Shown piece after piece: positions 1-64,000 of a DNA stretch of 64,000 nucleotides. The DNA comes from an uncultured Bacteroidales bacterium (GTDB lineage: Bacteria > Bacteroidota > Bacteroidia > Bacteroidales > UBA932), in contig CAJONI010000026.1 of the NCBI GenBank assembly GCA_905235995.1, positions 17,757-81,756 on the forward strand, read 5' to 3'. The notes below the pieces were generated by a model, which saw only the letters and a program-made list of their open reading frames with translations, made no database searches and was not told the origin of the DNA. The translations under genes were made by a program, and so were the position numbers. Numbering within the stretch: the first letter of the stretch is position 1; every line of letters starts with the position of its first letter.

Positions 1-1479
1 AACTTCGGCGGCCTCTGCCTCGCGAGGAAGGCCTACGGAGTGGGAGAGACCTTCGACAGTGGCCGTGCCACCGCGAAAGAGACCGTGGAGTTCATCGACT
101 CACTGATCGTATGTGCCATCAACGAACCCGGTTTTATCTGGAATATCGACAATTCCGATATCGGCCAGTGGTCGGGTCGCCTCACCAGGGCTTCCGCAAG
201 GGCCCTTCGTGCAAAGGTCTGGATGTTTGCTGCATCTCCGCTGTTCAACAGCCCCGAGCCTTATATGGAATATACGGCCGACAAGATCACCGAATTCACC
301 AACATCGAGCATGTGTGGTTCGGTGGGGAAGATCCTTCCCTGTGGAACCGCTGCCTGGAGTATTGCAACGACTTCTTCCAGGACAATGCGGCCAACGGCA
401 ACTATTACCAGCTGATCCAGCCGACGACGCAGGATGAAGCCGGATATCGCCAGGCGTACCGCAATGCCTACAGGTACCGTAACAACGAGACCCGTCACGA
501 AAAACTGTTCGACGTGCATCCTACACAGCTGATGTCCGACCAGGTCACCAATGGTGAGATATCCCACAAATGGGGCTGGGGCTGGCCCGGTTTCGCCATT
601 GACTGCTATCGTCAGGGAGGCGCCGTCCCGACCAACGAACTCATGGAATGCTTCGGCATGCAGGACGGCCGTGTCTTCCCGTATTCCGACATCTACGGTG
701 CAGGCAACAACCCCGAAGGCTACGACATGTTCGCAAACCGCGATCCTCGCCTGTATGAGACCATGCTGGTACCGAGGCAGTCGCTTCCTGCAGGATTCGA
801 CTATGCCGGTTACTCCTACGCCGACACCTGGGTCGGAGGCGCCATGTATTACGACCAGAACAACTTCGGTGACGCATCATCCGACGACGCCGCTTCAGGC
901 TACAGGAAGTTCAAGTGGATCCTCGACTATACCGATACCAGGATGAACGACCAGTTCATCGGCTGTTCCTACATCCGTCTCGCTGAGATGTACCTCATCC
1001 GTGCCGAAGCCCTGGCAGAGACCAACCAGCTCGCCCTTGCGCTGGAAGACCTCCATGTGGTTCGCAGCCGCGTCGGCCTGGGCCGTATCGAGACGATGAA
1101 TCCCGAATTGAGGCTGACGACCAACAAGGAGAACCTCATCAATGAGATCCTTCGCGAGCGCAACTGCGAGATCGGCGCCGAATGCGGCGACCGCCTCTAC
1201 GACATGGTCCGCCGCAAGCGTCAGGACCTCTTCACCAAGCCGCTCCATGAGATCAGGGTGTATCGCCTCGACGCCAATGGCAACCGCCTCACCGAAGGCG
1301 ACCAGCGTTGGGATCCTTCCACCCCCTGGCCGAAGTTTGAATACGAGAAGCCTCAGATCGTCAACGGCGCACGCCGCTGGTGGGATCCGGGCTTCTGGAC
1401 GAACAAGTGGTATCTCGACCCGGTTTCCCGTATAGAAGTTCAGAAAAAGTATGGACTCACCCAGAATCCCGGTTGGTAA
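1..1479 (+). CDS. SusD/RagB family starch-binding-like outer membrane lipoprotein, C-terminal part (5' end outside window)
   Basis: Frame 1 is open from base 1 (NFGGLCLARKAYG...). SusD-type C-terminus (YIRLAEMYLIRAEALAETNQ, ILRERNCEIGAECGDRLYDMVR, NPGW end). Followed directly by a SusC gene. Confidence 0.9.
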   Translation, partial: NFGGLCLARKAYGVGETFDSGRATAKETVEFIDSLIVCAINEPGFIWNIDNSDIGQWSGRLTRASARALRAKVWMFAASPLFNSPEPYMEYTADKITEFTNIEHVWFGGEDPSLWNRCLEYCNDFFQDNAANGNYYQLIQPTTQDEAGYRQAYRNAYRYRNNETRHEKLFDVHPTQLMSDQVTNGEISHKWGWGWPGFAIDCYRQGGAVPTNELMECFGMQDGRVFPYSDIYGAGNNPEGYDMFANRDPRLYETMLVPRQSLPAGFDYAGYSYADTWVGGAMYYDQNNFGDASSDDAASGYRKFKWILDYTDTRMNDQFIGCSYIRLAEMYLIRAEALAETNQLALALEDLHVVRSRVGLGRIETMNPELRLTTNKENLINEILRERNCEIGAECGDRLYDMVRRKRQDLFTKPLHEIRVYRLDANGNRLTEGDQRWDPSTPWPKFEYEKPQIVNGARRWWDPGFWTNKWYLDPVSRIEVQKKYGLTQNPGW

Positions 1480-1501
1480 TCAATAGAAATATTTCACGAT
1501 T

Positions 1502-4324
1502 ATGAAATTACGCAATATACTTCTATTCAGTTTGTTGGGGTTCTTCGCAGTTCCTGTGGCCACAAACGCCCAAGTGCAGCTCAGTGACTTGAAGTCACAG
1601 AAGGTGGATCTGGGATACGGGGTCGAGAGCTCGGAGTTTCTTACCACGGCGGCCACTTATACCATCACCGCCGAAGAACTTGGACGTACCTCCGCCATCA
1701 GCCTTGCCGACGCCCTTTATGGCAAGCTGCTCGGACTAACAGCAATTCAGAACACCGGCTTCAAGGGCGAAGAAGGCAGGGGAGCGAGCTTCAACATCCG
1801 TGGCATACAGACCACGGGTGAGACGGATATCCTCATCCTTGTCGACGGTGTTGAACGCCCCATCGACCGCATCACGGTGGAAGAGGTGGAAAGTGTGACC
1901 GTCCTCAGGGACGCAGCCGCAGTGGCCATGTACGGACACGAAGGCATCAACGGCGTGCTCCTGGTCAAGACCAAGCGCGGCCAGGCGGACAGCGGTTTCC
2001 ATTTCAAGGCAGGCGCCTCCCATAAGATCCAGTTCGATCCCAAGATGGCCGAGATGGTGGGTGCATACGACTATGCCCGCGCCCTGAACATCGCCCGTAT
2101 CAACGACGGCAACACCCCGGCCTACACCGAGGCTGAACTGCAGAGATTCGTGGACAACAGCGATCCCTTCGTGTATCCGAATGTCAACTGGAAGGACGAG
2201 GTGTTCAAGAACACCGCCCACGAGACCAACGCATTCGTGTCCATGTATGGCGGTGCGGAAAAGGTTGAGTATTACACTATCCTTGACTATACCGACGGTC
2301 GCGGACTTTACAAGCATCCCAATCAGGGAGATTGGAATTCCCAGCTGAAGTATTCCAAGGCCAACATCCGCACCAATGTGGATTTCCAGGTGACGAAGAC
2401 CACCAGGGTCAAGACCAACATCCTGGCCATCTTCATGGAGACCAACGGTGTACCGAACTTGAACTCAAACGACGCCTGGTGGCATCTTTATAAGGTGCCT
2501 GCCCTGGCATTCCCCATCAAGACCCTCCCCATCGAGAAGATGGTTGATGGAGAGTTGGTCACGATTCCCAGCGTATGGGGCGGAAGCCAGACCTTCGGAG
2601 ACTTCAACCTCGTGGCCAAGTCGACGGGAACAGGCTTTGCCAAGACCCACCAGCGCCAGATCTGGGCTGACATGACCCTGGAACAGGACCTGGACTTCAT
2701 CGTCAAGGGCCTGCAGCTCTACGTCGGCGGCTCCTATGACAATGCCTCCATCACCTACGAGAACCGTTCGAAGGGTTACCAGTACGGCTGGAACTATTAT
2801 AATGCATCCGGAGTCATGGACGCCCAGATAATGGGTACTGTTGAAGACAAGCTCGTCTTCAACCACTGGGTGGATTCACAGTGGCGCATCGGAACCGTCA
2901 ACGCCGGTCTCAAATATTCGACCCGCTTCGCCAACGGCGACCATTTCCTCGCCAACGCCGGTTACAACATGAAGAGCGAGATCCGTGACGGCCAAAGCAA
3001 TACCTGGCATCGCGCCAACTGGAACCTGGCCCTCCACTACGATCACGCCGACAAATTCGTCGTCGACCTCGTGCTTGCAGCCAACGGTTCCAACCGTTCC
3101 TACCCTGCGAAATGGGCGTTCTCGCCCACGATGGGTCTCGGTTGGATATTCGCCAACAACCCGACCGGCGCGCTGACTTACGGAAAGCTCCGCCTGTCAG
3201 GAGGTATCCAGCATACCGACTATGTCCCCGCAGCCGGACTGTGGCTTGATAACTGGAGCGCCTCGCACGGCCAGTTCTGGTACGGCACCAGCTTCAACTC
3301 CACCTACGGTGCGTTCCTCAGCCAGTTCCCTACCACCAATTTCCGTCAGGAAACCGCCTACAAGGCCAACTTCGGAACGGACATGAGATTCGCCAACTGC
3401 CTGGACTTCATCCTGGACGCTTTCTACCAGCAGAGGACCAACATCCTCGTCAGTGCAGGCGAGTTGAATTCGGCGGTCGTGGGCATCCAGTCTTCCTATG
3501 ACGACAGGGGCCGCGTGGCAAGCTATGGCGTTGAGGCCGGCCTTCGCTTCGCGAAGACATTCGCAAACGGCTTCAACCTGAATTTCAGCGGAAACGTTTC
3601 GGCCGTGAGGAGCCAGATCCTCGAATGGATCGAGAATCCCGCCTATCCCAACCTCTCCGTCATCGGCGGTCCCGCCGATGCTGCACGCGGACTCGTCGCG
3701 CTGGGCTTCTTCCAGTCTCAGGAAGAGATTGCAAGCAGCCCTCTGCAGCAGTTCGGACAGGTGAAGGTGGGTGACATCAAGTACAAGGATGTCAACGGCG
3801 ACGGAGTCATCAATGAGAATGACCAGGTGGCCATGGACTTCGGCGGTTCTTTCCCCGCCCTGAACTATGGGTTCAGCCTTGGCATGGAATACAAGGGCTT
3901 CGGCATCAATGCGTCCTTCCAGGGCGCAGCTGGCCAGACCAAGAGCCTCATGTATGTCGACGGTGTCTGGGGAGCCCTCTCCGACAACCGCAACCTTTCC
4001 GTGGAGTATTTCAACAACTGCTTCGACGTTGCAGGCGCCAGTGCACTTTACCCGCGCCTTTCCTCCGAGAGCGTTGCCAACAATACCCAGAACTCCACTA
4101 TCTGGTACCGCAATGTAACATGGTTCAAGCTGCGTGACTGCGAGATCTACTACAAGTTCCCCGCATCGCTGCTCCGCCACATCAAGTTTACTGATGCCAA
4201 GATCTTCGTTCAGGGACAGAACCTGCTGTCGTTCGGCAATATCGCCGCCATGGATGCAGAAAACCTCAACACGGGCTATCCTGTAATGAAAGCTGTGAAC
4301 ATGGGCCTTTCCTTCGTATTCTAA
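1502..4324 (+). CDS. SusC/RagA family TonB-linked outer membrane protein (lacks the usual N-terminal carboxypeptidase-regulatory-like domain)
   Basis: Signal peptide; plug motif (RGIQTTGETDILILVDGVERPIDRITVEEVESVTVLRDAAAVAMYG); C-terminal barrel ending in F. Confidence 0.93.
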   Translation: MKLRNILLFSLLGFFAVPVATNAQVQLSDLKSQKVDLGYGVESSEFLTTAATYTITAEELGRTSAISLADALYGKLLGLTAIQNTGFKGEEGRGASFNIRGIQTTGETDILILVDGVERPIDRITVEEVESVTVLRDAAAVAMYGHEGINGVLLVKTKRGQADSGFHFKAGASHKIQFDPKMAEMVGAYDYARALNIARINDGNTPAYTEAELQRFVDNSDPFVYPNVNWKDEVFKNTAHETNAFVSMYGGAEKVEYYTILDYTDGRGLYKHPNQGDWNSQLKYSKANIRTNVDFQVTKTTRVKTNILAIFMETNGVPNLNSNDAWWHLYKVPALAFPIKTLPIEKMVDGELVTIPSVWGGSQTFGDFNLVAKSTGTGFAKTHQRQIWADMTLEQDLDFIVKGLQLYVGGSYDNASITYENRSKGYQYGWNYYNASGVMDAQIMGTVEDKLVFNHWVDSQWRIGTVNAGLKYSTRFANGDHFLANAGYNMKSEIRDGQSNTWHRANWNLALHYDHADKFVVDLVLAANGSNRSYPAKWAFSPTMGLGWIFANNPTGALTYGKLRLSGGIQHTDYVPAAGLWLDNWSASHGQFWYGTSFNSTYGAFLSQFPTTNFRQETAYKANFGTDMRFANCLDFILDAFYQQRTNILVSAGELNSAVVGIQSSYDDRGRVASYGVEAGLRFAKTFANGFNLNFSGNVSAVRSQILEWIENPAYPNLSVIGGPADAARGLVALGFFQSQEEIASSPLQQFGQVKVGDIKYKDVNGDGVINENDQVAMDFGGSFPALNYGFSLGMEYKGFGINASFQGAAGQTKSLMYVDGVWGALSDNRNLSVEYFNNCFDVAGASALYPRLSSESVANNTQNSTIWYRNVTWFKLRDCEIYYKFPASLLRHIKFTDAKIFVQGQNLLSFGNIAAMDAENLNTGYPVMKAVNMGLSFVF

Positions 4325-4337
4325 AACAGACTGCCTT

Positions 4338-6014
4338 ATGAAACTACATAGAATATGCTTGTTCCTTCTCGCCTGCATCCTGCCGGCCTCGTGTGCTGAC
4401 CTCAACTATTCGGAGGTAAACACGCGTGACGAGGCATGGACTTACGAATACTTCGAGAATGGTATTAAAAACATGGTATTTGACGTTTACGCACAGCTTT
4501 ACAACAGCGAGTTCGAGTCGAACAGCGCCTACTTCCTCGCCGGAGCCACCGACGAGGCCCAGTATGCACTTGAGACCGGTGCGGTAAACAACTATATCAA
4601 TGGTGGCTGGAGCGCGGCAAATCCCTATTCCAGCACCTGGACCAAGTCCTACACTGCCATCGCTGAGATTGCCATGTATCTGGAGAAGATCGACCAGGCC
4701 GACATCTCGGAGTGGGAGTACAACTCCAATTACAACAACTGGATCCAGCAGCTGGAGATTTTCCCGTATGAACTGCGTTTCCTCCGGGCTTATTTCTACT
4801 TTGAACTCTTCCGGACCTACGGCGACGTCCCCCTGGTGACCACCACTCTCACCAACGGGCAGGCCAACAACGTATATCGCACTCCGGCCGATGAGATCGT
4901 GAAGTTCATCGTGGACGAGCTTGACGCTGTCGCTCCCTACCTGCCGGTATCCTACATGACGGAAGTGGGAGCTGAAATCGGACGTGCGACCCGCGTTGCG
5001 GCCTACGCCCTCAAGGCACGTACGCTGCTCTATGCGGCCTCGCCGCTGTTCAACCCCACGGGCAACAAGGACAAATGGGCGAAAGCCGCGGAAGCCTGCA
5101 AGTTCGTCCTTGACAATGCTGACACCTGGGGATTGAAGCTCAGCGCCTACGGTTCCCTTTGGGGCCACGACGCCTTCTTCAACCCGGAACTGATCTACGG
5201 CCTCGGCCGTGGTGAGAGCAACTCGTTCGAGATGGCCAACTATCCCATCGGCGTCGAAAACGGTGCTTCCGGCAACTGTCCCACCCAGAGTCTCGTTGAC
5301 CAGTACGAGTATCAGGACAACGGCGAGACCTTTGCCGAGCGTTATCCCGGCAGCATCAACCTGGCCATGGTCGATCCCTATGAGGGACTGGACCCCCGCT
5401 TCGCACTCACCGTGGTCAAGAACGGAGACCTCTGGCCCAGCAACGGTTCGCAGCAGAAGGTGATTGAGACCTTCGTCGGAGGCTTCAACGCCTCTCCCAA
5501 GTACGGAGCCACTCCTACAAGTTATTATCTTCGCAAGTATGTCGACGGTTCCTGCGTCACCACGGCCGACAACCAGACCAGGCGCCGCCATACCTGGATA
5601 CTCTTCCGTCTTGGCGAGATCTACCTTGACTACGCCGAGGCCGTGTTCAATGCCACTGGAAGCGCCAATGACCCCACCTATGGCCTGACGGCCAACGAGG
5701 CGGTCAACAAGCTTCGCAGCCGCTCCGACATCCAGATGCCGAAGTTCACCGAAGACGGCGATGCCTGGGTCAAACGTTATGAACGCGAACGCCTCGTGGA
5801 GCTCGCTTTCGAGAACCACCGTTTCTGGGATGTGAGGCGCTGGAAGAAAGGCCCTGAGTATTTCAGTAAAATCCAGGTGGCCACGATCAGCAGCTCCCTG
5901 CAGCTTACCCGGTCCACGGTTACGCGTCAGTGGGATGACAAGTACTATCTCTATCCCATCCCGCAGTCTGAACTGAAGAAGAACCCCAACCTCACTCAAA
6001 ATCAAGGATGGTAA
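4338..6014 (+). CDS. SusD/RagB family nutrient-binding outer membrane lipoprotein
   Basis: Lipoprotein signal (LLACILPASC); SusD hallmarks (RFLRAYFYFELFRTYGDVPLV, RLGEIYLDYAEAVFNA, RERLVELAFENHRFWDVRRWK, NQGW end). Confidence 0.93.
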   Translation: MKLHRICLFLLACILPASCADLNYSEVNTRDEAWTYEYFENGIKNMVFDVYAQLYNSEFESNSAYFLAGATDEAQYALETGAVNNYINGGWSAANPYSSTWTKSYTAIAEIAMYLEKIDQADISEWEYNSNYNNWIQQLEIFPYELRFLRAYFYFELFRTYGDVPLVTTTLTNGQANNVYRTPADEIVKFIVDELDAVAPYLPVSYMTEVGAEIGRATRVAAYALKARTLLYAASPLFNPTGNKDKWAKAAEACKFVLDNADTWGLKLSAYGSLWGHDAFFNPELIYGLGRGESNSFEMANYPIGVENGASGNCPTQSLVDQYEYQDNGETFAERYPGSINLAMVDPYEGLDPRFALTVVKNGDLWPSNGSQQKVIETFVGGFNASPKYGATPTSYYLRKYVDGSCVTTADNQTRRRHTWILFRLGEIYLDYAEAVFNATGSANDPTYGLTANEAVNKLRSRSDIQMPKFTEDGDAWVKRYERERLVELAFENHRFWDVRRWKKGPEYFSKIQVATISSSLQLTRSTVTRQWDDKYYLYPIPQSELKKNPNLTQNQGW

Positions 6015-6016
6015 TC

Positions 6017-7909
6017 ATGAAGAAGCTATTTGTATATTTCGGAATATTGCTGACGCTTGTCCTTTCGGGTACGGTTTCGGCATGTATTGAAGACGTAACG
6101 ATCGAGGAAAACCTCGGGTTGAACATCAAGGTGTTCTTCCCGACCAAGGTGGTCCCCGGCGTCCAGATGACCATCAACGGTACTGGCTTCAAGGATGTCA
6201 AGGAGATCATATTCCCCGGCGACGTCCGTGTCACCGACTTTGAACTTGTCGGCGGCGAGATGATCCGTGTCACGGCGCCCGTCGGCTTCTCGGCAGAGGG
6301 CGGATCGCTCGTCCTGCGTTCGAACGACGAAGAGGCTGTGTCCAGGCTGCCGCTCACCCTTGGAAAGACCGAGATTTCCGGTTATTCCAAACAGGACGGT
6401 GAAAGTATCCAGGGCGGAGACCAGCTCACCATCTACGGAACCGACCTTGAATTCATCAGCAGCGTGGAACTGCTCGATGCCGAGGGCAATCCGGATATTA
6501 TCAAGGATGCCAAGTTCTACCGCAAGGGTACGAGTTCAGTAATCATCTACATCCCGAAGAAAGTCTATGACGGTACTTTCGTCGGCAAGGTCCATACCTT
6601 CGACGGAAGGGTGTTCGACATGCCGGAGCTGACCTACGAACCGAAGTCCGAAGGCGGCCACTGGGAGACTGTGAAGACGACCATCTGGAAGAATGACGGC
6701 TCGCATGGTGAGGTCGCCTGGGACGGCACCTACCGCTTCTCTTCCGAGGAGAGATCCACCGGTGAAGAGATATTCGCAATCCCGATGGACCACTGGGAAG
6801 CCATGAAGGAAGGTACGTTCTACATGCTTGCCAAGGGCAGCGACTGGGTGCAGATGCGCATCACCACCGGCTGGTGGAGCACCACATGGACCGGTGAAGA
6901 CATCTCCACCGGCAATGAGCGCATCATCGACAACGGCGACGGTACCTACTACATCGAAATCAACTTCGAAGGCGACCCGATCGTCGACATGATCGATGAA
7001 CAGCACCTGCTCTTCACCGGCAGCGGATTCACGCCGCTAGAACTCTACTTCTCGGAAGACATCTGGGTTGACGACGGCGGCCACTCGGAAATCGTCAGGA
7101 CTTCCATCTGGAAGGGCGACGGTTCCGCCGGTGCGGTCAGCTGGTCCGGCCAGTACCGCTTCGGGCTTGAAGGCCACGACGGCAACAATGAGTGTATCGC
7201 CACATTCTCCCAGGATATATGGGACAAGCTCAAGAGCGAGACCTTCTACCTGCTGCTGGAGTCCGCCGATCCTCAGATCCGAGTCACCACCGGCTGGTGG
7301 AGCACCACCTGGACCGGCGAGGACATCATGCCCGGCAATGAGCGTATCATCGACAACGGCGACGGCACCTTCACCCTGACGGTCAACCTGAGTGAAGACG
7401 ACGCGATACTGTCCGTCCTGGACGAACAGCACCTGCTGTTCACAGGTGACCGGTACACTCCGCTGGAAATTTACTTCGAGGAAGAGATATGGGTAGAAGG
7501 TGGAGGAGACTCCAAGGAAGAAGTGGTATTCTGGCAAGGCGACGGCTCTGCCGGAGAAGTCAACTGGAACGGCGTCTACCGTTTCGGCCTCGACGGCCAT
7601 GACGGCAACAACGAATGTATCGCAACATTCCCCCAGGAAATCTGGGATGTCATCAAGTCAGGTACATTCTACTTGCTCGCACAGGGCAGCGACTGGGTGC
7701 AGATGCGCATCACCACCGGCTGGTGGAGCACCACCTGGACCGGCGAAGACATCTCCACCGGCAATGAGCGCATCATCGACAACGGCGACGGCACCTACTA
7801 CATCGAAATCAATTTCGAAGGCGACCCGATCCTCGACCTGCTGGATGAGCAGCACCTGCTCTTCACCGGCAGCGGCTTCACGCCGTTGAAACTCTACTAC
7901 CTCAAATAG
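6017..7909 (+). CDS. Surface glycan-binding protein (SusE-position; IPT/TIG-like N-terminus plus three tandem C-terminal modules)
   Basis: Lipoprotein-type signal (LSGTVSACIED); IPT/TIG-like repeats; three ~140-aa repeats each with TTGWWSTTWTGEDI and NERIIDNGDGT; position after SusC/SusD. Confidence 0.75.
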   Translation: MKKLFVYFGILLTLVLSGTVSACIEDVTIEENLGLNIKVFFPTKVVPGVQMTINGTGFKDVKEIIFPGDVRVTDFELVGGEMIRVTAPVGFSAEGGSLVLRSNDEEAVSRLPLTLGKTEISGYSKQDGESIQGGDQLTIYGTDLEFISSVELLDAEGNPDIIKDAKFYRKGTSSVIIYIPKKVYDGTFVGKVHTFDGRVFDMPELTYEPKSEGGHWETVKTTIWKNDGSHGEVAWDGTYRFSSEERSTGEEIFAIPMDHWEAMKEGTFYMLAKGSDWVQMRITTGWWSTTWTGEDISTGNERIIDNGDGTYYIEINFEGDPIVDMIDEQHLLFTGSGFTPLELYFSEDIWVDDGGHSEIVRTSIWKGDGSAGAVSWSGQYRFGLEGHDGNNECIATFSQDIWDKLKSETFYLLLESADPQIRVTTGWWSTTWTGEDIMPGNERIIDNGDGTFTLTVNLSEDDAILSVLDEQHLLFTGDRYTPLEIYFEEEIWVEGGGDSKEEVVFWQGDGSAGEVNWNGVYRFGLDGHDGNNECIATFPQEIWDVIKSGTFYLLAQGSDWVQMRITTGWWSTTWTGEDISTGNERIIDNGDGTYYIEINFEGDPILDLLDEQHLLFTGSGFTPLKLYYLK

Positions 7910-7930
7910 TCTGAGAGTTGTAAGGAATTG

Positions 7931-7961
7931 AAGGCTGGCCGTTTGGCCAGCCTTCTTTTTT
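7931..7961 (+). terminator. Rho-independent terminator after the SusCD/SGBP operon
   Basis: AAGGCTGGCC-GTTT-GGCCAGCCTT perfect 10-bp stem followed by CTTTTTT. Confidence 0.9.
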
Positions 7962-8040
7962 ATATGTTTCTTTTTTGCAACATGTTTCAAAATCCCAATA
8001 AATAGTTAAATTTGTGACATAACTGCAAGTGTCAGCCGCC

Positions 8041-11000
8041 ATGAAACAATTTTGGTATATTTTCATAGTTTTTTCTGTCCTGTGCATGCTGCCTTCAGTG
8101 GCCGATGCACAACGGCCACGGCTTTATACTTCAGACTCCGGCCTGCCCAGCAGCCATGTCAACTACATCTACCAGGACGGTAGAGGATTCATATGGATAG
8201 CCACTGAAAATGGCCTTGCCCGTTTTGACGGTCAGGATTTCCTCACCTTCCGATACCGCAGGGACAAGACCGACGCCCTGGCCAGCGACCTGGTGATGTC
8301 CGTGTTTGAAGACAGTTGCGGCGCTTTGTGGATCGGGACGTCGATGGGACTTCAGATATTTCAGCCGGACAGCCGTTCTTTCTCCCTGTTCGACTTTCAG
8401 GACCCGGACGTGCCCGGCTCTACTCAGCACATCTCATCCATGATAGAGGTTAAGGTAGGCAATGACGAAACGGAACTGTGGGTTGCAACTTCGCAGCACG
8501 GGATATATGTCATAGACCCGATTTCGCATGAGATGAAAGGGAACAGGCGGACCCTACTCGACATGAACATCCCTTCTCCCTATGTCCACTGCCTTTTCCA
8601 GGACTCCAGGGGCTGGGTATGGATTGGCGGTGAGACCGGCGGCCTGTCGGTAGTGGATGGCGCCTCCCTGCAACGGAAGGACGTAGGACTCGACCCCGTG
8701 GTCCATGTAAGAGCCTTCGCCGAGGACCCTTCCAGCGGGGACATTCTGATCGCCTCCATGAACGGTATCTTTGTCTATAGGGCATCTTCACGCACCATCC
8801 ATGCTTCGCGGAATCCCGCAGCACGCAGATGCCAGGTTTTCTCACTCATTTACAGTCCTGCCCAGCGGGGCGGCAGGGAGTTCCTGGTGGGAACGGAGAC
8901 CAGGGGCCTGTGTACCTACGACATGGATTCCGACAGGCTTGACGACGCAGACATTCCTTCGAGATCTCAGGATATCTCCCGCTGGAAAGTCCATTCCCTG
9001 ATGCAGGACAACCAGGGCAATATATGGATAGGTGCATTCCAGACCGGCGTAATGGTGGTCCCGCGCTCCATGTACGGCTTTGAATATACCGCGGTCGACC
9101 GAGGCTGCGTATCTTCGCTTGCAAAGGATCCCCGGGACGGCTCCCTGTGGATAGGGATAGATGGCGGCGGACTCCTGAAGATATCGCCGGACGGCAGGAG
9201 GACGGTCTTCAATTCCTCCAACAGCGCCCTTACCAACGACTCGGTGATGGGCCTGGTCTTTGACAGGCACGGTAAACTCTGGATCGGAACCTATCTGGAC
9301 GGTACCTTTACCTATACGCCTTCCCAGGGCTTCCGCCGGTTTTCCACACATCCTCCGGGAGAGGCATTCCATATATCCTGCCTGGCCTATGATCCGGTGG
9401 GTGACATAATATATGCAGGCACTTACGGTGAAGGTCTGGGCATGATCTCGGCCTCGGACGGCAGGGTGGTCAGGAGAATCACCGAGGATATCAACAAGTG
9501 GGTGCACACCGTTTACATCGACAAGGCCGGAATCGCATGGCTGGGAACAGCCAACGGCCTGATGTGCTACAACCATTCCAACGGAAAGCTGAGTTCCTAC
9601 AATCTGGGAGACTCCTCCCAGAAGGCGAGGGTGTACTGCGTACACGAAGCCTCCGACGGCAGGTTCTTGATTGGAAGCGGTGAAGGCCTGATGGTCTGCG
9701 ACCGCACCAGCGGCACGGTGTCAGTCTATTCCGAGGCTGACGGGCTGTCGAACGACGTGGTGGAGGCCATCCAGGAAGATTCCGACGGCAGGTTTTGGGT
9801 AGCCACGTCCTTCGGCCTCAACCGCTTCGACCCCGCTTCAGGCAATTTCTCGAACTTTTATTCCTACGACGGACTGCAGGGAAACGAATTCCACTTCGGG
9901 GCGTCCATGAAAGATGATGACGGCCGTCTTTATTTCGGGGGAACCGGTGGTCTCACAAGCTTCTACCCTGAGTTCCTGCAGATGTCGCATCCTGTGCCCC
10001 CTTTGTATTTCAGCCGCCTGACTGTCCTCAACGAGGAAGTGGACTACGACAGTTCAAGGGAGAACAACATTCTCGACAAACACATCACCGAGGCTGGCCG
10101 TATAACCCTGCCATACAAGTCCAATTCCTTCGCCCTCGAGTTTGCGGTACTGGAATATACCAATCCGCTGAAGATACGGTATGCCTGCAAGATGGACCGT
10201 TTCGACAAGGAATGGCGGATACTTCCATTCTCAGTGCACACAGCCTCTTTCACCAATCTCCCTGCCGGACGATACACGCTGAACGTGAAGGCGTTCTTCG
10301 ACGGGGCTCCCGAGGAGTATTCCACCACCTCCATCGAGGTCAGGGTGCTTTCGCCATGGTATCTGACCTTCTGGGCGTACCTTGCGTATCTGATAGTTCT
10401 GCTTGCCCTTGCCTGGCTGGTCATTTATTTCCGGAGACGTCGCGTCGAACGCATCAGAGAGCAGGAAGCTTCTGAGATCAAAGAGCTGAAGCTCAAGATG
10501 TTCACGAATATTTCCCACGAGATCCGCACCCCCTTGACCCTTCTCATGTCGCCCCTGAAGCAGATGCGTGAATCGGAGACCGAACCGCACAGGAAAGACC
10601 TGTACAACCTGATGTACCGCAATTCCCTGCGCATACTCCGGCTGGTCAACCAGATCATGGACATGCGCAAGGTGGATGAGGGAAAGATGCAGCTGCATTT
10701 CCTGGAGACCGACATCGTATATTTCGTGCGTGACATCATGCAGTCCTTCGACAACATGGCGGTTACGCGCAACATAGCCCTGGTCCTCGAGCCAGAGGCT
10801 GAGGTGGTGAATCTCTGGATCGACCAGGGAAACTTCGACAAGATTATTTTCAACCTGCTGTCCAACGCCTTCAAGCATACCCCCGACGGAGGTAGCATAA
10901 CCATAAGGATATCAGCTCCGAAGAAGAACGGAGGCTCCCTCCCTCCTGACATTTCCAGGCAAGTCGGGATCACCGTTACCAACAGCGGTTCTCACATAGA

Positions 11001-12123
11001 GGATGAAAATCTGGAAAAGGTTTTCGAGCGCTTCTTCCAGAGCGACGTGCTGGACGCCAAGATGGGAAGCGGCGTGGGCCTCAGCCTGACGCAGATGCTG
11101 GTGGAGCTGCACCATGGTGCGATCACGGCCTACAACACTGACGGGGGAGTGTGCTTCAGTGTGACGATGCCTGTAGGCTGCGCCCATCTTTCGAAACGGG
11201 AGATGTCGGCCACGTCCCACCACAAGGACCTTTATACGAAGATACCTTCCACCGAAGAGATGGTCCGCAGCACCGAGGACATCGAGTTCAAGCCTGCGGC
11301 GGAATCGTCCGACAAGGTTGCCAGACGCAAGCGCAATGTGGTCATCGTGGACGACGATCCGGAGATACGCGACTATCTGCTGGCAGAACTCCGTTCGCAG
11401 TACAACGTGAAAACCTTCCCCGGTGCCCGGGAGGCCTGGGCCGACATTTCCGTAGCACAGCCCGACGTCGTGGTCACTGACCTCAAGATGGAGGGCATGG
11501 ACGGCCTGGAACTTTGCCGGAAAATCCGCCGCAATCCCGTCACGAACCATATCCCCATCATCGTATTCACCTCTTCTTCCGATGAAAGCAGCCATCTGGA
11601 CAGCATCGACAGCGGCGCTGACCGTTTCCTTTCCAAGCCGCTCTCGATCGACCTGCTCAAGAGCAGCCTGGCGCAGCTGATCAGTTCCCGTGACACTATC
11701 CGTGGCAAATTCTCCGGAAGCCCTCACTACGATTACGATGAAGTCAAGGTCGCAACGTCGGGAATGGGTTTCATGGACAGGGTCATGTCGTTGGTGAAGC
11801 AAAACCTGGACAATCCGGACTTCGGGGTTGAGGACATGAGCCGGGAGGTCGGCATGAGCCGGGTACATCTGAACCGAAGATTGAAGGAGACACTCGGCAT
11901 ATCACCTTCCAGCCTTATCAAGTCCACGCGCATGAAACAGGCGGCATATCTGATGGTGCACGACAAGGTGAACATCTCCGAGGTGGCCTACAGGGTGGGC
12001 TTCTCCACGCCCTCTTATTTTTCCAATTCCTTCCGCAGCTACTTCGGCATGTCGCCCAAGGAATTCGTCGCCAGGTATTCAAATTCCACTGACCGCGAAG
12101 CCCTCGACAAGCTGTTTCAATAG
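8041..12123 (+). CDS. Hybrid two-component system sensor/regulator (Reg_prop/Y_Y_Y periplasmic sensor, HisKA, HATPase, REC, AraC HTH)
   Basis: Beta-propeller repeats (GRGFIWIATENGLARFDG, GKLWIGTYLDG); H-box NISHEIRTPLTLL; VVIVDDDPEIRDYL...VTDLKMEGMDGLEL; AraC HTH C-terminus. TAAATTTG -7 box at 8007-8014. Confidence 0.95.
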   Translation: MKQFWYIFIVFSVLCMLPSVADAQRPRLYTSDSGLPSSHVNYIYQDGRGFIWIATENGLARFDGQDFLTFRYRRDKTDALASDLVMSVFEDSCGALWIGTSMGLQIFQPDSRSFSLFDFQDPDVPGSTQHISSMIEVKVGNDETELWVATSQHGIYVIDPISHEMKGNRRTLLDMNIPSPYVHCLFQDSRGWVWIGGETGGLSVVDGASLQRKDVGLDPVVHVRAFAEDPSSGDILIASMNGIFVYRASSRTIHASRNPAARRCQVFSLIYSPAQRGGREFLVGTETRGLCTYDMDSDRLDDADIPSRSQDISRWKVHSLMQDNQGNIWIGAFQTGVMVVPRSMYGFEYTAVDRGCVSSLAKDPRDGSLWIGIDGGGLLKISPDGRRTVFNSSNSALTNDSVMGLVFDRHGKLWIGTYLDGTFTYTPSQGFRRFSTHPPGEAFHISCLAYDPVGDIIYAGTYGEGLGMISASDGRVVRRITEDINKWVHTVYIDKAGIAWLGTANGLMCYNHSNGKLSSYNLGDSSQKARVYCVHEASDGRFLIGSGEGLMVCDRTSGTVSVYSEADGLSNDVVEAIQEDSDGRFWVATSFGLNRFDPASGNFSNFYSYDGLQGNEFHFGASMKDDDGRLYFGGTGGLTSFYPEFLQMSHPVPPLYFSRLTVLNEEVDYDSSRENNILDKHITEAGRITLPYKSNSFALEFAVLEYTNPLKIRYACKMDRFDKEWRILPFSVHTASFTNLPAGRYTLNVKAFFDGAPEEYSTTSIEVRVLSPWYLTFWAYLAYLIVLLALAWLVIYFRRRRVERIREQEASEIKELKLKMFTNISHEIRTPLTLLMSPLKQMRESETEPHRKDLYNLMYRNSLRILRLVNQIMDMRKVDEGKMQLHFLETDIVYFVRDIMQSFDNMAVTRNIALVLEPEAEVVNLWIDQGNFDKIIFNLLSNAFKHTPDGGSITIRISAPKKNGGSLPPDISRQVGITVTNSGSHIEDENLEKVFERFFQSDVLDAKMGSGVGLSLTQMLVELHHGAITAYNTDGGVCFSVTMPVGCAHLSKREMSATSHHKDLYTKIPSTEEMVRSTEDIEFKPAAESSDKVARRKRNVVIVDDDPEIRDYLLAELRSQYNVKTFPGAREAWADISVAQPDVVVTDLKMEGMDGLELCRKIRRNPVTNHIPIIVFTSSSDESSHLDSIDSGADRFLSKPLSIDLLKSSLAQLISSRDTIRGKFSGSPHYDYDEVKVATSGMGFMDRVMSLVKQNLDNPDFGVEDMSREVGMSRVHLNRRLKETLGISPSSLIKSTRMKQAAYLMVHDKVNISEVAYRVGFSTPSYFSNSFRSYFGMSPKEFVARYSNSTDREALDKLFQ

Positions 12124-12208
12124 CATAACTGGTATAAGTTCCGTTTTTTACCAAATATGTAACGAATGTGACAAGTTTGATACATTTTTGTAATTCACTG
12201 AAACATTC

Positions 12209-12236
12209 ATGGCCCCTTCGAGGGGCCATTTTTTAT
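12209..12236 (+). terminator. Rho-independent terminator after the HTCS gene
   Basis: ATGGCCCCT-TCG-AGGGGCCAT perfect stem followed by TTTTTTAT; merges into a TAGTTTTG -7 box (12236-12243) for the next gene. Confidence 0.88.
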
Positions 12237-12269
12237 AGTTTTGTATTAGAAAAAACCTAAATCAAAATA

Positions 12270-13694
12270 ATGGGTAATCAGACTTCCGAGGCCAAAGGCT
12301 TCTATAAATTAAGTTGGATGCAAAGGATAGGGTTCGGCGCCGGCGACATGGCGCAGAACCTGATCTACCAGACCATCAGCATCTGGCTGCTGTTCTACTA
12401 TACGAATGTCTTCGGCCTCAGGCCTTCAGTCGCGGCCGTGATGTTCCTGGTGGTGCGTCTGGTGGACGTGATCTGGGACCCCATCGTGGGGACCTTCGTC
12501 GACAAGAGCAACCCCAGGTGGGGAAAATACCGTTCATGGCTCATCCTCGGCGGCATTCCTCTTGTGGTGCTGGCCATCCTGTGCTTCTGGAACGGGTTCA
12601 GCGGATCGCTGGTATATGCCTATGTCACCTATGTCGGCATGTCGATGTGCTATACCCTGGTCAACGTGCCTTACGGAGCGCTCAACGCCTCCCTCACCCG
12701 CGACACCAACGAGATAACCATCCTTACCAGCACCCGCATGTTCATGGCCAACCTCGGAGCCCTGTGTGTCAAGTCTCTCCCCCTGATCATCGCCATCTTC
12801 GCCCCCAAGGTCCTGGACCCCGCGACTGGCAGGGAAGTGGCGGTGTACAACACTCCCGAGTCCGCCTCGGCCTGGTTCATAACCATGACCATCTTCGCCC
12901 TGGCGGGGCTGCTGCTGCTGATCTTCTGCTTCACGCAGTGCAAGGAAAGGGTGGTGATGGACGAGAAGGCCTCGGCCGACGTGAAGGTGAGCGACCTCTG
13001 GATGGAGTTCGTGCGCAACAAGCCGCTGCGCGTACTCGCCTTCTTCTTCATCACGGCATTCGCGATGATGAGCGTGGGCAATGCCGCAGATTCCTATTTC
13101 ATGACCTACAACGTGAAGGCCACCCCGCTGCTGACCACCCTGTTCATGTGGCTGGGAACCATTCCGGCCTTCATCTTCATGCCCCTGGTGCCTGCCATCA
13201 AGCGCAAGATCGGCAAGAAGGGCATGTTCTACTTTTTCCTCGGGACGGCAATCGTGGGCATGGCCATGATGTACACCTTCGTGTCGATACCGGCAACCAA
13301 GGACAATTTCGTGCTGCTCTGCATCGCCCAGTTCGTCAAGTCCACGGGCATCATCACCGCCACGGGCTACATGTGGGCCCTGGTGCCCGAAGTCATAGCC
13401 TACGGTGAATTCACCACAGGCAAGCGCATAGCGGGCATCGTCAACGCCCTGACAGGCATTTTCTTCAAGGCGGGAATGGCCCTCGGCGGCGTAGTCCCCG
13501 GACTCGTGCTGGCGATCGTGGGGTTCCAGCCCGGTGTCGAGCAGACCCCGCTGGCCCTTCAGGGCATACTGTGGATGGTCTGCGTGATACCGGCGGTACT
13601 CCTCATGCTTGCCATCTGGATCATCTCCAAATATGAACTGTCCGACGAAAGGATGGATGAAATCAACCGTGCGATAGAAGCACGCTCACTATAA
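12270..13694 (+). CDS. MFS transporter, GPH (glycoside-pentoside-hexuronide:cation symporter/MelB) family
   Basis: 12-TM-like hydrophobic protein; GFGAGDMAQNLIYQ, VRLVDVIWDPIVGTFVDKSNPRWGKYRSWLI typical of the GPH family. Confidence 0.92.
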   Translation: MGNQTSEAKGFYKLSWMQRIGFGAGDMAQNLIYQTISIWLLFYYTNVFGLRPSVAAVMFLVVRLVDVIWDPIVGTFVDKSNPRWGKYRSWLILGGIPLVVLAILCFWNGFSGSLVYAYVTYVGMSMCYTLVNVPYGALNASLTRDTNEITILTSTRMFMANLGALCVKSLPLIIAIFAPKVLDPATGREVAVYNTPESASAWFITMTIFALAGLLLLIFCFTQCKERVVMDEKASADVKVSDLWMEFVRNKPLRVLAFFFITAFAMMSVGNAADSYFMTYNVKATPLLTTLFMWLGTIPAFIFMPLVPAIKRKIGKKGMFYFFLGTAIVGMAMMYTFVSIPATKDNFVLLCIAQFVKSTGIITATGYMWALVPEVIAYGEFTTGKRIAGIVNALTGIFFKAGMALGGVVPGLVLAIVGFQPGVEQTPLALQGILWMVCVIPAVLLMLAIWIISKYELSDERMDEINRAIEARSL

Positions 13695-13706
13695 GCAGAA
13701 ACAGCC

Positions 13707-14702
13707 ATGGCAGATAAAGTGATCAAACGTTACCTTTTCCCGGACGACTACATGGCGGACCCGTCCGTCCATGTCTTCGACGGCAAGCTCTATATCTATC
13801 CGTCCCACGACTGGGCAGCCCCCGTCCCGGAAGACGATTTCGGAAGCCAGCACGACATGAAGGACTATCACGTCCTGTCACTGGAAGGTCCCGACCCCAT
13901 GACCTCCCCGGTGAAGGACTGGGGCAAGGTCCTGGACCTGAAGGATATCCCGTGGGCCAGGAGGCAGCTTTGGGATTGCGACGTGGTCCGTGGACGCGAC
14001 GGGCGCTACTACATGTACTATCCCGCCAAGGACAAGACTGACATCTTCCGCTGCGGAGTGGCAATCTCCGACAAGCCCACCGGACCGTTCGTACCGGAGC
14101 CGGATCCCATCCGCGGAAGTTATTCCATAGACATGGCCGTCCTGCATGACGATGCGGACGGTGAGTATTATATGTATTTCGGTGGCATCTGGGGCGGCCA
14201 GCTCCAGCGCTACCGCGACAACCTGGCGCAGGACTGCGGGACCTCCTACCCGGAGGACGGAGAACCAGCCATCCCCCCCCGCGTCGTGCGCCTTTCTCAT
14301 GACATGCTGCAGTTCGCAGAGGATTCCCGTCCGGTCGTAATACTGGACCAGGCGGGAAAGCCCCTCACCGTGGGCGACACCCACCGTCGCTTCTTCGAGG
14401 CAAGCTGGATGCACAAATACCAGGGAAAGTACTACTTCAGCTACTCTACCGGCGATACGCATCATCTCTGCTATGCCATAGGCGACAATCCTTACGGACC
14501 GTTCACCTACACGGGAGAACTCCTGACGCCTGTCGTAGGCTGGACCACCCACCACGCCATCGTGGAATACGGCGGCAAATGGTGGCTCTTCCACCACGAC
14601 AGCGTCCCTTCCGGAGGCATCACGCGCCTGAGGAGCCTCAAGGTCTGCGAGCTGAAATATAATCCGGACGGAACGATTCAGACGGTCGATGGAATTGATT
14701 AG
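13707..14702 (+). CDS. Glycoside hydrolase family 43 protein (no signal peptide; likely cytoplasmic beta-xylosidase/arabinofuranosidase)
   Basis: MADPSVHVFDGKLYIYPSHD, WDCDVVRGRDGRYYMYYPAKD, FFEASWMHKYQGKYYFSYSTGD typical of the GH43 five-bladed propeller. Confidence 0.88.
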   Translation: MADKVIKRYLFPDDYMADPSVHVFDGKLYIYPSHDWAAPVPEDDFGSQHDMKDYHVLSLEGPDPMTSPVKDWGKVLDLKDIPWARRQLWDCDVVRGRDGRYYMYYPAKDKTDIFRCGVAISDKPTGPFVPEPDPIRGSYSIDMAVLHDDADGEYYMYFGGIWGGQLQRYRDNLAQDCGTSYPEDGEPAIPPRVVRLSHDMLQFAEDSRPVVILDQAGKPLTVGDTHRRFFEASWMHKYQGKYYFSYSTGDTHHLCYAIGDNPYGPFTYTGELLTPVVGWTTHHAIVEYGGKWWLFHHDSVPSGGITRLRSLKVCELKYNPDGTIQTVDGID

Positions 14703-14729
14703 GGTTAGGATAGTATTGGTAATTTGTGT

Positions 14730-14777
14730 GCTTCTTCCGGTGCTTTGAGCACCGGAAGAAGCGGCCGTCTTTTTTTT
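14730..14777 (+). terminator. Rho-independent terminator after GH43
   Basis: GCTTCTTCCGGTGC-TTTGA-GCACCGGAAGAAGC, perfect 14-bp stem, then GGCCGTCTTTTTTTTT. Confidence 0.85.
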
Positions 14778-14800
14778 TCGGAAAATCGTATCTTTGTCCC

Positions 14801-16057
14801 GTGAAACCTACATCGATACGTAAAATCCTTGCTTCAGCGTTGCTGGCGATGGGTCTGCTCCTGGCGGGTTGTGAACCTGTCGAGCCTGAGCCTGTCGTTC
14901 CCGTGCCCGATCCTGAGCCCGAACCGGAGGTGGAGGAGGTTTTCGAGACCGCGGCTCAGGCCGTGGACCACATGGGTGCCGGATGGAACCTTGGCAACAC
15001 CCTCGACAGCAACAGCGGAGACCTCGACAACATGTGGATAGAGGCATGGACCCAGCGTACCCCCAAAGATTATGAAACCGCCTGGGGACAGCCTCAGGCC
15101 ACCCGCAGCCTGATCCACATGTTCAAGGAAGCCGGGTTCGGCGCCATACGCGTCCCTGTGACCTGGTATCCCCATATGGGGAAGATAACCCTCCACGGCA
15201 GAACCAAATGGGACCCTTCCACCTGGACGGGCACTGAAGTGGACGCCGCCTGGATGGCCCGTGTCAAGGAAGTGGTCGACTATGTGATAGACGAAGGCAT
15301 GTACTGCATTCTCAATGTCCATCACGACACCGGAGCCTCTTCCACGGCATGGCTGGTGGCGGGGGAGAAGGAGTTCCAAGCCGCGCAGAGCCGCTACGAA
15401 TCCCTTTGGGAACAGATAGCCAATACTTTCAAGGACTACGGCGAGAAGCTGCTCTTCGAGTCCTACAACGAGATGCTGGACTCCTATGATTCATGGTGCT
15501 TCGCATCGTTCGCGACTCCGGCCCGTTACGATGCGGCGGTGGCGGCGTCGGCATATAATGGAATCAACAGCTATGCCCGCCTGTTCGTTGAGACGGTACG
15601 CGGGACCGGCGGAAACAACGCCCAGCGCAACCTCGTCGTAAACACCTACGGCGCCTGCAGCGGCGACGGCACCTGGAACAGCCACCTCAAGGATCCACTC
15701 AACCAGCTGATGCTCCCGGAGGCCCCGGGACATATCGCCGTGCAGATCCACAGCTACTGGGAAGCCGACAAGTTCGCATCGCAGAAAGCCGACATCGACA
15801 AACTGTTCACCAACATCGACGCCTGCCTGGTCAAGCGTCTCGGCGTTCCCGTGATCATAGGGGAGTGGGGCGGGGGAACCGGAGAGGACAGCAATGCGAA
15901 TGTGGAATTCGCCTCCTACTTTTCCAAAAAGGCAAAGGCCGCCGGAGTGGCGACCTTCTGGTGGATGGGCCTTTCGGACGGCGACGACCGGTCGGCCCCC
16001 CGCTGGTCCATGCCCCGGACCAAGGCGGTCATCATTCAGGCACAGTCGGGCGAATAA
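14801..16057 (+). CDS. Glycoside hydrolase family 5 (endoglucanase-like) lipoprotein; probable GTG start
   Basis: VKPTSIRKILASALLAMGLLLAGC lipobox; GAGWNLGNTLDS, ETAWGQPQATRSLI, FESYNEMLD, VPVIIGEWGGG. The ORF track start at 14726 lies in the terminator. Confidence 0.88.
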   Translation: MKPTSIRKILASALLAMGLLLAGCEPVEPEPVVPVPDPEPEPEVEEVFETAAQAVDHMGAGWNLGNTLDSNSGDLDNMWIEAWTQRTPKDYETAWGQPQATRSLIHMFKEAGFGAIRVPVTWYPHMGKITLHGRTKWDPSTWTGTEVDAAWMARVKEVVDYVIDEGMYCILNVHHDTGASSTAWLVAGEKEFQAAQSRYESLWEQIANTFKDYGEKLLFESYNEMLDSYDSWCFASFATPARYDAAVAASAYNGINSYARLFVETVRGTGGNNAQRNLVVNTYGACSGDGTWNSHLKDPLNQLMLPEAPGHIAVQIHSYWEADKFASQKADIDKLFTNIDACLVKRLGVPVIIGEWGGGTGEDSNANVEFASYFSKKAKAAGVATFWWMGLSDGDDRSAPRWSMPRTKAVIIQAQSGE

Positions 16058-16757
16058 ACCGTCCCGGAAGCCGGTCGGGGAGTTCTGCCATCCGCTCCAG
16101 GCGGAGCAGCTTCGGGTGTTCGTATTCTTCAGTCTTTTCGTGCTCCCAGAGTATGCGGAAGGGGATGTGTACGCCCCATCCGCCGAGTTCGAGCACCGGC
16201 GCTATGTCCGACTTGAAGGAATTGCCTACCATCAGCAGGGCTTCCGGCAGTATGCTTTCCTCCCGGCAGAGCTGGCTGTAGGTCTCGAGTGACTTGTTGG
16301 AAGTGATGACGATGCGGTCGAAGAGGCCGCCCAGGCCGCTGCGCCCGATCTTGTGCTCCTGGTCGAGCAGGTCGCCCTTGGTGAGCAACACCATGCGGTA
16401 GCGCCCCGTGGCCCGGATTTCTTCCAGTGCTTCGCGCACACCGGGCAGGGGAGCGGCGGGGTTGCGGATTATGTCCCTTCCCGTCTCGAGTATGCGCCCC
16501 ACCATGCTTCCGGTGAGGCGGTCGCCCGCGAGCCTGACGGATGTTTCAAGCAGGGATATCAGATAGGGCTTGGCTCCGTAGCCCAGCTCGGCCATGTTGG
16601 CGGCTTCAGTGGCGTAAAGCTCCGCTGAAAGCGACTCCAGGGTGCCGAACTCGTGCAACTCCTCCGCCCATTTCCTTTCCCCCTCCCTGAAGAGAGGTTC
16701 GTTCTCCCACAGGGTGTCGTCGGCATCGAAAGCTATGACCTTGACGTTCTCGAACAT
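16032..16757 (-). CDS. HAD superfamily hydrolase
   Basis: MFENVKVIAFDADDTLWENE (DxDxT/V motif I), MVLLTKGD motif II, LLMVGNSFKSDIAPVLELGGWGVHIP. -7 box TATCTTTG at 16787-16780 on the minus strand. Confidence 0.9.
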   Translation of the reverse strand: MFENVKVIAFDADDTLWENEPLFREGERKWAEELHEFGTLESLSAELYATEAANMAELGYGAKPYLISLLETSVRLAGDRLTGSMVGRILETGRDIIRNPAAPLPGVREALEEIRATGRYRMVLLTKGDLLDQEHKIGRSGLGGLFDRIVITSNKSLETYSQLCREESILPEALLMVGNSFKSDIAPVLELGGWGVHIPFRILWEHEKTEEYEHPKLLRLERMAELPDRLPGRFIRPTVPE

Positions 16758-16838
16758 GACACGAAAATCGAATTTTCGCCAAAGATACGAAGGATAGTGC
16801 AAAATACTTATCTTTGTCGCCATAACATTTTAAAAATC

Positions 16839-18395
16839 ATGAAACGTATCTCTCTCATCCTGTTCTGGGCGCTGCTTGCATTCAGCCTGCCCGGAAGCGT
16901 CCTGGCACAGGACAAGACCGTAAGGAAAATCATTGAAATCGGAACCACGGACAACCGGACCATGGAGCACGACGACTTCCTGGCCAACGTGATCGGCGGC
17001 CGCCTCATCGGTTCCGCCGCCCTGACGGAGGCTGAAGCCTGGGTGAAGGAGCAGTTCGAGTCGTGGGGGCTTGAGGTGATGGTGCAGGAGGCCGGCCAGA
17101 TCAACGTGGGTTTCAACCGCGGTCCCTGGTTCGGCAGGATGCTGAGCGAAGACGGCATGGTGCTGCATTTCGGGACTCCGTCCTATACTGCAGGCACGCG
17201 CGGCAAGCAGGCGGGACATGTGCTCATGGAACCCAGGACCCGCCGCGACTTCGACCGTATGAAGGGTGCGCTGAAGGGCGCCTGGGTGCTGCTCGACGCC
17301 GAATCGAACGGAATGGCCATCGACTGGTCGGCCAAGGCCGACGAGAAGCGCGCCGAAGTTATCGCAAAGAATGAGGAGATCGACCGCGAGAACAACGAGA
17401 TACGCCGCTGGAATTATGAAAACCGCGACGCCGAGCCCAAGCCGCTGAAGAAATATGAGACCGCCCCGGCCCTGTTCTACCGCGAGATGGTCGAGGCCGG
17501 TGTGCTGGGATTCATCCGTTCGGCCAAGGTGCCCCTTCAGGTGTTGTACGACCGTGCCAACTGCTACGACATCACCATGGAGAACCTGCCGCGCGTCTGC
17601 GACATCCTGCTCGACGAGGCCCAGTTCAAGGTGGTCAGGGAGAAGGTGCTCCGCAAGGACATCTTCCAGCTGGAATTCGAGATCCGCAACCATTTCTACC
17701 GCGGTCCGGTGAAATATCACAACGTGATCGGCATCCTGCGCGGAAGCAAGTATCCGAAGGAATACGTGATGGCCGGCGGCCACCTCGACGCCTATGACAT
17801 CGGCACCGGCGCGGTCGACGACGGCAACGGCACTTCCGTGACCATGGAGGCGGCCCGCCTGCTGGCCACTGCCGGCGCGAAGCCCCGGCGCACGATGCTT
17901 TTCTGCATCTGGACGGGCGAGGAGTTCGGCCTGCTTGGCTCGAAGTTCTTCGTGGAAAACAAGACCGTGCCCCTCGACAAGATATCCAACTATTTCAACC
18001 GTGACGGAGGCCCGCTCTGCGCCACGAGCATCATGGTGCCCCCGGCCATGTATGATGACTTCGTGGAAGTATGCAAGCCTCTGGAAGGCGTCAATCCCGA
18101 TTTCCCCTTCACCGTGAACAAGCGTGAAGGTCCGGCCCAGCCGCGCCCGACCCGCGCCGGCGGCAGCGACCACGCCTATTTCGCGATGAACGGAGTGCCG
18201 GCCATCTCCTTCCGCGAGACCGACCCCAAGGGCTACAACTTCGAGTATCGCGAGATCTGGCACACGGAGCACGACATCTTCAACAAGACGATTCCCGAAT
18301 ACATGGAGCACTCGGCCGTGGTGACCGCCGTGGTCATGTACGGCCTTGCGAACCTCGACCACCTGCTCTCCCGCGAAGGACTCTACAAGGAGTAA
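16839..18395 (+). CDS. Secreted M28 family zinc metallopeptidase
   Basis: Signal peptide; GGHLDAYDIGTGAVDDGNGTSVTMEAARLL; FCIWTGEEFGLLGSK; GGSDHAYFAMNGVPAISFRETDP. TATCTTTG -7 box at 16809-16816. Confidence 0.92.
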   Translation: MKRISLILFWALLAFSLPGSVLAQDKTVRKIIEIGTTDNRTMEHDDFLANVIGGRLIGSAALTEAEAWVKEQFESWGLEVMVQEAGQINVGFNRGPWFGRMLSEDGMVLHFGTPSYTAGTRGKQAGHVLMEPRTRRDFDRMKGALKGAWVLLDAESNGMAIDWSAKADEKRAEVIAKNEEIDRENNEIRRWNYENRDAEPKPLKKYETAPALFYREMVEAGVLGFIRSAKVPLQVLYDRANCYDITMENLPRVCDILLDEAQFKVVREKVLRKDIFQLEFEIRNHFYRGPVKYHNVIGILRGSKYPKEYVMAGGHLDAYDIGTGAVDDGNGTSVTMEAARLLATAGAKPRRTMLFCIWTGEEFGLLGSKFFVENKTVPLDKISNYFNRDGGPLCATSIMVPPAMYDDFVEVCKPLEGVNPDFPFTVNKREGPAQPRPTRAGGSDHAYFAMNGVPAISFRETDPKGYNFEYREIWHTEHDIFNKTIPEYMEHSAVVTAVVMYGLANLDHLLSREGLYKE

Positions 18396-19432
18396 TCCAG
18401 CAGGATCACCTTCACGAACTCATTGGTCAGCCGCTTCCTTCCCATCAGGCCGGCCAGGTGGCTCATGCCCCCCTGCGAGTCAGCCAGAAGGATGAGGCAG
18501 CGGCGTCCGTCCGGAAGCTGAGGGCCGAGACACATGCCTTCATAGTTCGCGAGGTTTACGTTGAAACCTGCCGCCGTCGAGGCGATGCGGGTTTCGAACT
18601 CGCAGAGCAACCTCTTGGACATTATCCCGGAAGTATTGACCGAAGGGTCGGCGAGATAGAGTTTGACGTGGGAAAAGGAATCCGTCAGGATTGCCCGCGA
18701 GCGCTTGATGGGCACGAATACTTCCCGCTCCAGCACTATGAGCCGTCCGTCGTCGAGCGCGGCGAGTGCCGATATGCCAAAGACATACGCCAGGGCTGCG
18801 GGGCCTCCCTTCTGGGGCCTGATCGGCTCGTCCATCCGGTATAGCCAGCATCCGTCCGGCTGGTGCCGGGAATTGAAACGCTGGAAGCGGTGAAGCCTTG
18901 AATCTTCCCCATCCTCCTTGAGGGGAGCTTCGGTGGTGGTCCAGAACTTGCCCGTGGTCGCATTGTAGGTGAGGGCTTCGAATCCCAGGTTCTTCTGTAT
19001 GGCCGACTTGTCAAATTCCGGCGGAATCCTGAAGCTTTTTCCGGTCGCATTCCCGTCGAGGTCGTATTCTCGGATAGACTGGTCGCTTTCGGCTGATACA
19101 TAGAGCTTTCCGTTGGCGTAGGCTATACCCTCGCAGTCCAGTCCGGATTCCCTGGACATTTCCGTCGCTTCCGGCACCGTAAGCCGGACCTGCGCCGCCC
19201 GTACGCTTCCGTCTTCCCTCAGGGGAATGTCGAAGAAAACGATGCCGCCTCCGTTCCTCTTGTCATCCACCACGGCATAGCGGTCCCCGCCCAGCCAGGT
19301 GATGCCGGAATACTGTCCCGGCTCAACGCGCAGCATCTGCTGCGGCAGCTCCGTCACCTTGAGGTCCTGGGCGGACACGGCGGTCAGGGAGAGCCCCGCT
19401 GCGACGAGCATGCACAAAATGATCCTTTTCAT
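18383..19432 (-). CDS. Secreted esterase-like activity of phytase family protein
   Basis: Signal peptide; YSGITWLGGDRYAVVDDKRNGG, GLDCEGIAYANGKLYVSAE, NLGFEALTYNATTGKFWTTTEAPL, NYEGMCLGPQLPDGRRCLILLADSQ. Confidence 0.75.
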   Translation of the reverse strand: MKRIILCMLVAAGLSLTAVSAQDLKVTELPQQMLRVEPGQYSGITWLGGDRYAVVDDKRNGGGIVFFDIPLREDGSVRAAQVRLTVPEATEMSRESGLDCEGIAYANGKLYVSAESDQSIREYDLDGNATGKSFRIPPEFDKSAIQKNLGFEALTYNATTGKFWTTTEAPLKEDGEDSRLHRFQRFNSRHQPDGCWLYRMDEPIRPQKGGPAALAYVFGISALAALDDGRLIVLEREVFVPIKRSRAILTDSFSHVKLYLADPSVNTSGIMSKRLLCEFETRIASTAAGFNVNLANYEGMCLGPQLPDGRRCLILLADSQGGMSHLAGLMGRKRLTNEFVKVILLDYSL

Positions 19433-19519
19433 GGGCGGTTTCGCTTTGAGTGGGCGAAGATAGTACTTTTTTTCACTATTTTTAAGAGTTATCTTTGTAG
19501 CCGCAATTTTAAGATTGAA

Positions 19520-19813
19520 ATGGAAAACAAGTCAAAATCTTGGGTCAAGGACCTCCTGGTGGCCTTCGCCGGGACCACGCTGTCCATCATACTGACCTTC
19601 GGCACATCCGCCCTCATCGACCATGTCAACCGCAACAAGGACCGCAGGATGACCGCCCTCATGGTGCTCAGCAACATTGAGTCGTCGGTCCGCTCCCTGG
19701 AGGAGAGCGACGGGATTGACCATATCTTTGAACATCCTGAAAACTATGCGGGAAACAGTCTTTCCGAAGAGGAAGTGATGGCTTTCACCGGCGAAAGGCT
19801 GCAGGCAAGGTAA
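19520..19813 (+). CDS. Small membrane protein, possibly C-terminally truncated
   Basis: Single N-terminal TM (DLLVAFAGTTLSIILTFGTSALI) plus soluble region; TATCTTTG -7 box at 19490-19497. Confidence 0.55.
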   Translation: MENKSKSWVKDLLVAFAGTTLSIILTFGTSALIDHVNRNKDRRMTALMVLSNIESSVRSLEESDGIDHIFEHPENYAGNSLSEEEVMAFTGERLQAR

Positions 19814-19859
19814 CGTCCTGCCTTTTTCCTTATATTTGCGAACAAAACAAAGCTATGCC

Positions 19860-20585
19860 ATGAAAAAGCATCTCATTATTCTTTCAGCGCTGCTGATGTC
19901 GGTATTCTGCAGTTGCAGCGAGTTCGGGGGTGACCCTGTCACGAAAGAATTCTCCATCGACGGGCCGTATACCGCACTTTCCGTATCCGATGCATTCAAG
20001 GTCACGGTGAGCGACAAGATCGACAGAGCCGTGGTCACGGCCGGCGAAGGGATCATGGAGAAAGTACTGGTCGATATCAGTGGCAGCACACTGATAATCC
20101 ATCTCAGGCCCTGGACCATCAACATGGGTCCCGACATGGAAGTCATCATCCCCTACAATCCGGACTTGACCACGATACACCTCTCGGGTGCTTCGGAATT
20201 CCGTTCCTCTTATGGGATCGGGGGCGACGAGATGTCAATCCATCTGTCCGGTGCCTCGGAGTTTACCTGCGACGTGAATGCCGAAAAGCTTGAACTGGAC
20301 CTGAGCGGTGCGTCCGCTGCCAAGATGATCGGAGCTGTTTCCGACCTCAGGATAGGCATTTCCGGCTCGAGCAGGATTGCAGAGAGGGTTTCCGGCGGCC
20401 GCTACGCATTCTCCTGCGACAAATGCGAAGGTTCCATCTCCGGCGCCAGCAGGGCCTATATCCATTGCGACGGCCAGATCAGCGTCAGCCTCTCGGGCGC
20501 CAGCACGCTGCACTACACCGGCAATGCCTCCACTTCCGGCAGCCATACCTCCGGTGCTTCGGGCATCATCCACGAAGTGCTGTAG
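19860..20585 (+). CDS. Head GIN domain (DUF2807-type) putative lipoprotein
   Basis: Lipobox (LLMSVFCSC); repeated LSGASEF/LSGASAAK/ISGASRAYI beta-helix repeats; TATATTTG -7 box at 19831-19838. Confidence 0.85.
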   Translation: MKKHLIILSALLMSVFCSCSEFGGDPVTKEFSIDGPYTALSVSDAFKVTVSDKIDRAVVTAGEGIMEKVLVDISGSTLIIHLRPWTINMGPDMEVIIPYNPDLTTIHLSGASEFRSSYGIGGDEMSIHLSGASEFTCDVNAEKLELDLSGASAAKMIGAVSDLRIGISGSSRIAERVSGGRYAFSCDKCEGSISGASRAYIHCDGQISVSLSGASTLHYTGNASTSGSHTSGASGIIHEVL

Positions 20586-20785
20586 GATAATACTGACACA
20601 ACGCCCTGCTGACCGATGAGATTGCGGCCGGCTGCGACATGGCCCGCACCGGCGAAATCTTCTGCGACGACCCCATCGCCCCCGACGTCCCCACCGAGCA
20701 GCCTCTGGAAGCCGCCCTCGCCTGGCTCCGCTGGTAGTTCTATTTGCTGGGCAATGCCGGCAAATTGTATTATATTTGCCAAGCC

Positions 20786-22084
20786 ATGAAAAAGTTACTA
20801 ATCGTTGTTTCGCTGCTGCTCATTGCGGTCGGCGTTTGCCGGGCGCAGCTTCCCCAGGGGAGTTGGTCTGGCGCCATTGATGTACAGGGAACAAAGCTGA
20901 CCTGTGTTTTCCACTTCACCGACGAGGGATGCAAGATGGACGTGCCCGACCAGGGCGCGAGAGGCATCCCCGCCGTTGCATCTCTCACACCGCTCGGCGC
21001 CACGCACATTGAGATTCCGTCCATAGGCGCCAGTTTCGAAGGTTTTCTCATGGGCGGAAAGATCGTCGGTACTTTCTCCCAGCACGGAATGTCGTTTCCA
21101 TTGACACTGACACCGGGCGAGCCGAAAAGGAACCGGCCACAGACCCCGCAACCGCCGTTCCCCTATGCAACCGAAGATGTCAGTTTCTCGAACGGCGAGG
21201 CCGTCCTTCGCGGGACGCTGACTCTGCCGGAAGCATGCGACCGCTCTACCACGGTGATACTCATGGTCACTGGCAGCGGACTTCAGAACCGCGATGAGGA
21301 AATCTTTGAGCACAAGCCGTTTGCGGTAATAGCAGATTTCCTTGCCCGTCATGGCGTAGCCACGCTCCGCTATGATGACCGGGGTTTCGGCGAGTCGACC
21401 GGCGACGCGGTGTTCTGCACTACCGAAGACCTGAAGGAAGATGCGGCTGCCGGGGTGGCGCTGCTCCGCGAGCGTTTCGACCGCGTGGGCGTACTGGGCC
21501 ACAGCGAAGGCGGCACCATAGCCTTGATGCTGGCCTCCGAAGGGAAGGCCGATTTCATAGTCTCGCTGGCAGGAATGGTGGTATCCGGCGCTGAAACGCT
21601 TCTCTTGCAGAATCGTATCATGCTTCCTCAGGCAGGATTCGACAAAGAGGCCACGGAACGCTACTGCAAGGCTCTGGAAGCGACCTTCGATGCAATCCGT
21701 GAAGGCCAGCCGCTGCCCGACGCGAGCCGCTACAATCTCCCCGACGCCCTTCTGCAGAATCTCCGGGCCGTCCAGGCGCAAATGAATCTGCCGTATATGC
21801 GTTATTTCATTAAGCTCGACATGTCGCAGCGGCTCTCGCAGGTGACCTGCCCCGTGCTGGCGCTCAACGGGACGCGCGACACCCAGGTCGATGCGCAGGC
21901 CAACCTCGGCGCCCTGGAGAAGGGGCTTCCCGCCAACCCCCGCAACGAGATCAAGGCTTGCGAGGGCCTCAACCATCTCTTCCAGCACTGCACCACCGGC
22001 CTGACCGACGAGTACCCGCAGATCGAAGAGACCTTCGCCCCTGAAGTTCTGGAGCTTCTGGCGCGGTGGACCGCCGCCCTTTGA
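20786..22084 (+). CDS. Secreted alpha/beta hydrolase
   Basis: Signal peptide; DDRGFGESTGD; GVLGHSEGGTIALMLASE nucleophile elbow; C-terminal EGLNHLFQH. Confidence 0.9.
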   Translation: MKKLLIVVSLLLIAVGVCRAQLPQGSWSGAIDVQGTKLTCVFHFTDEGCKMDVPDQGARGIPAVASLTPLGATHIEIPSIGASFEGFLMGGKIVGTFSQHGMSFPLTLTPGEPKRNRPQTPQPPFPYATEDVSFSNGEAVLRGTLTLPEACDRSTTVILMVTGSGLQNRDEEIFEHKPFAVIADFLARHGVATLRYDDRGFGESTGDAVFCTTEDLKEDAAAGVALLRERFDRVGVLGHSEGGTIALMLASEGKADFIVSLAGMVVSGAETLLLQNRIMLPQAGFDKEATERYCKALEATFDAIREGQPLPDASRYNLPDALLQNLRAVQAQMNLPYMRYFIKLDMSQRLSQVTCPVLALNGTRDTQVDAQANLGALEKGLPANPRNEIKACEGLNHLFQHCTTGLTDEYPQIEETFAPEVLELLARWTAAL

Positions 22085-22091
22085 CAGGGCC

Positions 22092-25064
22092 CTAGAACAT
22101 CATCTGCATCGCCGCCTGGTTGGCCTTACGGCTCTGGGCGGCGTTGAGTTTGCCGAAATTCCATTTGAAGGTGATGAAGAAATGGCGGCCCAGCTGGTTG
22201 TACATCGAATCCTCGACGTAGTTCTCGGTAGTGATGTGGCGCGTGGTACGGGTGCTGTTGAGTATGTCGCTGGCGTGTATGCCGATGGAGAACTGCTTGA
22301 TGTTCTTGACGATACTGATATCCCACATCAGGTACGGGGTGTTGTAGCCTTCCGGGAAGCCGTGGTAGAAGCGATACATGGCTTCCGTCTCCAGTTCCCA
22401 GCCGTTCTTCGTATCCCATTCCATTTCAAGGTCCAGATAACTGCTCCAGGTCTTCGTGTCGGCATTGCTGTCGAGGGAATAGTGCGCAGACTGGTAGGTG
22501 GTGGAGCCGCCAAAGTAGACGGAAAGGGCGTCGCCTCGGTAATCAAGGCTGAGCCGGGGCGAGAGCGACAGGCTGTTGGTCGTGCTCTCGCTGAAGCCGC
22601 TCTTGCCTGAATAGAAGCGGTCTCCGTTGCCATCGCCCCAGAATTCCCGCATGAAGGCGGTATAGTCGAAAGTATCCACGTCCAGTCCGGCCAGTTTCCG
22701 GGTGTTCTGGTAGCTGACGGAACGGCTTTCAAAAACGTTCAGTCCTGCAGAAAGCTTCAGCTTCTTGTCCCTGGTCAGAGGAACCTGGGCGCTGGTATAT
22801 GCGGAGACCGAGAAAGAAGGCTTGGCCGAGTTGACCGGGATGTTGTACTGGATGCCGTCGTCGTCGAACCAGCTGGCCGTTACCATCTGGCGCTGGTTCA
22901 TGGATCCGGTCAGGTATACGTTGAAACTGCGCTGCTTCTGCGGGTTGTTGAGATAGATGCTTCCGTTCAGGTTATGGCTGTATGACGGTTTGAGGTAGAT
23001 GTTGCCCATGCGAAGCCTCGTAGGTACGGATATGTCGAGTACCGGAAGCTGGTTTGCGACCGAAGGGCGTGTGGAGCGGCCGTTGTAGTAGATGCTGAAG
23101 CTGTTCTGCTGCTTCATCCAGCGGAAGTTCAGGTACGGGTTCCAGTCGAAGAGCCACTCCCCGATACCTGTTTCGGTCTCGCGGCCCAGCGACATGGCTC
23201 GGGTCTCGTTGAGGGTCTCCTGCATCTGCGCGCCGAGCTGCAGGGAGGTCCGGTCTTTTTTGTATTGGACCTGAACGCTCTCATTGAAATAGACGTAGGT
23301 GTTCTTCGTATAGGAGGAATAGTAGTCGTTGCGCTTGGTATAGTCCTTCTTGTCGATGATGGAAGGATTGAAGCCCGGGGTTCCGGAAGTACGGTCGAAG
23401 GCGTCCTTGCCGTTGTTGCGCCAGGAGCCGGAACCGTTGACGTTGACGGAGATGGTCCAGCGTTCAGCGAGCGGCTCGTTGTAGGACAGCCTGAGGTTTC
23501 CTCGGTAGTTGCGGTTGTCCGTCACGTAGAAAAGGTCGCGGGTCACGGGGTCGGGCGAGGTCTGGAGGAAAGTCTGCGAGAACTCGCGGCTGTCGGCGTC
23601 ATAATCCGATATGCTATAACTGCCCGAAAGGGTCAGGCTGCGTTCCTTGTTGCCTCCCATGTCCTTGATGCCGAGACTGATATAGGCATTGTGCGAGAAC
23701 TGCTTCGATTCAGCATAGTTGCTCGACGAGGCGCTGTTGAGCTGCTGTCCGCCGTCGACCTGGCTAGAACTGTTGTCGTTGTAGCCTTCAGTCTTTCCGC
23801 CGGCATACTGGAAAGTCGGAGTGAAGTTGAAGAGGAATTTGTCGCGCTTGGAATTCTTGAGTTCGAGATTGAGCTTCACGTTGTCGTTCATTGCGAAGTT
23901 CTTGCTCTCGGTGCCGGTGAAGATGTCGCTGCCGCCGCTGACGAAGGTGGTCCGCTCCGAGCGGCTGCGGGAGTCGCGGAAGGAATGATTGTAGTTGGCG
24001 GCTGCTGTGCTTTCGAGGCCCTTGATGCGGGTGGTGTTGTAGTTGGCGCCGGCCTGCGCGTAGGTCTGGATACCGCCGCCACCGCCGCCGACCGCAACCC
24101 TTGTCCGTTCGTCATCGTCGTCCATGACTACTACGAAGACGGCATTGTCTTCCGATATGGGCGCATTGTAGGCCCCGCCCACCAGGGTGATCTGGTCCTT
24201 CTCGTTGTAGCCGGAAGCCATCACGTTGCCAGTATAGAGGAAACCGCGGTTGTCGACCATCTCGTCCTTGCGGTCGCCGGCCGCAGTCGTGCCGGCCCCG
24301 GCCGTCGCATTGCCGAACCAGCCTTTCTGGAACTCCTGCTTGAACTCCAGGTCCATCACCTTCTCGCGGTCGGTGGCCACACCGGTGAACTGCTCGGAGT
24401 CGCTCACCTTGTCGATGACCTTCACCTTGTCGACCACCTTGGCCGGCAGGTTCTTGAGGGCCATCTTCGGGTCGTCGAAGAAGAAGGTCTTGCCGCCCAC
24501 GGTTATCTTCTGGATGGTCTCGCCGTTGTACTTCACCGTGCCGTCTTTCGACACTTCCATGCCCGGCATGCGCTTGAGCAGGTCCTCCAGCATGGAGTTC
24601 TCGCCAAGGAAGAAGGATGAGGCGTTGAAGATTATGGTGTCCTGCTTGATCTCTATGGGGTTGCCGATGGCTGACACGTGGGCGGCATCGAGCATCTCGG
24701 CGTCTTCAGCTATCCGGATTACGCCCAGGTCAACGGAATCCCTCTCCCAGCCGAAGGAGAAGTATTCCTCCTTGCTGTAGGGCTTGTAGCCCAGCATCTC
24801 TACGGTCAGCACGTAGTTGCCCCGCGTCACCTTGCTGATGCGGGCGACGCCTGAGGAATCGGTGAGGGTGAAGTTGGTGATCAGCGTATCGTTCCTGGCC
24901 GTCAGGTAGGCCGAAGCATAGGGTACGGGCTTGTCGGAGCCCTGCTCCAGTACCTTTACTATGACATCTCCCTGGTTCCGCTCAAAGAGCCCGCCGGGAA
25001 TGAACTGGGCTCTGGCCGCCGTCGCTGCCAGGAGGCAGCAAAGGATTAAAGAAAGACGTTTCAT
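22092..25064 (-). CDS. Outer membrane beta-barrel protein with N-terminal carboxypeptidase-regulatory-like domain (TonB-dependent receptor-like)
   Basis: Signal peptide; YVLTVEMLGYKPYSKEEYF; LEDLLKRMPGMEVSKDGTVKYNGETIQKITVGGKTFF; barrel C-terminus. MKRLSLILC start chosen. Confidence 0.88.
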   Translation of the reverse strand: MKRLSLILCCLLAATAARAQFIPGGLFERNQGDVIVKVLEQGSDKPVPYASAYLTARNDTLITNFTLTDSSGVARISKVTRGNYVLTVEMLGYKPYSKEEYFSFGWERDSVDLGVIRIAEDAEMLDAAHVSAIGNPIEIKQDTIIFNASSFFLGENSMLEDLLKRMPGMEVSKDGTVKYNGETIQKITVGGKTFFFDDPKMALKNLPAKVVDKVKVIDKVSDSEQFTGVATDREKVMDLEFKQEFQKGWFGNATAGAGTTAAGDRKDEMVDNRGFLYTGNVMASGYNEKDQITLVGGAYNAPISEDNAVFVVVMDDDDERTRVAVGGGGGGIQTYAQAGANYNTTRIKGLESTAAANYNHSFRDSRSRSERTTFVSGGSDIFTGTESKNFAMNDNVKLNLELKNSKRDKFLFNFTPTFQYAGGKTEGYNDNSSSQVDGGQQLNSASSSNYAESKQFSHNAYISLGIKDMGGNKERSLTLSGSYSISDYDADSREFSQTFLQTSPDPVTRDLFYVTDNRNYRGNLRLSYNEPLAERWTISVNVNGSGSWRNNGKDAFDRTSGTPGFNPSIIDKKDYTKRNDYYSSYTKNTYVYFNESVQVQYKKDRTSLQLGAQMQETLNETRAMSLGRETETGIGEWLFDWNPYLNFRWMKQQNSFSIYYNGRSTRPSVANQLPVLDISVPTRLRMGNIYLKPSYSHNLNGSIYLNNPQKQRSFNVYLTGSMNQRQMVTASWFDDDGIQYNIPVNSAKPSFSVSAYTSAQVPLTRDKKLKLSAGLNVFESRSVSYQNTRKLAGLDVDTFDYTAFMREFWGDGNGDRFYSGKSGFSESTTNSLSLSPRLSLDYRGDALSVYFGGSTTYQSAHYSLDSNADTKTWSSYLDLEMEWDTKNGWELETEAMYRFYHGFPEGYNTPYLMWDISIVKNIKQFSIGIHASDILNSTRTTRHITTENYVEDSMYNQLGRHFFITFKWNFGKLNAAQSRKANQAAMQMMF

Positions 25065-25082
25065 CGTCCGGGTGTTCAACAA

Positions 25083-26279
25083 TTATTGTTCCATGAACAG
25101 CTCGCCCTTGATGTATTCAATGCTTTTTTTTGCGAACTCGTAGCCTCGGGAGCCGGGACGGGCAAGGGTAAGGTAGCGCTCATAATATTCAAGTGCCAGC
25201 TTGTACTTTTTCTGGCGTTCATAGCAGTAGGCTATGGTCGAGATCGCCTGGATGTAGGCAGGATCGTAGCTGTACGCCTGCTGGTAGTGGCTTATAGCCT
25301 TGTCGAACTGTTCCATCGCGTAGTAGCCGGTGCCGTACTGCTGGTGTATGCGCGATACCAGCGACGAATCGGGCCGTATCATGGCCTCGGCTTTTTCGAG
25401 CCAGGGCTTGACATGCTCTTCGAAGGGGCGCATCATCTCACTCTTCACCGCAGCTATGGCCCAGGCCAGGTTGGCGTCGCTGGAATCGATGGCCCATGCC
25501 CGCTCGAGTTCCCTCTCTGCCCTATAGGGGACGCGTGTCTTCCAATAGCTCTGTCCGGTGTAGTAGTGTATAGGGTAGCTGTCGTCACCCAGCTCCTCCA
25601 CCTTAAGGAATACCGTCAGGGAAGAATCGTATTCGGCCTTCAGATAATACGCGAGGCCGTGGATGGGCAGCACGGTCATGTTTTCCGGGTCCAGGGACAG
25701 ATAGTCCGAGCTCAGTTCCAGCACCCCGTCGTAGTCTTTCTCCGAAAGCATGATATTCGCCAGCTTGCTCACTACCACGTCATTGTGTGGCTTGAGCGCG
25801 AGGGCCTGCCGGTAGCAGACCTTCGCCGAATCTGCGATCCCCGCGAGATTGTAGGCGTCGCCCGTCAGGGCTGCGATGGCGGGGATGGAATCCCGCGCGA
25901 GCACCTCTCTCCCCAGTTCGGCGCACTGCGGGTAGGCCTTCATCCTGAAGGCGAGCTGCATCAGGCGGATGCTGTAGAACAGGTTTCCGGGATTCTGCAG
26001 GCTGAGCATCTGGTAGGTGCCCGCCGCGGTCTCATAGTCACTGCTGATGAAGTGACAGTCAGCCAGTTCCGCAAAGACCTCTTCATCGAAGCTCTCCGGC
26101 CGTACCAATGCCGAAAGCTTCTCAATGGCCTCATCGGTCTTGTAGAGGCTCTTGAGGTGACGCGCCTCGGCAAGCACCGCCTGCCGCCCGGCCGACGAGT
26201 CCGCCGCCGGCTGCGCCAGCGCCGTAACTGAAGGCGTTACGGCGGCAAGCGCAATCAGCAGGCAGAGAATCCGTCTCAT
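25083..26279 (-). CDS. Tetratricopeptide repeat protein, secreted
   Basis: Signal peptide plus multiple TPRs (AISHYQQAYSYDPAYIQAISTIAYCYERQKKYKLALEYYERYL). Confidence 0.85.
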   Translation of the reverse strand: MRRILCLLIALAAVTPSVTALAQPAADSSAGRQAVLAEARHLKSLYKTDEAIEKLSALVRPESFDEEVFAELADCHFISSDYETAAGTYQMLSLQNPGNLFYSIRLMQLAFRMKAYPQCAELGREVLARDSIPAIAALTGDAYNLAGIADSAKVCYRQALALKPHNDVVVSKLANIMLSEKDYDGVLELSSDYLSLDPENMTVLPIHGLAYYLKAEYDSSLTVFLKVEELGDDSYPIHYYTGQSYWKTRVPYRAERELERAWAIDSSDANLAWAIAAVKSEMMRPFEEHVKPWLEKAEAMIRPDSSLVSRIHQQYGTGYYAMEQFDKAISHYQQAYSYDPAYIQAISTIAYCYERQKKYKLALEYYERYLTLARPGSRGYEFAKKSIEYIKGELFMEQ

Positions 26280-27544
26280 TTCAATTGAAAGAGAACGGGA
26301 AAGTTAAAGACAACGCGCACGGGCTCCCCGTTGACATAACCCGGAGTCCACATGGGCGACTGTGAAACGACTCTCGCGGCCTCATTGTCGAGAATCGGGT
26401 CGATTCCGCGCAGCACTTTGACACCCGTGACGCTGCCGTCTTTCTCGATGGTGAACTGCAAGGTCACTCGACCCTGAAGTTCCCGGACTATTGCCTCCTC
26501 AGGGTAATTGAGCTGCTCATTGACCCAATTGGAAAACTTGTTGGCATCGCCGCCCTGGAACATGGGCTTGGTTTCGACCTCACTGAAAGGAACGGCCTCC
26601 GGCTTATCCATATCAATGGCGGAACCGGTATTGTCGGACGGGACTTCTTCCATGGCGGAGACGTCTTCCTTGGGCGCGGGTTTACATTCGGCCAGCAGAA
26701 GCAGGGCGCCGGCCATGAGGGGAATCAGGAGCAGCACGGAGAGCTTCCTCCAGGCTGCCTTTTTTGTAGTCTGCATCATGATAATACGGTTTTTGAGTTG
26801 TGCATGGTTGAAGCCGTTGGCCAGGAGAAAGCGCTTTTCCCCCACGGCTTTCTTAACGAGCAGTAATTGGTATTGGGTAGCATCGATTCCTTGATTGAGA
26901 ACGAAGTCGTCGGCTTCGTATTCGTGGAGCAGCTTGAGCTCGGCCTGGCATATCCATACCAGCGGATTGAACCACTGGAAGACGGTCAGGAGCGAGGAGA
27001 GCAGCAGGTCGTGGGAGTGTCCGCAGCTGACATGTGCGCGTTCGTGAGTGAGTATTGCGGGATATCTCGCAAGGTCGTCGCGGTTGATGACGATGTGCCG
27101 CATCCAGCTGAAGGAAGGTGTTTCCCTGTCTGCAAGATGAAGCACGTAGCCAGAATGCCGTTCGCCGGTAGTGTGCCGGAGCATTCGGAACATGCCCCAG
27201 TAGGACCTTGCGTAGAAACCCAGTGTGACGCCAGCGCCGACGACGTAGGCGATCAGCAGCAATGCCATCCAGTCGGGGCTGGAAGCATGGGATACGTGTG
27301 AAAGAGCGTCCGCGGCAGGCTCTGCAGCGCCAACCATAGCCGGGGCTATCCATTCCGAATATACTGTAGGCACGGACGTGCGGATCTGCAGCAGAGGAAG
27401 CAGGAGGCAGAGCGCGCTTCCCGCCAGCAAGGTGAAGCGGTTGAAACGGAAATGTCCGTCCCGCCGCATTACCAGCAGGAAGAACGCGTCGAATATGCCC
27501 AGCAAGACCGAACTTTTCAGCAGATATATGAGAAAGGTGTTCAT
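26276..27544 (-). CDS. BlaR1-like M56 family metallopeptidase fused to a C-terminal TonB domain
   Basis: N-terminal TMs; LTHERAHVSCGHSHD (HExxH); HEYEADDFVL; C-terminal LNYPEEAIVRELQGRVTLQFTIEKDGSVTGVKVLRGIDPILDNEAARVV (TonB-C). Confidence 0.92.
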   Translation of the reverse strand: MNTFLIYLLKSSVLLGIFDAFFLLVMRRDGHFRFNRFTLLAGSALCLLLPLLQIRTSVPTVYSEWIAPAMVGAAEPAADALSHVSHASSPDWMALLLIAYVVGAGVTLGFYARSYWGMFRMLRHTTGERHSGYVLHLADRETPSFSWMRHIVINRDDLARYPAILTHERAHVSCGHSHDLLLSSLLTVFQWFNPLVWICQAELKLLHEYEADDFVLNQGIDATQYQLLLVKKAVGEKRFLLANGFNHAQLKNRIIMMQTTKKAAWRKLSVLLLIPLMAGALLLLAECKPAPKEDVSAMEEVPSDNTGSAIDMDKPEAVPFSEVETKPMFQGGDANKFSNWVNEQLNYPEEAIVRELQGRVTLQFTIEKDGSVTGVKVLRGIDPILDNEAARVVSQSPMWTPGYVNGEPVRVVFNFPVLFQLK

Positions 27545-27903
27545 GGACGTTTGTTTTCTATCTGGGCGATGAGGGCCTTGAGTTCATCGAGGTCCATCTT
27601 CTCTTCTTCCACGAAGCGCGACACCACGCTTGCGTAGGAATTGTCGTAAAATTTCTCGACGGTGTCGGAAATCATCCTGTCAGCAAAGCCGTGCTCGTCG
27701 ACGAGGGCATGGTAGCGGTAGGCGTTGGCGAACCTCTCTCGGCCCACGTAGCCCTTCTCTTCCAGGAAGCCCACCTGGGTGGCGACGGTGTTGTAGTGTG
27801 GCTTCGGGTCCGGGAAATGCTTGAGCAGGTCCTGGATGAACATGGGCCCGTGGGTCCAGAACATCCGCAGGATCTCATCTTCCTTGGCTGTCAGTTTCTC
27901 CAT
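27541..27903 (-). CDS. BlaI/MecI/CopY family transcriptional repressor
   Basis: MEKLTAKEDEILRMFWTHGPMFIQDLLKHFPDPKPHYNTVATQVGFLEEKGYVGRE; overlaps the M56 gene by 4 bp. Confidence 0.93.
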   Translation of the reverse strand: MEKLTAKEDEILRMFWTHGPMFIQDLLKHFPDPKPHYNTVATQVGFLEEKGYVGRERFANAYRYHALVDEHGFADRMISDTVEKFYDNSYASVVSRFVEEEKMDLDELKALIAQIENKRP

Positions 27904-27956
27904 TTTGCTTCTCTGCGGGATTGGTCACACCACAAAATTACAACATTTTTTCATAA

Positions 27957-27975
27957 CTCCTAATAATTTTAGGAG
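27957..27975. promoter_or_regulatory. Candidate operator palindrome of the blaI-like operon
   Basis: CTCCTAA-TAATT-TTAGGAG, 7-bp perfect arms, just upstream of a TAATTTTG -7 box (27940-27933, minus strand) preceding blaI. Confidence 0.5.
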
Positions 27976-28012
27976 AAAACCGAAAAATTTACGGATGCGG
28001 TTTGGTGTATCT

Positions 28013-28152
28013 GCCTCCCCGCTGCGCCGCCCCCTTGGACGCGAACGCGATCCAGGCGCCGCTTGATGCTTCTCGCGTCCAGCTTCTTCGGGAATCCGAC
28101 ATGAGGCTGGACGCGAAATGCATGGTATGGACAAACGATGTGGCTCGCGTCC
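28013..28152. repeat. Palindromic REP/BIME-like repeat, copy A (140 bp)
   Basis: Same length as, and 133/140 identical to, 30057-30196; contains TCGCGTCCAGC...GCTGGACGCGA and outer GGACGCGA/TCGCGTCC inverted repeats. Lies 43 bp past the stop of the RAYT-like gene. Confidence 0.92.
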
Positions 28153-28195
28153 GGGAGATTGGATAAAGCAGATGAGCCTGTTCGCATATAAGAAA

Positions 28196-29134
28196 CTACT
28201 TCAGGCAGAGGCACCGTTTAAGTTGCGCTTCGGTAGTCTTCTTCTTCAGCGTCTTCCATAGGTTACGGCTGATGAGGTCGAAAAGGAAGGAGCGTTGTGA
28301 AACAGTTGTCTCGTAGATGGTTGCTCCGCGGAAGTATTTCGGGAGACAGCGTTCGTCTATAAGCTGGCAGAGTTCGAGGTCGGAAATCCGGTTCGGGTCG
28401 TGTTTACCATTCTCGTTCTTCAAAAGTTGGGTGAGGTCGAAGTCAGGCATGCCCTTTTCAAGCAGATCCAGCGTGATAAGAGGGCTTGACGATTTTTCCG
28501 CCTGCTGATCCCGGAGCGAGGTCTCGTCGCCTATCCTGTTCATCTGGTACAGAAAGTTGCGTGGAGTCACATATATGGCTTCTACTTGTGCCACGTCCAG
28601 TATGTCTTCCCTCAGAAGCATGCCTGACGCGTCCATCCGAAAACTAACTGGGATGTGTACGCCTCGTGGAATATACTTGTATCGCTGGTCGTCAGGCAGT
28701 AATGAAATCGGCGACCGCTTTCCGAGTTGGCGTGAGAAATACGCATTGGCTGAGCAATACCGATATCCGAAAGGGGTGGAGGAGATGCCGTGGTGAAGTC
28801 CCTGCCGATTTACATAGTTGAGGGCAGCCAGAGTGTGGTGATAGCCTTCTACTTCCAGGATAAATCCGTACTTCTCAGCCAGTCTTCCACGACGCTTGTA
28901 CTTTGGATTGAAAGACCGGGCATAGGAATAGCGCGCTCGGTACAGTACTTCTTCCGGGGCATCCGTTTGCAACAATCCATGGAAGTGGGTTGAAGGAAAG
29001 CCGTCGGCTAAAAGCCGCGAGTCGGTTTCCAGAGTAGCCAGCGCCAGGGAATTGAAGCCTCGTACCAGGTCTGCTTCGCTTCGGAACAGGACTTCGTCAG
29101 GAGAAGATAGAGAAATGTGATAAGTCTTTCTCAT
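28196..29134 (-). CDS. Diverged Y1 (HUH) transposase of the REP-associated tyrosine transposase (RAYT/TnpA_REP) type
   Basis: TYHISLSSPDEVLFRSEAD; HUH motif PSTHFHGLLQT; YARSFNPKYKRRGRLAEKYGF; ALNYVNRQGLHHGI matching the YIHxNPVRAGL tyrosine motif position; then a long unassigned C-terminal extension. Confidence 0.75.
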   Translation of the reverse strand: MRKTYHISLSSPDEVLFRSEADLVRGFNSLALATLETDSRLLADGFPSTHFHGLLQTDAPEEVLYRARYSYARSFNPKYKRRGRLAEKYGFILEVEGYHHTLAALNYVNRQGLHHGISSTPFGYRYCSANAYFSRQLGKRSPISLLPDDQRYKYIPRGVHIPVSFRMDASGMLLREDILDVAQVEAIYVTPRNFLYQMNRIGDETSLRDQQAEKSSSPLITLDLLEKGMPDFDLTQLLKNENGKHDPNRISDLELCQLIDERCLPKYFRGATIYETTVSQRSFLFDLISRNLWKTLKKKTTEAQLKRCLCLK

Positions 29135-29279
29135 TGCATTTCGTTTTTTTCATTACACAAATCGTTCGCACTTTTTCGCCCACCGCGTTCTTCCGCATCA
29201 GACGAAATGCTTGTCACGAAGGTAAGGAGTTTTCCGCAGAAAATGTAAGAAAGACTGATGTTCGAGGGGAAAGTGTCTA

Positions 29280-29327
29280 TATTAATATTCAAAATGTATA
29301 TAATTGTATGCATTTTGTAAATTAATA
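29280..29327. promoter_or_regulatory. Imperfect 17-bp inverted repeat immediately upstream of a -7 box
   Basis: TATTAATATTCAAAATG - 14 nt - CATTTTGTAAATTAATA (15/17 pairing), followed by TATCTTTG at 29330-29337. Confidence 0.55.
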
Positions 29328-29366
29328 TATATCTTTGTTGTAGAAAACAAATAATCAATTCCGACC

Positions 29367-29843
29367 ATGAAATCATTAAAAATGCTTCCTTATAGTTGGA
29401 AGGTAGTCGGCTGGGTGTTGCTGTCGCTCTGCGTGCTTCTTTTTTCGGTCTGCTTCAGGGCAATCGCCCATGAACTGTTCTGGACTTCGTACAAACCCGA
29501 TGCTTTCGGTGCGGGTTGGGCAAGTTTGGTAGTCGAGCTCCTTTTTTGCATAGCTCCCATACTTATAGCCTTCTCGCAGGAACGGGAAGAGGATGAACGT
29601 ATTTCCGTCTTCCGACAGCAGGCGCTGGTACGGACGGTCATCCTCTATGTTATAATCATAATCCTTAGTGCCCTCAGCAACTGGATTCTGTCTCATCTGC
29701 TCCAGGACAAAGACACGTTCGTGCATATAATGGTGATAAAGAAATATTTTACATCCCTTCCGGCGTTCATCCTGTACTATCTGTTGATTTTCAAAGTATC
29801 TTTATGGTCGGATAACAAAAAACTCTTACGCGATGAAGAATAA
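29367..29843 (+). CDS. Hypothetical 4-TM membrane protein, partner of the downstream XRE regulator
   Basis: Four hydrophobic segments; stop overlaps the start of the XRE gene (29833). Confidence 0.65.
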   Translation: MKSLKMLPYSWKVVGWVLLSLCVLLFSVCFRAIAHELFWTSYKPDAFGAGWASLVVELLFCIAPILIAFSQEREEDERISVFRQQALVRTVILYVIIIILSALSNWILSHLLQDKDTFVHIMVIKKYFTSLPAFILYYLLIFKVSLWSDNKKLLRDEE

Positions 29844-30042
29844 TATACGTGTAGAACGTGCGCGTGTACGTATGTCTCAACAAGAGTTGGCCGAAAAGGC
29901 TGGTGTCATCCGGCAGACCATCGCTGCCATAGAACAGGGACGCTTCAATCCCTCCACGGTGCTGGCCCTGAAAATCGCCCATATATTCGGCCTGACCGTG
30001 GAACAACTCTTCGAACTGGAAGAATCCGATTGGAATAAATAA
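29833..30042 (+). CDS. Small XRE-family HTH transcriptional regulator
   Basis: IRVERARVRMSQQELAEKAGVIRQTIAAIEQGRFNPSTVLALKIAHIFGLTVEQLFELEE. Confidence 0.93.
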   Translation: MKNNIRVERARVRMSQQELAEKAGVIRQTIAAIEQGRFNPSTVLALKIAHIFGLTVEQLFELEESDWNK

Positions 30043-30056
30043 ACGTTGCCATCCGC

Positions 30057-30196
30057 GCCTCCCCGCTGCGCCGCCCCCTTGGACGCGAACGCGATCCAGG
30101 CGCCGCTTGATACTTCTCGCGTCCAGCTTCTTCGGGAATCCGACCTGAAGCTGGACGCGAGATCCATGGTATGGACGAACGATGTAGCTCGCGTCC
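30057..30196. repeat. Palindromic REP/BIME-like repeat, copy B (140 bp)
   Basis: Contains a perfect 16-bp stem TCTCGCGTCCAGCTTC - ttcgggaatccgacct - GAAGCTGGACGCGAGA; direct-orientation copy of 28013-28152. Fills the gap between the XRE stop and the Ntn hydrolase stop. Confidence 0.92.
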
Positions 30197-30198
30197 AT

Positions 30199-31272
30199 TC
30201 ATTCTCTTTTCCGTTCGAATTCAAAGTGGAATGGCTTATAGAAGTGGCGACGGGAGTAGTAGGTGACGGAAGGATGGGTGAGATCCATCACGAGTGTCCA
30301 GGCAGTGCCCATGTGCCTGCCCTCACTCGGCGGCAAGGAAACAGATGCAATCGTCTGCGTGAGCTGCTGCTTATCCATTACTCCTCCTGAGGCTTTGATC
30401 TGGCTGCACAGGAATTCATAGCGGCGGTCTCCTTCCATTAGGCCGACGTTCAGTTTGGCTTCGCAAAGGTAATGATTGGCAACGACAGCTGACTCCACCA
30501 CTTCCATCCGGTTGTCCACATACTCGACCACAACGCTTCGGCCGGTGGCGTCGGAAATGGCATAGTGATGTGCAGCGCCGATGTCGGAGTGCATATCGAT
30601 TTCACGAAGCAGATCCAGCGCTTCTTCCACGGTGGCAGCGTTTTTAAGCAGGTAGCAGATGGCAGATGTGGTGGTCAGTGCAGGCTTCCCGCTTTCCTGA
30701 TTCGTCTGGGTTTTGTCTCCTGCCATCAAGTCTGCGACGGCCAGTCCTTTCTCATTGATCCCGTCCAGGGCGAAAAACAGTACGGCGAGCGCCATATACT
30801 GATTCTTGAGGCCTTCCGGAACCCATCCTTCTCCGAAACCAAAAAAATTGGTGTTGAAGGTGGTGTAGGTCTCATAGCCCCGCTCGGGGATCGTATGAAG
30901 GACGATTCCGGTGACCGAATTGAAATCGAAATTCCTGCCCATCAGGACTCCGCCTTCAGGAGTATGGACAGTCAGGGCGGAGCAACCGTAGTCCATCGGC
31001 CCGGGAGTCCCGGACTTTGGCTGATTAAAGCCTTTGGAGAAGAAGCGCGTGACGTAAGCCGACAATTCAGCAGCGCTGCGTCCGCCACCGTTCTCCATGA
31101 GACCGGCAAAGCCGTCATCTCCTTTATATTCCATATAATACAGTCCGTCATCCAGCTTCTTTACGGACATCGCACCCTGTTCCAGCGGGTTTGTCTGTGC
31201 CCATGCATTCGCTCCGGAAAGCCATGCGGCGGCCAACAAGCCCCATAAAATGGTCTTGGCAATCTTTTTCAT
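30199..31272 (-). CDS. Secreted linear amide C-N hydrolase (choloylglycine hydrolase-like Ntn family)
   Basis: Signal peptide; DYGCSALTVHTPEGGVLMGRNFDF; GINEKGLAVADLMAG; YAISDATGRSVVVEYVDN. Confidence 0.82.
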   Translation of the reverse strand: MKKIAKTILWGLLAAAWLSGANAWAQTNPLEQGAMSVKKLDDGLYYMEYKGDDGFAGLMENGGGRSAAELSAYVTRFFSKGFNQPKSGTPGPMDYGCSALTVHTPEGGVLMGRNFDFNSVTGIVLHTIPERGYETYTTFNTNFFGFGEGWVPEGLKNQYMALAVLFFALDGINEKGLAVADLMAGDKTQTNQESGKPALTTTSAICYLLKNAATVEEALDLLREIDMHSDIGAAHHYAISDATGRSVVVEYVDNRMEVVESAVVANHYLCEAKLNVGLMEGDRRYEFLCSQIKASGGVMDKQQLTQTIASVSLPPSEGRHMGTAWTLVMDLTHPSVTYYSRRHFYKPFHFEFERKRE

Positions 31273-31283
31273 AGTTACTGTGA

Positions 31284-31574
31284 TTATTTACTTGCCGAAA
31301 GGTATTCTTTCAGCGCTTCTACATATTGTTTGAAGGCTTCCTGGCCTGCCGGGGTGATGCGGCAGGTAGTGCGGGGCATCTTTCCCTTGAAGCCTTTTTC
31401 CACCGTGATGTAGCCGGCGGCCGTGAGTTTGTCAATCTGCACGCTGAGGTTCCCAGACGTGGCTCCTGTCTGCTTTTTGAGATAGGTGAAGTCGGCTTCA
31501 TCCACTCCAGCCAGGATACTCATTACCGCCAGCCGGAGCTCCGAATGAAGGAGCGGGTCTAACTTGGGAAACAT
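31284..31574 (-). CDS. Winged-helix transcriptional regulator (MarR/HTH_34-like)
   Basis: LHSELRLAVMSILAGVDEADFTYLKKQTGATSGNLSVQIDKLTAAGYITVEKGFKGKMPRTTCRITPAGQEAF. Confidence 0.88.
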   Translation of the reverse strand: MFPKLDPLLHSELRLAVMSILAGVDEADFTYLKKQTGATSGNLSVQIDKLTAAGYITVEKGFKGKMPRTTCRITPAGQEAFKQYVEALKEYLSASK

Positions 31575-31577
31575 AGG

Positions 31578-32153
31578 CTACTTGTACTGAAGTTTCATGA
31601 TGCTTCCGGTCACAAGCAGCAGAGCGCCACCAAGGGTAAAAATCAGCAGTTGCGCGTCACCCTTGACCAGCATGGCAAACACCGCCCCGCCGACGCCAAG
31701 GAGGAAGCCGCAGATGATGATGGGCCAGTTTTTCAGAAGGACGCCGGACATACATTCTGCCAGGCCCATGATGATGACGATGATGAGCGTCACGTGCATG
31801 GGGACCAGGAAGATTGCGATGGCGCTGAGTGTGATTGCGAATGCCCCGAAGACGCGCCACACTCCGCTGAGCATCTTGCTCACCTCGTTCTGGGGCATCG
31901 CCTTATTATACTTACCCATCAGAGCGGCAAGAGGGTAGCCGATGGCCGGCATGGCGAACCACAGGAAGTTCCACTGCGGTTTACCTGTAAGATGCCATAA
32001 TAGATAGATTACAAGGGAAGTAGCGGTGAGCAGTGCTCCCCAAAGCATGAAGTACTTTGCACTGCCCCGAAGGATATCCTTGCGGCTGTTGTTGAGCGTT
32101 TCGGAGATGAGGGCGAGGCTTTCGCTTGCCGTAAGTTCTTTGTTCTGTTCCAT
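31578..32153 (-). CDS. Hypothetical multi-TM membrane protein
   Basis: About 6 hydrophobic segments; operonic with the wHTH regulator (4-nt gap). Confidence 0.7.
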   Translation of the reverse strand: MEQNKELTASESLALISETLNNSRKDILRGSAKYFMLWGALLTATSLVIYLLWHLTGKPQWNFLWFAMPAIGYPLAALMGKYNKAMPQNEVSKMLSGVWRVFGAFAITLSAIAIFLVPMHVTLIIVIIMGLAECMSGVLLKNWPIIICGFLLGVGGAVFAMLVKGDAQLLIFTLGGALLLVTGSIMKLQYK

Positions 32154-32216
32154 TGTATCAAGTGTTTAGCTGGTTTTGGGTTAAGAACAGCTGCGCAGTC
32201 TGCCCTAATCCCGATG

Positions 32217-32253
32217 CAAATATAAACAAGTTTATAATATAAACCAAATTTAT
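32217..32253 (-). promoter_or_regulatory. Promoter with two tandem operator palindromes upstream of the membrane-protein/wHTH/Ntn-hydrolase operon
   Basis: Minus strand TTTG-N20-TATATTTG (-7 at 32224-32217); overlapping TATAAAC-AA-GTTTATA (32221-32236) and TATAAACCAAATTTAT (32238-32253), 17-bp spacing. Confidence 0.65.
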
Positions 32254-32332
32254 TTGTGATTTTTTTCTCGGGGACCGTCCTTATGGGCTGAAAAGTAATA
32301 CCTGTCGTTTTTATTAGTACATTTGCACCATT

Positions 32333-33112
32333 ATGGGAAGAGCGAAATGGATAGTCGGTTTTCTCGGGTGGGTCGCCTATGGGCCCATCGGAGCTTTGAT
32401 CGGTTTTGCGCTGGGCGCTGTCGTCGATGCTACTGTAGATATAGGCAAGCGATTGCCAGGCGGTGATGGCGGCACGGGCTCCGCTTCGGGATGGAGCAGT
32501 ACTACACGGTCTTTCCAGGGCCGGGAAGGGCAGCGCAACAGTTTCCTGATCAGCCTGCTGGTGCTCTCATCAGCCGTCATAAAGGCCGACGGCAGGGTGC
32601 GGCAGGAGGAACTTGACCATGTCAAGTCGTTCATTCGCAGGAATTTCGGCGAAGCGGCCGTCTCCGAGGCAATGCGCATGCTAGAAGGGCTGAACCGTCA
32701 GCAGGTCGACATCTATTCTGTCGGTTCGCAGATTGCCTCCAACATGAACTATTCGCAGCGGCTGCAGCTCTTCCACTACCTCACCCAGATCGCCGCAGCC
32801 GACAAGGATTTCGCAAGGTCTGAAAAAGATGTGCTGGAAGCCATCTCATCGGCCATCCGGCTCACTTCGTCCGACGCCGCTTCGGTCATAGCGATGTACT
32901 ACAAGAGCACCGACTCTGCCTATGCCGTGCTCGAGATTCCTGTCTCGGCGACGGACGACGAGGTTAAGGCTGCATACCGTCGCATGGCCATGAAAAACCA
33001 TCCCGACAAGGTGGCTACTCTCGGCCCCGACGTGCAGAGGGCCGCGGCGGAGAAGTTCCGCAAGGTACAGGAAGCCTACGAGACAATCAAGAAGCAGCGC
33101 GGCATGGCCTGA
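32333..33112 (+). CDS. TerB-like plus DnaJ (J-domain) protein, DjlA-type
   Basis: N-terminal Gly-rich TM; LLVLSSAVIKADGRVRQEELDHVKSFI; C-terminal AYAVLEIPVSATDDEVKAAYRRMAMKNHPDKVA (HPD). Confidence 0.9.
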   Translation: MGRAKWIVGFLGWVAYGPIGALIGFALGAVVDATVDIGKRLPGGDGGTGSASGWSSTTRSFQGREGQRNSFLISLLVLSSAVIKADGRVRQEELDHVKSFIRRNFGEAAVSEAMRMLEGLNRQQVDIYSVGSQIASNMNYSQRLQLFHYLTQIAAADKDFARSEKDVLEAISSAIRLTSSDAASVIAMYYKSTDSAYAVLEIPVSATDDEVKAAYRRMAMKNHPDKVATLGPDVQRAAAEKFRKVQEAYETIKKQRGMA

Positions 33113-33132
33113 GCCATGCCTGTCTGCAATCT

Positions 33133-33969
33133 TCAGGCCGGCAGCCGGAAGTCGCCGGAGGCGGTGCGGCGCAGTGCCGTGAGGTAGGCGCCTGAGCCGA
33201 GGGCGAGACCCAGGTCGCGGGCGAGAGAGCGGATGTAGGTGCCGCGGGAGCAGCGTATGCGGAGCGTCGCGGCAGGACGCGAGCCGTCGCTCGTCGAAGA
33301 GGTGTGGTAGTTGTGCACATGGCGCACGACTTCGTCGACCATGTATCCGTCGCCTTCCATCACGTTGTGCAAGGTGAAGGATTCCAGCGAGATATCGTAG
33401 ATTTCTATGCGGTTGGTGCGCAGCTCCACAGCTTCGCCGCTTCGGGCGTACTCGTAGGCGCGCAGGCCTCCGACGATCTTCGCCGAGAAGACCGGCGGCA
33501 CCTGGTCCTGGGGACCGAGGAAGGAGGGCAGGGCGGCCCGGACACTCTCTTCGGTGATATGTTCGTAAGGAAAATATTGGTCTACAGGCTGTTCCAAGTC
33601 ATATGAGGCCGTCGTGGCGCCGAATTCCACCGTGGCGACATATTCCTTTACGGATGCCTGCAGCGATTCGGCTTCCTTGGTGGCCTTGCCGATGCAGACC
33701 AGCAGCAGTCCTGTGGCGAGGGGGTCGAGGGTGCCGGCGTGGCCGACTTTAAGCTTGCGTTCGCCGAAATGCTTTTGCAGCGTGAACTTGCATTTACGCA
33801 CCAGGTCGGCGGAAGTCCAGCGGTAGGGCTTGTCCAAAGGGAGGACGATCCCGCCGGGGTAGTCGGCCAGGTCGTGCGAGAGATGTGACTCGAAGAAGGC
33901 TTCCATGCCTTCCACGGGGCAGCCGTCAAGCACAAGGTATCTTGGCGATGCGACGGGCGTGTCTTCCAC
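33133..33969 (-). CDS. truB: tRNA pseudouridine(55) synthase TruB
   Basis: GGIVLPLDKPYRWTSADLVRKCK; KVGHAGTLDPLATGLLLVCIGKATK; RIRCSRGTYIRSLARDLG. Confidence 0.95.
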   Translation of the reverse strand: MEDTPVASPRYLVLDGCPVEGMEAFFESHLSHDLADYPGGIVLPLDKPYRWTSADLVRKCKFTLQKHFGERKLKVGHAGTLDPLATGLLLVCIGKATKEAESLQASVKEYVATVEFGATTASYDLEQPVDQYFPYEHITEESVRAALPSFLGPQDQVPPVFSAKIVGGLRAYEYARSGEAVELRTNRIEIYDISLESFTLHNVMEGDGYMVDEVVRHVHNYHTSSTSDGSRPAATLRIRCSRGTYIRSLARDLGLALGSGAYLTALRRTASGDFRLPA

Positions 33970-34357
33970 CTTCGAAGGGAGTTTCGAGCCAGGTCCTGGT
34001 GATGAGCCGGGCCATGGTGAGGGTGATGAAGCGGGCGGGCAGGACGAGGACGTTGGCGTCGTTGTGCTGCGACACGAGGGCTCCTACCTCGCGGTTCCAG
34101 GCGAGGCCGGCACGGATGCCTTTGTGGTGGTTGAGGGTCATGGCCATGCCGTTGCCGGTGCCGCAGAGGGCGATGCCGCGGTCGACTTCACGGGTTTCGA
34201 CGGCGTTGGCCAGGTCGTGGGCGAAGTCGGCGTAGTCGACGCTGGCCGTGCCATGCGTCCCATAATCCACGACGGAATACCCTTTCCGTCTGAGATAAGC
34301 GATCAATTGCTGTTTATACTCATACCCAGCATGATCCGATGCAAAACCTATTCTCAT
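33926..34357 (-). CDS. rpiB: Ribose-5-phosphate isomerase B
   Basis: MRIGFASDHAGYEYKQQLIAYLRRKGYSVVDYGTHG; GIALCGTGNGMAMTLNHHKGIRAGLAWN; NDANVLVLPARFI. Confidence 0.95.
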   Translation of the reverse strand: MRIGFASDHAGYEYKQQLIAYLRRKGYSVVDYGTHGTASVDYADFAHDLANAVETREVDRGIALCGTGNGMAMTLNHHKGIRAGLAWNREVGALVSQHNDANVLVLPARFITLTMARLITRTWLETPFEGGRHARRIAKIPCA

Positions 34358-34358
34358 T

Positions 34359-35912
34359 TTATTTCAAGGTAACTATGCCTTTGTCAATGCGGCGAAGGAC
34401 CTCGTCCTTGCCCATGATGGCCATCATGTCGGCGACGCCCGGGCCGACGCTCTTGCCTACCATGAAGAGCCTCAGGGTGTTCATCACCTTGCCCATCGGC
34501 CAGGCGTTGTCGCGGATCAGCCCTTCCAGCGATTCTCCTATGTGCTCTTTCGTGAAGGGCTCCAGTCCGGCTACGAACATGCGTACCTGCGGGATGATGG
34601 CCGGAATCTCGTCTTTCCAGAACTTGGCCACTGCGGCTTCGTCGTAGGAACCGGGGGCCTCGAAGAAGAAGGACGTGGCCTCGGCCAGTTCAGTGGGGAA
34701 GTGCACCCTCTCGCGCATGAGCGAAAGCACTTCGCCGATGTATCCGTCGCTGAAGGCGGCGACACGCGCCCCTTCCGCGGCGCGGAATTCTGCCACCAGC
34801 CTGTCCAGAGGCCTCATGCGCAGGTACTCCTGGTTGAACCACCTGGCCTTGTCGGGATTGAAGCGAGCTCCCGACTTGACCACGCGCTCCAGCGAAAACA
34901 CCTTCACCAGCTCCTCCAGCGAGAAGATCTCCTGCTCAGTGCCCGGATTCCAGCCCAGGAACGCCAGCATGTTGACGAAAGCCTCGGGGTAGTAGCCGTC
35001 CTCGCGGTAGCCGCGTGACACCTCGCCCTCCGCGTTCACCCAGCGGAGCGGGAACACAGGGAAGCCGAGCCTGTCGCCGTCCCTCTTGCTGAGCTTGCCC
35101 TTGCCGTCAGGCTTGAGCAGCAGCGAAAGATGCGCGAAACGCGGCTGGGTATCCTGCCATCCAAATGCCTCATACAGAAGATAGTGCAGGGGGAGGGAAG
35201 GGAGCCACTCCTCGCCGCGTATGACTTCGGTGATTTCCATCAGATGGTCGTCCACTATGTTGGCAAGGTGGTAGGTGGGCAGTTCGTCGGCCCGCTTCCA
35301 GAGCACCTTGTCATCGAGCGTGCTGCTGTTGACCTCTATGTGTCCGCGGATCAGGTCGTCCATCGCCACCATGCGGTTTTCTGGAATCTTGAACCTGATG
35401 GTCCAGTCGGTCCCTTCGGCGATGCGGCGCTGAACTTCCTCTGCGGGGAGCGTCAGCGAGTTGCAGAGCGAACCGCGAGTCTCCCAGTTGTAGATGAAGG
35501 TCTTCTTTTCGGCCTCGGCTTCAGTGCGGAGCTTTGCGAGCTCTTCCGCGGAGTCGAAGGCATAGTAGGCATAACCGCGCTCCACGAGCTCTTCAGCGTA
35601 CTTGCGGTAGATGCCGCGACGCTGCGACTGCCGGTAGGGGGCGTGGGGGTGCTTCTGAGAAGCCACTTCCACCACGTTGCCAGCAGCATCCACACCTTCG
35701 TCGGGATAGATGCCGCACCAGCGGAGGGCCTCGATGATATAGGCCTCGGCGCCTGGCACGAAGCGCTGTGAATCAGTGTCTTCGATGCGGAGGATGAAAT
35801 CTCCTCCAGCCTGTTTTGCGTACAGGTAGTTATAAAGGGCCGTGCGGACTCCGCCCATGTGGAGCGGACCCGTCGGACTCGGGGCAAAGCGCACCCTGCG
35901 TCGTTTCTCCAT
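34359..35912 (-). CDS. gltX: Glutamyl-tRNA synthetase
   Basis: RVRFAPSPTGPLHMGGVRTALYNYLYAK; FILRIEDTDSQRFVPGAE; KLSKRDGDRLGFPVFPL (KMSKS variant). Confidence 0.97.
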   Translation of the reverse strand: MEKRRRVRFAPSPTGPLHMGGVRTALYNYLYAKQAGGDFILRIEDTDSQRFVPGAEAYIIEALRWCGIYPDEGVDAAGNVVEVASQKHPHAPYRQSQRRGIYRKYAEELVERGYAYYAFDSAEELAKLRTEAEAEKKTFIYNWETRGSLCNSLTLPAEEVQRRIAEGTDWTIRFKIPENRMVAMDDLIRGHIEVNSSTLDDKVLWKRADELPTYHLANIVDDHLMEITEVIRGEEWLPSLPLHYLLYEAFGWQDTQPRFAHLSLLLKPDGKGKLSKRDGDRLGFPVFPLRWVNAEGEVSRGYREDGYYPEAFVNMLAFLGWNPGTEQEIFSLEELVKVFSLERVVKSGARFNPDKARWFNQEYLRMRPLDRLVAEFRAAEGARVAAFSDGYIGEVLSLMRERVHFPTELAEATSFFFEAPGSYDEAAVAKFWKDEIPAIIPQVRMFVAGLEPFTKEHIGESLEGLIRDNAWPMGKVMNTLRLFMVGKSVGPGVADMMAIMGKDEVLRRIDKGIVTLK

Positions 35913-35916
35913 GGTA

Positions 35917-37158
35917 TTATTCGTTTTCAGGATCAGTGGTTTTCACGTTGAGCATCCTTTCGCGGCGGATGCATGCCGGTTCTTCTTCCAGCTCCCTGAT
36001 GAGCCGAACGTCGTCGACTATCAGTGCAGGGATGCCGCCCATGTGCTGCTTGTTGAGCATCTTGACGTTGTCCGGTGCGATGGGCCTTCCCCGCTTGCGC
36101 GAGCGGAAGAGATTCTTCACGTAGCTTACCTCGATGCGGTTGTTGCGGTTGATCTCGCTCTCGTCGATGACAGGCAGCTGCCACATCTCGAAGCCCGTGG
36201 CTATGATGGTCACGCTGATCTTCGGACCCATCGAGTCATCGAACACGATGCCGCGCTTGAAGTTGATGGTAGCGCCCGTGTACTGCGAGGTGAAGTCCAT
36301 GATCTGCGAGAGTTCCTCCATCGAGATGCCGTTCTCGTCGTCGCCGCTGGCAGTGATGTTGATCAGGGCGTTCTTGACGCTGTGGAGGTTGAGGTCGTTC
36401 AGCAGAGGGGAGCTGAGGGCTTCCTCCACGGCCCGCGTGGCCCTGTCTTCGCCTTCGGCCTCGCCTATGCCCATTATAGCAACGCCGCTGTTCTGCATCA
36501 CCTTCTTCACGTCGGCGAAGTCCACGTTGATGTAGCCGCTGCTGGTGATGATTTCGGCTATGCTCTTGACTGCGGTGGCGAGCACCTCGTCGGCCTTGGA
36601 GAAGGCCTTGCGCATGCTCATCTTGCCGTAGAGCTGGTAGAGTTTCTGGTTGTCGATCACCAGGATGCTGTCGACGTGGCGGCTCATCTCCCTGATGCCC
36701 TCCACCGCGCGGTAGAGGGCCTCGTTGCCCTCATCGCGGAAGGGCACGGTCACCACTCCGACCGTCAGCTTGCCCATCTCCTTGGCTGTCTTGGCCACGA
36801 GAGGGGCTGCACCGGTGCCGGTGCCGCCGCCCATGCCGCAGGTCACGAAGACCATCTGCGTATCGCCCTCGAAGAAACGGGCTATGTCTTCAAGCGATTC
36901 TTCCGCTGCCTGGCGGCCGACAGTGTAGTCGGTTCCCGCTCCCAGACCCTTGGTGAGTATGGGGCCTATCTGCAACTTGGTGGGGACGGGGCTGCTCTCG
37001 AGCGCCTGCACGTCGGTGTTGCAGACCACGAAGTCCACGTCCTTGAGTCCGAGGGAATACATGAACGACACGGCGTTGTTGCCGCCGCCGCCCACTCCCA
37101 CGACAGTGATGATGTTTCCGCGCCTCTCCCAGCTGGTAGGTATCAAATCTGCATCCAT
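35917..37158 (-). CDS. ftsZ: Cell division protein FtsZ
   Basis: [59 protein letters not shown]. Confidence 0.97.
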
Positions 37159-37161
37159 GTC

Positions 37162-38526
37162 TTAAGCTTTGTCGTTGTCTGAAAATAGGTTGCCCCAGAA
37201 GCTTGTGCTATGGCCCTTGTCCTCCTTCTCTTTCTTCTCCTTGCCGCGTTTCTTCTTGCCGGATGGACGTTCGCCAGGCACGGCGTCGGGGTCGTCGCCG
37301 AAGATCGTGCCGTTTCCGGCTCCGGTCTCCGGTCCCGCTCCGGCAGTGACCCCGGAGCGCACGTCGGTGTGCGAGAGCATCGGATCCAGGGTCTCGAGCA
37401 CGAGCCCCACGGCAGTCGAGGCGTAGACGTCGAAGGCGTCTTCCACGCTCGAGCTGTCAATCGACCCCTGGGGAGCCGCCAGCCGCACCTTCTGTCCGAG
37501 CATCGCGTTGGCCAGCTGGATGAAGTCTTCGTGGTGGCAGACGCCGCCGGTTATCACGATGCCCGAGGTGAGCTTGGACGCGTAGCCCGACTGTTCTATC
37601 ACATAGCGCACGGCGTCGAATATCTCGCTCAGTCTCGCCTCCACGGTGCGGACCAGCAGGCTGATCTCCATCTCGCCGTCGATGGCCTCGTTCTCGTTCT
37701 TGAGCAGGAGCTTCTTGTTCTCCACCGCATATTCGGCGCAGCAGCGGCCATGCTTGATCTTGAGTATCTCGGCCCAGTCGCGGGTGATGCCCGCCACGTT
37801 CTTGATGTCGCCTGTAATCGATTCACCTCCGAAGGGAATGACGGCCACGTAGCGCACGATGTTGTCCTTGACTATGGCCACCTCGGTGGAGTTGCGGCCC
37901 ATGTCGACCAGCGCCACGCCGTTCTCCATCTCGGGATTGCTGAGCACGGCACGAGCCGAGGCGATGGGTGAGAGTATGGCCCTGTCCACAGCCAGACCGC
38001 AGTTCCTGAGGATGAAGCGCCGCCTTTCAAGCAGGGTCCTGCGGCCCAGGAAGAGCTTGAAATCCACGTCGATCTGCCGTCCCAGCATACCCACCAGCTC
38101 GTCGCGCGTGATGCCTATGCGGTCCTCCGTGCCGTAGCGCTGGGGAATGGCTTCGAACACCTGTTCGCCGTTTCCGGGATTCTCTTCGAAACGTTTCCGG
38201 ATGATGCGGTTCACTTCTTCGTCGGTGATGTAGGCCTGGGGGTTCGGCCTGGTCACCTGTTCGGGGTCGTCGATGCAGTGGATGCCGCGTCCCGACAGGC
38301 CGACCGTCACGCGGTCGATCTTCTCCTGGAGTTCTGCCTCGGTCTGGCTCACCAGCGAGCGGACGAGTTCCTCGACTTTCATGTCGTTGACGATCTCCCC
38401 ATACTCGATGCCGACCGAAGGCGCGTCGTGGTAGCTGACTATCCGTATGCCGGAAGACGTCTGCTCGCCTACGGCCAGCGCTACCTTGCCGCATCCTAAA
38501 TCCAGGGCTGCTGCGTATTTGTTCAT
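37162..38526 (-). CDS. ftsA: Cell division protein FtsA
   Basis: MNKYAAALDLGCGKVALAVGE; ALVDMGRNSTEVAIVKDN; GIVITGGVCHHEDFIQLA; upstream of ftsZ. Confidence 0.95.
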   Translation of the reverse strand: MNKYAAALDLGCGKVALAVGEQTSSGIRIVSYHDAPSVGIEYGEIVNDMKVEELVRSLVSQTEAELQEKIDRVTVGLSGRGIHCIDDPEQVTRPNPQAYITDEEVNRIIRKRFEENPGNGEQVFEAIPQRYGTEDRIGITRDELVGMLGRQIDVDFKLFLGRRTLLERRRFILRNCGLAVDRAILSPIASARAVLSNPEMENGVALVDMGRNSTEVAIVKDNIVRYVAVIPFGGESITGDIKNVAGITRDWAEILKIKHGRCCAEYAVENKKLLLKNENEAIDGEMEISLLVRTVEARLSEIFDAVRYVIEQSGYASKLTSGIVITGGVCHHEDFIQLANAMLGQKVRLAAPQGSIDSSSVEDAFDVYASTAVGLVLETLDPMLSHTDVRSGVTAGAGPETGAGNGTIFGDDPDAVPGERPSGKKKRGKEKKEKEDKGHSTSFWGNLFSDNDKA

Positions 38527-39296
38527 GACTGCTTGCAAATGATCTGGTTGTTATACTTTAGATTGATTGTCTTGTAGCGGTTCTCCCCTGCGTGGGGGAG
38601 GATATATTCCCACCATGCCGCGAGCTTGCGGAACTTGGTCGCATAGTCGCTGCACGGCCCGAAGATTATCGTGGGACCGGGAGTCCTGGTATAGAGGCGT
38701 ATGTCACCCGAAGGGTCGACCTCCAGCTGTCCTATCTCCCTGCGGAGCACTGGGTTGCGGTCGATGTACTGTGCCATCTCCGCTATTTCCTCCACCCATT
38801 GCCGCGCATCCTCCGGGGCGTGGCCCCGGTAGGAAGCCTGCACCTGGAAGGGGAGCCTGCCGGTGACCACCGGCACGTCGACGGAGTTGGTGACGGGGAA
38901 CAGGTAGCCTTCGGGGTCGGAGTACCAGTGTCCGTGTCCCGATTCGAAGCGGACCACGGGCTTGCGCTGGACGATGTGCACCGAGAGGGTCTGCCTGTCG
39001 GTGCGGAACACTTCCGCGGCCATGACCTCGCCCCGGGCGCGCACTGCACGCTCGATGGAATCGAGGTCGACTTTCATTATGCTCTTTCCCTTGAAACTGC
39101 GTGTGAGCTGGTCGCATATCTCCTCGCGGTCGACGATCTCACTCTCGAGCGAATCGAGCAGCAGGACCTCGACCCGTGTGCACCTGTCCTGTTCGAGCCC
39201 ACGGTCGGAGAGCTGGCCCACGAAGTAGAACCAGCAGCCCAGCAGGCCGCCCGAAAGGACGACGATGGTCACGGTGAGGAGTATCTTGCGTATCAT
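38523..39296 (-). CDS. ftsQ: Cell division protein FtsQ
   Basis: Single N-terminal TM; POTRA-like region; position between murC and ftsA. Confidence 0.88.
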   Translation of the reverse strand: MIRKILLTVTIVVLSGGLLGCWFYFVGQLSDRGLEQDRCTRVEVLLLDSLESEIVDREEICDQLTRSFKGKSIMKVDLDSIERAVRARGEVMAAEVFRTDRQTLSVHIVQRKPVVRFESGHGHWYSDPEGYLFPVTNSVDVPVVTGRLPFQVQASYRGHAPEDARQWVEEIAEMAQYIDRNPVLRREIGQLEVDPSGDIRLYTRTPGPTIIFGPCSDYATKFRKLAAWWEYILPHAGENRYKTINLKYNNQIICKQS

Positions 39297-40648
39297 CAGA
39301 GGCTCTTGAGATAGTTTTCTATGGGTTCGACGAAGCGGTCGATGTCGCCTGCGCCGAAGGTGCCCAGGCAGTCTATCCTTCGGGTGCGGAGATGGTCCAT
39401 GAGCTGCTCGCGTGGCACCAGGACCTTGTCCTCGAGCTTCACCTGGTCGAAGATGATCTCCGAAGTCACTCCGGGGATGGGTTCCTCGCGCGCCGGATAG
39501 ATGGGCAGCAGGATAAGGGCGTCGAGCCCGCCGAGGGCGTCTGCGAAGTCGTCTGCGAAGTCGCGGGTGCGGGTGAACAGGTGCGGCTGGAAGATGCCGG
39601 TCAGGTGGCGTCCGGGGAACATGTCGCGCATGGCGCCTATGGCCGCGCGGAGTTCGTTGGGGTGGTGGGCGTAGTCGTCCACGTAGGCCACTTCAGGACT
39701 TTCCACCCGGATGTCGAAACGGCGCCTGACTCCCTGGAAACTGGCCAGGGCATCGCGCAGGGCTTTAGGCGGAGTGCCGTGAAGCAGCGCGGCCGCGGAG
39801 GCGGCGATGGCGTTCTCCACGTTCACCTTTCCGGGGATTCCCATCTGGCAGTGTTCGATGCGTCCGCCGGGGTGATTGAGAGTAAAGTCGAACCTTCCGC
39901 CCGGAAGCGGGGTTATGTCGGAGGCGAAGTAGGCGCAGGGTGTGTCGTAGGAGTAGCGCAGTATCTTCGCCGAGATGTTGGACATGGGGATGTGCACGCC
40001 CATCTTTACCACTACAGCCCCGTCGACGTCGACCTGTGAGGCAAACTGTCCGAAGGCCTCCAGCAGGGTCGCGTGGTCGTTGTAGATGTCGAGATGGTCG
40101 GGGTCGGTGGAGGTGACCACTGCCACGTGGGGGTGCAGCTGCAGGAACGACCGGTCGAACTCATCGGCCTCGGCCACAAGCAGATGCTTGTCGGAAAGCA
40201 GCAGATTGCTGCCGTAGTTTTTCGAAATCCCGCCCAGGAAGGCGTTGCAGCCTTCTCCCGACTGGGTGAGTATGTGAGCGAGCAGGGTGCTGGTGGTCGT
40301 CTTGCCGTGGGTGCCCGACACCGCGAGGCATTCCTGTCCGCGGGCTATCTCGCCCAGGGCCTTTGCCCGCTTGCAGAGCGTGTAGTTGTTGCTGCGGACG
40401 TACTGCATCTCCTTGAGGTCTTCGGGGATTGCGGGCGTATATATGACAAAGGTATTTTGGATGTCTTTGGGGATGGCCTCGACATTGTCCTCGTAGTGGA
40501 CGGCGATGCCTTCTTCCTCGAGGGAGCGGGTCAGCGGCGAGGGGGTGCGGTCGTAGCCCGAGACCTCGAAGCCGCGATGCTTGAAATAGCGGGCTATGGC
40601 GCTCATGCCTATGCCCCCGATTCCCAGGAAATAGTAGTGGCTATACAT
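39296..40648 (-). CDS. murC: UDP-N-acetylmuramate--L-alanine ligase
   Basis: YYFLGIGGIGMSAIARYF; AVSGTHGKTTTSTLLAHIL; YAHHPNELRAAI. Confidence 0.97.
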   Translation of the reverse strand: MYSHYYFLGIGGIGMSAIARYFKHRGFEVSGYDRTPSPLTRSLEEEGIAVHYEDNVEAIPKDIQNTFVIYTPAIPEDLKEMQYVRSNNYTLCKRAKALGEIARGQECLAVSGTHGKTTTSTLLAHILTQSGEGCNAFLGGISKNYGSNLLLSDKHLLVAEADEFDRSFLQLHPHVAVVTSTDPDHLDIYNDHATLLEAFGQFASQVDVDGAVVVKMGVHIPMSNISAKILRYSYDTPCAYFASDITPLPGGRFDFTLNHPGGRIEHCQMGIPGKVNVENAIAASAAALLHGTPPKALRDALASFQGVRRRFDIRVESPEVAYVDDYAHHPNELRAAIGAMRDMFPGRHLTGIFQPHLFTRTRDFADDFADALGGLDALILLPIYPAREEPIPGVTSEIIFDQVKLEDKVLVPREQLMDHLRTRRIDCLGTFGAGDIDRFVEPIENYLKSL

Positions 40649-41753
40649 GTTCTGTCAATGAAAGTACTTCTTTTGCAATTACTTCGGCGGCATCCTTCCG
40701 GCCGAGCCCCAGGATGTTGGCCTCCATTCCGGCTATGCGTTCAGGGTCGGCCATGAGGCTGTCGATGGCCTCCGGCAGCTTCTCCGTCGCTTCGGCGTCG
40801 CGCACCATGATGGCCGCGTCCTTCTTCACCAGGGCCATCGCGTTGTGGGTCTGGTGGTCCTCCGCAACGACTGGCGAAGGTACGAATATCGTGGCTTTTC
40901 CGGCAACGCAGAGCTCGGAGATGGTGCCCGCGCCGGCCCTCGACACTATCACGTCGGCTACGGCGTAGGCCAGGTCCATGCGCTGTATGAAGTCGCTGTA
41001 GTAGAGATTGGGCACCTGGCGGCCTTCCATGAAGCTGTCTATACCGGCCCTGTACTTGCGGCCGCACTGCCAGATGACCTGGTAGTCAGAGCCCGCGGCG
41101 CGGTTTTCCACCCAGTCCTTCATCACATTGTTGAGCGTGCTGCATCCCAGGCTGCCGCCCACCACGAAGAGCGTCTTCTTTCTGGGATCGAGCCCGTAGA
41201 ACCCGTAGCCCTCGGCGCGTTGCTCCGGCGTGGCCGGGGCGATCTCGCTGCGTATGGGATTGCCGGTCAGGATGATCTTGTCGGCGGGGAAGAAGCGCTC
41301 CATGCCTTCGTAGGCGGTGCAGATGCGACGTGCGCGCTTCCCGAGCAGTCTGTTGACCAGGCCCGCATAGGAGTTCTGCTCCTGGATGAGGCAGGGGATC
41401 CCGCGGCGCGAAGCGCTCATCAGTACAGGGGCGCTGGCATAGCCTCCGACCCCCACGACCACGTCGGGCTTGAAATCCTTCAGTATCTTCCTGGCCTTTC
41501 GGATGCTCTTGCCGAGCTTGAAGATGAAGGTCAGGTTCCTGGGGGAAAGCGAGCGCTGGAGTCCCGCCACGGGCAGCCCGATGATGGGGTAGCCCGCCGC
41601 GGGCACCCGTTCCATCTCCATCCTGCCTTCGGCCCCGACGAAGAGTATCTCGGCTTCGGGCCTGAGCGCCTTGATGGCGTTGGCTATCGAGAGGGCGGGA
41701 AAGATGTGCCCTCCGGTCCCGCCGCCGCTTATTATTATGCGAGGTTTATTCAT
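40641..41753 (-). CDS. murG: UDP-N-acetylglucosamine transferase MurG
   Basis: IIISGGGTGGHIFPALSIANAIK; VVGVGGYASAPVLMSA; FVVGGSLGCSTLNN. Confidence 0.97.
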   Translation of the reverse strand: MNKPRIIISGGGTGGHIFPALSIANAIKALRPEAEILFVGAEGRMEMERVPAAGYPIIGLPVAGLQRSLSPRNLTFIFKLGKSIRKARKILKDFKPDVVVGVGGYASAPVLMSASRRGIPCLIQEQNSYAGLVNRLLGKRARRICTAYEGMERFFPADKIILTGNPIRSEIAPATPEQRAEGYGFYGLDPRKKTLFVVGGSLGCSTLNNVMKDWVENRAAGSDYQVIWQCGRKYRAGIDSFMEGRQVPNLYYSDFIQRMDLAYAVADVIVSRAGAGTISELCVAGKATIFVPSPVVAEDHQTHNAMALVKKDAAIMVRDAEATEKLPEAIDSLMADPERIAGMEANILGLGRKDAAEVIAKEVLSLTEHV

Positions 41754-43032
41754 TCTTATAGCTGTCTTGCGAGGTGGTGGTATAGTTGATATCTGCCGAT
41801 TCGAGGGTGCTGGTGGCCATGACCCTGAGATCCTGCTTGTCGAGCTGGCGGTTGACCGACAGTATCATGCCGAAGGCTCCGCTCAGCACCAGGTAGGCCG
41901 TGCCTCCGTGGCTGATAAGTGGCAGAGTATGGCCCGTGATGGGCAGTATCCTGACGTTGACCAGTATGTGCAGGAAGGCCTGCGTGGTGATGAGGAACGC
42001 CAGGCCCACTATCAGCACGCTGGAGTAGGTGGCGGTGCAGCGCTGGCAGAGCCTGATGCAACGGAAGAGGAATATGAGATAGAGCAGTATCACGAAACTG
42101 CCGCCGATCAGGCCGTATTCCTCGACTATGAAGGCGAAGATGAAGTCGGAGAATGCCATCGACAGGGAGTAGCGCTGGGTGCTCTTGCCGGGACCCTTGC
42201 CGAAGATTCCGCCCTCGGAGATGGCTACCTTGGCGTTCTCGCTCTGACGGTCCTTGTCCTTGAGCTGCCGGGCCTCCTCCGCGGTAAGGGTGGCCAGGTC
42301 GGCCTCCTCCTTCTCGAAGTGGGCGGTCAGTCGGCTTTCCACCGTGCCGAAACGGTTGAACACCCTGCCAACGGCCGTCCTCTGCCTCTCTGGCCTGCCC
42401 GCGAAGAAGGCGTGGTAGGTGAGAAACATCAGCAGGACTATGCCCGCCAGGATGAGCACCGTAAGGCCCAGGTTCCTGAAACTCACGTTGAGGAAGAATA
42501 GGATCAGGAAGCTGATCACTCCGATGAGCAGGGCGGAGGAGAAACTGTTCTGCATTATCAGCAGGCAGACGGCTCCCACCGGAAGCAGGATCCTGAGGGC
42601 GAACTGCTTGAATTCCGCGAGGTCTTCGCCCCAGAGTTCCATGGCCTTGGCCAGATAGAGTATCACTCCTACCTTAGCGAATTCGAACACCTGCAGCGTG
42701 TGCCCGGCGATCTTGATGCCGCGCACTGCGCCGTTGAGCTCGGCGCGCATGCCCGGGACGAAGAGCATCAGCAGCATCAGCACCGAGGCGCCGTAAATGA
42801 CGAAGGAGAAGGTGCGGTAGAAGCGCAGGGGGATGATGTAGCATATCAGCAGGGCGGCGAATCCCATCAGCACCGACTTGGTCTGCTCGATGAAGATTGA
42901 CACCTTGCTCACGCCACGCGAAGTGGCCAGGAAGCTGCTGGAGCTGAACACGGCGGCGATCGAGATCATCGCGAAAAGCACCACGATGATCCAGATCAGA
43001 CGGTCTCCCTTGAGCTTCCAGAAATCCCTCAT
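41746..43032 (-). CDS. ftsW: Lipid II polymerase/cell division protein FtsW
   Basis: SEDS family TMs; QVFEFAKVGVILYLA; GPGKSTQRYSLSMAFSDFIFAFIVEEYGLIGG; LPLISHGGTAYLVLSGAFGMILSVNR. Confidence 0.95.
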   Translation of the reverse strand: MRDFWKLKGDRLIWIIVVLFAMISIAAVFSSSSFLATSRGVSKVSIFIEQTKSVLMGFAALLICYIIPLRFYRTFSFVIYGASVLMLLMLFVPGMRAELNGAVRGIKIAGHTLQVFEFAKVGVILYLAKAMELWGEDLAEFKQFALRILLPVGAVCLLIMQNSFSSALLIGVISFLILFFLNVSFRNLGLTVLILAGIVLLMFLTYHAFFAGRPERQRTAVGRVFNRFGTVESRLTAHFEKEEADLATLTAEEARQLKDKDRQSENAKVAISEGGIFGKGPGKSTQRYSLSMAFSDFIFAFIVEEYGLIGGSFVILLYLIFLFRCIRLCQRCTATYSSVLIVGLAFLITTQAFLHILVNVRILPITGHTLPLISHGGTAYLVLSGAFGMILSVNRQLDKQDLRVMATSTLESADINYTTTSQDSYKNE

Positions 43033-43044
43033 CCTGCGACCCTC

Positions 43045-44376
43045 CTACAGTTTCCTGACGGCCTCCTTGAACTGGCGGCCGCGGTCTTCATAGTTCTTGA
43101 ACAGGTCGAAGCTCGCGCAGCAGGGACTCAGCAGCACTATGTCGCCCGGCACCGCGAGTTCGGCGCACTTGTTCACGCAGCTCTCCGCGGAAAGGGTCTC
43201 ATAGACGGGGACCATTCCACCGAAGAAGTCCTTGATCTTCCTGTTGTCGACGCCGAGGCAGACTATGGCTTTCACCTTTTCGCGCACCAGGTCGGCGAGG
43301 GGGGAGTAGTCGTTGCCCTTGTCGGTGCCGCCCAGGATCAGGACGGTGGGTGCGTTGACGCTCTCCAGGGCATACCAGGTCGAGTTGACGTTGGTGGCCT
43401 TCGAGTCGTTGATGTAGAGCACCCCGCCCACCGAAAGCACCTTCTCCATACGGTGTTCCACGCCTTCGAAGGTGGTGAGCGACTTGCGTATGGTCTCGTT
43501 GGTGATGTTCATGATCTTGCCGGTGATGGCGGCTGCCATGGAGTTGTATACGTTGTGGCGGCCCTTGAGCGAGAGGTCTTCCACCAGGATGTCGAACTCG
43601 TCGCCGTCGTAGCGCACCCGTACGGTATCGTCTTCGAGCCATGCGCCCTCCTCCACCTGTCCGTACTGGGTGAACGGAAGCTTGCGCGCCTGGACCACTA
43701 TCTTGTTGAGCTCGCCGATGGTCACCTCGTCGTCGGAGCAGAAGATGAAGCAGTCCTCCGGCCGCATGTTGCGGGTGATGCGGAACTTGGCGTTGATGTA
43801 GTTCTGGAAGCAGTGGTCGTAGCGGTCGAGGTGGTCGGGGGTGATGTTCATCAGCACCGCTATGTCGGCCTTGAAATCGTACATGTTATCGAGCTGGAAA
43901 CTGCTGATTTCCAGTACGTAGATATCATGCTTCTCGGTAGCCACCTGCATCGCGTAGCTCTTGCCTATGTTGCCGCCCAGGCCCACGTTGAAGCCCGCGT
44001 TCTGCAGCAGATAGTAGATCAGCGAGGTGGTGGTGGTCTTGCCGTTGCTGCCGGTGATGCAGATCTTGCGTGCGGTGTCGTACCATCCGGCGAACTCTAT
44101 CTCCGATATGACGGGGGTATCCTGCGCGTGGAGCTTCTCCACCAGCGGGGCGTTGTCGGGGATGCCGGGGCTCTTGACCACCAGGTCGGCGTCGAGCACA
44201 CGTTCGACGGTGTGCCCGCCTTCCTCGAAGGGAATCTCCCATTTGCGAAGCTGCTCGCGGTAAGCCTCCTTCAGCTGTCCGCTGTCCGAGAGGAACACGT
44301 CGTAGTCCTTCACCTTTGCCAGGACCGCTGCACCTACGCCGCTTTCGCCGCCGCCAAGAATGACTGCTCTTTTCAT
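43045..44376 (-). CDS. murD: UDP-N-acetylmuramoylalanine--D-glutamate ligase
   Basis: MKRAVILGGGESGVGAAVLAK; CITGSNGKTTTTSLIYYLLQ; YINDSKATNVNSTWYALESV. The ORF track start at 45039 runs through mraY out of frame. Confidence 0.96.
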   Translation of the reverse strand: MKRAVILGGGESGVGAAVLAKVKDYDVFLSDSGQLKEAYREQLRKWEIPFEEGGHTVERVLDADLVVKSPGIPDNAPLVEKLHAQDTPVISEIEFAGWYDTARKICITGSNGKTTTTSLIYYLLQNAGFNVGLGGNIGKSYAMQVATEKHDIYVLEISSFQLDNMYDFKADIAVLMNITPDHLDRYDHCFQNYINAKFRITRNMRPEDCFIFCSDDEVTIGELNKIVVQARKLPFTQYGQVEEGAWLEDDTVRVRYDGDEFDILVEDLSLKGRHNVYNSMAAAITGKIMNITNETIRKSLTTFEGVEHRMEKVLSVGGVLYINDSKATNVNSTWYALESVNAPTVLILGGTDKGNDYSPLADLVREKVKAIVCLGVDNRKIKDFFGGMVPVYETLSAESCVNKCAELAVPGDIVLLSPCCASFDLFKNYEDRGRQFKEAVRKL

Positions 44377-44378
44377 GA

Positions 44379-45569
44379 CTATCTGATTTTCAGGGTTACT
44401 ATGGTTATGACTGCCAGCAGGATCGACACAATCCAGAACCTGACGACTATCTTGTTTTCGGGTTGAATCCCCTCCGGATGCTGGATCACCGCGTCGGGAT
44501 TCTCTTTCTGGTAGTGGTGGTGGAGCGGCGACATGCGGAACACCCGCACTCCCGTTCCCGTCTTTTTCTTGGTATACTTGAACCAGAAGCGCTGCACTAT
44601 CACCGAGAGGCTCTCCACCAGGAAGATGCCGCAGAGTATGGGCAGCAGCAGCTCCTTGCGGATGAGTATCGCCATGACGCCGATGATGCCGCCGAGCGCC
44701 AGGCTGCCGGTGTCGCCCATGAACACCTGCGCGGGGAAGGCGTTGTACCAGAGGAAGCCCAGCAGCGCGCCCACGAAGCAGCACACGAACACCGAGACTT
44801 CGCCCGAGTCGGGCAGGTACATGATGTTGAGGTATTCGGCGAATCCTGCGTGACCTGACACGTAGGCCAGCACGCCGAGGGTCGCTCCCACTATGGCGGA
44901 GACGCCCGCCGCCAGGCCGTCCATTCCGTCGGTCAGGTTGGTGCCGTTGGAGCAGGCGGTAATGATGATGGTTATCACGAGCACGTAGAGGCCTCCCTGC
45001 AGGGCCCTGACAAACTGTCCGGAGAAGGGGATCAGCCACTTGTAGTCGAACTCGTTGCCCTTGAAGAACGGGATGGTGGTGCGGCTGTAGCTCTCTCCGC
45101 CCCTGGCGGTCAGGTAGAGGGTCAGGCCCACCGCCAGACCGAGCGCCACCTGGGCCGCTATCTTGTATTTTCCGTTGAGACCTTCCTTGTTGTGCTTGAA
45201 TACCTTGATGTAGTCGTCGAGGAAGCCGAGCGTTCCGAGCCAGACCGTAGTTCCGATGAGCAGCAGGGTGTTGGTGTTGGTAAGGTCGCCGAAGAGCAGT
45301 ATGGGAACCAGGATGGAGAGAAGAATGATGATGCCTCCCATCGTGGGGGTGCCTTTCTTCTGGAGCTGTCCTTCGAGGCCGAGGTCGCGAATCGATTCGC
45401 CTATCTGCTTCTTCCTCAGCCAGGCTATGATTTTCTTGCCTGCGAACATCGAGGTGAAGATGGCCACTATGCTGCAGAGTATGGCGCGGAAGGATATGTA
45501 CTGCATCAGGCCGGCTCCCGGGAAGTCTATTCCGGCGTTATTCAGGTATTCGAACAGGTGGTACAGCAT
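44379..45569 (-). CDS. mraY: Phospho-N-acetylmuramoyl-pentapeptide-transferase
   Basis: [60 protein letters not shown]. Confidence 0.97.
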
Positions 45570-45581
45570 GGCTTCTCGGGC

Positions 45582-47042
45582 TTATTTCATTTCTTCAAAG
45601 GTTTCTTCTATCACCTCGCGGTCGTCGAAGTGAAGTTTCTCCGTGCCGACTATCTGGTAGTCCTCGTGCCCCTTGCCGGCCACCAGGACCACTGCGCCCT
45701 GCGGGGCGGTCATCAGCGCGGTGCGTATGGCCTCGCGCCTGTCTGCGATGAAGAGGCTTTTGGCGCGGGCTGGGATGTCCATTCCGGCGCGGATATCCTG
45801 GATGATGGCTCCGGGTTCCTCTTTCCTCGGGTTGTCTGAGGTCACCACCACGCGGTCGGCGTAGCGGGCGGCGATGGCGCCCATCTCGGGGCGTTTGGTC
45901 TTGTCGCGGTTGCCTCCGCAGCCGAACACGCACCAGAGCGAGCGGTCGCGGGCGGTCTCGCGCAGGGTCTTGAGCACGTTTTCCAGTGCGTCAGGGGTGT
46001 GTGCGTAGTCGACCACGGCCGTCAGGTCGTTGCCTCCGCGCACGAAGTCGAGCCTGCCGGGCACGGGGCCGAGGGCGCTCATGGCCGTGAGCACCTCTTC
46101 GCGCTTCTGGCCGAGCAGCAGGGCAGTGGCATAGACCGCCAGCAGGTTCGAGGCGTTGTGCGCGCCTATGAAGCGGGTCCAAACCTGGGTACCGTCGAGG
46201 CTCACCAGCATGCCTTCCAGGCTCTCTTCCACTATCTTGCAGCGGAAGTCGGCCATGCGCCTGCAGGCGTAGGTGCGCACCTGTGCGCGTGTGTTCTGTA
46301 CCATCACCTCGCCGTTGCGGTCGTCCACGTTGACCAGGGCGAAAGCGTTGGCGGGCAGGGAGTCGAAGAAGCGCTTCTTGCAGTCGCGGTACGCGGCGAA
46401 GGTCTTGTGGTAGTCGAGGTGGTCGTGGGTCAGGTTGGAGAAGATCCCGACTTTGAATTCCAGCCCGGCGATGCGCTCCTGGTCCACGGAGTGGGAGCTG
46501 ACTTCCATGAAGCAGTAGCCGCAGCCGCGTTCGACCATCCTGGCGAGCAGTTCGTTAAGGACTATGGGGTCGGGAGTGGTGTGGTCGGCGGGGATGCGTT
46601 CTCCGTCGATGTAATTGGCTATGGTGGAGAGCATTCCGCAGCACCAGCCCAGGCTCCTGAAAAGATTGTAGAGCAGTGTGACGGTCGTGGTCTTGCCGTT
46701 GGTGCCGGTTATGCCCACCAGGTTGAGCTTGCCCGAGGGATGTCCGAACCAGGTGTCTGCCACCAGGGCGAGGGCCCTGCGGCTGTCGGACACCTTGACC
46801 ATAGCTGCGCCGGTGATGCCTTCGTTCTCCGGCCTGTCTTCCTGGTAGATTACGGCTGCGGCCCCTGCCTCGACGGCCTTGCGGACGTAGGCATGCCCGT
46901 CGGCTTCGGTCCCGCACACGGCGACGAAGAGCGAACCGGGCGCGCACTTGCGCGAGTCGAAGGTCAGCGAACTGATCTCGCATGAGAGGTCGCCGGTCGT
47001 CGCGACCACGTCGATTCCCTGGATAAGCTTATTTAGTTTCAT
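45582..47042 (-). CDS. murE: UDP-N-acetylmuramoyl-L-alanyl-D-glutamate--2,6-diaminopimelate ligase
   Basis: LTFDSRKCAPGSLFVAVCGTEADGHAYV; GITGTNGKTTTVTLLYNLF; VTSDNPRKEEPGAIIQDI (DNPR, meso-DAP type). Confidence 0.96.
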   Translation of the reverse strand: MKLNKLIQGIDVVATTGDLSCEISSLTFDSRKCAPGSLFVAVCGTEADGHAYVRKAVEAGAAAVIYQEDRPENEGITGAAMVKVSDSRRALALVADTWFGHPSGKLNLVGITGTNGKTTTVTLLYNLFRSLGWCCGMLSTIANYIDGERIPADHTTPDPIVLNELLARMVERGCGYCFMEVSSHSVDQERIAGLEFKVGIFSNLTHDHLDYHKTFAAYRDCKKRFFDSLPANAFALVNVDDRNGEVMVQNTRAQVRTYACRRMADFRCKIVEESLEGMLVSLDGTQVWTRFIGAHNASNLLAVYATALLLGQKREEVLTAMSALGPVPGRLDFVRGGNDLTAVVDYAHTPDALENVLKTLRETARDRSLWCVFGCGGNRDKTKRPEMGAIAARYADRVVVTSDNPRKEEPGAIIQDIRAGMDIPARAKSLFIADRREAIRTALMTAPQGAVVLVAGKGHEDYQIVGTEKLHFDDREVIEETFEEMK

Positions 47043-49080
47043 TGGAGTAAGATTCCTTAAGTTTGATGCTGATCTTGCGGGTGACTGCAGTGTCGCCGGC
47101 GGCGGGGTTCTGCTCCGCTACCGTGCCGTGGCCCTGGAAGGCCACCTCGTAGCCTGCCTTCTCGAGCAGGGAGAGGGCTTCGCGCAGGCCCATGCCCCTG
47201 ACGTCGGGCACTATGCCGTGCCGCACGTCCTCGCGTCCCTGGAAGCTGCGGTATTCGTCCGCTGCGGGCATGGTGCCTTTTTTGGGCAGGGGATCCTGCC
47301 AGTCTACAGCCGAGGCGTAGATCTCCTCGGCTACCTTGCGGAAAACGGGGCCGCTCCAGCTGCCGCCGTAGAAGTTGTTGTGGGTGGGCTCGGAATAGAT
47401 CACCACTATCATCGAGTAGCGGGGCGTATCATAGGGGAAGAAGCCCACGAACGTTGCCTGGTGCATCTTCCGTCCAGACTTGTCTTCATATCTTCCCGTA
47501 CCGGGGAATACTATGCGGGCGGTGCCGGTCTTGCCGGCGACAGCCACCGGGCAGCCCTCGAACGGACGGAAGCCGGTGCCGCCTTCCGAGGTCACCACCC
47601 CGCGCATGGCCTTCCACATCTCGTGCGCCGTCTCCCTGCTGCATACCGTGCCGAGTTTCTCGGGCTTGAACTCCCTCACTATCTTGCCGTTTTTCTGGTA
47701 GTTGCGCACCAGGTGCGGGCGCATCATCACTCCTTCGTTGGCCAGTGCATTGTAGAAGTTGAGGGTGTGGAGCGGGGTGATCTCCACGGTATAGCCCATG
47801 GCGATCTGGGGCAGGTCCTTAGCGTTCCATGCCGCCCTTCCGCTCTTCTGTCCGGGATCCTTGAGGTTGGCATGTGCCATGCCGTTGATCTCGAAGGGGA
47901 AGTCGCCGGTGATGCGGCGTTCCTTAGTCAGCTTGTCGAGGAATTCCTTGGGGTTCTGGTCGTAGTACTTGGCGGCCAGGATGCGGAACACGTTGTTGGA
48001 GGATATCTCGAATCCGCGCTTGACGGAGATGGTCGAATATTTGTCGAGATAGTGGTCCACGAAGGGGGCGCCGCCGCCGTAATGCCAGGTCACGGTCGCG
48101 GGCATCTCGGTGTCGAGGGTCACTTTCCTGTCTTCGAGCAGGGTGGTCAGCGTAGCGGCCTTGAAAACGGAGCCGGGTTCGCCCTTGCGTCCTATGGCGT
48201 AGTTGTAGGTCTCGTCGAAGCCGCCCTTGCGGTTCTTCTCCAGGTTGACCATGGCCTTCACTTCGCCAGTGGACACCTCCATCACCACCACCGTCCCGGC
48301 GCTGAATTCGTTGGTCTTGCCCAGGATCTCCTTCAGGGCGTTCTGGGCTATGTCCTGCATGTCGATGTCGAGGGTCAGCTGCACGTCCAGCCCGTCCACC
48401 GGCTCTATCGTCTCGCGGTCGGCGTCGACTATCCAGTTGCGGCCCTCGGTCAGGCGCATGGGCTGGACTCCGTCGGTGCCGCGAAGTATCGAGTCGCAGC
48501 TGCCTTCTATGCCGATGGTGGGCACTTCGCTCTGGTCCTTGATGTAGCCCAGGGTGCGGAAGCCGAGCCGTCCGTAGGGGTAGGTGCGGTGGTCGACCTT
48601 CTCCTCGTCGCGTCCGCCGAGGCTGCGCCCGGCCCTGAGGATGGGGAAGGAGGATACTTCCTTCATCTCCTGCCAGGTGAGCAGGCGGCGGTTGAGCACC
48701 AGGTAGCGCCTGCCGCCCTTGAGGCCTTCATTGCGGCGGTCGACTATCATCTTCTTGTACTGTGCGGCCTTCTTGTCGCCATAGAAGCGGGCAAGGCAGA
48801 TGGACAGTGAGTCGATGCCTGCCGAGAAGAGGGCGGAGTCGGCCTGCACGCAGTCCATGCCCATCCTGTATTCGGGGATCGAGAATGCGAGGTAGCGTCC
48901 GTCGTCGGAGAGTATGCTGCCGCGGGTACAGGGGAGCTTGTCCTCCCGGGTGGTCTTCTTGGAGTAGCTCCTGCCGGGCTTGTTGATGAACTGCAGGTTT
49001 ATGATCTGCCCCACCGCCAGGAGGGCGAGCGCGAGGAAGATCGTGTAGAAGAAGCCGACTTTGTTGATGTTCACCTGCAT
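47029..49080 (-). CDS. ftsI: Penicillin-binding transpeptidase FtsI/PBP2x-like with PASTA-like C-terminus
   Basis: GEPGSVFKAATL (SxxK), SSN motif, VAGKTGTARI (KTG); C-terminal VPDVRGMGLREALSLLEKAGYEVAFQGHG. Confidence 0.95.
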   Translation of the reverse strand: MQVNINKVGFFYTIFLALALLAVGQIINLQFINKPGRSYSKKTTREDKLPCTRGSILSDDGRYLAFSIPEYRMGMDCVQADSALFSAGIDSLSICLARFYGDKKAAQYKKMIVDRRNEGLKGGRRYLVLNRRLLTWQEMKEVSSFPILRAGRSLGGRDEEKVDHRTYPYGRLGFRTLGYIKDQSEVPTIGIEGSCDSILRGTDGVQPMRLTEGRNWIVDADRETIEPVDGLDVQLTLDIDMQDIAQNALKEILGKTNEFSAGTVVVMEVSTGEVKAMVNLEKNRKGGFDETYNYAIGRKGEPGSVFKAATLTTLLEDRKVTLDTEMPATVTWHYGGGAPFVDHYLDKYSTISVKRGFEISSNNVFRILAAKYYDQNPKEFLDKLTKERRITGDFPFEINGMAHANLKDPGQKSGRAAWNAKDLPQIAMGYTVEITPLHTLNFYNALANEGVMMRPHLVRNYQKNGKIVREFKPEKLGTVCSRETAHEMWKAMRGVVTSEGGTGFRPFEGCPVAVAGKTGTARIVFPGTGRYEDKSGRKMHQATFVGFFPYDTPRYSMIVVIYSEPTHNNFYGGSWSGPVFRKVAEEIYASAVDWQDPLPKKGTMPAADEYRSFQGREDVRHGIVPDVRGMGLREALSLLEKAGYEVAFQGHGTVAEQNPAAGDTAVTRKISIKLKESYSNETK

Positions 49081-49086
49081 GGCCGG

Positions 49087-49431
49087 CTATTTTTCGAGGA
49101 TTATGCGTTCAGGCGGCGCGGTGGGGGCGTGGAGCTGGGAGCCGCGGGCCCTGAGCATGCCGTCCACGCGGGTCCGGTTGTTCATTCCCACCAGGTCGAG
49201 GGTGCGCTGCTGATAGCTGATGCGCAGTTCCTGGAGAGTGCGCTCATTTTCCTGCACCCTGACCAGGTTCTGCTCGACGCTGAGGCTCCAGGCGATGAAG
49301 AGGCAGACGAGGGCGAAGACATAGACCAGGAAACCGAGCTGGCGGTCCAAGCCCCACTCGATCAACTTGTCGCCGCTCAGGAATCCGGCCACCTTGTCTA
49401 TGAAAGTCCTTATCTTTCCGCTCATTTTCAT
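49087..49431 (-). CDS. FtsL-like cell division membrane protein
   Basis: Single TM then coiled-coil; position between rsmH and ftsI. Confidence 0.8.
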   Translation of the reverse strand: MKMSGKIRTFIDKVAGFLSGDKLIEWGLDRQLGFLVYVFALVCLFIAWSLSVEQNLVRVQENERTLQELRISYQQRTLDLVGMNNRTRVDGMLRARGSQLHAPTAPPERIILEK

Positions 49432-50300
49432 CTCCGCCTTCCGGCGACTCTCAGTTTCGCGCTGCGCGCGCGCGTATTCAACGAAATTTCTTCCTCGGAA
49501 GGAAGAATCGGTTTCTTTTCAAGGCGCTCCAGGACGCCGTCCCGCCACGCCTCCCTTATCGCGTTCTTCACTATCCGGTCCTCAAGGGAGTGGTAGGTTA
49601 TCACGGCCAGCCTGCCGCCGGGGGCGAGGGTCCTTATTGCCTGGTCCATGAACTTTTCCAGGGAGGTCATCTCGCCATTGACCTCTATTCTGAGTGCCTG
49701 GTATATCTTGGCCAGGTACTTGTGTTCGAACAATTTAGGCAGGACGGGCTCAATTGCCCTGCCTAAATCTTCCGTGGTTCTCAACGGGCTTCTCGCGCGG
49801 CTGGCCACTATCAGTTCCGCCAGCCTCCCGCTCCCTTCCACCTCGCCGTAGAGCCGGAAGATCCTTTCCAGGTCTTCCCCACTGTAACTATTTACAATAT
49901 CCGCTGCGCAGCGGTGTGCGCGATGGTTCATTCTCATGTCCAGCGGAGCGTCGTCAAACCGGAAGGAGAAACCTCTCTCGCCGGTGTCGAACTGGTGCGA
50001 TGATACGCCCAGGTCGGCCAGGATTCCGTCTGCCGGGTCGCAGCCGTGATAGCGTGCAAACTGGTGCACGAACCTGAAGTCTCCGTGTACGAGCGTCAGC
50101 CTTGGGTCGTCGGGGGCGTTGGCCAGTGCGTCTTCGTCCTTGTCGAAGGCCAGGAGCCTGCCCTTGGGGCCCATACGGCGAAGTATTTCGCGGCTGTGGC
50201 CGCCTCCGCCGAAGGTCGCGTCGATGTAGGTTCCCTCGTCGCGGACATCCAGCGCCGCGATGCTCTCGTTGAGCAGGACGGGCGTGTGGTAGGCTGACAT
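49428..50300 (-). CDS. rsmH: 16S rRNA (cytosine(1402)-N(4))-methyltransferase RsmH
   Basis: YHTPVLLNESIAALDVRDEGTYIDATFGGGGHSREILRRM; GILADLGVSSHQFD; LAVITYHSLEDRIVK. Confidence 0.97.
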   Translation of the reverse strand: MSAYHTPVLLNESIAALDVRDEGTYIDATFGGGGHSREILRRMGPKGRLLAFDKDEDALANAPDDPRLTLVHGDFRFVHQFARYHGCDPADGILADLGVSSHQFDTGERGFSFRFDDAPLDMRMNHRAHRCAADIVNSYSGEDLERIFRLYGEVEGSGRLAELIVASRARSPLRTTEDLGRAIEPVLPKLFEHKYLAKIYQALRIEVNGEMTSLEKFMDQAIRTLAPGGRLAVITYHSLEDRIVKNAIREAWRDGVLERLEKKPILPSEEEISLNTRARSAKLRVAGRRR

Positions 50301-50318
50301 TGCCGGGCCCTCCTGCGG

Positions 50319-50765
50319 CTAACCGAGAATCTTTTCGGCCAGGGCGACGAAGTCTTCGCTTGCCATTGCCCGGGCTTCATATTTCTCCTTGTCCCAGATC
50401 TCGATCAGGTGGTTGTTTCCGGCGAAGACGACTTCCTTGTCGATTCCTGCCTTGTCGAGGAGTGCCTTGGGGACCGTCATGCGGCCCAGTTTGCTGTCTG
50501 GCTCTACGTCCGCAGTGCCTCGCATATATTCCCGCCAGAATTCGGCGTGTTCGGGATTGAAGAAGTTGAGTCGGCTTCTCACCGCTTCCGAATCGCTTTC
50601 CCACTGGTCGAAGGCATACATCTCGAGGCAATCTGCGAAGAGAGACTTCTTGACTACGAAGCGAAGGCTTGCACCTTCGCCCATACTGGACTTGAAGGCG
50701 GAAGGGAAGATGAGTCTCCCCTTGTCGTCAACTTTTGCCTTGTAGCATCCGATAAACTTCGCCAT
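50319..50765 (-). CDS. mraZ: Division/cell wall cluster transcriptional regulator MraZ
   Basis: FIGCYKAKVDDKGRLIFPSAFK; SKLGRMTVPKALLDKAGIDKEVVFAGNNHLIEIWDKEKYE. Confidence 0.96.
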   Translation of the reverse strand: MAKFIGCYKAKVDDKGRLIFPSAFKSSMGEGASLRFVVKKSLFADCLEMYAFDQWESDSEAVRSRLNFFNPEHAEFWREYMRGTADVEPDSKLGRMTVPKALLDKAGIDKEVVFAGNNHLIEIWDKEKYEARAMASEDFVALAEKILG

Positions 50766-50798
50766 CGTGTCCTATATGCGTATAGTGATGTGTGAGGA

Positions 50799-50850
50799 CA
50801 AAGGTAGAAATATTTTTCCACTTTCTCCCAATTCTTTCCATTTTTTTCCA
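50799..50850 (-). promoter_or_regulatory. mraZ/dcw promoter with four tandem 10-bp MraZ-type boxes
   Basis: Minus strand: TGGAAAAAAA|TGGAAAGAAT|TGGGAGAAAG|TGGAAAAATA (50850-50811) then -7 box TACCTTTG (50806-50799). Confidence 0.75.
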
Positions 50851-50877
50851 CAAAAGTTATCAACAGCCCTATGAACG

Positions 50878-50907
50878 ACGCCACCCCCGGGATTTCGGGG
50901 GTGGCGT
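50878..50907. other. Strong hairpin between lptB 3' end and the mraZ promoter, no T-tract
   Basis: ACGCCACCCCCG-GGATTT-CGGGGGTGGCGT perfect 12-bp stem; neither strand has a following U-run. Confidence 0.6.
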
Positions 50908-50942
50908 GGGAATGAGAACGGTGTCCGGGGCGGAGCCCTCTG

Positions 50943-51686
50943 CTACCTGTCGTGCAGGACGGCTTTGCGGAGCTCGAAGTTCTGGCCGAGGTATTTCTTG
51001 CGGACCTCGGGGTTGTCGGCGAGCTGCTGGGCGGTGCCGCTTTCGAGGATGGTGCCTTCGTAGAGAAGATAGGCGCGGTCGGTGATGGCCAGGGTCTCGT
51101 GGACGTTGTGGTCGGTGATGATGATGCCTATGTTCATCGTCTTGAGCTTGGCGATGATGTGCTGGATGTCTTCGACTGCGATGGGGTCGACGCCGGCGAA
51201 GGGCTCGTCGAGGAGGATGAACTTCGGATTGATGGCCAGCGCCCGCGCTATCTCGCAGCGGCGTCGCTCGCCGCCGGAGAGCTGGATGCCCTGGCTCTTG
51301 CGCACTTTCTGCAGGCCGAACTCGTCGATGAGGGTCTCGACCCTTTCCATGCGGTAGCTGCGCTCGAAGCCTGCCATCTCCATGACCGACAGGATGTTGT
51401 TCTCAACGCTCATGGAGCGGAACACCGAAGCTTCCTGAGCCAGATAGCCCACGCCTTTCTGTGCGCGGCGGTACATCGGCAGGTTGGTGATCTCTTCTTC
51501 TCCGAGGAAAATGCGGCCGGAATTTGGCTTGATCAGGCCGGTGATCATGTAGAAGCTCGTGGTCTTGCCGGCGCCGTTAGGCCCAAGGAGGCCCACTATC
51601 TCGCCTTGTTCAACCTCTATCGACACGCCCTTGACAACGGTGCGCTTGCCGTATTTCTTGACCAGATTGGTGCAGAAAAGTTTCAT
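50943..51686 (-). CDS. lptB: LPS export ABC transporter ATP-binding protein LptB
   Basis: GLLGPNGAGKTTSFYMITGLIKPNSGRIFL; IQLSGGERRRCEIARALAINPKFILLDEPFAGVDPIAVEDI. Confidence 0.96.
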   Translation of the reverse strand: MKLFCTNLVKKYGKRTVVKGVSIEVEQGEIVGLLGPNGAGKTTSFYMITGLIKPNSGRIFLGEEEITNLPMYRRAQKGVGYLAQEASVFRSMSVENNILSVMEMAGFERSYRMERVETLIDEFGLQKVRKSQGIQLSGGERRRCEIARALAINPKFILLDEPFAGVDPIAVEDIQHIIAKLKTMNIGIIITDHNVHETLAITDRAYLLYEGTILESGTAQQLADNPEVRKKYLGQNFELRKAVLHDR

Positions 51687-51688
51687 CG

Positions 51689-53371
51689 TCAGCTGATTTC
51701 CAGTTCAAAGTCCTTCTTCAAGGCATTGTATTCGGGCGAGTTGTCCTGCAAAAACTTTGCCTTTTCGGAGGGCATGTACATGCCTTTGGCCGTTTCGTCC
51801 GCCTGCTTGACATCCACCACGAGGCGCAGTCCGGGTTCGGCGAGCTTCCTTTGCAGGAAGGCTTCCATGCGGGGGCGGCAGTTGCGGTCGATCCATTCTT
51901 TCTGGGCCACGTTGCCCACTTCGAAATGGATCTCGCCTTCACTTCGGACGGGGATGGCCTGGGCGATGGCCGAGGAGAGCCGGGGCATCCTGGACTCACT
52001 GTCTGCCAGGGCCTTCCAGGCTTCTTCAAGGCTGGGTTTTCCGGGCTGTGCGGTTTCAGTGGCCGGGTTTTCGGGTGCGGGCTCGGCTGCGGCGGGTTCC
52101 TGTCTGGCTTCGGCCATCATTGCCTTCAGGGAGAGTCCCGTGGGCTTACGTTCGGGTTTGGGTTCCGTCTGTGCGGGCTCCACTGCTCTGGTGTTCGTCA
52201 CGCTCGCAGAAAAATGCTCGCTTTGCCGGACACCACCCGCTGCTTCGCCCTTATCATCGCTCTTGGAGCCTGCGAAATTGGCCGTTATATTGCAGAGCTT
52301 CAGCAGGGCGAATTCGATGAGCAGGCGGGGGTTGCCGCTCTGCTTGTAGCCGGCCTCGCAGGCGGAGGTGATGGACAGGGCCTCGAAGAGGAAGCCCAGG
52401 GAGCAACGCCCCGAATATTCCTGATAGCGGCGGGCCACCGTGGGGGCGAGTTCGATGAGCGTGCGCGAAGCTTCGTTCTTGCACACCACCAGGTCGCGGA
52501 AATGCGCGCTCAGGCCTCCAATGAAGCTCTGGGCGTTGAAGCCCTTGGAGAGTATCTCGTCGAAGGTCAGCATGGCCTTCGCGTAATCGCCCGCCAGGAA
52601 GTTGTCGGTCAGGGAGAAATAGTAGTCGTAGTCGAGCACCCCGAGGTTCTTGATCACCTGTGCGTAATCCACTTCCTTGCCGCAGAAGGCTACGGCCTGG
52701 TCGAAGAGCGTGAGGGCGTCGCGCATCGCACCGTCGGCCTTCTGGGCGATCACGTGCATCGCGTCCTCGCTCATCTTCACTCCTTCCTTCCCGGCTATCA
52801 CCTTCATGTTCTTCACCATGTCTTCGATGCCGATGCGGTTGAAGTCGTAGGTCTGGCAGCGGGAGAGGATGGTGGGGAGAATCTTGTGCTTCTCGGTGGT
52901 GGCCAGGATGAAGATGGCGTGGGCCGGGGGTTCTTCGAGGGTCTTGAGGAAGGCGTTGAAGGCCTGCTGGGAAAGCATGTGCACCTCGTCGATGATGTAG
53001 ACGCTGTAGCGTCCGATCTGCGGCGGGATGCGCACCTTGTCGGTCAGGGCGCGGATATCGTCGACAGAGTTGTTCGACGCCGCGTCGAGCTCGTGGATGC
53101 TGTAGGAACGTCCTTCCGCGAAGGAGCGGCAGGACTCGCATTCACCGCATGGCTCGAGGTCCGGGCCCGGGTTGGAGCAGTTGATGGTCTTGGCGAAGAT
53201 GCGGGCGGCGCTGGTCTTGCCTACGCCGCGCGGTCCGCAGAAGAGGTAGGCGTGAGCCAGCTGCCCCCGCTGGATTGAGTTCTTGAGCGTCCGGGCGATC
53301 GTCTCCTGGCCGAGCAGCGTCTCGAAGCTGTTTGGCCTGTACTTCCGTGCAGATACGATGAATTGTTCCAT
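51689..53371 (-). CDS. dnaX: DNA polymerase III subunit gamma/tau
   Basis: ARKYRPNSFETLLGQETIARTLKNSI; LFCGPRGVGKTSAARIFAKTINC; VYIIDEVHMLSQQAFNAFLKTLEEPP. Start MEQFIVSARKYRP chosen. Confidence 0.95.
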   Translation of the reverse strand: MEQFIVSARKYRPNSFETLLGQETIARTLKNSIQRGQLAHAYLFCGPRGVGKTSAARIFAKTINCSNPGPDLEPCGECESCRSFAEGRSYSIHELDAASNNSVDDIRALTDKVRIPPQIGRYSVYIIDEVHMLSQQAFNAFLKTLEEPPAHAIFILATTEKHKILPTILSRCQTYDFNRIGIEDMVKNMKVIAGKEGVKMSEDAMHVIAQKADGAMRDALTLFDQAVAFCGKEVDYAQVIKNLGVLDYDYYFSLTDNFLAGDYAKAMLTFDEILSKGFNAQSFIGGLSAHFRDLVVCKNEASRTLIELAPTVARRYQEYSGRCSLGFLFEALSITSACEAGYKQSGNPRLLIEFALLKLCNITANFAGSKSDDKGEAAGGVRQSEHFSASVTNTRAVEPAQTEPKPERKPTGLSLKAMMAEARQEPAAAEPAPENPATETAQPGKPSLEEAWKALADSESRMPRLSSAIAQAIPVRSEGEIHFEVGNVAQKEWIDRNCRPRMEAFLQRKLAEPGLRLVVDVKQADETAKGMYMPSEKAKFLQDNSPEYNALKKDFELEIS

Positions 53372-53410
53372 AGTCTGCAAATGTACGAATAAAATGCCTA
53401 TTTTTGCCGC
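53372..53410. promoter_or_regulatory. 39-bp divergent promoter region with two opposed -7 boxes
   Basis: Minus TACATTTG (53385-53378) 6 nt from the dnaX ATG; plus TATTTTTG (53399-53406) 4 nt from the M16 protease ATG. Confidence 0.65.
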
Positions 53411-54652
53411 ATGATCCACACAAAAACTTTCGAATGCGGGCTCCGCTTCGCTTTCCGCCGCACCCGTTCGCAGGTATCATACTCCGCGCTGGCCATCCGT
53501 TCCGGTACGCGCAACGAGCCGGAGGACTTCAGCGGCATCGCCCACATGACCGAACATATGCTTTTCAAGGGCACCCTCAAGCGCAGCCCGCGGCAGATCA
53601 GCAACCGCCTCGAGCGTCTGGGCGGCGAACTGAACGCCTACACCGCCAAGGAGGAAACGGTGCTCTATTCCACTGTCCTGAAAGAAGATACAGCAAAAGC
53701 TGTGGACTTGCTCTTCGAACTGGCCTTCACCTCGACCTTCCCGCAGAAGGAACTCGACAAGGAGCGCAGCGTGGTGATCGACGAGATCAACATGTACAAG
53801 GACTCGCCGTCGGAGTGCATCTTCGAGGACTTCGAGGCAATGATATTCGATTCCAGCCCGCTCGCCCGGCCCATACTCGGCACGACGCGGAGCCTGAAGA
53901 AGATCGATTCCGTGGCGCTCCAGGCCTATGTGCGTGAGAATTTCCGCCCCGAGAACATGTGCATCGCGATAGTGGGCAACCTCACCCCGCAGAGGGCGGA
54001 GCGCATCGCTCTGCAGGCCGCTTCGAAATATATCCCGGCAGACTACAGGCCCGCGCCCTCGCTGCCGCGCCCCGAGGTTCCGGCGCAGCTCCCGCCATGC
54101 CCGCATTTCTTCAGGGAAGTTGCCAAGAAGAACCATCAGGTCAACTGCATAGTAGGTACCACCGCCTACTCTTTCTACGACGAAAGGAGGATGGAAATGA
54201 TACTGCTGGCCAACCTGCTGGGCGGTCCGGGGACGAACTCACGGCTCAACCAGAAGCTCCGCGAGAAGAACGCCCTGGTCTACGCAGTCGACGCCTTGTT
54301 TACCCAGTTCGCCGACAGCGGTTCGCTGCTCATCTATTTCGGCTGTGAGAAGCCGAATCTTGAGCGCTGCATCGAACTCGTCCACGAAGAGCTCGCGATC
54401 CTGCGCGACAAGCCGCTGTCCGAGAGTGCGCTGCGGGCGGCAAGGAAGCAGCTTCTCGGCCAGCTGGCCGTATCTTCCGACAATGGAGAAGCCCAGGCCC
54501 TTGCCATGGCCAAGAGCATGATAGTCTTCGACGAGATACTCTCCGATGAAGAGCTGCGCCGCCGCATCGAAGCCATCACGCCCGCAAGCCTTCAGGAAGT
54601 TGCAGCCATGGCACTGGCGGAAGAGAGGCTTTCGACGCTCATTTTCCGATGA
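53411..54652 (+). CDS. M16 family zinc peptidase (insulinase/processing-peptidase-like)
   Basis: GIAHMTEHMLFKGT (HxxEH); LNAYTAKEETVLYSTVL; LDKERSVVIDEINMYKDSP; GGPGTNSRLNQKLREKNALVYAV. Confidence 0.95.
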   Translation: MIHTKTFECGLRFAFRRTRSQVSYSALAIRSGTRNEPEDFSGIAHMTEHMLFKGTLKRSPRQISNRLERLGGELNAYTAKEETVLYSTVLKEDTAKAVDLLFELAFTSTFPQKELDKERSVVIDEINMYKDSPSECIFEDFEAMIFDSSPLARPILGTTRSLKKIDSVALQAYVRENFRPENMCIAIVGNLTPQRAERIALQAASKYIPADYRPAPSLPRPEVPAQLPPCPHFFREVAKKNHQVNCIVGTTAYSFYDERRMEMILLANLLGGPGTNSRLNQKLREKNALVYAVDALFTQFADSGSLLIYFGCEKPNLERCIELVHEELAILRDKPLSESALRAARKQLLGQLAVSSDNGEAQALAMAKSMIVFDEILSDEELRRRIEAITPASLQEVAAMALAEERLSTLIFR

Positions 54653-54738
54653 TGTGAGATGCAACTTCTAAGAACAACTTCCGTGGAAAATGTATAAATT
54701 TGTAGTAGAAATTATTCACCAACAAACAGCAACACATT

Positions 54739-55167
54739 ATGGGACTTGTTAAAGAATTCAAGGAATTCGCCATGCGCGGCAACGTTCTCGACATGGCGGT
54801 CGGTGTGATCATCGGCGGCGCTTTTGGCAAGATTGTCTCTTCGCTGGTCAACGACATCATCATGCCGCTGATCGGTGCACTGCTCGGCCACGTCGATTTC
54901 ACCACTCTTTCCGCCACCCTGCGTTCGGCCACTCTCAACGAGCTCGGCGAAGTAGTGAAGCCCGCCGTGGTGATTCCCTACGGCAACTTCATCCAGGCGA
55001 CGGTCGACTTCCTGATCATTGCACTCTGCATCTTCTTCGTGCTTAAGGCCGTCAATGCCGTGACCCGCAAGAAGAAAGAGGAGCCCGCTCCGGAACCCGC
55101 CGAACCCGTGGTACCCGAAGACATCCAGCTCCTCCGCGAAATCCGCGACGAACTCAAGAAGAAGTAA
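54739..55167 (+). CDS. mscL: Large-conductance mechanosensitive channel
   Basis: [45 protein letters not shown]; two TMs; charged C-terminus. Confidence 0.97.
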
Positions 55168-55170
55168 TCC

Positions 55171-55959
55171 GTGAAACGGTGTCTTCTCTGGCTGGCACTG
55201 CTGGCCTTTGCAAGCCCCGTGTGGGCGCAGAACCTGCCTGCAGTCTGCGCCCACCGCGGTTTCTGGCGCAGCGATGAGATTCCCAATGCGCAGAACTCCA
55301 TCGCTTCCCTCCGTCTGGCTCAGGAACATCAGCTCTGGGGCAGCGAATTCGACGTCCACCTGACCGCCGACGACGTGGTGGTGGTCTACCACGACGACGT
55401 GAAGGATAGTCTTACAATCCATCAGCACAGCTATCTGGAGCTGGCGGCCAAGCCGCTCAAGAACGGCGAGGTGCTGCCCACCATCGACATGTATCTCGAC
55501 CAGGGAGTCCTGTCGCCCTGCGTGCTGGTATTGGAATTCAAACCTCAGGACGATCGCGGGCGGGCCGACCGCATGGTCGACATCTGCTTCGCTGCGCTGA
55601 AGGAGCGAGGGCTCTGGGATCCGTCCCGGGTCATGTTCATCTCCTTCGACATCGAGATCTGCAAGCGTATCGCCGTCGAGGCCCCTGAATTCACCAACCA
55701 GTACCTTAGCGGCAACCTGTCGCCCATGGAACTGAAGGAATTGGGTATCAACGGGCTCGACTACCATTACAGTGTCTTCGGCCGCCATCCTGAATGGGTG
55801 GACCAGGCCCATGCGCTCGGCATGAGCGTCAATGTATGGACCGTGGACGGCCAGAAGGACATGCGCAACCTCGCCGAGATGGGAGTCGACTGCATCACCA
55901 CCAACGAGCCTCTGAAACTTCTGGAGGTGCTGGCGGAAATGGCCCCCGCCGAGGAATGA
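55171..55959 (+). CDS. Glycerophosphodiester phosphodiesterase family protein (probable GTG start)
   Basis: Signal peptide; PAVCAHRGFWRS...NSIASLRLAQEHQLWGSEFDVHLTADDVVVVYHDD; INGLDYHYSVF; SVNVWTVDGQKDM. Confidence 0.93.
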   Translation: MKRCLLWLALLAFASPVWAQNLPAVCAHRGFWRSDEIPNAQNSIASLRLAQEHQLWGSEFDVHLTADDVVVVYHDDVKDSLTIHQHSYLELAAKPLKNGEVLPTIDMYLDQGVLSPCVLVLEFKPQDDRGRADRMVDICFAALKERGLWDPSRVMFISFDIEICKRIAVEAPEFTNQYLSGNLSPMELKELGINGLDYHYSVFGRHPEWVDQAHALGMSVNVWTVDGQKDMRNLAEMGVDCITTNEPLKLLEVLAEMAPAEE

Positions 55960-55963
55960 CGGC

Positions 55964-56401
55964 ATGAAAGCACAGAAATACGAAGAGCTGCTGCCGCAGC
56001 TGCGGTCGCTGCTCTCCGGCGAAACCGATCCCATCGCCCGGATGGCCAACGTGGCCGCAGTCCTTCATGAGGCGATGGGATTCTGGTGGACGGGTTTCTA
56101 CCGCGTGCAGGGCGACCAGCTGGTCCTGGGACCTTTCCAAGGACCCGTCGCCTGCTTCCGCATCGCCAGGGGCCGGGGCGTCTGCGGCACGGCCTGGAGC
56201 CGCAAGGAAACCGTCGTTGTTCCCGACGTGGAAGAATTCCCCGGCCACATAGCCTGCTCTTCCGAATCCCGCAGCGAGATCGTCGTCCCGCTCCTGCGCC
56301 AAGGCGAAGTAATCGCCGTCCTCGACATCGACAGCCGCGAGCTGGCCAACTTCGACGATGTCGACAAACACTATCTCGAAAAGATAGTGGAACTCTTGTA
56401 A
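55964..56401 (+). CDS. GAF-domain free methionine-(R)-sulfoxide reductase (fRMsr) family
   Basis: GFWWTGFYRVQGDQLVLGPFQGPVACFRIARGRGVCGTAWSR; PGHIACSSESRSEIVVPL; AVLDIDSRELANFDDVD. Confidence 0.92.
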   Translation: MKAQKYEELLPQLRSLLSGETDPIARMANVAAVLHEAMGFWWTGFYRVQGDQLVLGPFQGPVACFRIARGRGVCGTAWSRKETVVVPDVEEFPGHIACSSESRSEIVVPLLRQGEVIAVLDIDSRELANFDDVDKHYLEKIVELL

Positions 56402-56420
56402 GCAGAGGCAGAGGGCTACT

Positions 56421-56664
56421 CTACTTCCTCGGTCCGATGAACCGGTCACCGTTGAAGTGAATCATATGGTCAGGCGTATCCGAAAGCCACACCTCAGTTT
56501 CCCAGGCGATATCGTCCACGTGCTTTTTGAACTCTTTTGCATTGGGAAAAGCCGTCACATACACAATCCCGTAGGGGCAATCCTTGGTGAACTCTTCCAG
56601 CTCAACCACACGTTTCGCCGATACCGGTCCGTGAGAGGATTTTTGAACAAATATTCGAGGTTCT
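56421..56664 (-). pseudogene. C-terminal remnant of a BsuBI/PstI-type type II restriction endonuclease
   Basis: [23 protein letters not shown]...[49 protein letters not shown] resembles the BsuBI/PstI C-terminal domain; no upstream catalytic domain, methylase or plausible start. Confidence 0.6.
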
Positions 56665-56715
56665 GTAGCATTTCCGCTGATTTTTGTATATTTGTAAGAT
56701 AATAACTTGAATTTC

Positions 56716-59409
56716 ATGAATATAGCCGAGAGTTTCAGAAACAACATCTTGGCCGAAGAGCGTTACAGGATGATCCTTGACGGATTGCAGGTGACGCTTC
56801 TCATCACGTTGTGCGCTGCCGTGCTTGGCACTCTGCTCGGCGGGGTGGTGTGCTGGGCGCGCATGAGCCGCAGGAGCCTTCTGCAGCAGGCGGCAAAAAC
56901 GTACATCAACCTGATGCGCGGCACGCCGGTGCTGGTGCTGCTGCTGCTGATGTACTATGTATTCATGGCGCCGATAGAGGCGACGGGAGTAGTTGTGGCC
57001 ATCGTGACCTTTGCCTTGAACGTCTCGGCATATGTGGGCGAGATGCTGCGCGTGGCCATCGGCAGTATCGACCGCGGGCAGACCGAAGCCGGCCTTGCGC
57101 TTGGCCACTCTCCCCGGCAGACATTCTTCCATATTGTGCTGCCTCAGGTGGTCAAGTCAGTCCTCCCTGTCTATCAGGGCGAGCTGGTGACGCTGCTCAA
57201 AGGGACGAGCATCGTGGGCTACATCGCCGTAATGGACATGACACGCGCCTCCGACCTTATCCGTTCACGGACATTCGACGCTTTCTTCCCGCTGCTGGTC
57301 ACGGCTGCCCTTTATTTTCTCATCGCCTGGCTCATCGGGATGCTGCTGGACGCGCTGGTGAATCGCCGCAGCGCCAAGGCCCTTGCTTTCGCTGCGGCGC
57401 TGCTGTTTCTGGGTATGGCGGGCTATGTCCCGGGCCAGGTCAGCCAAGTTCCGGAAGACTCATCCGCTGAGGCTGCTCCTCCCATTTTCAAAGCACTCAC
57501 GGGCAAACGAATCGGAGTGGCGATAGGCAGCATACAGGACATGAACGTGTCGCGTTATGCTTCCGGGGCCGACATCCAGCGCTTCTCCAGCATGACCGAT
57601 ATGCTCGCCGCCCTGCAAAACCGCAAAGTGGACATAGTGTGCCAGGAGAACGTGACGGTGACGGCCAACAAGGAGATTGCCGCCCAGGTGGATACCGTGG
57701 ATGCCGGCCTTCCGCCCAACCCTGTAGGGGTCTGCTTTCCGCTCGGAGACACCCTCCTGCAGCGGGATTTCAACCGTTTTCTGGCCGATATCCGTGCCGA
57801 CGGCACATACCAGGACATCTACGACAAATGGATCAACGCGGACGACGCATCCCTCCTTCCCGTACCTGCACAGCAGGAAACAGGCCGGACGCTGCGCATC
57901 GCCACGTTCCCCATATCGCCCCCGTTCAACTTCATCTCGTCGGGCAGGCAGTCCGGTTTCGAGATAGCTCTCCTCTCCGAATGGAGCAGGCGGCGCGGCT
58001 ATCGGCCGGAATACCTGGTGATGGATTTCGCCTCACAGATACCCGCCCTGCAGACCGGAAAGGCGGACATGGCGATAGGCTCCGTGGCCATTACCGAGGA
58101 GCGGCAGAAGCAGGTTCTCTTTTCCGACCCCTACAACTATGGCCGCATCATGTTCTACACGCGAAAAGGGGAGTTGGAGCTGCTCACAGGCACTCCCACT
58201 GACAGCATGGACCCCGACAAAGCGCCTGGCGCATGGCTGCCCTGCCTGCTCATCGCTATCCTGGCAGGAGGCGGCATCTGCCTTGTCTTCCTGCGAAAAC
58301 GCGGGCGGCAACAGCAAATAAAGGATGAAGGACAGCCACTCTCGACGATTTCCATCTCCCACCTCAAAAAGCGTTTCGGGACGTTGGAAGTGCTGCGCGA
58401 CGTCAATCTGGAAATCCACAGGGGAGAAGTCATTTCCGTAATCGGGCCTTCGGGCTGCGGCAAGAGCACCTTCCTGCGCTGCCTCAATCTGCTGGAACGT
58501 CCTGACGGGGGCAGCATCCGCATCGACGGGCATGACATTCTCGCAGGGGGCGCGGACCCGCAGGCGCTGCGCCAGAGGATGGGGATGGTCTTCCAGTCGT
58601 TCAACCTGTTCCGTGACAAGTCGGTGCTGGAGAATGTCACTATGAGTCCCGTCCGGCTACTGGGAAAAAGTCCGGAAGAAGCCCGGCAACAGGCGCTTCG
58701 CCTGCTGGATAAGGTCGGCTTGGCGGAACGGGCGGAGGCCATGCCGGACGAACTTTCCGGCGGGCAGAAACAGCGTGTGGCCATTGCCCGTGCGATGGCC
58801 ATGGAGCCGGACATCCTGCTGTTCGATGAACCTACATCGGCCCTGGACCCCACGATGGTGAGCGAAGTACTGGGGGTTATGACGCGTCTGGCCCGGCAGG
58901 GCATGACCATGATCGTCGTTACCCATGAACTCCGTTTTGCCCGTCAGGTAAGTTCCCGTGTGCTGTTTCTTGCCGAAGGCGTTGTCTATGAGGAGGGTAC
59001 GCCGGATGAAATCTTTGAGCGTCCGAGGCGCGAGCTTACGCGGCAGTTCATCATGCAGACACACCGGTCGACGTTCCTTATCGGCAGCGAGAGCTTCGAC
59101 TGGTTTGCGATGACCGCACAGATGGAGCAGTTCTGCCGGCGCTGCAATTTATCCGGCGTCGTAACGGACAACGTGCTCCACGTGATTGAGGAGTCCCTGA
59201 ACATCCTGGGGACAAGCCCGGGAACATGCCTTGCGCTGGTCTTTTCCCAGCAGGACGGCTCGTTGACGTGGGAGGTCAAATGCCCGCAAGCCATTCCGCC
59301 CGGGGTGTTTGAGAAAAGCCAGGACAACCTGGCCGTCACGCTCCTTCGCCATTTCAGCCGGGACATCAGCGTGGCCGGTGATACCGTAAGTGTGATAATC
59401 GCGGATTAG
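56716..59409 (+). CDS. Single-polypeptide polar amino-acid ABC transporter: permease + substrate-binding lobes + ATPase + extra C-terminal domain
   Basis: GlnP-type permease; SBP motifs ([11 protein letters not shown]...YQDIYDKWI then [14 protein letters not shown]...FSDPYNYG); ATPase with [51 protein letters not shown]; about 110 aa beyond GlnQ. Confidence 0.93.
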
Positions 59410-59462
59410 AGACGGCATAACTCTTCATTCGTTATTTTAGTTAATGTCTTATCTTTGCGAAG

Positions 59463-59981
59463 ATGAAGTCATTCTGGTATTATGATTCTCCATTGGGCCG
59501 GATGCGGATGGCGGGCGACGGAATGGCACTCACCGAACTTTGTTTCGACGATAAGGCGGCAGCCGCCGTCCCGGTTGATGCCGCCGTTCCTGCTGGCACG
59601 AATGCGCCTGTACGCTGGCTTCCGGTATTTGACCAGACCTGTCGCTGGCTCGAACGCTATTTCGATGGGTATATACCCGATTCCACGCCGCCGCTGGACC
59701 CGCAGGGTACACCGTTCCGCCTGGCTGTCTGGGAGATCCTGCGCGAGATTCCGTACGGCGTTACAATGAGCTACGGCACGGTTGCCGCCCGGCTGGCCGC
59801 TGACCGCGGCCTGAGCCGTATGTCTGCACAGGCGGTCGGCGGTGCCGTGGGCCATAACCCCATAGCGCTCATCATTCCTTGCCACCGCGTAATCGGCGCC
59901 GACGGCAGCCTCACCGGCTATGCCGCCGGCCTCGACCGCAAGGACTGGCTGCTCAAATGGGAATCGGAGCACCTTTTCTGA
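59463..59981 (+). CDS. Methylated-DNA--[protein]-cysteine S-methyltransferase
   Basis: GTPFRLAVWEILREIPYGVTMSYGTVAARL; VGHNPIALIIPCHRVIGADGSLTGYAAGLDRKDWLL (PCHRV active site). Confidence 0.96.
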   Translation: MKSFWYYDSPLGRMRMAGDGMALTELCFDDKAAAAVPVDAAVPAGTNAPVRWLPVFDQTCRWLERYFDGYIPDSTPPLDPQGTPFRLAVWEILREIPYGVTMSYGTVAARLAADRGLSRMSAQAVGGAVGHNPIALIIPCHRVIGADGSLTGYAAGLDRKDWLLKWESEHLF

Positions 59982-59987
59982 CACTTT

Positions 59988-62297
59988 TTATTCTTTCTTC
60001 AACTCAATCGCCGGATTGGTCTTTGCAGCTTTCAGGGTTTGCCAGAGAACGGAAGCGAAGGCGATAAGCGTTGCGATGGCCACGACGGCCACAAATACCC
60101 AGCCGCAGCCCGACACCCGGTAAGGATACGGCTCCAGCAGCCGAGCTGCCAGGTAGATAGCGAGGGGGACGGCGACGATCGCCGCAATCGCCAGCATGGA
60201 TAGATACTCCAGGACCGACTTGCGGACCTCATCCTGCACCGTGCTGCCGAAGACCTTCCGGATGGCGATGTCTTTTGAATTCTCGTTCGCATAGTAACTG
60301 CTCATGGCGGTCAGTCCCAAAACGGATAACAACAGGCTTAACAGCATGAATACTTCCACAAGCTTCAAGCGTGCCCGGACTTCTGCAAGGCCCTCTGTGA
60401 GGATGTCCGTGATGAAACCGAACATATATGGTTTCTCTTCTATCCCAAGGAACTTCATGCAGAGTTCCTTATAAAGTTCCTTCAGCTGGCGCTCTGCCTC
60501 TGACGGCTCTCCGGTTGCCTCTATCAGCAGGCCATACAGTTCCTCGGCGGGACGGATGATTACATAACTGCCCACGTCCGAACCATAGGACAGCACATCG
60601 TTCGCCGCAAAGTCTCCGATGATGCCGCCGAGGGACTTCCCAAACACATGGTGATATCCCCAGTTCTCCGTATTCCGGTCCACGCCGAAGCGAGTCATCT
60701 CTTGCTCGGAGATCCAAATGGTGCCATTCACCGGCTCCTGGAAGCGTTCCCGTACATCGAATCCAAAGATATCAAAGGCCGTACTGTCACAGGTGATGAC
60801 GGCCATCTTAATCAGGCCCTTATCCTTGTCTTCCGCCTCATATTCCTCCGCCATGCCCGGGAAATATGAACTGCGGCCGATACGGCTCACGCAGGACAGG
60901 GAGGCAGCCTCCTTGGCAAAGAGGTCCCGCAGCCCCCAGTCGTCCAACTGCACGTAGAAATCACCCTCCACATCGACCCCCATCGGGCGATGGGCCATAT
61001 GCGAGACCTGAAGCCCAAGGACCAGGGCAAGGGCCAGCAGAATAATGGAGAAAACCTGTTGCAGCACGATGAACACCTTGCTGAACAGGTGTTTATGCCG
61101 GGTGCGATACTCCCCCTTGACCACCGCTATGGCCGGCATTCGCGTGCCCATCCAGGCCGGCAGGAGGCCCTGAATAACCGATATCAAGACAACGAAGAGG
61201 GCATATACGGCCAGCCATCCCGGCGTGTAAAGCACACGAACGGGCAAGGCTGTTCCAATGATACGGTTGAACCAGGGAGTGCAGGCCTCGGCAAGCAACA
61301 CCGCCAGCAGAAAACAGATGGTGGTAAAGAAGAAGGATTCCAGGAGATAGCCACCAATCAAGGATTTTTCTCCTGCTCCAAGGATTTTGCGGGTGGCCAT
61401 CTCCTTGGCGCGCTTGCTGGAAAGTGCTACGTTGAGGTTGATATAATTGAAAATGGCCGATAGCAACAGAATCACGGTCACCAGCAGGATAATGCCCGTA
61501 TACAACCTGTTACCACGCAGCAAGGACTGGTTGTTGGCGGGGGAAAACCAGATTTCGTCGTAGCGGACCAAACCGCTGTCTGCCAGAAAATCCCTTCCTC
61601 CGAACACGTCGAATGCTCGGGCCACCAAAGTGTCGGCCTTGACCTCTAACGACGCCCGGTCGGTTCCATTCTGGACTTTGACGAAGGGAATGACGTCTAG
61701 CATATAAGGAGCTTTCTTCCTGTTGGTCAGGTTCTCGATGCTGTAAATGATATCCACGTCTCCGAAAAGGGGATTGGGTGTTCCCTTGATGATGGCCGCA
61801 ATCGTGTATTTCCCGTCTACGGTCCTTCCAAGGGCCTGCTCCGTCCCGCCCAGGCGGTTGGCGAAGGAGCGGCTGATGATGACGTTGGAGATGTCCGACA
61901 GAACATCGGGGCTACCATCGTCGAATTCGGCCGGAAAGATGTCGAAGAAATCCCCGCCCACCATATAACTGGTGGTATGGTATTTCTCTCCTCCCACTTC
62001 GGCCGTTTTCTCCTCATCCTGCCCTGCTTTCCAGAACATCGCGGCTTTTTCCACTTCGGGAATGCTCTCTTTGGCCTGGTAGGCGAAACCCCAGGACTGG
62101 CCGATGCCCGAGCGCGTTCCGGTCGTCCGATAGAAGGTATAGACATCCTGGTAGTCCGGCACGTTCCGCGTCATCAGCCGCTGCTGCCACACGAAATGCC
62201 CGGTCAGCAGCACGAACGCCAGGCTCACGATCAGCCCCACCGCTTCGATGGCGGTGTAGAGCTTGTTGCGGGAAAGGAATTTCAGATAACTTTTCAT
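59988..62297 (-). CDS. FtsX/MacB-type ABC transporter permease (Bacteroidetes efflux permease)
   Basis: N-terminal TM, periplasmic domain; SSKRAKEMATRKILGAGEKSLIGGYLLESFF; SSYYANENSKDIAIRKVFGSTVQDEVRKSVLEYL; NPAIELKKE end. Confidence 0.93.
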   Translation of the reverse strand: MKSYLKFLSRNKLYTAIEAVGLIVSLAFVLLTGHFVWQQRLMTRNVPDYQDVYTFYRTTGTRSGIGQSWGFAYQAKESIPEVEKAAMFWKAGQDEEKTAEVGGEKYHTTSYMVGGDFFDIFPAEFDDGSPDVLSDISNVIISRSFANRLGGTEQALGRTVDGKYTIAAIIKGTPNPLFGDVDIIYSIENLTNRKKAPYMLDVIPFVKVQNGTDRASLEVKADTLVARAFDVFGGRDFLADSGLVRYDEIWFSPANNQSLLRGNRLYTGIILLVTVILLLSAIFNYINLNVALSSKRAKEMATRKILGAGEKSLIGGYLLESFFFTTICFLLAVLLAEACTPWFNRIIGTALPVRVLYTPGWLAVYALFVVLISVIQGLLPAWMGTRMPAIAVVKGEYRTRHKHLFSKVFIVLQQVFSIILLALALVLGLQVSHMAHRPMGVDVEGDFYVQLDDWGLRDLFAKEAASLSCVSRIGRSSYFPGMAEEYEAEDKDKGLIKMAVITCDSTAFDIFGFDVRERFQEPVNGTIWISEQEMTRFGVDRNTENWGYHHVFGKSLGGIIGDFAANDVLSYGSDVGSYVIIRPAEELYGLLIEATGEPSEAERQLKELYKELCMKFLGIEEKPYMFGFITDILTEGLAEVRARLKLVEVFMLLSLLLSVLGLTAMSSYYANENSKDIAIRKVFGSTVQDEVRKSVLEYLSMLAIAAIVAVPLAIYLAARLLEPYPYRVSGCGWVFVAVVAIATLIAFASVLWQTLKAAKTNPAIELKKE

Positions 62298-62347
62298 TTT
62301 GGAGATACAATGCCTATCTTTGCGAAAGGTTCTAAAAATTGAGAGAT

Positions 62348-62950
62348 ATGAGCGAAGAATTGATTCTAGTGCAGAACCTCATCCACGAGATTCGAGGAAA
62401 AAGAGTAATGCTGGACTTTGATCTGGCGAGATTGTACCACATTGAGACAAAAGCGTTGAAGCAGGCCGTCCGCCGGAATTTGGAGAGATTTCCGGATGAT
62501 TTTATGTTTACGCTGTCGCAAGATGAGTATAACTTATTGAAAATCAGCATAAGGTCACATTTTGTGACCTTAGAGGACGGCCGAGGGAAATATCCAAAGT
62601 ACGCGCCATTTGCATTTACAGAACAAGGTGTAGCAATGCTATCCTCCGTCCTGAAAAGCGATGTCGCCATTGCTGCCAACATTGCCATCATGCGTGCCTT
62701 CGTGCAAGTGCGGGAATACCTTCTTGCCGCATCTTCAGTTTCTGCAGAACTCAAAGAACTCAGAGCCAAAGTAGACCTGCTGGCACTCCAGCGTGAAGAG
62801 GATCTCGGCGCCGTCAACGACTTGTCGGAAGACGTCCGGCAGGACATCGACAACCTGTATCTGGCCATTGCGGATCTTTCTTCCAAGCTAGAGGCTAAGA
62901 AGAATGAACCGAGACGGAAGATTGGTTTCCAGCAGAACATTGAAAGTTGA
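62348..62950 (+). CDS. ORF6N domain protein (KilA-N/ORF6N phage-type DNA-binding family)
   Basis: VQNLIHEIRGKRVMLDFDLARLYHIETKALKQAVRRNLERFPDDFMFTLSQDE; FAFTEQGVAMLSSVLKSDVAI. TATCTTTG -7 box at 62315-62322. Confidence 0.93.
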   Translation: MSEELILVQNLIHEIRGKRVMLDFDLARLYHIETKALKQAVRRNLERFPDDFMFTLSQDEYNLLKISIRSHFVTLEDGRGKYPKYAPFAFTEQGVAMLSSVLKSDVAIAANIAIMRAFVQVREYLLAASSVSAELKELRAKVDLLALQREEDLGAVNDLSEDVRQDIDNLYLAIADLSSKLEAKKNEPRRKIGFQQNIES

Positions 62951-62952
62951 AT

Positions 62953-64000
62953 TTATTCCTTCTTCAGTTCAATCGCCGGATTGGTCCGGGCGGCTTTTAG
63001 GGTTTGCCAGAGGACGGTGCCGAAGGCGATGGCCAGGGAGATGAGGACGGCGGCCGCGAAGACCCAGCCGTAGTTCTCGACGCGGTAGGCGAAGCGTTGC
63101 AGATAGACGCGGGAGGCCCAGACAGCCATTGGGATGCCGATGACGCACGATATTCCCGTAAGATTCATATAGCTCTTGACATTTCTCCAGGTCTCGCTGT
63201 TCACGTCGGCACCAAAGACCTTTCTCACGGCAATCTGCTTGGTGTTCTCGTCTGCAAAGTAGGTGCTCATGGCCAGAAGTCCCAGCAGAGAGATAAGCAC
63301 TGCCAGAACGGCGAAGAGTTCCACAAGGTGCAAGGTCCTTGCTACAGGAGCCAGTTGCATCTTGTTCAAGTCCTTGACGAAGCCGTACCGCCAGGCGGGT
63401 TCTTCCACTCCCGCTGTTTCCAGACGGTAGTCCCTGTAGGCCTGCATAATGGCAGTTGAATAGGATTCCTCCTCTCCCGTGGTGCCAACCAGGAGGCTGT
63501 TCGCAAAATACAGCTCTTCGGCCCGGGTCACGATGACGCTGCCATTTGGATTGAGATTGCTCTCGGAGGCTGGCCGGGCGGGAAAATCCGTCACCACGCC
63601 GCCAATGAACTCCGGCTGGGCGCCGTTCATATTGATTCTCCGGGGGAATACGGTGGATGTATCCGATACTGCGGCGGCATTGAAAGCACTGCGGCTCATC
63701 CAGAGCGAGTGTGTCAGCGGATGGCCGAAATCTTCCTCCACCTCCAGTCCCAGCAGCTTGAAATAGGTGGAATCACAAAGGATGATGGGCATATCAACGC
63801 GATGTTCCTCGTCCACCTTGACACCCATGGTCATATTGATGAGTCCCGGAATACCTCGCCCCACGCCCGCTTTTGTCACAAAGGGCAGCTGCTCCACCTT
63901 GTCCTTAAAGAGCTTCATCATGTCGTAGTTCTGGGCGGAGTACTCAATATAATAGCGATTCTCCGAGGCTGCGTGCATCGGCCGGGTGAGCATATGGCGC
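62953..64000 (-). CDS. FtsX/MacB-type ABC transporter permease, C-terminal part (5' end outside window)
   Basis: MSTYFADENTKQIAVRKVFGADVNSETWRNVKSYMNL; NPAIELKKE end; frame open to the window edge; paralogous to 59988-62297. Confidence 0.92.
   Translation of the reverse strand, partial: RHMLTRPMHAASENRYYIEYSAQNYDMMKLFKDKVEQLPFVTKAGVGRGIPGLINMTMGVKVDEEHRVDMPIILCDSTYFKLLGLEVEEDFGHPLTHSLWMSRSAFNAAAVSDTSTVFPRRINMNGAQPEFIGGVVTDFPARPASESNLNPNGSVIVTRAEELYFANSLLVGTTGEEESYSTAIMQAYRDYRLETAGVEEPAWRYGFVKDLNKMQLAPVARTLHLVELFAVLAVLISLLGLLAMSTYFADENTKQIAVRKVFGADVNSETWRNVKSYMNLTGISCVIGIPMAVWASRVYLQRFAYRVENYGWVFAAAVLISLAIAFGTVLWQTLKAARTNPAIELKKE

Follow-up and report, generated by a model that had tools for sequence, protein, structure and literature searches.

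A Y1/HUH transposase-like gene bracketed by paired palindromes in Bacteroidales, a probable variant of the REPtron theme

The locus and its protein

The window, by which we mean the whole 64,000-nucleotide stretch of DNA that was analysed, carries a gene for a Y1/HUH transposase-like protein and, on either side of it, a long repeat built of palindromes. Two further genes lie between the HUH gene and one of the repeats. The features are as follows.

28013..28152, no strand: repeat A, 140 bp, lying 3' of the HUH gene; 28037-28152 is its 116-bp core, and the other 24 bp form a GC-rich tail
28037..28080, no strand: palindrome A1, 44 nt
28109..28152, no strand: palindrome A2, 44 nt, starting 72 nt from the A1 start
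28196..29134, minus strand: Y1/HUH transposase-like protein, 312 aa, with H50/H52, Y107, Q111 and an all-alpha C-terminal extension
29136..29144, minus strand: leader inverted-repeat arm ACGAAATGC, directly 5' of the ATG
29202..29210, minus strand: leader inverted-repeat arm GCATTTCGT, at -76
29367..29843, plus strand: membrane protein, 158 aa, weakly DUF4199-like, enclosed between the HUH gene and repeat B
29833..30042, plus strand: HTH_3 regulator, 69 aa, enclosed between the HUH gene and repeat B
30057..30196, no strand: repeat B, 140 bp, on the 5' side of the HUH gene, direct relative to A; core 30081-30196
30081..30124, no strand: palindrome B1, 44 nt
30153..30196, no strand: palindrome B2, 44 nt, starting 72 nt from the B1 start

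The initial annotation had described two 140-bp copies in direct orientation that differ at 7 positions, a distance of 43 bp from the stop of the HUH gene to the start of repeat A, and a gene with a Y1-type signature. All of this is confirmed: the copies lie at 28013-28152 and 30057-30196, and the minus-strand reading frame at 28196-29134 is open and includes both HFH and NYVNRQGLHHG. The 116-bp core common to the repeats consists of two imperfect 44-nt palindromes with 28 nt between them, their starts lying 72 nt apart, and each of the four palindromes at the locus has GGACGCGA at its start and TCGCGTCC at its end. How often does such a palindrome occur in the genome? The pattern GGACGCGA-N24-32-TCGCGTCC has exactly four matches in 1.96 Mb, namely A1, A2, B1 and B2, and its backward control has none; BLAST of the element against its own genome finds no third copy. 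The genome is a 1.96-Mb draft estimated to be 88% complete, so that a few copies may be missed, though hundreds cannot. With only four palindromes of this sequence, there is no dispersed REP population of the host-locus type in the genome. The aligned elements, read for a GTAG or GT[AG]G tetranucleotide at the foot of the hairpin, give no GTRG consensus, and an Rfam search of the locus gives no match. Elsewhere in the window (6777-7935) an apparently repetitive coding sequence shows three imperfect direct repeats at 423-426 bp intervals.

What kind of protein do these repeats enclose? The 312-aa protein matches no family in Pfam, PF01797 included, or in NCBIfam, and a comparison with solved structures by sequence only returned chance matches and nothing meaningful. 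The AlphaFold2 model, computed from 61 aligned relatives, has a mean pLDDT of 92.3 and a pTM of 0.91. Its top match in the PDB is 4er8 (E 4.4e-4, probability 1.0), the E. coli REP-associated transposase TnpA_REP on a REP hairpin, and the IS200, IS608 and ISDra2 transposases come next. The structural check of the fold thus finds the Y1/HUH core, with TnpA_REP on its hairpin as the closest relative in shape. H50 and H52 of the HxH motif, and Y107 and Q111 of the YxxxQ motif, are invariant among the 61 relatives. The tyrosine motif reads YxxRQ; the Y---NP of class 2 is absent, and the Y---Q--HH of TnpA_Y1 subclass 1.2 is present.

Past the core, from about residue 140 to residue 312, the model is all-helical. 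A long C-terminal extension had been singled out as unusual; it is real, but it is not peculiar to this protein, as it is found in every close relative and, in part, in remote homologues from the same genome. One of these aligns over residues 2-194, and another has a PF01797 match barely above the cut-off. By eye, the C-terminal end TEAQLRRCL has been likened to the first helices of the terminal helix-turn-helix of a remote homologue (QIARVCGIS). The remote homologue L068 (G000:C68:701-1567; 289 aa, YVQMN motif, PF01797 match) has flanking palindromes of its own of ~39 nt, which suggests that flanking palindromes may predate the 312-aa subfamily.

The two enclosed genes run opposite to the HUH gene. 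The same membrane protein/HTH_3 pair (window 29367-30042; 58% / 93% identical) is also present at G195:C1:149565-150240 and G104:C15:40252-40927, where it adjoins a different HUH paralogue, an arrangement that suggests exchange between units. At other loci, in a subclade (L129, L136, L138, L145, L154 and, in a shorter form, L147), a ~190-230-aa protein is encoded directly upstream of the HUH gene on the same strand. The L145 protein, the one tested, has weak GcrA and Myb-like domain matches. The gene lies inside the element pair wherever both elements were seen, and its product is a possible partner of the HUH enzyme. The HUH-gene leader itself contains an inverted repeat, GCATTTCG at -76 and CGAAATGC ending just before the ATG, which is conserved in many paralogues. 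The structure that RNAalifold predicts has 8 pairs, 3 of them with compensatory changes, and could mask the start region of the mRNA.

A family of genes with cognate elements

Of 300 genomes drawn from the host's GTDB family, 136 contain relatives of the protein at E 1e-5 or better. At greater distance the A2 profile was passed, at E 1e-15, only by the host's own genome and by a second genome from its family among 294 genomes of the order, and, at E 1e-12, only by its own genome among 297 of the phylum. Those relatives that have names are metagenome bins of Bacteroidales, for the most part from rumen or other animal-gut samples, and include Candidatus Cryptobacteroides. The plasmid and phage collections searched hold no relatives of the HUH gene. 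Up to seven relatives per genome were found among the matches listed, and the paralogues in the host's own genome share 68% and 52% identity with the query. Near-identical paralogues within one genome were not seen, though assemblies could collapse identical copies.

Do the relatives also have flanking palindromes? A matching repeat lies upstream and downstream of the gene at 49 of 70 named loci, versus 1 of 94 cross-locus control comparisons, so that the repeats are not due to chance; at the other 21 loci no matching pair was detected in the flanks that were searched. Among the 49, a direct match is found at 39 and an inverted match at 16. The geometry of the elements was examined by a scan for two ~44-nt palindromes with common arms, the start-to-start distance being left free between 66 and 78 nt. 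The 70 named loci yielded 119 elements, with a distance of 72 nt in 91 and 71 nt in 12 (103 of 119 together), and elements flank the gene on both sides at 42 loci. The proposal of a cognate pair thus holds well beyond the host locus, as a recurring arrangement of HUH gene and flanking palindromes. Upstream of the gene, L157 and L178 have chains of three palindromes with a 72-nt period, which amount to overlapping elements and resemble BIMEs. At G195:C1:166449-166777 a ~66-bp tandem repeat, with copies about 82-91% identical, follows right after the downstream element.

The geometry is kept while the stem sequence varies. The arm consensus differs widely among loci (GGACGCGA.., GGACGCTCGGTCC, CCACAGAATG, GCGACGCAGA, CACGGTATG and others), and single arms agree at 90% with the consensus of their own locus. 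Pairing at stem positions 3-13 is found in 79-100% of 58 elements that are under 80% alike, versus 55% expected, and G-C, A-T and C-G pairs are all common at several positions. Stem and protein distances are correlated (r 0.38, 0/999 permutations), a correlation that common ancestry alone could yield. The partial correlations with stem distance are 0.16 for the HUH core and 0.14 for the C-terminal region, and so do not discriminate between them as the source of specificity.

The two copies within a locus are more alike than either is to its counterpart in another species. Upstream and downstream elements are 94, 97, 97, 93, 86 and 81% identical at six orthologous loci (the last pair inverted). 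When upstream elements of different species are compared with each other, or downstream ones, identity is mostly 60-80%, except in two closely related species pairs. This likeness is compatible with concerted evolution, with renewed copying and with host recombination.

Confinement of the elements and comparison with known systems

The initial annotation had proposed a dispersed REP/BIME population, and this is not supported. Besides searches, we scanned 853 kb of DNA from 8 species, two of them near-identical, for the geometry regardless of sequence, and found 29 elements against 0 in a Markov-shuffled control; one of the two window elements fell below the threshold, so the scan undercounts. 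Other spacings were seen only twice, at 50-51 nt. Of the 29 elements, 23 lie less than 600 bp from a family gene and 28 less than 2.5 kb, with a single one at 9.3 kb. In the host's own genome, the C10 paralogue has its element in two copies, and the C34 paralogue has two copies plus some partial matches elsewhere. One relative's 400-kb contig carries a few extra element copies, mostly 2-25 kb from a family gene. A genome with only two copies, and gene-bearing relatives with none, had been named as the case contrary to a REP/RAYT system: the first half describes the host genome, but the second does not describe the relatives, which do carry elements.

How does the arrangement compare with characterized systems? 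With the RAYT/TnpA_REP REPtron (E. coli rayT, 4er8) it shares the HUH/Y1 fold, the best structural match, low copy number, a gene bracketed by cognate palindrome doublets of the REPIN/BIME kind, and sequence-divergent paralogues each with its own repeats. Unlike that system, it has a 116-bp element of two 44-nt palindromes at a fixed 72-nt pitch, no GTAG foot, no dispersal, YxxxQ rather than YxxxNP, and a long C-terminal region. The Marinomonas REPtrons Ma and Mb have canonical GTAG REPs concentrated near the tnpA gene, and have been read as recent arrivals (PMC8266576). The repeats described here are likewise near the gene, but their confinement recurs in many species, and canonical GTAG REPs are absent.

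Quentin et al. 2018 sort Y1 proteins into classes (PMC6006769). Their TnpA_Y1 subclass 1.2 has the Y---Q--HH motif, is found in Bacteroidetes at low copy, is short (median 148 aa) and is reported without REPs (PMC6006769); the present protein is like it in tyrosine motif, phylum and copy number, and unlike it in being 312 aa long and flanked by palindromes. Subclass 2.6, mainly of Bacteroidetes, has YIH[QN]NP, a median length of 179 aa, and 'atypical secondary structures' that flank the genes and recur at other places in the genome; class 3, from other phyla, also has flanking 'atypical secondary structures', with a Q-type tyrosine motif and a CnGA foot (PMC6006769). Flanking structures are common to both and to the present family, which departs from 2.6 in its Q-type motif, its 312-aa length and the lack of copies elsewhere, and agrees with class 3 in the Q-type motif but not in foot or phylum. 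In a profile comparison the match to subclass 1.2 (E 1.9e-4) is as weak as that to class 2 (E 2.1e-4), which leaves the placement undecided; divergence is too large for a tree. In the TIRYT/TIRtron systems a Y1 gene has flanking terminal inverted repeats, many with GGGGWSAS (PMC3733652). There, as here, long repeats that are not REPs flank a Y1 gene; here they are mostly direct repeats of double palindromes. In the literature compared, Bertels et al. 2017 apart, we came across no 44-28-44 element.

The nature of the module

The arrangement is real, recurs through the family and has clear limits; it is a variant on the REPtron theme, and not a REP/RAYT system in the strict sense: of the REP/RAYT proposal, the Y1/HUH fold and the cognate flanking palindromes stand, but the dispersed population and the GTAG foot do not. 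We favor, with a probability of about 0.72, a REPtron-like module in which a domesticated, low-copy Y1 enzyme, a single-strand endonuclease/ligase, is bracketed by a pair of its own recognition elements. This reading is drawn from computation, that is, from the fold, the motifs, the cognate flanks, the fixed geometry, the covarying stems, the similarity within loci and the non-dispersal. Against it are the missing GTAG guide, the undispersed state of the element copies, the fixed 72-nt spacing, which could point to duplex binding, and the 21 of 70 loci where the flanks searched gave no matching pair; the similarity within loci could also come from host recombination between direct repeats.

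A tentative alternative, which we think has a smaller though appreciable chance of being right, is that these genes form an undescribed HUH family with private elements: up to seven paralogues per genome, each with its own stem, all with the common 44-28-44 geometry, and maintained in place. Such a family would represent a third lifestyle, between that of an insertion sequence and that of a RAYT that spreads REPs. The enzyme would then possibly form an ordered complex on two palindromes at the 72-bp pitch.

Might the unit instead be a low-copy insertion sequence? In that case the elements would mark its two ends, left and right, in the manner of IS200/IS605, and the whole bracketed unit would be excised and reinserted by the enzyme, sometimes with cargo genes. 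The positions of the genes lend this some appeal. HUH genes lie in variable zones that adjoin a conserved block (GltX-RpiB-TruB plus cell-wall genes; BlaI-M56-TPR-TonB receptor), and their site and orientation beside this chromosomal frame differ by species. Of 21 pairs of orthologues 80-95% identical, 11 have a neighbour in common on one side or more and only 1 on both, and at several loci the elements enclose extra genes. Two close relatives, at G227:C120:57893-60670 and G236:C19:35092-45530, whose HUH genes are 91% identical, are set apart by what looks like an inversion; one of its breakpoints falls between the HUH gene and the downstream element, which adjoins the TPR gene. Against this, a search for clean empty sites at the intergenic site w50319/w50943, by comparison of flanks across 130 loci and contigs, and upstream of BlaI turned up none. 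Homology to relatives does stop ~13 bp before repeat A, but it stops at the same point in relatives without the unit, and so is no proof of insertion. The missing plasmid and phage matches and the lack of near-identical copies within one genome also speak against a mobile unit. The ends of IS200/IS605 are distinct short hairpins. The present unit has a Y1 fold and one gene with palindromes at both ends, as they do, but its ends are long, near-identical repeats with 116-bp elements, and there is no clear sign of transposition of the unit, which may nevertheless occur. We consider the insertion sequence unlikely.

Still more doubtful is the proposal that the elements control the gene as operators on duplex DNA, as terminators or as insulators, and that the protein is a DNA-binding regulator whose HUH activity is incidental. 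The fixed 72-nt spacing and exact palindromy would suit a dimeric protein on duplex DNA, the usual distance of the elements from the gene is 67-310 bp on the upstream side and 6-170 bp on the downstream side, the conserved leader repeat suggests regulation, and the C-terminal region looks, by eye, like a truncated helix-turn-helix. However, the catalytic residues are invariant, so that nuclease activity is likely kept, and the upstream element can be more than 1 kb off behind other genes, as at the host locus. That the repeats are relics of a past REP population, alike only through ordinary recombination, is very improbable: in its favor, copies are few, and some genomes have extra nearby and partial copies, but the ~50 family ORFs examined are all intact with invariant motifs, and geometry is fixed and stems compensated across unrelated stem sequences.

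How would the REPtron-like module work? Known HUH enzymes of the Y1 fold bind hairpins, cut a strand with a tyrosine, and rejoin strands (PMC6006769, PMC8266576). The present enzyme most likely binds its palindromes as hairpins once they become single-stranded during replication or transcription, and Tyr107 would nick beside the hairpins. We infer that the enzyme would rejoin strands between the two element copies, which would keep the copies alike while the stem sequence drifts together with the enzyme; the bracketed segment may occasionally be shifted or inverted locally. A 72-nt pitch, ~seven helical turns, is not needed for recognition of a single hairpin, and suggests that both palindromes are read jointly, perhaps as duplex. 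Unlike classical RAYTs, the HUH module has not seeded copies genome-wide. As to the benefit to the cell, our guess is that it may lie in self-maintenance and local rearrangement rather than spread.

The family bears on the open question of how insertion-sequence transposases gave rise to housekeeping RAYTs, and of how enzyme and palindrome co-evolve. It offers many parallel enzyme/element pairs in related gut and rumen Bacteroidales genomes. Because the stems change while the geometry is constant, the determinants of specificity could be mapped by swapping. A REPtron-like architecture can persist across many species without genome-wide spread, so that the upkeep of a flanking pair of elements is separable from their proliferation.
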